IMG/VR virus record: IMGVR_UViG_3300036770_004216
Location: 1 to 27,342 of that record
Length of the DNA: 27,342 nt
Direction: 5' to 3' (one strand)
Origin: a virus
The notes under the pieces were generated by a model. The model ran no database searches. It was given only the letters and a program-made list of their open reading frames with translations, and had not been told where the DNA came from. A program made the position numbers and the translations under genes. Of this stretch, positions 1 through 27,342 are shown piece by piece; positions within the stretch are counted from its first letter, which is position 1, and the number at the start of each line of letters is the position of its first letter.

Positions 1-54
1 CGGTTCACGGGCCAAGGTGTCGGCGAGGCGGAGTGATTTGGATGCGGTGGTCAT
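1..54 (-). CDS. Start of a small unknown protein, cut by the left edge
   Basis: On the minus strand an ATG at 54 opens a frame that stays open to the window edge (18 codons, beginning MTTASKSLRLADTLA). A copy of the 12-base motif found before the other minus-strand unit lies about 65 bases upstream, and the preceding minus-strand terminator separates it from the 52-residue gene. The ribosome binding site is weak. It is too short to assign a function; it is called because its position matches the promoter-gene spacing of the neighbouring unit. Confidence 0.4.
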   Translation of the reverse strand, partial: MTTASKSLRLADTLAREP

Positions 55-118
55 CGCTTCTAGGGCGAACTACCCCATCACTGTAGGCCATCGGCTACCC
101 CTGGCGCCGAAAAGTTAT

Positions 119-130
119 AACTCTTCACAT
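119..130 (-). promoter_or_regulatory. 12-base repeat before a minus-strand gene, copy 1
   Basis: Read on the minus strand this is ATGTGAAGAGTT, identical to the copy at 914-925. Each copy sits upstream of a minus-strand gene (starts at 54 and 824). Here the repeat runs into TATAACTTTT, which could serve as a -10 element. Role as promoter or operator is inferred from position and repetition only. Confidence 0.4.
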
Positions 131-167
131 GTAACATTCCTTCGTTAATCACTATCAACTATCAACT

Positions 168-194
168 AAAAAAAAGGGGGGGCCGTAGCCCCCT
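168..194 (-). terminator. Rho-independent terminator of the minus-strand unit
   Basis: On the minus strand, AGGGGGCTAC is followed by GGCCCCCCC and a run of eight T, giving a GC stem and U-tract directly after the stop codon at 200. It ends the transcript carrying the 133- and 52-residue genes. Confidence 0.8.
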
Positions 195-199
195 GGTGA

Positions 200-358
200 T
201 TAGTCAACCGGGGTCAGTGCCCCATCAAGAATGTCAACCCAGGCGTGGGGGTAGACGTGCTCCCATAGGTAGCAAGCATGATCCGCGTCCGCGTAGGTCT
301 CACACTCGACCAACACCTCCCAGGTGCCTTCGTCTGTCATGCGTCCGACTTTGTACAT
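200..358 (-). CDS. Small acidic protein of unknown function (52 aa)
   Basis: The ATG at 358 is preceded by an ACGGAGA Shine-Dalgarno at good spacing, in a leader that nearly copies the leader of the 133-residue gene upstream. The product begins MYKVGRMTDEGTW, is rich in aromatic and acidic residues (several Trp and Tyr, HVYPHAWVD near the C-terminus) and ends just before a strong terminator. It has no membrane segment. It belongs to the short minus-strand unit that opposes the structural genes, which is where phages often keep small host-takeover or regulatory genes, but I recognise no family. Confidence 0.65.
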   Translation of the reverse strand: MYKVGRMTDEGTWEVLVECETYADADHACYLWEHVYPHAWVDILDGALTPVD

Positions 359-362
359 GGTG

Positions 363-378
363 TCTCCGTGCTAGGTGG
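363..378 (-). repeat. Repeated leader element with ribosome binding site, copy 1
   Basis: On the minus strand CCACCTAGCACGGAGA precedes the 52-residue gene. It matches 831-846 (CCACTTAGTACGGAGA) at 14 of 16 positions and includes the GGAGA Shine-Dalgarno. The shared leader suggests duplication of a gene cassette or a common translational control. Confidence 0.5.
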
Positions 379-390
379 GTGGACTCCGTC

Positions 391-396
391 ATTCTA
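391..396 (-). promoter_or_regulatory. TAGAAT -10-like element
   Basis: Minus-strand GGGTTAGAATGA lies 33 bases upstream of the 52-residue gene start. The same TAGAAT hexamer lies a similar distance before three plus-strand genes (22300, 22530, 26588). No convincing -35 box is visible. Confidence 0.35.
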
Positions 397-422
397 ACCC
401 AGGACGGGGTTGGGTTGCGATC

Positions 423-824
423 TCAGGCGAGCACCATTGCGATCAGCTCAGCCTTGCGCGCCTTGCGCTTGGTGCCGGCCAGGCTGCGCAGCTGAGCGCA
501 GGTCAGTGTCTCCAGGTCGGTGGCTAGGTCGGCCAGCGGATGCACCTGGGGCTGCAGCTTTGCCGCGAGCCTGATGGGCGCAGGCTTGACCGTGATTGGC
601 GCGGCTGCAGGCTCAGCACCTGGCACCCACAAGCGGCGCCACATTGCGGCGAGCTGATCGTTGCGGGTGTGCACTGCGGTGCCGAGCTGGAAGCCCAGGT
701 CGTAAGCCAGCTCAGCCAGTAGGCCCGTGCACGTGATCACCAGCGCGATGGCTGGCGCAACCACGCGTGCAGTGCGTTCGAGGTTCTGCGCGATCTGCGC
801 AGTGGTGGGGACTGTGATGGTCAT
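423..824 (-). CDS. Membrane protein with SAP/HeH-like C-terminus (133 aa)
   Basis: Start ATG at 824 follows an ACGGAGA ribosome binding site. Residues about 21-45 form a hydrophobic segment (VVAPAIALVITCTGLLAELA), followed by a linker with a WRRLW cluster and an Ala/Pro-rich stretch. The last 30 residues, LTCAQLRSLAGTKRKARKAE and onward, have the look of a helix-extension-helix (SAP/HeH/Rho-N type) nucleic-acid-binding motif: two short helices joined by a basic KRKARK loop. A small membrane protein carrying a DNA-binding-like tail could tether DNA or a regulator at the membrane; that role is inference. It is the first gene of the minus-strand unit and is read convergently to nothing and divergently from the structural operon. 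Confidence 0.7.
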   Translation of the reverse strand: MTITVPTTAQIAQNLERTARVVAPAIALVITCTGLLAELAYDLGFQLGTAVHTRNDQLAAMWRRLWVPGAEPAAAPITVKPAPIRLAAKLQPQVHPLADLATDLETLTCAQLRSLAGTKRKARKAELIAMVLA

Positions 825-830
825 GGTGGT

Positions 831-846
831 TCTCCGTACTAAGTGG
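831..846 (-). repeat. Repeated leader element with ribosome binding site, copy 2
   Basis: Minus-strand CCACTTAGTACGGAGA, partner of 363-378. It supplies the Shine-Dalgarno of the 133-residue gene. Confidence 0.5.
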
Positions 847-913
847 ATGCGCGGCTTCTATGGCCGCTTCCCTCACATTAGACCATCACCGGCCCATCCG
901 GCCAGAATGTAGC

Positions 914-925
914 AACTCTTCACAT
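914..925 (-). promoter_or_regulatory. 12-base repeat before a minus-strand gene, copy 2
   Basis: Identical to 119-130 (minus strand ATGTGAAGAGTT). It lies about 90 bases upstream of the 133-residue gene, in the divergent spacer (825-1089) between the minus unit and the structural operon. The rest of the spacer has AT-rich tracts and a plus-strand TTATATCTAGATAAT near 1063-1077 that may hold the promoter for the rightward operon. I see no gene in it. Confidence 0.4.
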
Positions 926-1089
926 ACAGCTTCTTTTTTTCCTGGTATGTAAACTTTTGTGACGAGCGGGCCAGATAGCAGCCGGAAAATTTCCCCCAAA
1001 TTGACCTTTTTATTGAGCAGGTAGGGGGATAAATTTAACGTATTTAGTCACCCTAAAATCACTTATATCTAGATAATGTGTGTATAAAA

Positions 1090-2703
1090 ATGCCTGTCTC
1101 TCCGCAGGACTACGCGCTCTGGTCTGACCTTACAGGCAACCCTTATCCGCAAACGCCTGCTGAGCGAATGGCGTTAGCCCCAGAGGTTTATAGTTTTACG
1201 CGGGATGTAAATCAAGGTAAGCGCCCACCTGGAGCAATCCGACGTGCAGTCGATGTTATCGGCAAGACTGCACTTGCTGCTGGTGCAATTGCGGGTGGCG
1301 TTTATCTTGCAAAGAACTTTGGCAATCTTGAACTTGACGATGAGCCTCATATTGGTACTCCTCCGCAACCGCAGGGCTTTGCTACCGCAAGTACGGATGT
1401 AACACCACCTACAACTTCTGATCGCTATGGGCAAGATATTGTTCCACATCAAACGGCCGTCATGGGCTTACTACGTGGCACGTCTCCCGAAAAACCTACT
1501 GTTGTTGATTCAGAAGAAAAACCAGCGACTCAAAGCCACGTAATTTCTTCAAGCCAGTCATTCGGTCCTGGCTCAGAGGTTGCTCAACTTGCTGCAAGCA
1601 CTGTTCCGCATTCACCTGTTCGTGATCGTGCAGATGATTTAATTTCAGAGTACCTTGGTGGAGTTGCTGCCGAACAACGTGCTCAAAAACGGATTGATCA
1701 GTCTGTTGCTGAATACGGCGCTATGGTTGCAGGTAAAGCTGCACCTGTTCTTAAGCAAGTATTAAAAGAAGGTCGAGAAGAGGGTATTAGTCCAATTGGA
1801 CGTAGTTCTGTTACTGCAGCAGAACGTTTCCGTGGAACGCCTGCTTATACTGCAATGATGCAGGCTGCAGGCGCAAGCATGGAGCCAGAAGAACTAGTCG
1901 ACACACCTGGCACGACCCCTGCATTTACTGAAGTCCGCGCAACTCCTCAAACACGAATTGCGCCCATAACATCAGCTCCTACCTCTGCGCCTGCGCCCGC
2001 ACCTACACGGGAAGTCGTGACTGCTGCTGTTCCTGCAGCCTTTTCGGCCCCGCCGCGCCGTTCCTCAGAATCTGAAGAAGCAGCTGCATTTGCCGCCAAG
2101 GCCCTCGCACTGCTGCCTAGAGCACAACGTGAAGCTCTTCTTAGTGGACAGGCTGATGCTCCAATTGTCACGCAGCAGCCAGAGGCTGTTCGTGTAGGCA
2201 AGCCGGTTAAAGTAAGGACAAACGAATTTCTCAGTGCCATGAGCCAAGATCAGGGTCCTCTTGCCAGTTACGAGATCAAGCCAGAACGGAGCAAGGCTAT
2301 TTCGAGTCTGACCTTCTACCCTGGTGGGGAACTTGGTGTGGGAATGAAGAGTCGTGGTAAACCGGTCGAATACGCATACGCTACGTCTGATCCCTATCGC
2401 TTAGCGATGCGTGACTATGCTGATGCAGGATTCCCCGATGAGATGGGTAACATTGCTGGCATTGCTGCTAATAACGCTCTTGCTCACCAAATGGGGCTTC
2501 AGAAAGCAGTCGAGCGTGGTGGCACCATTCGGGAAAAGCGTCAACCTATTTATTCAGGTTTGATGAGCGACTCTGACATTGTTGCAGCCGGAATGGGTAA
2601 AGATGCCCGCGCTAAAGAACAAGCTGAACGTCACTTTGAAACCAGGCAAATCATGGCTGAGTTAGAACAACGCGCAGCCGATCGTCGCGCAGGCTTACTT
2701 TAA
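1090..2703 (+). CDS. Probable internal virion protein, unknown function (537 aa)
   Basis: An upstream in-frame ATG at 1078 exists, but the second ATG at 1090 gives the natural-looking N-terminus MPVSPQDYALWSDLTGNPYP, and the bases before 1078 look like promoter sequence. Residues about 10-50 form a compact domain with an APEVYSFTRDVNQG motif that I associate with proteins of aquatic phages. A hydrophobic stretch follows (TALAAGAIAGGVYLAKNF), then a long Pro/Ala/Thr/Ser-rich, probably disordered middle. The C-terminal part (TFYPGGELGVGMKSRGKPVE, then an Ala-rich helical region) looks folded. First gene of the plus-strand operon. A structural or ejection role is inferred from its neighbours; no enzyme motif was seen. 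Confidence 0.75.
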   Translation: MPVSPQDYALWSDLTGNPYPQTPAERMALAPEVYSFTRDVNQGKRPPGAIRRAVDVIGKTALAAGAIAGGVYLAKNFGNLELDDEPHIGTPPQPQGFATASTDVTPPTTSDRYGQDIVPHQTAVMGLLRGTSPEKPTVVDSEEKPATQSHVISSSQSFGPGSEVAQLAASTVPHSPVRDRADDLISEYLGGVAAEQRAQKRIDQSVAEYGAMVAGKAAPVLKQVLKEGREEGISPIGRSSVTAAERFRGTPAYTAMMQAAGASMEPEELVDTPGTTPAFTEVRATPQTRIAPITSAPTSAPAPAPTREVVTAAVPAAFSAPPRRSSESEEAAAFAAKALALLPRAQREALLSGQADAPIVTQQPEAVRVGKPVKVRTNEFLSAMSQDQGPLASYEIKPERSKAISSLTFYPGGELGVGMKSRGKPVEYAYATSDPYRLAMRDYADAGFPDEMGNIAGIAANNALAHQMGLQKAVERGGTIREKRQPIYSGLMSDSDIVAAGMGKDARAKEQAERHFETRQIMAELEQRAADRRAGLL

Positions 2704-2736
2704 GTAAAGTAAAAACATAGTGACTTGGATTAAACG

Positions 2737-3126
2737 ATGACTTTTTTAGAGCCCATTATTGCTAGCTTGATTGGGGCAGCTACTGTTGCAGTTGCTGTCT
2801 TTTTAAAAAAGAACTTGACAGTGCAAACTTTTTTAAAATACGGACCGATTATTAAAAAAGCTTACGACATTATCGATCCTGTCCTTGACCAAAACCTTAG
2901 CCGCTGGGACGGATCAAAGATCGATAAGGCATTTGAACTTTCAGTAGAATCTGTTGCTGACGGCAAGCTTTCTGCGGAAGAGATCAAGCATCTTGCTTTT
3001 GAAATGGCTAAGCACTGGTTACCCCAGAAAGCTGCCGATAAAGTCCGTGCGTTTCAGGCATCTTCTCCTGAGCTTCGGTCCGCTGCAATTGTTGCAGCTA
3101 AAGTAGATGCTATGAGTGCAAATTAA
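2737..3126 (+). CDS. Single-pass membrane-type phage protein (129 aa)
   Basis: Residues 4-24 (LEPIIASLIGAATVAVAVFL) form one clear transmembrane segment directly followed by lysines, so the C-terminal 100 residues would lie on the cytoplasmic side. That part is helical and charged, with YGPIIKKAYDIIDPVLDQ and LSAEEIKHLAFEMAKHWLP motifs. Size and topology fit a holin-like or virion membrane-insertion protein, but no lysis genes are adjacent; the virion lysins lie 16 kb away. The gene sits 33 bases after the previous stop and 16 before the next start. Function unassigned. Confidence 0.7.
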   Translation: MTFLEPIIASLIGAATVAVAVFLKKNLTVQTFLKYGPIIKKAYDIIDPVLDQNLSRWDGSKIDKAFELSVESVADGKLSAEEIKHLAFEMAKHWLPQKAADKVRAFQASSPELRSAAIVAAKVDAMSAN

Positions 3127-3142
3127 ATCGAGCTGGAGTTAA

Positions 3143-3343
3143 ATGCCTGGCGACAATTGGATTCAAGAAGCTGTCAGTAAGAACCCAGGCGCTTTTTCTC
3201 GTAAAGCAGAAGAGCGCGATATGAGTGCGTCTCAGTTTGCTTCAAAAGTTACAGCAAACCCAGACGAGTACTCTGATAAAACTGTCAAACAGGCCAACTT
3301 GGCAAAGACACTTGCAAAACTTCGTAATCGTCGCAACAAGTGA
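3143..3343 (+). CDS. Small conserved-type basic phage protein (66 aa)
   Basis: Begins MPGDNWIQEAVSKNPGAF. It follows a layout I remember from many marine-virus small proteins: a W-I-x-x-A motif, then PGA-x-x-RKA, a middle acidic stretch, and a C-terminal A-x-LA-x-TL-x-KLR ending in a basic RNRRNK tail. The repeated occurrence of this small family in viruses suggests a virion or DNA-associated role, but no function is established to my knowledge. A GGAG ribosome binding site stands 8 bases before the ATG, and the stop overlaps the next start. Confidence 0.7.
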   Translation: MPGDNWIQEAVSKNPGAFSRKAEERDMSASQFASKVTANPDEYSDKTVKQANLAKTLAKLRNRRNK

Positions 3344-3810
3344 TGTCAGCGCCACTATTCAGCTCGAATTCCACTAAGCCTTTCGATAAAGCTCTTCGAG
3401 AGGGTAAACGTCCGGATAGCGGCACCCTTGGAGTTTACCCAAGATCGGCGTTTGAGGATCCGAGGGACAATATGTGGCGTGCTCAGCTTTTGGATAATCC
3501 AAAAGTTCCTGATTTTTTTACACGCGCACAATTTGGCAATGAGAGTGCGGCCGAAGCTTACAATAGTCTTCGCGATCTAAGCGTAAATCCTTATTCGTCT
3601 TTTCAAAATCCTAATGTCAGGAATCAAGCGGATGATTTTCTCGACAAGTATGCTCTTGGTGTAGGGCGTATAATTGATCCTAAGACAGCGGTATTACCCG
3701 AAAATATTGCTCTTCGCTATGGAATTCAGTCGTCCGGCGATTATTTCATTGAAGATGCAAAAAAAGGTAACGCAAACATTTTTCCAAGCCGTGGCCCCGG
3801 AGTAGCTTAA
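3343..3810 (+). CDS. Phage structural-region protein, unknown function (155 aa)
   Basis: The stop of the previous gene and this start share TGATG; a GTG at 3340 one codon upstream is the alternative start. The protein is polar, with many Asn, Pro and Phe and no membrane segment or recognised motif. Motifs seen are SSNSTKPFDKALREGKRPDS near the N-terminus, NPYSSFQNPNVRNQADDFLD mid-protein, and a Gly/Pro C-terminus (FPSRGPGVA). The first two recall REGKRP-type linkers also found in the 537-residue protein (NQGKRPPGA). Its stop overlaps the next start by one base, so the three genes from 3143 to 4385 are likely translationally coupled. Confidence 0.7.
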   Translation: MSAPLFSSNSTKPFDKALREGKRPDSGTLGVYPRSAFEDPRDNMWRAQLLDNPKVPDFFTRAQFGNESAAEAYNSLRDLSVNPYSSFQNPNVRNQADDFLDKYALGVGRIIDPKTAVLPENIALRYGIQSSGDYFIEDAKKGNANIFPSRGPGVA

Positions 3811-4385
3811 TGAATCCCGCAGCAGGTAAATTAGCGCAAGAGCTACTAAAAAAGTATGCGGCTGCGGTAATGTCTGGCGGTGGCGCCGGCGTTAAAACAG
3901 CACTTGAGAATAGCGCGAGACTCGGAACTATTGCTCAAGGTACTCCTGAGGCTGCTGCTGCAGCGCTCTCACAGTTACCAGGGGTTGGTAGAGCCGCTAT
4001 GGGCCTGCCGTTAGGTATGGATGTTATTCAAGCGGGTGCACGAGCGCTGCCGGCTGTCGCTGGCGGTGCGACCACACTCGGACTTGGAGCTGGTTCTGTT
4101 ATCGCATCTAACATGCTTGCTAATGCTGTAACTAACCCTGTAAAGCCGACTGCTTTCAGCACTCAACAATATACTCCAGGTCGTTCGCCACTTACAAATG
4201 AAATGGCGGCGGAAGCGATTTTAGATCAGCAACGTTTCATGCACCAGATGCAATTGATTGAAGCACGCAATGCTGCAGCTGCTGGTTCTGGGTCATTACA
4301 AAGTGGTACGTCGAGTAACTTTGATATGATGAAGATGGCAAATCAAGCCGCTAATCAAATGTTTACCACTCCTAATTACGCTTGA
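3810..4385 (+). CDS. Ala/Gly-rich membrane-active virion protein candidate (191 aa)
   Basis: Starts on the TAATG overlap with the previous gene. After an N-terminal helix (AAGKLAQELLKKYAAAVMSG) the protein is dominated by small residues, with hydrophobic glycine-rich segments around residues 65-115 (LPAVAGGATTLGLGAGSVIA) that could insert in a membrane. The C-terminus is Gln/Met/Asn-rich and ends FTTPNYA. This composition resembles internal ejection proteins of podoviruses that leave the capsid and form a channel. That is inference from composition and context only. Confidence 0.7.
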   Translation: MNPAAGKLAQELLKKYAAAVMSGGGAGVKTALENSARLGTIAQGTPEAAAAALSQLPGVGRAAMGLPLGMDVIQAGARALPAVAGGATTLGLGAGSVIASNMLANAVTNPVKPTAFSTQQYTPGRSPLTNEMAAEAILDQQRFMHQMQLIEARNAAAAGSGSLQSGTSSNFDMMKMANQAANQMFTTPNYA

Positions 4386-4391
4386 TACGTT

Positions 4392-4841
4392 ATGGCTGAT
4401 CCTGGCTGGGGTATGGATTGGGGTGGTGCTGGAGGATGGGACCAGGAGCAATACGAAGGTGTCCCTGGTCTGTCTGAAGAACGCAGAGGTGGTGGATTTG
4501 GTGAGGCTCTTGTAAAAGGTCTTGATTTTCTGAACAGATACACTGAGAAAAATTTCGGTCAAAGCGGCAAATATACGCAAGCTGCTCAAGATGCAGCGCG
4601 GCGTCGTCGCGAAAGTAGTAGCCCCTACGGAACAAAAGAAGTATTTGATAACTTTGCTATTTACACTCCGCCACTGCCTCAAATGGGCACTCAAACAGCA
4701 TCTGGTGGCAGCGGTAGTAGTGGTTTATTTGGTGACGTAGGCGGACTTGCTGGTGCCATCGGGACTGCGGCAGGCGTATTCGGTCCCCTTGGAGTACCGA
4801 TTGGTATGGGCGTTGGCAAGCTTATCGATAGGTTTGCTTAA
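4392..4841 (+). CDS. Gly-rich virion protein candidate (149 aa)
   Basis: Starts 7 bases after the previous stop. The N-terminus is unusually rich in Gly and Trp (MADPGWGMDWGGAGGWDQEQ), the middle carries a helical segment with a basic cluster (AAQDAARRRRESS), and the last 45 residues form a hydrophobic Gly/Ala stretch (VGGLAGAIGTAAGVFGPLGV) like a fusion or pore-forming peptide. Same compositional class as its two neighbours. No known family recognised. Confidence 0.7.
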   Translation: MADPGWGMDWGGAGGWDQEQYEGVPGLSEERRGGGFGEALVKGLDFLNRYTEKNFGQSGKYTQAAQDAARRRRESSSPYGTKEVFDNFAIYTPPLPQMGTQTASGGSGSSGLFGDVGGLAGAIGTAAGVFGPLGVPIGMGVGKLIDRFA

Positions 4842-4855
4842 TTTGATTTACAACC

Positions 4856-4863
4856 TATAAAAT
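4856..4863 (+). promoter_or_regulatory. TATAAAAT element before the 239-residue gene
   Basis: The only sizeable gap in this packed operon (44 bases) contains TATAAAATAAAAG, close to a -10 box or a T4-type late promoter core, 23 bases before the ATG at 4886. No -35 is evident. Confidence 0.25.
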
Positions 4864-4885
4864 AAAAGACAAAGAGTAAAGAATT

Positions 4886-5605
4886 ATGTTGCTGCCACTT
4901 ATCGGCGCCGCCACTGGGGGCTACACAGCATATCAGAAAAGTGGTGGCAACCTGGGTGCTACCGCACTTGGAGCAGGTTTAGGTGCACTTGCCCCAGGAG
5001 CTTTTCGCATGGCAGGAACTGCCCTGGCAGGCACTCCTGTTGGCGCAGCCGGCTTGTCCGCGTTAAACCAAGCTTTAGGTAAAGTTGGAGTTGAGGCCAC
5101 TGCCAAAGGAATTGGTAATATCGCTGCTCTTGGTGGTACGACACTTCTTGGTGGACTTCCTGGCTCTCTAGCAGCCTCTGCTGCTCCTGTTGCCTCACGA
5201 GGAGCTGGCGGCGCAGCTAATTTAGCTGTATCGGCGAGTCAGCCTGGTCAAGTAACTTATGATGCAGGTGCGGCTATTCCCACAACACCGTATCGCCAAA
5301 CACCGTATGATTCACTCGCAGTTGCAGATCCTAGTGGTCAAATTGGCGCCGCGCGTCTTAACGAACTGTTGATGCAAGACGTTCAGCTCGCTGGCATTCG
5401 TAAACTGATGCCCGAACTGTTTAAATCCGCTGAAGCACGCTCTAAGACTGAGTTCCAACGTCAGATGGCTGCCGCTGGCATCCGACAGAACATTGCAACT
5501 GCTGCAAACATGTTAGAGCGTAGCCAACAAGCAGCACAGCAAATGGGTCAGACCGCTGCCCAGCAAATGGGTAACGCTCTTACCAGTCAGTATCAGTATT
5601 CGTAA
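4886..5605 (+). CDS. Ala/Gly-rich internal virion protein candidate (239 aa)
   Basis: Residues 1-110 are almost entirely Gly, Ala and Leu, with repeated GLGALAPGAF and AALGGTTLLGGLPGSLAASA segments, which would form hydrophobic flexible helices. Residues about 150-239 form a charged helical region (ARLNELLMQDVQLAGIRKLM, then a run of Gln/Ala helices) ending QYQYS. A hydrophobic N-terminus with a helical C-terminus fits an ejection or internal head protein. AAGAG before ATTATG may be the ribosome binding site. No homologue recognised. Confidence 0.7.
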   Translation: MLLPLIGAATGGYTAYQKSGGNLGATALGAGLGALAPGAFRMAGTALAGTPVGAAGLSALNQALGKVGVEATAKGIGNIAALGGTTLLGGLPGSLAASAAPVASRGAGGAANLAVSASQPGQVTYDAGAAIPTTPYRQTPYDSLAVADPSGQIGAARLNELLMQDVQLAGIRKLMPELFKSAEARSKTEFQRQMAAAGIRQNIATAANMLERSQQAAQQMGQTAAQQMGNALTSQYQYS

Positions 5606-5606
5606 G

Positions 5607-6185
5607 ATGTCCAACCCCAACGCACCCTTCTACCAGTTGCCTAAAACTGGTACATTCTCATATCAACCGTTTGCCGTTGGGGCTGACTATAAGTTTCCAG
5701 ATTATTTCAGCTCTGTCTTTAAACCGACGGAAGCTCAAATGCAAGCAAAAGGCGTAAATCTCACATCCGGTGGGAGGGATCAGCCTGCGTTTGAATACCA
5801 GTCAAAAAATGGTGCCGTGCCAGGTGTCGATCCAACTATTCAACAGTGGATTGATTTTACTCGCGCCATTTCTCCGATTCGGATGCAAGAACAGGCTCAA
5901 GCGGCCCAGCTTAGCCAGCAACTAACAGAGCAGCAGTTAGCTTCTGCATATCCATTTTTGAGTCAAGCTGCACGTGAGGCTACCGAGCGCAACTTACTGG
6001 CTAGTAAGGCCTATGCTGATTTTAAAGAGCGGCTTCCCTCCAACTTGCAAAATATTGCTGCATCTCAACAAGCACAGGCTGGTGCTGCCGCCTCAGGTGA
6101 AGCCGGAATGATTAACGCCTTGGCAAACTTGCAGAACGCGCAGAGGCGGATGAATTATCGTGGCAGCACTTTTGCCGTTGGTTGA
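5607..6185 (+). CDS. Helical virion protein candidate (192 aa)
   Basis: Begins one base after the previous stop. Residues 1-75 are aromatic and polar (FYQLPKTGTFSYQPFAVGAD); residues about 85-180 are long Ala/Gln helices (MQEQAQAAQLSQQLTEQQLA) with coiled-coil character and no membrane segment. The Ala/Gln composition links it to the preceding ejection-protein candidates and to the large repeat protein that follows. Last gene of the operon before a 146-base spacer. No catalytic motif seen. Confidence 0.7.
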   Translation: MSNPNAPFYQLPKTGTFSYQPFAVGADYKFPDYFSSVFKPTEAQMQAKGVNLTSGGRDQPAFEYQSKNGAVPGVDPTIQQWIDFTRAISPIRMQEQAQAAQLSQQLTEQQLASAYPFLSQAAREATERNLLASKAYADFKERLPSNLQNIAASQQAQAGAAASGEAGMINALANLQNAQRRMNYRGSTFAVG

Positions 6186-6297
6186 TTCATATCAGTAGCT
6201 GCACAAGCTGAAAAGCGCCGTACACATTCTGATCTTAAACAAAGTGCTGTTAGTGTGTTTACACAGCGCTAACACCTGGCCCTATTAGGTAACAACT

Positions 6298-6303
6298 CTA
6301 TAA
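6298..6303 (+). promoter_or_regulatory. TATAAT -10 box before the large repeat protein
   Basis: The spacer 6186-6331 holds AACTCTATAATAG 29 bases upstream of the ATG at 6332. An imperfect hairpin upstream (GTTAGTGTG ... CACAGCGCTAAC, 6250-6271) could end the previous transcript but lacks a U-run. No gene seen in the spacer. Confidence 0.4.
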
Positions 6304-6331
6304 TAGTTAAAACAGTCTAGAAGTATTTCTC

Positions 6332-9304
6332 ATGGCAAAAGGAGGCGGCGGTAAAGGCGGTAGCAATAGGCAAGAAGCTCGTCAAGAGGCTAGGCAAGAA
6401 GCTCGCCAGCAGGCTAGACAAGAAGCTCGTCAAGAGGCTAGGCAAGAAGCTCGTCAAGAGGCTAGGCAAGAAGCTCGTCAAGAGGCTAGACAAGAAGCTC
6501 GCCAGCAGGCTAAACAAGAAGCTCGTCAAGAGGCTTCCGGCCGCATGGCTGGAAGTGCTATACAGCAAATCGTAGGAACTGGCAAAATTTCTGGTCAAGA
6601 TATCCGAGATCTCCGTGATGCAGGGATTAGTAACCAAAGAATTGGAAACTTAATCGAGAATCGTGGGGCTGGTAATAATGCATCTACCGTAGCCAATCAA
6701 TTTGGAATAAATATTCCAGGTAGTGGAATGAGCGGTGGGATGAGTGGTGGAGCAGCAGCAGGCGGTGGAGCAGCAGCAGGCGGCGGATCAGCAGGTGGTA
6801 ACACTGTCACAAATATCCCAACTCAGAGTCTCGATTTACAAACACTTCTTTCTGCTCTTAATAGGCAGCAAAGCCAAGAAGATCTTCTTTTTGCAGCTGG
6901 CCTAGATAAACAAAATGCTGAATATTTTACTGGACAAAGTCTGCGCCAAATTGAAGCGCTTGGGGCAGAAAATCGCTTAACAGAAAGGGTTCAAGGCGAA
7001 GAACAGCGTGCTGGGTTTGCCGCACAAGGTGAGCAACAGCGTCTTGGGATTGCCGCCACTGGTGCAGAGGAACGTCAAACACAGCAAGAACGCTTTGCTG
7101 GCGAGGCAGGACTCATCGGCGCACGCGGACTTGAAGAACGCCTAGGCATTGAAACGACAGGAGCTCAGCAGCGCCTTACACAAGCTGATTTGTTAGCTGG
7201 GCAAAGAGAACAAATTATTGAAACAGGCGCTCAACAGCGTTTGGGAATTGAAGCTACTGGAGCACAAGAACGTCAGACGCAAACAGAACGCTTTGCAGGT
7301 GAAACAGGACTTATCGATGCACGTGGAGTTCAAGAACGTCTAGGCATTGAGACGACAGGAGCTCAGCAACGACAAACACAAGCTGAGTTATTAGCTGGGC
7401 AAAAAGAACAAATTATTGAAACAGGCGCTCAGCAGCGGGCCACTCAAGCTGAACTCCTTGCCGGGCAAGAACGGCAGATTGATTTAACAGGGGCACAAGA
7501 ACGTCAAACACAGCAAGAACGCTTTGCTGGTGAGACAGGACTTATTGGCGCACGCGGGATTCAAGAACGTCTCGGAATCGAAACTACTGGGGCACAGCAA
7601 CGACGAACACAAGCTGAGTTACTTGCCGGACAAGAACGGCAGATTGGTTTAACTGGACGAGAGCAACGCCTCGGAATTGAAGCCACTGGAGCACAAGAAC
7701 GTCTTGGAATTGAAACGACAGGAGCTCAGCAACGACGAACACAAGCTGAGTTACTTGCCGGACAAGAACGGCAGATTGGTTTAACTGGAGCACAAGAACG
7801 TCAAACCCAGCAAGAACGCTTTGCAGGTGAAACAGGGCTTATCGGTGCACGTGGAGCACAAGAACGTCTCGGAATCGAAACTACTGGGGCACAGCAACGA
7901 CGAACACAAGCTGAGTTACTTGCCGGACAAGAACGGCAGATTGGTTTAACTGGAGCACAAGAACGTCAAACCCAGCAAGAACGCTTTGCAGGTGAAACAG
8001 GGCTTATCGGTGCACGTGGAGCACAAGAACGTCTTGGAATTGAAACCACTGGTTTACAACAGCGTTTAGGTATTGAGGCTGCTGGTTTACAGGAACGTCA
8101 GACGCAAACAGAACGTTTTGCAGGTGAAACAGGACTTACTCGTATCCGAGGTGAAGAAGAGCGGCGTGGGATTGCAACTACCGGAGAACAACAACGCCGG
8201 ACACAAGCCGATTTACTTGCAGGTCAAGAACGGCAGATTGGTTTAACCGGCGAACAGCAGCGTCTTGGGATTGCAGCTACAGGCCGTGAAGAAAGAGCTA
8301 CACAGCAAGAACGTTTTGCAGGTGAAACAGGTTTAACTCGTGTTCGCGGTGAAGAAGAGCGTTTAGGCATTGCCACTACTGGACGAGAGCAGCGGGCCAC
8401 TCAAGCTGAACTTCTTGCTGGACAAGAACGGCAAATTGGTCTAACTGGACGTGAAGAACGTTTAGGTATTGCAGCACGTGGACTTGAAGAGCGTTTAGGT
8501 ATTGCTACTACAGGCCGAGAGCAGCGGGCCACTCAAGCTGAACTTCTTGCTGGACAAGAACGGCAAATTGGTCTAACTGGACGAGAGCAGCGGGCCACTC
8601 AAGCTGAACTTCTTGCTGGACAAGAACGGCAAATTGGTCTAACTGGACGAGAGCAACGGGCCACTCAAGCTGAACTTCTTGCTGGACAGGAACGGCAAAT
8701 TGGTCTAACTGGACGTGAAGAACGTTTAGGTATTGCAGCACGTGGACTTGAAGAGCGTTTAGGTATTGCTACTACAGGCCGAGAGCAGCGGGCCACTCAA
8801 GCTGAACTTCTTGCTGGACAAGAACGGCAAATTGGTCTAACTGGACGAGAGCAGCGGGCCACTCAAGCTGAACTTCTTGCTGGACAAGAACGGCAAATTG
8901 GTCTAACTGGACGAGAGCAACGCCTCGGAATTGCAGCTACTGGCGCACAAGAACGTCAGACGCAAACAGAACGTTTTGCTGGTGAAACAGGACTTATTGG
9001 TGCACGCGGGATTCAAGAACGTCTCGGAATCGAAACTACTGGGGCACAGCAACGACGAACACAAGCTGAGTTACTTGCCGGACAAGAACGTCAAATTGGC
9101 TTGACTGGAGAGCAAGAGCGTGCGACACAGCGTGAACGCTTTGCCGGAGAAACAGGGCTCACTCGCGTCCGTGGCGAAGAAGAGCGTGCTGGAATTCGTG
9201 AAACCGGCAGTGAGCAGCGGCAAACCGGCTTGCAGCAAGAGATGTTCAGGCGCTATAAAGAAGAGCGTGATTATGAGCAGGCTCAGCGCCAGTACCGAGT
9301 ATGA
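6332..9304 (+). CDS. Giant hendecad-repeat phage protein (990 aa)
   Basis: Four regions are visible. Residues 1-12 are Gly/Lys-rich. Residues 13-68 are tandem RQEA/RQQA repeats, a single very charged helix. Residues about 70-190 hold a small folded-looking domain (ISGQDIRDLRDAGISNQRIG) and a Gly/Ala hinge. From about 220 to 966 the chain is built from roughly 68 units of 11 residues, such as GLTGAQERQTQ, QERFAGETGLI, ETTGAQQRRTQ and AELLAGQERQI, with Gly near position 4 and Arg at position 8. The C-terminus (MFRRYKEERDYEQAQRQYRV) is basic and aromatic. Eleven-residue periodicity fits a long helix making three turns per repeat, seen in lipid-binding and right-handed coiled-coil proteins. Likely a rod-like virion or ejection protein. 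It is upstream of the terminase genes and overlaps the next gene by four bases (ATGA). Confidence 0.8.
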   Translation: MAKGGGGKGGSNRQEARQEARQEARQQARQEARQEARQEARQEARQEARQEARQEARQQAKQEARQEASGRMAGSAIQQIVGTGKISGQDIRDLRDAGISNQRIGNLIENRGAGNNASTVANQFGINIPGSGMSGGMSGGAAAGGGAAAGGGSAGGNTVTNIPTQSLDLQTLLSALNRQQSQEDLLFAAGLDKQNAEYFTGQSLRQIEALGAENRLTERVQGEEQRAGFAAQGEQQRLGIAATGAEERQTQQERFAGEAGLIGARGLEERLGIETTGAQQRLTQADLLAGQREQIIETGAQQRLGIEATGAQERQTQTERFAGETGLIDARGVQERLGIETTGAQQRQTQAELLAGQKEQIIETGAQQRATQAELLAGQERQIDLTGAQERQTQQERFAGETGLIGARGIQERLGIETTGAQQRRTQAELLAGQERQIGLTGREQRLGIEATGAQERLGIETTGAQQRRTQAELLAGQERQIGLTGAQERQTQQERFAGETGLIGARGAQERLGIETTGAQQRRTQAELLAGQERQIGLTGAQERQTQQERFAGETGLIGARGAQERLGIETTGLQQRLGIEAAGLQERQTQTERFAGETGLTRIRGEEERRGIATTGEQQRRTQADLLAGQERQIGLTGEQQRLGIAATGREERATQQERFAGETGLTRVRGEEERLGIATTGREQRATQAELLAGQERQIGLTGREERLGIAARGLEERLGIATTGREQRATQAELLAGQERQIGLTGREQRATQAELLAGQERQIGLTGREQRATQAELLAGQERQIGLTGREERLGIAARGLEERLGIATTGREQRATQAELLAGQERQIGLTGREQRATQAELLAGQERQIGLTGREQRLGIAATGAQERQTQTERFAGETGLIGARGIQERLGIETTGAQQRRTQAELLAGQERQIGLTGEQERATQRERFAGETGLTRVRGEEERAGIRETGSEQRQTGLQQEMFRRYKEERDYEQAQRQYRV
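6368..6535 (+). repeat. Tandem 12/24-base repeats encoding RQEA
   Basis: The coding DNA repeats AGGCAAGAAGCTCGTCAAGA-type units with a 12-base sub-period and 24-base period, encoding 14 tetrapeptides RQEA, RQQA or KQEA. The near identity of copies points to recent slippage expansion. Confidence 0.8.
6989..9231 (+). repeat. 33-base (11-residue) repeat array
   Basis: All spacings seen between similar blocks are multiples of 33 bases: 66 (many), 165 (for example 7786 to 7951) and 264. The reading frame is kept throughout. The encoded hendecads are described under the 990-residue gene. Confidence 0.8.
8384..8911 (+). repeat. Eight near-identical 66-base units with 264-base higher order
   Basis: Units starting CGAGAGCAGCGGGCC lie at 8384, 8516, 8582, 8648, 8780 and 8846, nearly base-identical, each encoding 22 residues ending ERQIGLTG. 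Variant units at 8450 and 8714 are identical to each other, giving a 264-base superrepeat. Such identity indicates very recent unequal exchange or slippage. Confidence 0.8.
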
Positions 9305-9786
9305 TCTCGTGGCTTGAAACCCTAACCGATAAAGATCGGGAAGTTTTTCTTAACTTCTGTAAAAGGACAAACTCACCAGTTCAAATATACCTTTATGCCA
9401 GATTCCTTGGCTTTACAGGAGGCATTGTTGAGTGCGACGAGTGGGCAAACCGCAAGCATAAAAAACGCGATTTCAGTGCTCTATTAGAGGATGAGATCGA
9501 TTCTATGCAGCAGGATATTTTAAAATTACGCGATGCCATCGACATGGGCATGGTGAAGCAAGATATGGGCACTGCCCGAATTGCTATGCTGCAGAAAGAA
9601 TTACGTGGAACCATTAAACAACTGAGTGATGAGCGTGTCCTATTAGATAAACAAGGTTTGATTCTTGCTGGTGCCGATAGGGCTCTGCGTGAAATGTTAT
9701 CGATTTTCCGTGATGATCCTATTGAAGGCCCGCTCACTGAAGCCTCTATGGGCGTTTGGACTAAAATCCTACAAGAAGAGTCGTAA
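9301..9786 (+). CDS. Probable small terminase subunit (161 aa)
   Basis: The gene lies directly upstream of the large terminase and overlaps the previous stop (ATGA). An N-terminal region (residues 1-45, LTDKDREVFLNFCKRTNSPV, then YLYARFLGF) could be a helix-turn-helix. Residues 55-140 form a long heptad-rich coiled coil (LLEDEIDSMQQDILKLRDAI, then LQKELRGTIKQL), followed by an acidic C-terminus ending LQEES. An N-terminal DNA-binding domain plus a central helical oligomerisation domain and acidic tail is the usual TerS design, and length is typical. The assignment rests on position and architecture; no specific family signature was read, so it could be another packaging cofactor. Confidence 0.6.
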   Translation: MISWLETLTDKDREVFLNFCKRTNSPVQIYLYARFLGFTGGIVECDEWANRKHKKRDFSALLEDEIDSMQQDILKLRDAIDMGMVKQDMGTARIAMLQKELRGTIKQLSDERVLLDKQGLILAGADRALREMLSIFRDDPIEGPLTEASMGVWTKILQEES

Positions 9787-9827
9787 GCTGAGTGCGCTAA
9801 GCTACGGCTTAGTGATGTTGAAAGGAC

Positions 9828-12497
9828 GTGGCCGGAACAAGTCTTTATTCAGTTTATAGACGTACGGCGCGAGCAGCAGCTCAGAAGCGAGTAGTTAAAC
9901 AAACTAGTAGCGTCGACATTGAGCGTGCACGTACGGATTTTGCTTATTTTTGTGATGTAGTCGGAGACAAGCCACCAGCAGCACATCACCTCGAGTGGCA
10001 CAAACATCTATGCACTGATGAAGACTCGGTCTGCCTAAAAGGCATTGCTGGACCAAACATCGATATTCTGGCCCCTAGGGGGCCTTTGGCGGTTTCCATG
10101 CCGGTAGCCACGCCGCACGGGTGGCGCCCTATCGGAGAACTCGCTTTAGGAGACCTTGTTTTTGCAGAAGACGGTAGCTCGACTGAAATTATAGATATCC
10201 ACGACTACGCAGAAAGTCCTACTTGGAACGTGATTTTTTCTGATGGTTCGTCTGTCGCTTGTGATGATCAGCATCTTTGGAAAGTCAGGAGAGTAGGTAC
10301 AGATGAAAAAGGCACTTGGCGCTTGATGACGTTGAATGATATTAGAACACAAAAAACTACAGGACTGGAAGGTAATTGGAGGACTGGAGGAAAAAGAATT
10401 ACAGAGGCCTGTGAAGAAGGTAGTGCCCCATGGTTGGATTCACGCGGGTGTGCGCGTTATCAAATCCCAATTACTGAGCCTGTCCAGTACCCTAAATCTG
10501 ACTTACTTGCAGATCCATACTTGCTGGGGGTACTTATTGGGGATGGTGGACTGACAAAGAAATCAAGTGTTCTACTTACGTCAGCTGATAAAGATATTGT
10601 TGACCGCTGCGGCAATTCTCTCCCTCCTGACCACGAACTAGTTAGTGTTTTTGGTTCTAAATATGGGTACAAGATTGTCAAAACAAGTAGAGAAAAGAAT
10701 AAGCCAAATAAAGTTTTAGACGCTTTGCGCACCCTCGGGTTACAAGGTAAAGGATCAATAGAGAAGTTCATTCCAGCAGAGTACAAGTTTGCTTGCGTCG
10801 AGGATCGTATTTCCCTTTTACAAGGATTACTAGATACAGATGGAACCGTAGGATCCAATCGTTCCGGAGGTGGAAAAATTTCATTTTGCAGCGCTTCCTA
10901 CCAATTAATCCTCGACGTAGTGGAACTAGTCCAATCATTAGGCGGAGTTGCAACAATTAATGCACCGCAATACAATCAATACAATTCGCCAACAGGTGAG
11001 AAAATACGAACTACAAACCCTTCCTGGAAAGTAGGCATTAAACTTCCACCATCGATAAAGCCTTTTTACCTTCAACGGAAAGCTTTGTTGTACAAACCCT
11101 GCACAAAATATCTACCTTGTAGGTCTATTGTTGATATCAAACCTGCGTTACCAGAAAAAGTACGTTGTATAACCGTCGCACATGAGAAGCATACATTCCT
11201 GACAAAAGACTATATTGTCAGCAAGAACTCAGCAAAGTCGAGCGTCCTAGGTTTATTCACAGCCTGGACAATTGGCGTGCACGCGTTGCATAAAATGCCG
11301 TTGAAGATTCTTTATATTTCGTACACAATTGACGTTGCACGTCCAAAAAGTGCGGCGATCAAAAGAATTATCGAAGAGAGTAAAACTTATAACGAAATTT
11401 TTCCGATGGTTAAAATTGCCAAGGGGATTAACTCTAACGAGTATTGGAGCATTGATTGGAAATTTGCTGGGATTAAATCAACCGGTGAAGAAGAATTTAC
11501 TGTTTGTTGCGCGGGTTTGAAAGGAGCTGTGACATCCAAGCGTTCACACCTCTGTATTATTGACGACATTTGTAAATCTGCTGACGAAATTAAAAATAGA
11601 GATATTCGAACAGCAATGGAAGATAACTGGAATTCAGTTATTGTTCCCACTATGTTTGAAGGTGGTCGCGCTATCTGCCTAGGTACGCGTTTTCGGCATG
11701 ATGATATGCACGGAACCACCTTTATTCCGGCTAACGACTGGGTCCAACTGGTGCAGTCAGCGATTGTCGTTGATCAGGAAGGTGAAGAAATCTCCTATTG
11801 GCCCGACATGTGGTCTTTAGAGTATTTGCAAGATCGACGACGACAAGCACCAATTGCTTTTAGTTTCCAGTACCAGAACCAAATTGTACAAACTAGTGAG
11901 CTGTCACTCTCACCTGACTTAATTGTGAAGGGCACAATTGCAACACAATTTGATGCCATGGGGGTTGGTGTCGATCTTTCTGCTGGTGTTCGAGAACAGA
12001 ATGATTACACTGCGTTCGTGATGGGTGGTCGCGTCAAAGATAAAATTCACATCATCGACTGTAAACGAATCCGCATTATGGGAAACTTAGAAAAGTTGGA
12101 AGCCCTTATGGAGATGATGGAGGAGTGGGGCGTCATCCATAAGGATGGCGGGCGATATTTTCCCACTGGAAGCAACATCGACATCTGGTCAGAGGCTGTT
12201 GCCTACCAAGCCTCTCTAGAAGCTGATTTTAAACGAATCTGTCTTGGTGACCACGGACTTTATAATATGCACTGGCACGCGGTCAAAGGTTTTCGGGGCG
12301 ATAAGGTTGCACGCTTCCGTGGCATTATGGGCTTGTTCGAGCAGCGTAAGTTAATTTTCAATAAGTATCGACGGTTCGGGCCGTTAACAGATGAAATCAT
12401 TAATTTTGGTGTTAGCTCCCATGATGACACAGTCGACGCATTGGTATGGCTTTGCAACGGTCTGATGACACGTGGCAAATTAGAGCTGGAGTTTTAA
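9828..12497 (+). CDS. terL: Terminase large subunit interrupted by an intein (889 aa; 507 aa after splicing)
   Basis: Packages phage DNA into the prohead with an ATPase and a nuclease domain. GTG at 9828 is the only workable start: an in-frame stop lies at 9819 and no ATG follows for many codons. Residues 86-467 are an intein that splits the P-loop, so APRG (82-85) joins SAKSS (468-472) to make the Walker A motif. Later motifs are Walker B LCIIDD (575-580), a GTR coupling motif (619-621), and RNase H-type nuclease acidic residues at GVDLSAG (D716) and HDDTVDA (D866, D867, D870). The 507-residue spliced product is a normal TerL length. Without splicing, the ATP site is destroyed, so the intein must splice for the phage to package DNA. 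Confidence 0.93.
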   Translation: MAGTSLYSVYRRTARAAAQKRVVKQTSSVDIERARTDFAYFCDVVGDKPPAAHHLEWHKHLCTDEDSVCLKGIAGPNIDILAPRGPLAVSMPVATPHGWRPIGELALGDLVFAEDGSSTEIIDIHDYAESPTWNVIFSDGSSVACDDQHLWKVRRVGTDEKGTWRLMTLNDIRTQKTTGLEGNWRTGGKRITEACEEGSAPWLDSRGCARYQIPITEPVQYPKSDLLADPYLLGVLIGDGGLTKKSSVLLTSADKDIVDRCGNSLPPDHELVSVFGSKYGYKIVKTSREKNKPNKVLDALRTLGLQGKGSIEKFIPAEYKFACVEDRISLLQGLLDTDGTVGSNRSGGGKISFCSASYQLILDVVELVQSLGGVATINAPQYNQYNSPTGEKIRTTNPSWKVGIKLPPSIKPFYLQRKALLYKPCTKYLPCRSIVDIKPALPEKVRCITVAHEKHTFLTKDYIVSKNSAKSSVLGLFTAWTIGVHALHKMPLKILYISYTIDVARPKSAAIKRIIEESKTYNEIFPMVKIAKGINSNEYWSIDWKFAGIKSTGEEEFTVCCAGLKGAVTSKRSHLCIIDDICKSADEIKNRDIRTAMEDNWNSVIVPTMFEGGRAICLGTRFRHDDMHGTTFIPANDWVQLVQSAIVVDQEGEEISYWPDMWSLEYLQDRRRQAPIAFSFQYQNQIVQTSELSLSPDLIVKGTIATQFDAMGVGVDLSAGVREQNDYTAFVMGGRVKDKIHIIDCKRIRIMGNLEKLEALMEMMEEWGVIHKDGGRYFPTGSNIDIWSEAVAYQASLEADFKRICLGDHGLYNMHWHAVKGFRGDKVARFRGIMGLFEQRKLIFNKYRRFGPLTDEIINFGVSSHDDTVDALVWLCNGLMTRGKLELEF
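10083..11228 (+). other. Intein with LAGLIDADG endonuclease in terL (382 aa), class 3-like
   Basis: Boundaries follow from restoring the Walker A motif: first residue Pro86, last residue Asn467, +1 residue Ser468. Block A is PLAVSMPVATPHG with no N-terminal Cys or Ser. Block B contains CDDQHLW with His149 and Trp151. Endonuclease motifs are LLGVLIGDGGL (232-242) and LLQGLLDTDGTV (330-341). Block F is VRCITVAHEKHTF with Cys447 at the fourth position, and block G ends DYIVSKN. A missing N-terminal nucleophile with Trp in block B and Cys in block F matches class 3 inteins (WCT signature). Here the third residue is Ser465 in place of Thr and the penultimate His is Lys466. Splicing itself is inferred. 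Confidence 0.9.
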
Positions 12498-12556
12498 CTC
12501 TGGATATGAACAGAGATAAAGTATTTTGGATCTAAACTAAAAAGGTCCTATTCCCA

Positions 12557-12739
12557 ATGTCCACCAGCTATTACACCTTAGAGCTTGAGCAGGATGCCTA
12601 CGGCTCTGCCGTCATTCCTCTGCCTGACGAACTGTGTCACGACATGGCGCTCCAACCTAATGAGCGATTCGAAGTCGAAGTGGAGGATGACACCATCACG
12701 CTCAAACGCGTTGCTGCTGGCTACGATATTGAACAATAA
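12557..12739 (+). CDS. AbrB/SpoVT/MazE-fold small protein (60 aa)
   Basis: Residues 16-53 follow the swapped-hairpin pattern: AVIPLPDELCHDMALQPNER, then FEVEVEDDTITLKRV, that is, beta strand, P-L-P-D-E-L turn, short helix, G/N-E-x-F strand, strand. The family contains transition-state regulators and antitoxins that bind DNA as dimers. A phage copy between terL and the portal might be a late-gene regulator or a structural cofactor; the partner is unknown and no toxin gene is adjacent. An AAAAAGG ribosome binding site lies 11 bases upstream. The 59-base spacer before it holds a small CTCTG/CAGAG hairpin and AT-rich sequence. Confidence 0.7.
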   Translation: MSTSYYTLELEQDAYGSAVIPLPDELCHDMALQPNERFEVEVEDDTITLKRVAAGYDIEQ

Positions 12740-12759
12740 GCTGAATTTCCCAATTGACC

Positions 12760-15018
12760 ATGAGCGATAGTAAAAACGTTCTAGATTCTATGCTCAAGGC
12801 GGTCATTTCCCGCGATGGTAGCGATCAAACCGATACTATGCTGGTGAATGCCCACCTCTCCCAAATGAAGATGTTTGGGGTGCGTCAGGGTGTTGAGTTC
12901 TACCCAGCCCAAGACAACTTGGGCACACAGCGATTTGATTTTATTCAGCAGGTCATCAAGTTTAATAAACTGGATGCTCGTCTGGATTCGATCTGGGATC
13001 GCTTTCTGGCCTACGGTAAAGGTCTTTTTTATATTCGACCGACTAAGAAAACATATCGACTCTACTGGTTCGATAAAGATGCGTATCGAACTTACTACTC
13101 CACAGAGGGAGATTTAGAAGAAGTCATCATTATTTATCCGTACAAAGTAAAGTCTACGAAAGGCTTTCAAGGTGTTGGTTTAAGTACGGATAAACGTTAT
13201 ATGCGTCTTCGTATTACGGCGACTGAAATTGAAGAGTTCCACAGCGAACAAGAAATTTCTTTCGACATGCCGTCACTGGAAGCTGGCGCCTTCGAAAAGA
13301 AGACCGTTGTCAACAGCATGGAATTTATTCCATGTGTGGAAGTATTTAACAATCCAGATGCTTTTGGCACCGAAGGTAGCGGTGAATTTGATTGGATGGC
13401 TAACCAGATCATCGCTCACGATGAAATGGTTAAAAACATCCGAGCAAACCTTTCATTTTTCGGCAATCCCACATTACTCTCTTCCAGGCCAAAACAGGAT
13501 ATTGTCGAGAGCAACGACACCGACATAGCACAGCGCCCCAGTATTTCCAGTCAGTCTGGATTCCAGTCTGAGTTTTTCTTATCCAGCTCAACCTTCAAAC
13601 AGGATAACGTTACACGGCAGCCTCCTGGGTATATCGGAAAGCCTGGCTCCGGCATGCGTGTGCCTCGAGTCATCGCGAACCTGGAGCCCACAGATCGTGT
13701 CGGTTTTATCACTCCAAACGCAGTTAGCACAGATCAGGCGCGATATGCAGAACAGCTTCGTAGTGAAATCCGCTTAGCACTTGGTGGTATTGATGATTTA
13801 AGCATCACCAACGTAACTGCAACCGAGATCAAATCGGCTTATGGACGTGTCAGTGCTACAGCCAAGAAGAAGTGCTTGATGCTTTATACGTACGGCATTT
13901 GTCGTTGCTTCGAGTTAATGATCTTCCAGGAAGAGCAGATCTTCCGCAAATCATTAGCCTACTCACTGGGCATCAAATATCCAGTTCCTCCTGAAGATAC
14001 GGAAGATGTGGCTGCTGTAACTAAATACGAAAAGCAGTTGGTGACCTATGAGAAGAAGCTCCAAAAAGCTCTAGATGCTGTCATTGAAAACCGCGAGATT
14101 CCCAGTGGTGTTTTAGGACTTGCTCCAGACGGGGATCGCGCTGTTATGTGGCGTTGGATGGGACCTGTATATGAAGATACGGCACAAGATAAACTTAACC
14201 AATCTATCTTTACGAGGAACCTACAGGAATTAGGGGTTGATAGCATTGAAGCACTGAAGTATTTATTCCCTTCTAAAACGGATGATGAAATCGCGGGGAT
14301 GCTCTCCGGTTTCCCATTCCGAATGGTAGGGGAAGTACAGAGGGCCTACTCAGCATTTATTGATCTAATCAATCAAGAAATGCGAACACCACATCCGCAG
14401 CAACCGAATTTACCGATGGCTGCGGATCCGAGATTAGATCTCACTCCCTTCCTTTACCGAACACTCGAAAGCCTACAAAAAGAGGTAACTTATGCAGGCC
14501 GATACCGCAATGCCGACCCAATCGGCACCCCAAGCATCCCCGATCCAGCCGAGCAGCTACGGGGCTCCGGTGGCGCAGACGGCGGCACAAGCGCCAACGG
14601 TTTCAACGACGTCCCAATGGGTGGCGCCCTACCAGCAAGCGGTGGCCCCAGCCCCGCAAATGCAGGCCCAGATGGGGGTCAATCCGTACCTGTCAACCCC
14701 TACAGCGTCATACCCCCAAGCGTACCAGGCAACTCCACAAGCGGAGAACCCTTACAAGGAGGCGTTCAACAAGGTGGTGGGGCTCCTGAGTTCGCCCGTC
14801 CAATTCCCGTTCCAGGGTCAACAGTACAGTCAGAACCAGGCCTACGACCAGGCCAATTACGCTTCCCAACAGGGTCTCCAGTACAACAATTTGGCGACGG
14901 AGACCTATACGCCTTCGAACAACAGCAACCAGGCGTATTACAACGACTATTCCCAAACTTCTCCGGTAATAACGGAGGAAATGCTGCTGGACAACGGGGT
15001 AAGCGAGCAAAGTCTTGA
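12760..15018 (+). CDS. Portal protein (752 aa)
   Basis: Portal ring subunit at the DNA entry vertex. It is called from size, position directly after terL and before scaffold and capsid genes, and the N-terminal portal-like pattern (FDFIQQVIKFNKLDARLDSI, then a beta-rich stretch with YWFDKDAYRTYY), a central helical region (ANQIIAHDEMVKNIRANLSF, VSTDQARYAEQLRSEIRLAL, NVTATEIKSAYGRVSATAKK) that matches the portal stem and crown, and the EIKSAYGR helix. The ATG at 12760 is preferred over an in-frame TTG at 12754. The last 175 residues are Gly/Pro/Asn/Ser-rich, probably disordered, and are encoded in the same DNA as the N-terminus of the next gene. It could be an unusually long tail or a by-product of the overlap. 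Identity with a named portal family was not established. Confidence 0.8.
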   Translation: MSDSKNVLDSMLKAVISRDGSDQTDTMLVNAHLSQMKMFGVRQGVEFYPAQDNLGTQRFDFIQQVIKFNKLDARLDSIWDRFLAYGKGLFYIRPTKKTYRLYWFDKDAYRTYYSTEGDLEEVIIIYPYKVKSTKGFQGVGLSTDKRYMRLRITATEIEEFHSEQEISFDMPSLEAGAFEKKTVVNSMEFIPCVEVFNNPDAFGTEGSGEFDWMANQIIAHDEMVKNIRANLSFFGNPTLLSSRPKQDIVESNDTDIAQRPSISSQSGFQSEFFLSSSTFKQDNVTRQPPGYIGKPGSGMRVPRVIANLEPTDRVGFITPNAVSTDQARYAEQLRSEIRLALGGIDDLSITNVTATEIKSAYGRVSATAKKKCLMLYTYGICRCFELMIFQEEQIFRKSLAYSLGIKYPVPPEDTEDVAAVTKYEKQLVTYEKKLQKALDAVIENREIPSGVLGLAPDGDRAVMWRWMGPVYEDTAQDKLNQSIFTRNLQELGVDSIEALKYLFPSKTDDEIAGMLSGFPFRMVGEVQRAYSAFIDLINQEMRTPHPQQPNLPMAADPRLDLTPFLYRTLESLQKEVTYAGRYRNADPIGTPSIPDPAEQLRGSGGADGGTSANGFNDVPMGGALPASGGPSPANAGPDGGQSVPVNPYSVIPPSVPGNSTSGEPLQGGVQQGGGAPEFARPIPVPGSTVQSEPGLRPGQLRFPTGSPVQQFGDGDLYAFEQQQPGVLQRLFPNFSGNNGGNAAGQRGKRAKS

Positions 15019-15490
15019 TGTCATCAACCACTTCGGTGCTGATGCTCCTGCTCTCCTGAACCAGTACGCTTGTTCTGTAGAAGACACGCTGCTCGCTACC
15101 AATGCGCAGCTTCAAGAGGCCATCGGTCTGCTTCAGGAGCTCTCTCATGAGCATCGCGCTTATGAGGCTATCCTGACTGATCCAGATATCCTGGCCGATT
15201 ACACCTGCGAATTCTTTGGCGAGAATGGTCCTTATCCAATTCCCGATTCAGAAATTGGTTACGGTCGTCCCCAGGGTCAGGCGGTTGGTACTCAATATCA
15301 GCGTCCGACTGCTCCTGAGCGCCCTGAGATGCCGGTTCCTCCTCAGCCCCAGATGCAAGGCAATCCCGCCGCCTTCTGGAATAATTTTGGAGCCCTGGCT
15401 GAGCGGGATCCCGCCAACGCCTGGCGTTATCTGAACTCTGCACAACAGAACCCTGAAGTGTTCCGCCAGAAAATGCTGGTGATGGAGTGA
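14492..15490 (+). CDS. Scaffold-like protein overlapping the portal gene (332 aa)
   Basis: Starts at ATG 14492 after an AGAGGT ribosome binding site inside the portal gene and runs 527 bases in the +1 frame beyond it before continuing alone. Residues 1-165 are low-complexity and Gln/Tyr/Asn/Pro-rich (AQTAAQAPTVSTTSQWVAPY). Residues 165-250 are folded-looking helices (TEEMLLDNGVSEQSLDVINH, LLATNAQLQEAIGLLQELSH), and the C-terminus is Pro-rich, then NAWRYLNSAQQNPEVFRQKM. Acidic helical core, disordered ends and place between portal and capsid suit a head scaffold. The part after 15018 has codon use that looks coding by itself, which supports the frame. A terminator follows. Confidence 0.75.
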   Translation: MQADTAMPTQSAPQASPIQPSSYGAPVAQTAAQAPTVSTTSQWVAPYQQAVAPAPQMQAQMGVNPYLSTPTASYPQAYQATPQAENPYKEAFNKVVGLLSSPVQFPFQGQQYSQNQAYDQANYASQQGLQYNNLATETYTPSNNSNQAYYNDYSQTSPVITEEMLLDNGVSEQSLDVINHFGADAPALLNQYACSVEDTLLATNAQLQEAIGLLQELSHEHRAYEAILTDPDILADYTCEFFGENGPYPIPDSEIGYGRPQGQAVGTQYQRPTAPERPEMPVPPQPQMQGNPAAFWNNFGALAERDPANAWRYLNSAQQNPEVFRQKMLVME

Positions 15491-15501
15491 TACTTGTAGT
15501 T

Positions 15502-15522
15502 CTAATAAACGACGTTTATTAG
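15502..15522 (+). repeat. Perfect inverted repeat after the scaffold-like gene
   Basis: CTAATAAAC GAC GTTTATTAG forms a 9-base-pair AT-rich hairpin (10 bp with a 1-base loop if read as a palindrome). It has no U-run and lies just ahead of a canonical terminator, so it may be an RNA-processing or protein-binding site. Confidence 0.6.
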
Positions 15523-15544
15523 GAAAATAAGTAGCTGTAAAATA

Positions 15545-15574
15545 AGGGGTAGCGATGCTACCTCTTTTTATTTA
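15545..15574 (+). terminator. Rho-independent terminator
   Basis: AGGGGTAGC GAT GCTACCTCT followed by TTTTTATTT gives a 9-pair stem (one G-U pair) and U-tract. It ends the terL-portal-scaffold transcript before the next gene at 15587. Confidence 0.8.
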
Positions 15575-15586
15575 GCGGATTTTATT

Positions 15587-16018
15587 ATGGCAGTCCAAAA
15601 GAGTAGTGCCAGAGCACGAGCTGAGCAATTTTTGATTAATGTCGGAACCGCAGGTGGGCCGGTCGGATCAGATGCTCTGTATACTTTTGGCGCTGCTAAC
15701 TTAGCCTCTCAAGTGCAGTCTGGCAGAGTTGACCAGTATGCAGCAATGCGTGACGCTACCGCCGGTCGTGTGATTGGCACGACAAATGCACCCGCACCTG
15801 CGATGCCTCGAGACCTCGATAGTGCTTACTTGAAGTTAAATCTTCCAGGATCTCCGTTACCGGGCAATGCGTTGCTTTCGGCTCAAAATCAAAGTGCTGC
15901 TGAAGTGACGCAGAATAATATCCTCACAAATGAGCAATATGCACGTTTGCAGGGAATGCCAGCGCTTGGAATGTTATCTATGGGTTTGTTAGCCGCCAAC
16001 AACTCTAAAAAAGGTTAA
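15587..16018 (+). CDS. Head-region protein of unknown function (143 aa)
   Basis: Lies just after the terminator and before the capsid unit. The protein is rich in Ala, Gln, Asn and Ser (AVQKSSARARAEQFLINVGT, then YTFGAANLASQVQSGRVDQY), with a basic N-terminal helix and a hydrophobic Met/Leu C-terminus (PALGMLSMGLLAANNSKKG) that could pack against other head proteins. No family or catalytic residue recognised. Its place beside the capsid gene and 87-residue neighbour suggests a head-assembly or minor head role, inferred only. Confidence 0.7.
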   Translation: MAVQKSSARARAEQFLINVGTAGGPVGSDALYTFGAANLASQVQSGRVDQYAAMRDATAGRVIGTTNAPAPAMPRDLDSAYLKLNLPGSPLPGNALLSAQNQSAAEVTQNNILTNEQYARLQGMPALGMLSMGLLAANNSKKG

Positions 16019-16022
16019 AGTA

Positions 16023-16286
16023 ATGAAAAAAGAAAAAGCCGTTAAAAAAGCTAAGGCGCGTAAACAGCAAGCTGGGGCACGCACTCTTGAGCTTGAGGCT
16101 GCTCTTCAGATGGCGCAAGCGCAACTAATTGATCCTGAAATCCAAGCAGAACGAGTGGATATGCAGCCAGCAGATGGCTACGTCAATCCATATCGTGCAC
16201 TTGGTTACATGGCTCCAATGGCTTATTCCCCTGGCAACATGATCAGTGGCTATAACTTTGGTCAGATGGTGAATCCGGAAGCTTAA
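16023..16286 (+). CDS. Small head-region protein with Lys-rich N-terminus (87 aa)
   Basis: Starts four bases after the previous stop. Residues 1-20 are very basic (MKKEKAVKKAKARKQQAGAR), 21-45 are an Ala/Leu/Gln helix, and the rest is aromatic and Met-rich (NPYRALGYMAPMAYSPGNMI). A nucleic-acid-binding or head-completion role is possible. An AATCCGG ... CCGGATT inverted repeat (16272-16297) overlaps its end and may shape transcript processing. No known family. Confidence 0.65.
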   Translation: MKKEKAVKKAKARKQQAGARTLELEAALQMAQAQLIDPEIQAERVDMQPADGYVNPYRALGYMAPMAYSPGNMISGYNFGQMVNPEA

Positions 16287-16310
16287 TAATCCGGATTGAT
16301 AAAGTCTTGC

Positions 16311-16316
16311 TATAAT
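16311..16316 (+). promoter_or_regulatory. Extended -10 promoter of the capsid unit
   Basis: TTGCTATAATTTTC is an extended -10 (TGCTATAAT). Transcription would begin about 16322-16324. The leader 16317-16416 is structured, with GGAAC/GTTCC and AACAGC TTTG GCTGTT hairpins. No good -35 is seen. Confidence 0.55.
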
Positions 16317-16323
16317 TTTCTTA

Positions 16324-16407
16324 ATGGAACCAACAGTTCCAGAGTTAACAGCTTTGGCTGTTGAGTTTGAGGCTTACCGTCTCAGGTATCAGCTTACTCT
16401 ACGCTGA
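16324..16407 (+). CDS. Candidate leader peptide in the capsid 5' region (27 aa)
   Basis: An ATG at 16324 opens MEPTVPELTALAVEFEAYRL followed by RYQLTLR and a stop nine bases before the capsid ATG. It begins almost exactly at the expected transcript start, so it would be translated without a leader. The acidic helical sequence and normal codons look protein-like, but the frame is short and may be chance. It could attenuate or couple capsid translation, since no Shine-Dalgarno is visible before the capsid gene. Confidence 0.3.
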   Translation: MEPTVPELTALAVEFEAYRLRYQLTLR

Positions 16408-16416
16408 GAAACCAAC

Positions 16417-17562
16417 ATGTTTATTGATAACGATTTTCCCAAGCTGTTGGGTGCGGAGCTGTACCGCCCCCATCCAGCTTATATCGTGGAAATGGCTTGC
16501 GAGCCTGTTGTTGTCCACGACTTCACCAAACAGCCGGGTCAAACCGTTCAACTTGACCGCTATCGTTTCTGGGGTAGCCCTGGAACGAAGACTAGCCGTG
16601 AGCGTACCCAGGATCAAACCATCGGTACTGCTAATAGCCGGTCTATCGTAAAAGATAAGGTGCTGGTGTCTCTGCGTGAGTACACCGGTCCCGCTGACCC
16701 GAACAATACTAACCTCCCGAGCACTTTCAAGATTGCCCGTGAGACGCTGATGACCGCTCAGCGCCTGCTGTTGGACACCGGGAACCTTAATATGTTCCAC
16801 CAGTCCATCGGTTCGCTGACCCTCCTGGACGACTATCGCCGCTGGCGCGACCGTGTGTTCCTGGACGAGCTGTTCAAGGCTGAGTCTCGCGGCGCTGCTT
16901 CTGATAGCCAGGGTGGTTACTACTACCCCAACGGTAAGACCAAATCTTCCGCTACTGCTCTCAACAACTACACCGCTACCGAATACGCTTCTGAGCGGTT
17001 CAAGTTCAACGTCAAGACCGACCTTCTTGAGGTTGTGAAGCAGCTGCGTAAGCGTAACACCCCCGTGTTCGCTGACGGCTATTACCGTTGTATCGCCGAT
17101 CCCTCTTTCATGAAGGATCTGCGTGCTGACCAGGGCTTCCGCGAAGTGGCCCGCTATCCTGGCACTGGTGTTCCTAATCCCCTGATGGGAATGATGGCCC
17201 CCAACGCTGCTCTGTACGGTGGCGGTCAGTTCGGTCAAGCTCAGTTCGTGGCTGGCGAACCCGTCATGCCTTCCGGCTTCGTGTTTGAAGGTGTGCGTTT
17301 CTTCGAATCCACCAACTTCCCCGACAAGAGTATCTCCGTCGACATCGGCAGTGGCGGCGGCTCTGCAACTCGTACTACTCCTGCTGGTCTGTTCTTCGGT
17401 CCTCAGGCTGTCGGTGTAGGTATTGGCGGTCCCAATGCTCAGGTTCTTATCAACAATAACGACGATTTCAGCCGCTTTATTATTTTAATTTGGCAGCTGT
17501 ACGCCGGTTTTGCTAACCTGAATAAGGACTTCATTACCACTGCCTTCACCATCGTTGAGTGA
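16417..17562 (+). CDS. Major capsid protein, N4-gp56-like (381 aa)
   Basis: The main shell protein of the head. The motif YYRCIADPSFMKDLRADQGF around residues 222-241 and the N-terminal layout (GQTVQLDRYRFWGSPGTKTS) match what I recall of the N4 gp56 family of HK97-fold capsid proteins. Length is normal for that family. The gene has an extended -10 promoter, a structured leader and a high share of C- and G-ending codons compared with neighbours, as expected for the most abundant protein. It precedes a second highly expressed structural gene. HK97 fold is inferred from family. Confidence 0.85.
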   Translation: MFIDNDFPKLLGAELYRPHPAYIVEMACEPVVVHDFTKQPGQTVQLDRYRFWGSPGTKTSRERTQDQTIGTANSRSIVKDKVLVSLREYTGPADPNNTNLPSTFKIARETLMTAQRLLLDTGNLNMFHQSIGSLTLLDDYRRWRDRVFLDELFKAESRGAASDSQGGYYYPNGKTKSSATALNNYTATEYASERFKFNVKTDLLEVVKQLRKRNTPVFADGYYRCIADPSFMKDLRADQGFREVARYPGTGVPNPLMGMMAPNAALYGGGQFGQAQFVAGEPVMPSGFVFEGVRFFESTNFPDKSISVDIGSGGGSATRTTPAGLFFGPQAVGVGIGGPNAQVLINNNDDFSRFIILIWQLYAGFANLNKDFITTAFTIVE

Positions 17563-17563
17563 T

Positions 17564-17572
17564 AAAGGAGGT
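17564..17572 (+). promoter_or_regulatory. Perfect Shine-Dalgarno of the 272-residue gene
   Basis: AAAGGAGGT fully matches the anti-Shine-Dalgarno consensus, nine bases before the ATG at 17582. It is the strongest in the window, and marks the product as abundant. Confidence 0.75.
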
Positions 17573-17581
17573 ACCTAACTA

Positions 17582-18400
17582 ATGGCTGCTTACAAAGAAG
17601 AAGCCGGTGCAATCCTGCAACCCGGTAACCAAATCAACCGCCTGTCCTCCTATAACACCGAAGGTGTTTATGCTTGGCCCGGCGTAGAAGCTTTTGAGCT
17701 GATTGGCTACGTCAAGATTGATAACCTTGCCGCAGACAAAGCTTCCTTTAAGAGCTTCGACATTATTGTTCCCTCGCCTGATCGTCGTCCTGATGACCGG
17801 GTGCGCGACAACCGCACCTCCCTGGTGGTGCAAGCCTCCTCTGCTCGTCCTGCTTATGTTTACGGCGCTTCTATCGCCGTGGCTCAGGACCTGCCCGCTG
17901 GTGGTCTGGCTGGTTTCCCTGCCTCCCCTGTTACCGCTGACATCGGTGGTACTTCTACCGAAGGTCTGCTGCTTGGCCCTAACAACGCTGGTGCTCCTTT
18001 CGGCGTGCCTTCGACTCAAGCCGACGGCCTTGCTGCTGCTAGCGCCATTGTGAGCGCTACTAGCTCGCTGTTTGCCCAGGGTCTGAGTGACACCACTGTT
18101 GCTGACCTGCCGTTCTGGACTGCTGTTACCACTGCTGGTATCGATGATCAGGACGCTGCTAACTCGATGTTCTATAAGGTCACTGCGGACACCACTTTCA
18201 AGGTGTTCAACGTGAACGGTGTGACCTCCACTACCGTGGATGGCGACGGTGTGTTCATTAGCTCCACCGATAAGGATGCTGGCAAGGCTGGCTACCTGGT
18301 GTGCCGTGTGAACTACCTCCGTCCTGCCGCTGCGGCCGCTTGGGAGTCCATCAACGAGTACATCGACTTCGTCTCGCAGGTGGGCGGAGACGACATCTGA
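17582..18400 (+). CDS. Abundant head structural or decoration protein (272 aa)
   Basis: Follows the capsid gene by 19 bases with a perfect Shine-Dalgarno and shares its C/G-ending codon preference; a strong terminator comes next. The chain is beta-rich with many Gly, Ala, Asp and Val: an N-terminal domain (AYKEEAGAILQPGNQINRLS, ending in FELIGYVKIDNLAADKASF), a Gly/Ala/Thr central part, and a C-terminal region (AGYLVCRVNYLRPAAAAAWE). Highly expressed protein next to a capsid gene is often a decoration protein or head fibre, but it may be a second shell or tail component. No family recognised. Confidence 0.75.
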   Translation: MAAYKEEAGAILQPGNQINRLSSYNTEGVYAWPGVEAFELIGYVKIDNLAADKASFKSFDIIVPSPDRRPDDRVRDNRTSLVVQASSARPAYVYGASIAVAQDLPAGGLAGFPASPVTADIGGTSTEGLLLGPNNAGAPFGVPSTQADGLAAASAIVSATSSLFAQGLSDTTVADLPFWTAVTTAGIDDQDAANSMFYKVTADTTFKVFNVNGVTSTTVDGDGVFISSTDKDAGKAGYLVCRVNYLRPAAAAAWESINEYIDFVSQVGGDDI

Positions 18401-18421
18401 TCGTAACTCCAAGATGCAACG

Positions 18422-18446
18422 AACGGACCTTTCGGGGTCCGTTTTT
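18422..18446 (+). terminator. Rho-independent terminator of the capsid unit
   Basis: AACGGACC TTTCGG GGTCCGTT then TTTTT: an eight-pair GC-rich stem and U-run 21 bases after the stop at 18400. The clearest terminator in the window. Confidence 0.9.
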
Positions 18447-18504
18447 TGTGTCTAGGCATCTAGGATTTATTTTGATAAGCTAAGCGAAGGTTCAACTAAC
18501 AAAA

Positions 18505-18945
18505 ATGCTGTATCAATACCGCCTGACTGGGGGTCTTGTAGAGATGATCTCCAAACATGGTGAAGACATTGTGATGTGCATCGACTCGCAAGATGAGGTT
18601 TTATACGTCAATGAAGCTGATTTGACGCCACATCTGGAGGCTACCAATGAAAAGATTCGCACCGAAGAGCGCCTGACCGTTCAACTTGAATCGGAAGGGG
18701 TCAAGCCGCCGAAACCGACCCAACGGGAAACGTTCCCTCTTGATACGCGTATCAATATCAATACTGCAAGCGCTCGACAGATTGCTGACGCGCTTCCTGG
18801 AGTTGGACTTAAAACAGCGCGTGATATCAAAGATTTACAACTTTCTCTCCCTGGCGAGAAATTCACTCGATTGGATCAACTAAAATCAATCAAGCGAATT
18901 GACTGGGACGAAATGTTCAAAGATAGCCTGGTCCGGGTTGAGTGA
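18505..18945 (+). CDS. Helix-hairpin-helix protein, likely head completion (146 aa)
   Basis: Residues 83-112 (ININTASARQIADALPGVGL) carry a ComEA-type helix-hairpin-helix with the LPGVG hairpin at 97-101, which binds DNA without sequence specificity. Residues 1-60 form a beta-rich lead domain, and a Pro-rich link (VKPPKPTQRE) joins them. The gene follows the capsid terminator and precedes the connector-like gene, fitting a protein that contacts packaged DNA at the portal or head-tail joint. It is not the competence protein itself, since no membrane anchor exists. Start choice is ATG 18505, the first in frame. Confidence 0.7.
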   Translation: MLYQYRLTGGLVEMISKHGEDIVMCIDSQDEVLYVNEADLTPHLEATNEKIRTEERLTVQLESEGVKPPKPTQRETFPLDTRININTASARQIADALPGVGLKTARDIKDLQLSLPGEKFTRLDQLKSIKRIDWDEMFKDSLVRVE

Positions 18946-18965
18946 TAATTTGCGCGTGCTAGTGT

Positions 18966-19001
18966 GTTATTGGGTATAACTAGAGAGTTGTATCCAATAA
19001 C
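18966..19001 (+). repeat. Long imperfect inverted repeat between genes
   Basis: GTTATTGGGTATAAC and GTTGTATCCAATAAC (18966-18980 and 18987-19001) pair through 15 positions with two mismatches or G-U pairs around a TAGAGA loop. A short T-rich stretch follows but no clean U-run. The GGTATAAC segment could double as a -10. It may be a terminator, promoter-operator or RNA-processing site. Confidence 0.45.
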
Positions 19002-19017
19002 GCATTTCTTTTGAGTA

Positions 19018-19497
19018 ATGCAACTCGATAACTTCCTCAAGTCTAAAGTTCGCTGGCACCTTGGTTATAACACCACGTCTATTCCGGCAGGTGACTTAGC
19101 GCGTCTTGAAGAAGCTGTCAACAACATCCCAGATTCTTTCTGGTATTCGAAAATTGTCGAACAAGTCAGTCGGTGCGACGAAGCTGAAAAGCGCACTGAC
19201 ATGACTGGAAGTGTGAACAACAATACTGTTCCCAGGAGTCGTATCGAAAGCATAGCCGGTGACGTCGATCGTACGATTGCAACCTCTGATTTTAGAGACA
19301 CGCTGAAAACCTGGACGGCAATTTACCTATACGAGACGGATCGATTAGCCCTACATTTGTATGTTCCGAATTACCGAAACCCCGAGCAAGCCCGGTATCG
19401 GTTTAATCGCGAAGGTGCTGAATTTATTCAAGCCCTTCCAGGCCCTGCCGACGTCGCTGTTGGCACTCGCCTTATGCTCTCAAACGATTTCCGTTAA
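19018..19497 (+). CDS. Head-tail connector-like protein (159 aa)
   Basis: Helical in the first half (MQLDNFLKSKVRWHLGY, then GDLARLEEAVNNIPDSFWYS), with IVEQVSRCDEAEKR and a loop rich in Asn and Thr around residues 64-75, then LKTWTAIYLYETDRLALHLY and NREGAEFIQALPGPADVAVG. Size, helical nature and place after the HhH protein are similar to connector or head-completion proteins of short-tailed and siphophages. The final segment overlaps the alternative N-terminal extension of the following lysin. No named family recognised; function is inference. Confidence 0.65.
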   Translation: MQLDNFLKSKVRWHLGYNTTSIPAGDLARLEEAVNNIPDSFWYSKIVEQVSRCDEAEKRTDMTGSVNNNTVPRSRIESIAGDVDRTIATSDFRDTLKTWTAIYLYETDRLALHLYVPNYRNPEQARYRFNREGAEFIQALPGPADVAVGTRLMLSNDFR

Positions 19498-19519
19498 CGC
19501 CAAGCAGTCTAGTTCTGTC

Positions 19520-20116
19520 ATGTCGCAGCTAAATCCACAGCAAATTGCGGACCTGTTAAAACAACAAGGATTCCCGCAGGACAAGATACCGACGATGACT
19601 GCCATTGCAATGGCGGAATCAGGAGGACGCACGCAGGCATTCAATCCCGAAGGACTTGACAAATCTTATGGATTGTTTCAAGTCAACATGCACGGTGGAC
19701 TTGGACCTGCACGGATGAAGCAGTTTGGCCTTCAAAAAGAGAGCCAGTTATTTGACCCAACAACTAACGTCAAAGCTGCTAAACAAATTTTAGGTAGTCA
19801 AGGTCTTGGCGCTTGGTCAGTTTATAAAAGCGGCAAGTACAAAGAATTTTTACCCCAAGCACAGCAAGCCGCGCAGGCTACACAAGCTACGCCGCAGCAA
19901 CCACAGCAACAACCACAAGATGTAGCAGCTGCACCAGGTGGCCGCACTTTTATTTTGTTTGGAGGCATGCAGCCACAGGTCGACCCCAAAGAGAATTTAG
20001 ATCGATTCATTTTAAAGACTATTTTTAATCCAGATACACCAAAAATAGATGCAGGTCTGAATTCTCTTGCTCTACTAAGTAAAGCTTTTGGTTTAGACCA
20101 AGTACCGCAATATTAA
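19520..20116 (+). CDS. Virion lytic transglycosylase (198 aa)
   Basis: Cuts peptidoglycan glycan strands so DNA can cross the wall. Residues about 20-110 are a lysozyme-fold SLT domain: AIAMAESGG with the catalytic Glu, SYGLFQVNM in place of the usual G-L-M-Q-V, and GAWSVYKSGKY (the W-x-x-Y-x-x-G-x-Y end motif). A Gln/Ala linker then leads to a C-terminal module (FILFGGMQPQ ... TPKIDAGLNSLALLSKAFGL) echoed in the next protein. The start chosen is ATG 19520; an in-frame ATG at 19361 would add 53 residues overlapping the connector gene. It is in the tail/head-connector block, so it is a virion enzyme, not an endolysin. Confidence 0.8.
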   Translation: MSQLNPQQIADLLKQQGFPQDKIPTMTAIAMAESGGRTQAFNPEGLDKSYGLFQVNMHGGLGPARMKQFGLQKESQLFDPTTNVKAAKQILGSQGLGAWSVYKSGKYKEFLPQAQQAAQATQATPQQPQQQPQDVAAAPGGRTFILFGGMQPQVDPKENLDRFILKTIFNPDTPKIDAGLNSLALLSKAFGLDQVPQY

Positions 20117-20125
20117 CTACGTACT

Positions 20126-20806
20126 ATGGCGAAAACAGCAGCACAAGACTACTTGGACGTCGGCCGTATTGCCACCACTGCGGAAGATATTTATCCGACT
20201 ACAGGAGCGCACCTGGATGTGCGGGTTCTGAAAGACGGACAATATATTGACCCAGGTACAATTCGCTCGCTTTTAACTCGCCTAAAAGTAGATAAAGACC
20301 GTGAAGCTTTGTGGCAACAACAAGGCGAACAATGGAATCCTGCGTATCCAATCACTTCTGGCTATGGTAAACGTGTCGCACCCACCAAGGGTGCATCGAC
20401 GTTTCACTTGGGCCAGGATTATGGTATTGGCGCAGGAGTACCTTTAGCCTGGGAAGGTCCAGGAACATTCACTCCTGGTCGTGGTTATGGCAGCATCAAA
20501 ACAACTGATGCTCAGGGCACTCCATATGAGATTCGTCTTCTTCATACTGTCGGGGGTAAGCAAGGAGAACAGGCTGCAATGCAGCCACAAGCTGTGCAAC
20601 CTCCCACACAACAACAACCAAAACAGGGAGACACTTATATCATTCTCCCTGGCATTGGAGAAACTCAAAAACAAGGTGGTGATGATTTTCTGGCCGCGTA
20701 TGCAAAACAGCTAATGTCTGGAGAGACACCGCAAATTAGATCGTCAATTAATCCATTGCAGCTTTTAATGGGTGCATTTAACCAGACTCCGAATTATTTA
20801 GCGTAA
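20126..20806 (+). CDS. M23-like peptidase or cell-wall binder, possibly degenerate (226 aa)
   Basis: Residues about 75-140 resemble the LytM/M23 metallopeptidase fold: ITSGYGKRVAP, FHLGQDYGIGAGVPL (the H-x-x-x-D ligands), then GRGYGSIKTTDAQGT and IRLLHTV. One His of the C-terminal HxH pair is not obvious, so activity is uncertain. The N-terminus (TTGAHLDVRVLKDGQYIDP) is a motif I associate with the same lysins in aquatic phages. The C-terminal Gln-rich linker and TYIILPGIGETQ ... INPLQLLMGAF module match the preceding transglycosylase. Starts ten bases after its stop; its own stop overlaps the next start. Confidence 0.6.
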   Translation: MAKTAAQDYLDVGRIATTAEDIYPTTGAHLDVRVLKDGQYIDPGTIRSLLTRLKVDKDREALWQQQGEQWNPAYPITSGYGKRVAPTKGASTFHLGQDYGIGAGVPLAWEGPGTFTPGRGYGSIKTTDAQGTPYEIRLLHTVGGKQGEQAAMQPQAVQPPTQQQPKQGDTYIILPGIGETQKQGGDDFLAAYAKQLMSGETPQIRSSINPLQLLMGAFNQTPNYLA

Positions 20807-21084
20807 TGCGTTTCGCTGCTGTTCCCGGTTATTCGCCCTCTTTCCCTGTTACGTACGAGAATATGTACAGGGATTACAGCTTGACGACTTCAGGTTTTAG
20901 TGACCCTTTCAACAACAAACGTAAGGAGCAGCACAGCAAGTGTGATTTTGTTGTTGCGTATAATGGAGAAGATGATCCTAGGTTCCAGTTGAACAATCCT
21001 GCTTACATGCGTGAGGTGGCGCGTAGCAGGGTAGACAATATTCCACCTGTCATTTTAAATAAACAGCCTTCGCAAGGTTTCTAA
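20806..21084 (+). CDS. Small protein of unknown function (92 aa)
   Basis: Begins on the TAATG overlap with the previous stop. The protein is polar and aromatic (RFAAVPGYSPSFPVTYENMY, then FSDPFNNKRKEQHSKCDFVV), with no membrane segment, and ends in ILNKQPSQGF. It overlaps the next gene by one base, so it is likely co-translated with the lysins and with the KGG-type protein. No family recognised. Confidence 0.65.
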   Translation: MRFAAVPGYSPSFPVTYENMYRDYSLTTSGFSDPFNNKRKEQHSKCDFVVAYNGEDDPRFQLNNPAYMREVARSRVDNIPPVILNKQPSQGF

Positions 21085-21317
21085 TGAGCTACACCAAACC
21101 AGAATTACGCGAAAATCTCAAAGATCGGATTATGGCGGGCTCAAAAGGTGGCAAGCCTGGCCAGTGGTCAGCGCGTAAAGCCCAACTTCTAGCACAAGCT
21201 TACAAAAGTAAAGGTGGTGGTTATTCCGGCGGTAAGACGGAATCACAAAAATCTTTAGACCGCTGGGGAGAGCAGAAGTGGATGACTCGTAAAGAATACG
21301 AGAAAGGTAAAGGTTAG
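21084..21317 (+). CDS. DUF5872-like N-terminal half (77 aa)
   Basis: The sequence YTKPELRENLKDRIM, SKGGKPGQWSARKAQLLAQA and GGGYSGGKTESQKSLDRW reproduces, from memory, the first half of a family of unknown function (DUF5872) found in phages and large DNA viruses. The usual second half (R-Y-L-P-K-x-A-W and on) is absent here and found 467 bases downstream in its own gene. Very basic overall, so nucleic acid or virion packing contact is plausible. The start overlaps the previous stop (TAATG). Confidence 0.7.
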   Translation: MSYTKPELRENLKDRIMAGSKGGKPGQWSARKAQLLAQAYKSKGGGYSGGKTESQKSLDRWGEQKWMTRKEYEKGKG

Positions 21318-21341
21318 ACTGTTTCCATAGGTGTTATCAAC

Positions 21342-21779
21342 GTGGAATTCTTGGCTCTGGAAGACAACCCAAAAACAACTATTCTGCTCAACAGAAAAGT
21401 AACAGAAGTTGGTGGGGCTTGTCCACGTTCTACAACTGATATTAAAGAAAATATCAAAAATAGAAACTGGACTATTCAGAATTTTGCTTACGGTCCTTTA
21501 AATCCAGATGTACCTGATCCGGGCTTCTGGGAAAAGAAGGCTGAACTTTGGAACAGTGATCTTGATACTGTGCAAACAGCTCGTTGTTGTAATTGCGCGG
21601 CTTTTGATCAATCCGATAAAATTCTATCTTGCATCATTGAAGGTATCAATGAGCAGGGCGCAGCAGATCCTTACGATGTACAATGCCGAGCTGATTTAGG
21701 CTACTGTCAGCTATTTAAATTTAAGTGTGCAGGCTCCCGCAGCTGCGATGCTTGGCTGCATGGCGGGCCAATTCAGTAG
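21342..21779 (+). CDS. Cysteine-rich, probable metal-binding protein (145 aa)
   Basis: GTG start at 21342 with a weak ribosome site. Nine cysteines: C27, then a C-terminal cluster C82, C83, C85, C97, C115, C122, C129, C135. The order CCNCAAF, C, C, GYCQLFKFKC and SRSCDAW is like a small iron-sulphur or zinc domain, and resembles phage proteins that end G-Y-C ... C-x-W. The spacing is not that of a standard HiPIP or rubredoxin. It lies between the two halves of the DUF5872-like pair. Function not known. Confidence 0.65.
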   Translation: MEFLALEDNPKTTILLNRKVTEVGGACPRSTTDIKENIKNRNWTIQNFAYGPLNPDVPDPGFWEKKAELWNSDLDTVQTARCCNCAAFDQSDKILSCIIEGINEQGAADPYDVQCRADLGYCQLFKFKCAGSRSCDAWLHGGPIQ

Positions 21780-21783
21780 TTCG

Positions 21784-21999
21784 ATGAACGACAAAGCAAT
21801 CGAGCCCGGACAGAAGAGCACCGAACGCTACTTGCCAAAAGAAGCGTGGGCGAGGTTGAGTCCCGAGGAACGTAAGCGTACAGATGAAAAGAAGCAACGG
21901 GCTTCTCGAACAGGTCGTCAGTTTGTACCGAATACAGAACGTGCAAGCAAAGCACGCCGTGCCGTCGAATTAGCTTCTAGGAGAAAGAACAATGGCTAG
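21784..21999 (+). CDS. DUF5872-like C-terminal half (71 aa)
   Basis: ATG 21784, five bases after the previous stop, is chosen over 21727 because the extra 19 residues overlap the Cys-rich gene and look non-coding. RYLPKEAWARLSPEERKRTD, then GRQFVPNTERASKARRA, matches the second half of the DUF5872-type family as I remember it; the first half is at 21084. It is very basic and helical. Overlaps the next gene by eight bases. Confidence 0.65.
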   Translation: MNDKAIEPGQKSTERYLPKEAWARLSPEERKRTDEKKQRASRTGRQFVPNTERASKARRAVELASRRKNNG

Positions 22000-22282
22000 A
22001 CGCGCTGGAGAAAAAATGGGCTATACACTTGGTCTCACCACTAAACGCGAGCCATATGAGTTTCCGCTCCGGACTAATGCTGAGGATTTTCAGTCGATGC
22101 TGGCTACCGAAGGTGGTTACTACGCAATAGGTAGTCGATTACCACGTAGAGATTCCGGTCGTTCCCGCCTCGCTGGCGAAGCCTTTAATGTGGATTTAAA
22201 CAATCTTGCTGAGGCACCAGTTCTTGAAGATCCCTACGCAGCTGGTGGTGAGGTAGATGATCTCCAAGAAAGCTTGTATTAG
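21992..22282 (+). CDS. Small protein of unknown function (96 aa)
   Basis: Starts within the end of the previous gene after AGGAGA, a good ribosome binding site. Basic N-terminus (MARRAGEKMGYTLGLTTKRE), mid-region PYEFPLRTNAEDFQSML, acidic C-terminus (APVLEDPYAAGGEVDDLQES). No membrane segment. Last gene of the lysin-to-DUF5872 block before a promoter-like TAGAAT. No family recognised. Confidence 0.65.
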   Translation: MARRAGEKMGYTLGLTTKREPYEFPLRTNAEDFQSMLATEGGYYAIGSRLPRRDSGRSRLAGEAFNVDLNNLAEAPVLEDPYAAGGEVDDLQESLY

Positions 22283-22299
22283 ATAGCTTAGGCACGTAT

Positions 22300-22305
22300 T
22301 AGAAT
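22300..22305 (+). promoter_or_regulatory. TAGAAT -10-like element
   Basis: CGTATTAGAATATACC lies about 32 bases before the 58-residue gene at 22337. The flanks (TTAGAATWTACC) are shared with 22530. Confidence 0.4.
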
Positions 22306-22336
22306 ATACCTATACGTTTTTTCAGTACTCAATACG

Positions 22337-22513
22337 ATGCCTGCTAAAGGTAAGATGCCTCCCGAGCTGCTGGCCCATTTTAAGAAAAAAGGCGGCCAAG
22401 AGTCTGAAAAGGAATCTGATAAAAAATCTGATAAGGAACCTACTGACAAAGAGCGTCGCAAAGAGGCTGTGAAAAAAGCGCGGATGCGGATGGAGAAAAA
22501 GAAGGCATCCTGA
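22337..22513 (+). CDS. Small Lys-rich phage protein (58 aa)
   Basis: Begins MPAKGKMPPELLAHFKKKGG followed by a charged, Glu/Lys/Asp/Ser helix (KESDKKSDKEP) and a basic C-terminus (KKARMRMEKKKAS). The KMPPELLA-x-FKKK start is a pattern I recall from short proteins in aquatic phages. Strong charge with no hydrophobic core suggests a disordered nucleic-acid or partner-binding tail. It has its own promoter-like element. It is read in a frame with no competing gene. Confidence 0.6.
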   Translation: MPAKGKMPPELLAHFKKKGGQESEKESDKKSDKEPTDKERRKEAVKKARMRMEKKKAS

Positions 22514-22529
22514 TTAAGGTTGTCTGCAT

Positions 22530-22535
22530 TAGAAT
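22530..22535 (+). promoter_or_regulatory. TAGAAT -10-like element
   Basis: CTGCATTAGAATTTACC lies 41 bases before the TTG start at 22576. Same core and flank as the element at 22300. Confidence 0.4.
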
Positions 22536-22575
22536 TTACCCAACAAAACGCATCGTACAGGGAGAGTAGCGTCAA

Positions 22576-23364
22576 TTGTCATCGTCTAGCTCAAACAAGC
22601 AGCCGCTTCTCGTTGATCGTCCGGCGACTACTTCTAGCTTAGTTACTGTGGCTTCAGGCCAAGCGTTTTCAACTAGCTTAGTACCGACTGCGGTTGGAAA
22701 TGCGACCAAAATTTTTGACGTGGACTCTGCACAGACAGATACGTCGATTAGTGGTGCGTATATTGATGAGATTTGGTTCCAGTATTCAAAACGTAATACC
22801 GAGTTTATTGACGCAACTTCTGCGGTTACGGGCACTTACTCAGCTAACAGCACCAATGTTGTTGTCACTATTAGTGGTGGCCATAATGTTCAGGTTGGAC
22901 AGCAGGTTTATCTGAACTTTACTTCGTACAGCAGCGGAACCACTCCAATTGACCAGGCCGTCAATGTCACTGCAGTAACACCAACCACGTTCACTGGCAC
23001 CATCCCAAGCGTCTCTGGACCAATTACAGGTAATGTTGAGTGCAGACTGCCTTTAGATTTTTGTATCTACTTGGTTGAAACTGGGTCAGTCACAAACACC
23101 AATCAATTTTTCCCCCTGTTTACCGTTAGCATTCCAGCTACTTACGAATATCAGTATTACAGTCTTACTGAATATGATGTTCTGCCTTTGATTAACCATC
23201 CAACCGTACAGGCTGGTTCAAATTTTTTCACAGCTAATAGCGCAACTGCACCTAAAATTCGTGGCATGATGCTGAAGCGTGGACAGGCACTATATGCTGC
23301 TTATAGTGGGACGACTGCACTCACTAACGGATTTTATGTCACTGCGCAAGGCGGTTACTATTGA
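22576..23364 (+). CDS. Tail structural protein with a beta module (262 aa)
   Basis: TTG start, because an AGGGAGAG ribosome site stands 11 bases upstream and no ATG follows in the early frame. The N-terminal third is beta-rich and polar (SSNKQPLLVDRPATTSSLVT). Residues about 85-155 carry the module found three times in the next protein (NVVVTISGGHNVQVGQQVYL then TTFTGTIPSVSGPITGNVEC). The C-terminus (FPLFTVSIPATYEYQYYSLT, ending YVTAQGGYY) is aromatic. Length and neighbours suit a tail tube, adaptor or fibre-base protein; exact role unknown. Confidence 0.7.
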   Translation: MSSSSSNKQPLLVDRPATTSSLVTVASGQAFSTSLVPTAVGNATKIFDVDSAQTDTSISGAYIDEIWFQYSKRNTEFIDATSAVTGTYSANSTNVVVTISGGHNVQVGQQVYLNFTSYSSGTTPIDQAVNVTAVTPTTFTGTIPSVSGPITGNVECRLPLDFCIYLVETGSVTNTNQFFPLFTVSIPATYEYQYYSLTEYDVLPLINHPTVQAGSNFFTANSATAPKIRGMMLKRGQALYAAYSGTTALTNGFYVTAQGGYY

Positions 23365-23373
23365 TCGTTAAAA

Positions 23374-25671
23374 ATGCCCTTTGGTGTAGGCGGATTCTCT
23401 AGATCAAAGGGCAGCCCTTTTAGTGGGAAGCTCGATAAGAAATTTTCTAGTCTCACAAAATTTAACGGAACAGATAAGAGAGCGGAAATTAAGAATCCGT
23501 TTGACCCATCACTTTCTCCGGAAATTGAAAGTGAAGTGCGGTTTTACAACCACGATTCACTGTGGGCTCGATGGCGTCGTGGCTATGAACTTTATTCAAT
23601 CACACAAAGCGCTTTAGGCTCAAGTGATATCGAGCGGCCTGTTAGAGGTGACTACCGGCTTTATTTTTCTTTTCAGCAATATCCAGGAGTTTTTGTTCCG
23701 GCACGTTTATTCACGTATCCCTCAACAAATCAAGACATTGGAGAGCAACTTGTTGGTATGCGAGATACCAATTCGTTCACTTTCTATGATTATGGGCTTC
23801 CAATTCTTGGTGTACGTTATGTAGGTGCTTCAGTAGAAGCAGTATACACTCAAAGTGGAACTGTAATTACTGTTACCAAGGCTGACCACGGTTTATTTCC
23901 TGGGGATAGCGTTTATTTAGCATTTTCATCGGGTACTGCTGTAAATAATACGCTCACAATTACCGAAAAAACACAAAATACCTTTACAGTTACTGCTGGA
24001 ACACCGTTAACAACAAGCGGAAACGTTGCTTACGCCATTTCAACAGCATTTACAGACTCGCGCTGGCGCTTTATTCGAGTTGCGTTAAGGTTCTTACCGA
24101 CCGAGACGGCATTATTACCAGGTGAACGGATGACTGATCGTGTAATTGAACGCGATCCGGGCATCACTGCTACTTATAGCCGCACAGGGTCAACTGTAAC
24201 CGTCACATGCACTTTAGATCATGGTCTCTCCACTGGAAATACAATTTATTTAGACATTGGAACAGGACTTGTGTCCTCTGGACGCTACGAAGTGACTGTT
24301 ACCAGTGCAACTGTATTTGAAATTACTACAATCACGAGTGGCTCAACTTTAGGGAACGCTACAGTTAACCGTCTTCTCCGTGGATTTAATTATTTAGATT
24401 ATGTAGGTTATACGGTCACCGGATCGGACGCTACTACAAATGAATTAATTTTTCAAAGAGACGATAGTTACGCAGCAAAAACTACAAATGGAATTACGGC
24501 AACAGTTGTTCCTGCGCACAGAGGATTTCAAGTCGGCAGATATCTAACAACTGAATTACGTTGGCAATGTTCTTGCGAAGACTTCAGTAAACGAGATAAT
24601 TACAACTTATATAGCCAACTTAGGCAGCGTAGGTTTCCTCAAACACAATTAGCAAATTTAAAACCAGGTCTTATCTTAAATTCTGACGGCACTTTTACCG
24701 AAACTCGGGATTCACCTGGTGTTTTCCAAGATATTGGATATACAACGATAAACAACTTTTACGAACTACCTGAATACGAGGATATTGAGCGGTTTTCGTT
24801 CCAGAATCTACTTTATTATCAGATGCGGTGGTGTAAACACATTTACGCTTCGATGTGGGCGCTAATTCATGATGAAGGTGGCGGCACTATTTCAATTAAC
24901 GCCCGGTACGAGCAATCTGGACCAAATATTACAGTTACAGCACCCAATCATGGCCTTTTGGCTAACAGACGTATCCAGCTAGATTTTACAAGTGGTAACG
25001 CAATTGCGGGAGAGTACACAATAACAAGTGTCCCAACTAAAGACACTTTTACAATTGTCTATCCCTTTGCTGATACAACATCAGGGTACTGCACGGTATC
25101 TAATTTAAAACCACACGAATATGTAAATACTTGGTTGTTAGAACCCAGTGATCAACCTGTGGGAACTGGATTAGAGACATTCTACAAAAATTTTGATCGT
25201 GAGAGTCAACGTTTGAAAGAAGTGACCGAGCGTTATGTTTTTGATTCGCAAAATCTAGGCTGGGCTGGAAGCCAAGTAATTACTGGTGCAGGCAATAACC
25301 CAGAGCAAGCTGCAAACTTCGGTCCAGCACTAACAACAATGGTATTAACTGACAATATTCGCCGCAATGGGGAAGGCAAATTAAGTCGGATAGGTATTGT
25401 AGCAAATAGTACAAACCGTTTTACGGGTTTAGTTAATAAGTTATTTAATCTAGATCCTAAAATTATTCAGGAAGCTAAATTTGGTTTTCTTGATAAGCCC
25501 TTAAGTGAATATACTAGTGAATTTGAGTTTGGATTTGTTGACGGTGGTGAGTACCGCAACGGCGTCCCACTCGAGAATGTAGATACACTTGTCCAAATTG
25601 AGGCAGAAACGTACAGTCCTGTAACAGCCTTGGATACAATAGTCGATGCAAGCCTTTACATCAATAGTTAA
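23374..25671 (+). CDS. Large tail protein with three beta modules and a stretched SWIM-like motif (765 aa)
   Basis: Three copies of an Ig-like module lie at about residues 156-222, 266-332 and 510-577, each with an H-G-L, then Y/Q-L-x-F/I-x-S/T-G, and FTV/FEI-x core. Between modules, residues 395-490 hold WQCSCEDF (C399, C401) and RWCKHIYASMW (C487, H489), the CxC ... CxH arrangement of a SWIM zinc finger but with an 85-residue gap. Other parts are aromatic and polar (NPFDPSLSPEIESEVRFYNH near the N-terminus, FGFVDGGEYRNGVPLENVDT near the C-terminus). Large size beside fibre genes fits a tail nozzle, baseplate or tailspike-adaptor. No catalytic site seen. Confidence 0.75.
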   Translation: MPFGVGGFSRSKGSPFSGKLDKKFSSLTKFNGTDKRAEIKNPFDPSLSPEIESEVRFYNHDSLWARWRRGYELYSITQSALGSSDIERPVRGDYRLYFSFQQYPGVFVPARLFTYPSTNQDIGEQLVGMRDTNSFTFYDYGLPILGVRYVGASVEAVYTQSGTVITVTKADHGLFPGDSVYLAFSSGTAVNNTLTITEKTQNTFTVTAGTPLTTSGNVAYAISTAFTDSRWRFIRVALRFLPTETALLPGERMTDRVIERDPGITATYSRTGSTVTVTCTLDHGLSTGNTIYLDIGTGLVSSGRYEVTVTSATVFEITTITSGSTLGNATVNRLLRGFNYLDYVGYTVTGSDATTNELIFQRDDSYAAKTTNGITATVVPAHRGFQVGRYLTTELRWQCSCEDFSKRDNYNLYSQLRQRRFPQTQLANLKPGLILNSDGTFTETRDSPGVFQDIGYTTINNFYELPEYEDIERFSFQNLLYYQMRWCKHIYASMWALIHDEGGGTISINARYEQSGPNITVTAPNHGLLANRRIQLDFTSGNAIAGEYTITSVPTKDTFTIVYPFADTTSGYCTVSNLKPHEYVNTWLLEPSDQPVGTGLETFYKNFDRESQRLKEVTERYVFDSQNLGWAGSQVITGAGNNPEQAANFGPALTTMVLTDNIRRNGEGKLSRIGIVANSTNRFTGLVNKLFNLDPKIIQEAKFGFLDKPLSEYTSEFEFGFVDGGEYRNGVPLENVDTLVQIEAETYSPVTALDTIVDASLYINS

Positions 25672-25673
25672 CG

Positions 25674-26099
25674 ATGGCTGTTCAGATTCTTTCGAGACGT
25701 TCATCTATTGCCTTCGACAGGCCTTTTCCGATTCGCCTAGGGAATGCAGAACTAGCAATTAATTTCAATTCTTCTGATCCTGGTCTTTATTTTGCGGATA
25801 ACATAGCGGCGCCCTCCACAAATTTAATAAAAGTTGGGCCTACTTTTATTGGCGCTACAGCGCCTAATACTCCAGCTACCGGCTTTAACTTATTCAGTAA
25901 AGGCGAATCTTGGCTAGATACATCAAGTACACACATTCAAAAACTGTATGATGGGAGTACGTGGCAAACACCAAAAGCTGTTTCTTCTATTGGTAACGGC
26001 AAGCCGGTTAACCCTGTTGACGGCCAACTTCATTACGATAAGCTGATCCCTGGACTTTTTATATATGACTTAACGACGGCTTCTTGGCTTGCTACTTAA
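25674..26099 (+). CDS. Tail-fibre-associated protein (141 aa)
   Basis: Starts three bases after the previous stop. Resembles fibre N-terminal or accessory proteins: LGNAELAINFNSSDPGLYFA, then FIGATAPNTPATGFNLFSKG, ESWLDTSSTHIQKLYDGSTW, and a C-terminal LHYDKLIPGLFIYDLTTASW beta repeat. Its stop abuts the opposite-strand gene at 26100 exactly. Location before the long fibre gene supports an attachment or chaperone role. Not a known named gene. Confidence 0.65.
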   Translation: MAVQILSRRSSIAFDRPFPIRLGNAELAINFNSSDPGLYFADNIAAPSTNLIKVGPTFIGATAPNTPATGFNLFSKGESWLDTSSTHIQKLYDGSTWQTPKAVSSIGNGKPVNPVDGQLHYDKLIPGLFIYDLTTASWLAT

Positions 26100-26354
26100 T
26101 TAGCGACCGTGATTTAAGATGTGATCCAGTATACGATCTAATTTTAAATGTACAGCTTGCACCTCGCGCAGGAAATCTTCTTTAAGTACATAGTTCTGTA
26201 TTACACGGTCTTGTAAACTGTCAATTTCTCGTTCTAAATTGCCAAAACGTGTTTCTATCTTTTTATTGAAGTTTGACAACGCTCTTGACAGGCCAGCAAA
26301 AGCGCCTGCGCTTCCGGATAATACAGCTACAATCAGTTCTGGAGTCACTGGCAC
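26100..26354 (-). CDS. Membrane-anchored coiled-coil protein, antisense (84 aa)
   Basis: Minus-strand ATG at 26354. Residues 5-22 (PELIVAVLSGSAGAFAGL) are hydrophobic; residues 28-80 form a heptad coiled coil (FNKKIETRFGNLEREIDSLQ, then EVQAVHLKLDRILDHIL). Small membrane plus coiled coil resembles holin or spanin-like and virion-membrane proteins of phages, but no lysis operon surrounds it. It is the only minus-strand gene in the right half, convergent with the fibre-associated gene; the two stops adjoin. Confidence 0.65.
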   Translation of the reverse strand: MPVTPELIVAVLSGSAGAFAGLSRALSNFNKKIETRFGNLEREIDSLQDRVIQNYVLKEDFLREVQAVHLKLDRILDHILNHGR

Positions 26355-26459
26355 ATTTTAACTTCTTCTTCTATTTTAAGGTAAAAAAGCACTACAATTC
26401 AAACTTGTTCTGTTTGATGATGAAATTTGTACATGTAATAGGAGCCTAAAGCAGTAAGT

Positions 26460-26576
26460 GTGAATAGTGAGATTCGGCCGGTCAGCACGATGGCAAATTT
26501 GATAGAACAGCCTAGTTTTCAGGGTAAAGTACCTAATAGATGGGAAAATATGCAGCGCGGCCTAAAAATCCAGTGA
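26460..26576 (+). CDS. Possible short protein (38 aa)
   Basis: GTG-started frame 38 codons long beginning MNSEIRPVSTMANLIEQPSF, with a Shine-Dalgarno-like AGGAG about 15 bases upstream. Protein-like in composition but not matched to a family and the only candidate between 26355 and 26614. It may be chance. Confidence 0.25.
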   Translation: MNSEIRPVSTMANLIEQPSFQGKVPNRWENMQRGLKIQ

Positions 26577-26585
26577 GGGTTTAGG
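26561..26585 (+). repeat. Inverted repeat before the tail fibre promoter
   Basis: CCTAAA ... TTTAGG with a short CC/GG inner pair, loop around AGTGA. No U-run. Could end an upstream transcript or bind a regulator. Confidence 0.35.
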
Positions 26586-26587
26586 CG

Positions 26588-26593
26588 TAGAAT
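26588..26593 (+). promoter_or_regulatory. TAGAAT -10-like element of the tail fibre gene
   Basis: GGCGTAGAATATGTA lies 22 bases before the fibre ATG at 26615. Same hexamer as 22300 and 22530. Confidence 0.4.
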
Positions 26594-26614
26594 ATGTAAA
26601 TAGTTAAAGCAGTT

Positions 26615-27342
26615 ATGGCTACACAAGTACAGTTTCGCCGTGGTACTACAGCTGATATCTCCACATTTATAGGTGCTGACGGAGAAGTTGTTGTTGACAC
26701 TACAAAAAAAACTTGCGTTGTTAATGACGGTGTTCAGATAGCCGGTTATCCACTGCTGCGTGAAGATGGGTCTAACAGCGCTCTGAATGTGGGTAGTTTA
26801 TCTAGTTGCGCGTTGAAATTTATTAATGATCCTAATACAGGTATTATTAGTCCTGGAGCAGATCAGATTGCGTTAGTTACAGGAGGAGCTTCCCGGCTTA
26901 GTGTCGATTCTTCGGGTTCTGTAACAATCCCAGGCAATTTGCTAGTCTCTGGTGCTTTTACCGGCTCCATTACTTTTGATAATGGTAGTGCTGCGGTTCC
27001 GGCGCTCCGTTTTACTAATGATCCAGACACAGGAATATACTTAGCTGGTACAAATCAAGTGGCCATCAGCACTGGTGGTACACAACGGCTGACTACAACC
27101 ACAACAGAAGTCACATCAACGTTACCTGTAATTCATCCACTTGGAGCCGCAGCTACTCCAAGTCTTACTTTTACCGGCGATACCAACACCGGCATCTACT
27201 CCCCCGGCGCAGACCAGGTGGCCATCAGCACTGGTGGTACACAACGGCTGACTACAACCACAACAGGAGTCACATCAACGTTACCTGTAATTCATCCACT
27301 TGGAGCCGCAGCTACTCCAAGTCTTACTTTTACCGGCGATAC
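26615..27342 (+). CDS. Tail fibre, N-terminal part, cut by the right edge
   Basis: ATG 26615 opens a frame running to the window end (242 codons). The N-terminus MATQVQFRRGTTADIS, then GADGEVVVDTTKKTCVVNDG, matches the major-tropism-determinant or fibre N-terminal domain that attaches fibres to the tail. Later comes a repeat with the core TFTGDTNTGIYSPGADQ and VAISTGGTQRL, of the type found in many phage fibres. Two near-identical copies of 53 residues are visible and the array continues beyond the edge. The receptor-binding end is not in the window. Confidence 0.85.
   Translation, partial: MATQVQFRRGTTADISTFIGADGEVVVDTTKKTCVVNDGVQIAGYPLLREDGSNSALNVGSLSSCALKFINDPNTGIISPGADQIALVTGGASRLSVDSSGSVTIPGNLLVSGAFTGSITFDNGSAAVPALRFTNDPDTGIYLAGTNQVAISTGGTQRLTTTTTEVTSTLPVIHPLGAAATPSLTFTGDTNTGIYSPGADQVAISTGGTQRLTTTTTGVTSTLPVIHPLGAAATPSLTFTGD
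27059..27342 (+). repeat. 159-base tandem repeat in the tail fibre
   Basis: GTGGCCATCAGCACTGGTGG begins at 27059 and again at 27218, a 159-base (53-codon) period. Over the repeated part only one base difference was noticed (AGAAGT versus AGGAGT, Glu to Gly). More degenerate units precede it (LRFTNDPDTGIYLAGTNQVA). Confidence 0.8.

Follow-up and report, generated by a model that had tools for sequence, protein, structure and literature searches.

A full-length class 3-type intein in the Walker A loop of the large terminase of a probable S-EIV1-like phage belongs to an allele family with relaxed C-terminal splice residues

In the window studied here, that is, the entire 27,342-nucleotide stretch of the viral record IMGVR_UViG_3300036770_004216, a full-length mobile class 3-type intein very probably interrupts the Walker A loop of the large terminase subunit (TerL) of an S-EIV1-like phage. 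The precursor gene terL (9828..12497, plus strand, as all features below) starts with GTG and encodes 889 amino acids, as established from the translation of the open reading frame and profile matches; the C-terminal part of the protein matches phrog_38, terminase large subunit (5.8e-67 in a profile search), and also Pfam Terminase_6C. Comparison with TerL proteins having an empty site delimits the N-extein (9828..10082, residues 1-85, the last ones being ILAPRG) and the C-extein (11229..12494), which begins with SAKS. The 382-residue intein between them (10083..11228, residues 86-467) is supported by the translation, the empty sites, homologues and a structural model.

The TerL exteins are 64% identical to TerL of Synechococcus phage S-EIV1, and for the portal protein (12754) and the major head protein (16417) S-EIV1 was the sole match among 50,697 phage records (51% and 72% identity, respectively), while megablast of the region against the same number of phages yielded zero matches. 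From the matches of the exteins and the two head proteins we infer that the phage is probably S-EIV1-like and that its host is probably a freshwater cyanobacterium. Elsewhere in the window, positions 6332-9304 encode a 990-residue protein consisting mostly of 66-bp and 165/198/264-bp repeats (one such unit is ATQAELLAGQERQIGLTG), with an RQEA repeat ahead of this part; the family search gave weak matches to phrogs of unknown function and nothing further for it. Positions 23374-25671 encode a tail protein with two matches to the endosialidase-type beta barrel domain (PF12195) and weak baseplate or tail-spike matches.

The preliminary description had placed the intein at residues 86-467, within the P-loop, and the empty alleles confirm both the exact boundary and the insertion into Walker A. 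The empty site reads DLLASRG/SAKST in S-EIV1 (the slash marks the junction) and DILAPRG/SAKSS in two inteinless contigs, L009 and L010, whose C-extein protein is 100% identical to that of the window; 78 more IMG/VR contigs with TerL are empty at the same RG/SAKS site. Since the Walker A loop is rebuilt by excising exactly residues 86-467, a boundary that would provide Cys or Ser as the first residue, an objection foreseen in the preliminary description, is excluded. Hence, although there is a Ser90 four residues past the predicted start that could formally begin a class 1 intein, such a reading has next to no chance of being correct, the more so as in a 23-member alignment Pro1 falls in the same column as the first residue of other class 3 inteins. 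Chance or an assembly artefact was also considered and ruled out: an identical intein is encoded by two other IMG/VR contigs, and more than 20 divergent homologues occupy the same terL codon.

By translation, all splice residues named in the preliminary description are found at the positions given there. These are Pro1 (TerL Pro86, 10083..10085), which is not a nucleophile; Trp151 (B:12, intein residue 66), which together with His149 (B:10, intein residue 64) belongs to the block B His-Leu-Trp (10272..10280); Cys447 (F:4, intein residue 362; 11166..11168), predicted to act as the nucleophile that starts the reaction and to form the first branch; and Ser465-Lys466-Asn467 (G:5-G:7, intein residues 380, 381, 382; 11220..11228), where the usual motif is Thr-His-Asn. 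The alignment adds the block F His455 (intein residue 370; 11190..11192), and the +1 residue of the C-extein is Ser468, both a Walker A member and the predicted +1 nucleophile. His64, Cys362 and Asn382 are invariant in the 23-member alignment, and Trp66 is nearly so; Cys F:4 is also present in every match tabulated for the end residues.

The first residue is neither Cys, Ser nor Thr, there are Cys at F:4, Trp at B:12 and Ser at +1, where class 3 inteins have Ser or Thr (Ser is known to fit; PMC5222942), and the closest relatives by both sequence and fold are of class 3. The strict WCT triplet is broken, G:5 being Ser465 instead of Thr. In a survey of 1701 inteins, however, class 3 was defined by the absence of Cys1 plus the presence of Cys F:4, with 4.6% departures at G:5 (PMC7891396). 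Thus, judging from its sequence, the intein is of class 3 by the working definition of the literature, though outside the strict WCT signature. Among PDB sequences, the splicing domain is most similar to two class 3 inteins, Msm DnaB-1 (6bs8, 7e-10) and Mch DnaB-1, and a profile search concurs. In the AlphaFold model of the intein with its flanks (pLDDT 90.4, pTM 0.89), the top Foldseek hits over the whole intein are to PI-SceI; when only the splicing domain is compared, class 3 structures 6bs8 and 6rix/6riy rank above the class 1 gp41-1 and Npu inteins. A PDB search for a class 3 intein with an endonuclease found none, only mini class 3 inteins and the class 1 PI-SceI. Taken together, the alignment, the DnaB matches and the fold ranking bear out the initial class 3-like assignment with its WC-S and Lys-Asn reading.

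Class 2 inteins likewise lack the first nucleophile, and their G:6 residue is Ser instead of His (PMC4031507), hence a penultimate residue other than His would be compatible with a class 2-like reaction, in which Ser468 attacks the Gly85-Pro86 bond directly and Cys447 merely assists. We consider this very unlikely: the class 2 inteins known so far, which have Ala1, come from orthologues of KlbA, and Asp at F:4 is important in them (PMC4031507), whereas here the host protein is TerL, the first residue is Pro, every member of the family described below has Cys at F:4 and Trp at B:12, and the similarity is to class 3 inteins.

This family comprises 28 TerL proteins, including that of the window and some near or exact copies, with the intein at the same codon junction. 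Pro1, Trp B:12 and Cys F:4 are retained in 28/28 inteins, while the last three residues vary: SKN in 14, SHN in 10, LKN in two, SSN in one and THN in one of the 28. On the well-supported branches of the intein tree SKN requires at least two changes, the penultimate position three and G:5 two. As SKN recurs in several independent contigs, and a second lineage has it too, a sequencing error or a peculiarity of one phage could be ruled out as its source. The two LKN inteins (L139:1498-2664 and L241) come from separate contigs, occupy the same TerL site and are approximately 42% identical to the window's intein; Pro1, Ser+1 and the His, Trp and Cys of the class are all retained in them, but their G:5 residue has no hydroxyl. 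Among the inteins compared, their LKN end is the strongest departure from WCT/THN.

Outside the family, THN was found in 157/157 sampled matches (79/79 from bacterial genomes and 78/78 from viral contigs), these being the best-scoring hits and not a random sample. Among 18 named phage records, the TerL inteins of Gmala1 and YungMoney end with SHN and TRN, respectively. Thus, the combination that the preliminary description had called unusual is so relative to other class 3 inteins, but not as a trait of a single phage, as it extends to the whole family; as far as the sequences go, the departure from Thr-His is concentrated in one allele family at RG/SAKS and is not peculiar to the window's phage. 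A TerL intein of this family with the SSN end is assigned to a bacterial MAG, LLD_282, on a contig named Lanier (L242), and this is probably a phage contig binned with the bacterium. A class 3 intein with the THN end is seen in Chlorogloeopsis fritschii PCC 6912 in a Walker A-like motif, APRESAK/S (L243), three residues downstream of the window's site, possibly in a prophage TerL of this cyanobacterium.

Two lines of evidence suggest that splicing has been retained. Firstly, dN/dS between family members, calculated for unsaturated synonymous sites only, is about 0.05-0.18 for the intein and about 0.05-0.11 for its splicing domain, and every intein copy compared has an uninterrupted reading frame, indicating that the family inteins evolve under purifying selection; because of this, the window's intein probably splices. 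Secondly, the changes at G:5 and at the His positions are tolerated according to published work: mutation of Thr G:5 can have a minimal effect, this residue not being strictly needed (PMC5222942); in the AceL NrdHF intein, T144A makes splicing about tenfold slower, and this class 3 intein splices without both the block F His and the penultimate His (PMC7891396); and penultimate Lys is known from class 1 mycobacteriophage inteins (PMC5050341). Therefore splicing is likely, and, by the same token, its lesson is partly known already: the suggestion that the intein would be informative about the needs of class 3 splicing was overstated, as the dispensability of Thr G:5 and a class 3 intein lacking the penultimate His have been published (PMC5222942, PMC7891396). 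With Ser at G:5 and no penultimate His, cleavage at the C-terminal junction might proceed slowly.

With two positions off consensus, the third signature residue and the penultimate one, the intein might instead be degenerate and splice poorly, leaving TerL immature, so that the contig would stem from a defective phage or from a cheater that relies on co-infecting phages for complementation; indeed, among published class 3-like inteins there is an inactive pseudogene (PMC3196547). However, Cys F:4 and His B:10, which that pseudogene no longer has, are intact here, SKN is shared by half of the family TerLs and arose at least twice, the frames are open and under purifying selection, and TerL is normally essential for packaging, all of which makes degeneration an unlikely explanation.

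Holding together the Cys-His-Thr triad and driving the cyclisation of Asn are roles ascribed to the G:5 hydroxyl and the penultimate His. It is conceivable, if rather doubtful, that in this TerL lineage the C-terminal end of the class 3 reaction has been rewired, so that neither is used and Lys466 or His455 acts instead, with Leu-Lys-Asn of L139 and L241 as the extreme; the speed of splicing may then be adjusted to when DNA is packaged. In the class 3-type reaction that we favour, Cys447, helped by His149, would attack the Gly85-Pro86 peptide bond, and the N-extein would be held as a thioester and then handed to Ser468; cyclisation of Asn467, possibly aided by His455, would release the intein, and the ester would rearrange to a Gly85-Ser468 peptide bond, restoring APRG-SAKS. 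The replacement of Thr-His before Asn by Ser-Lys, Ser-His, Ser-Ser or Leu-Lys would mean that both positions are relaxed in the family. Splicing would be needed for DNA packaging. While the boundary, the residues, the family, the conservation and the flank signature were read from sequence, we infer the splicing chemistry, the activity of the endonuclease and the dependence of packaging on splicing.

The intein contains a PI-SceI-like LAGLIDADG homing endonuclease domain (10515..11006; Pfam LAGLIDADG_3, PF14528, the PI-SceI profile match and Foldseek) with two motifs, LLGVLIGDG (10521-10547) and LLQGLLDTDG (10815-10844), both with acidic residues. This domain would cut inteinless terL, allowing the intein to spread by homing, and the site shows both empty alleles and a signature of transfer. 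Over 3 kb downstream of the insertion the window is 95% identical to the empty contig L009 at the DNA level, and yet differences are seen at 14/60 sites lying up to 30 bp from the insertion compared to 91/2195 beyond (Fisher p ~3e-7; both the Fisher tests and the tract borders were chosen after inspection of the data). The excess of differences to L009 and L010 outlines a putative co-conversion tract with approximate edges, its upstream part at 9963..10082 and its downstream part at 11229..11273. The codon for Ser+1 is TCA in the window and AGC in the near-identical empty relatives, and the first 45 bp downstream are 93% identical to another empty contig, L013, which further on is just 83% identical. 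The flank pattern is as expected from recent homing with co-conversion from another lineage. On a larger scale, the presence of the intein requires at least four changes on the extein tree, and several intein pairs have fewer synonymous differences than their exteins; in both these comparisons the C-extein of one contig, L090, forms a long branch and aligns poorly, which was traced to a second intein there.

This second intein, smaller and looking like class 1, is situated at Walker B in the C-exteins of L090 and L110 and in TerL of S-EIV1 (L006). It reads KRSHL/C...N/CLIDD or CVIDD, with Cys1 and a VLN or VSN end lacking the penultimate His. Hence TerL of L090 and of L110 each carry two inteins of different classes, one in each Walker motif; the Walker B site of the window is empty.

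The closest structural relatives, Msm DnaB-1 (6bs8) and Mch DnaB-1 (6rix, 6riy), share with the window's intein a non-nucleophilic first residue, the block B His and Trp, the block F Cys and the terminal Asn, but both are DnaB mini-inteins whose G:5 residue is Thr, whereas the window's one is full-length, has an endonuclease, resides in TerL, starts with Pro and ends with Ser-Lys-Asn. The mycobacteriophage inteins TerL1-a to -e (Gaia has TerL1-e) are also in the TerL ATPase domain, some of them being of class 3 and some in the P-loop; splicing was seen for representatives of several sites, and cleavage of inteinless DNA for two inteins (PMC5050341). They occupy other insertion sites, the window's RG/SAKS being three residues before the K/S site, and the Gaia intein ends with THN. 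The split AceL NrdHF intein has proven class 3 chemistry despite MCT for WCT and the absence of the penultimate and block F His (PMC7891396), but keeps Thr G:5 and is only weakly similar to the window's intein (rank 47 in the fold search). The inteins of Gordonia phages Gmala1 (SHN) and YungMoney (TRN) and of Vibrio VCO139 share the TerL host and the class 3 layout, Gmala1 having Ser G:5 and YungMoney lacking the penultimate His, like the window; they are approximately 27-33% identical to the window's intein and inserted after the Walker A Lys. Finally, PI-SceI (the VMA intein) has the same intein-plus-LAGLIDADG architecture, but belongs to class 1, starts with Cys1 and interrupts a eukaryotic vacuolar ATPase.

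Thus, the novelty implied initially for a class 3 intein in TerL and for the P-loop insertion was overstated, as both had been described (PMC5050341); what is new is the family with relaxed G:5 and G:6. One insertion site provides a natural series of THN, SHN, SSN, SKN and LKN ends on mostly closely related scaffolds, and all of these inteins are apparently maintained. With this series one can directly test Thr G:5 as the third member of a protease-like triad, a role suggested by the structure of Mch DnaB-1 (PMC7664689), and ask what substitutes for the penultimate His. In addition, the family shows that S-EIV1-like phages are among those with class 3 TerL inteins, and the traces that recent homing has left are unusually clear here.
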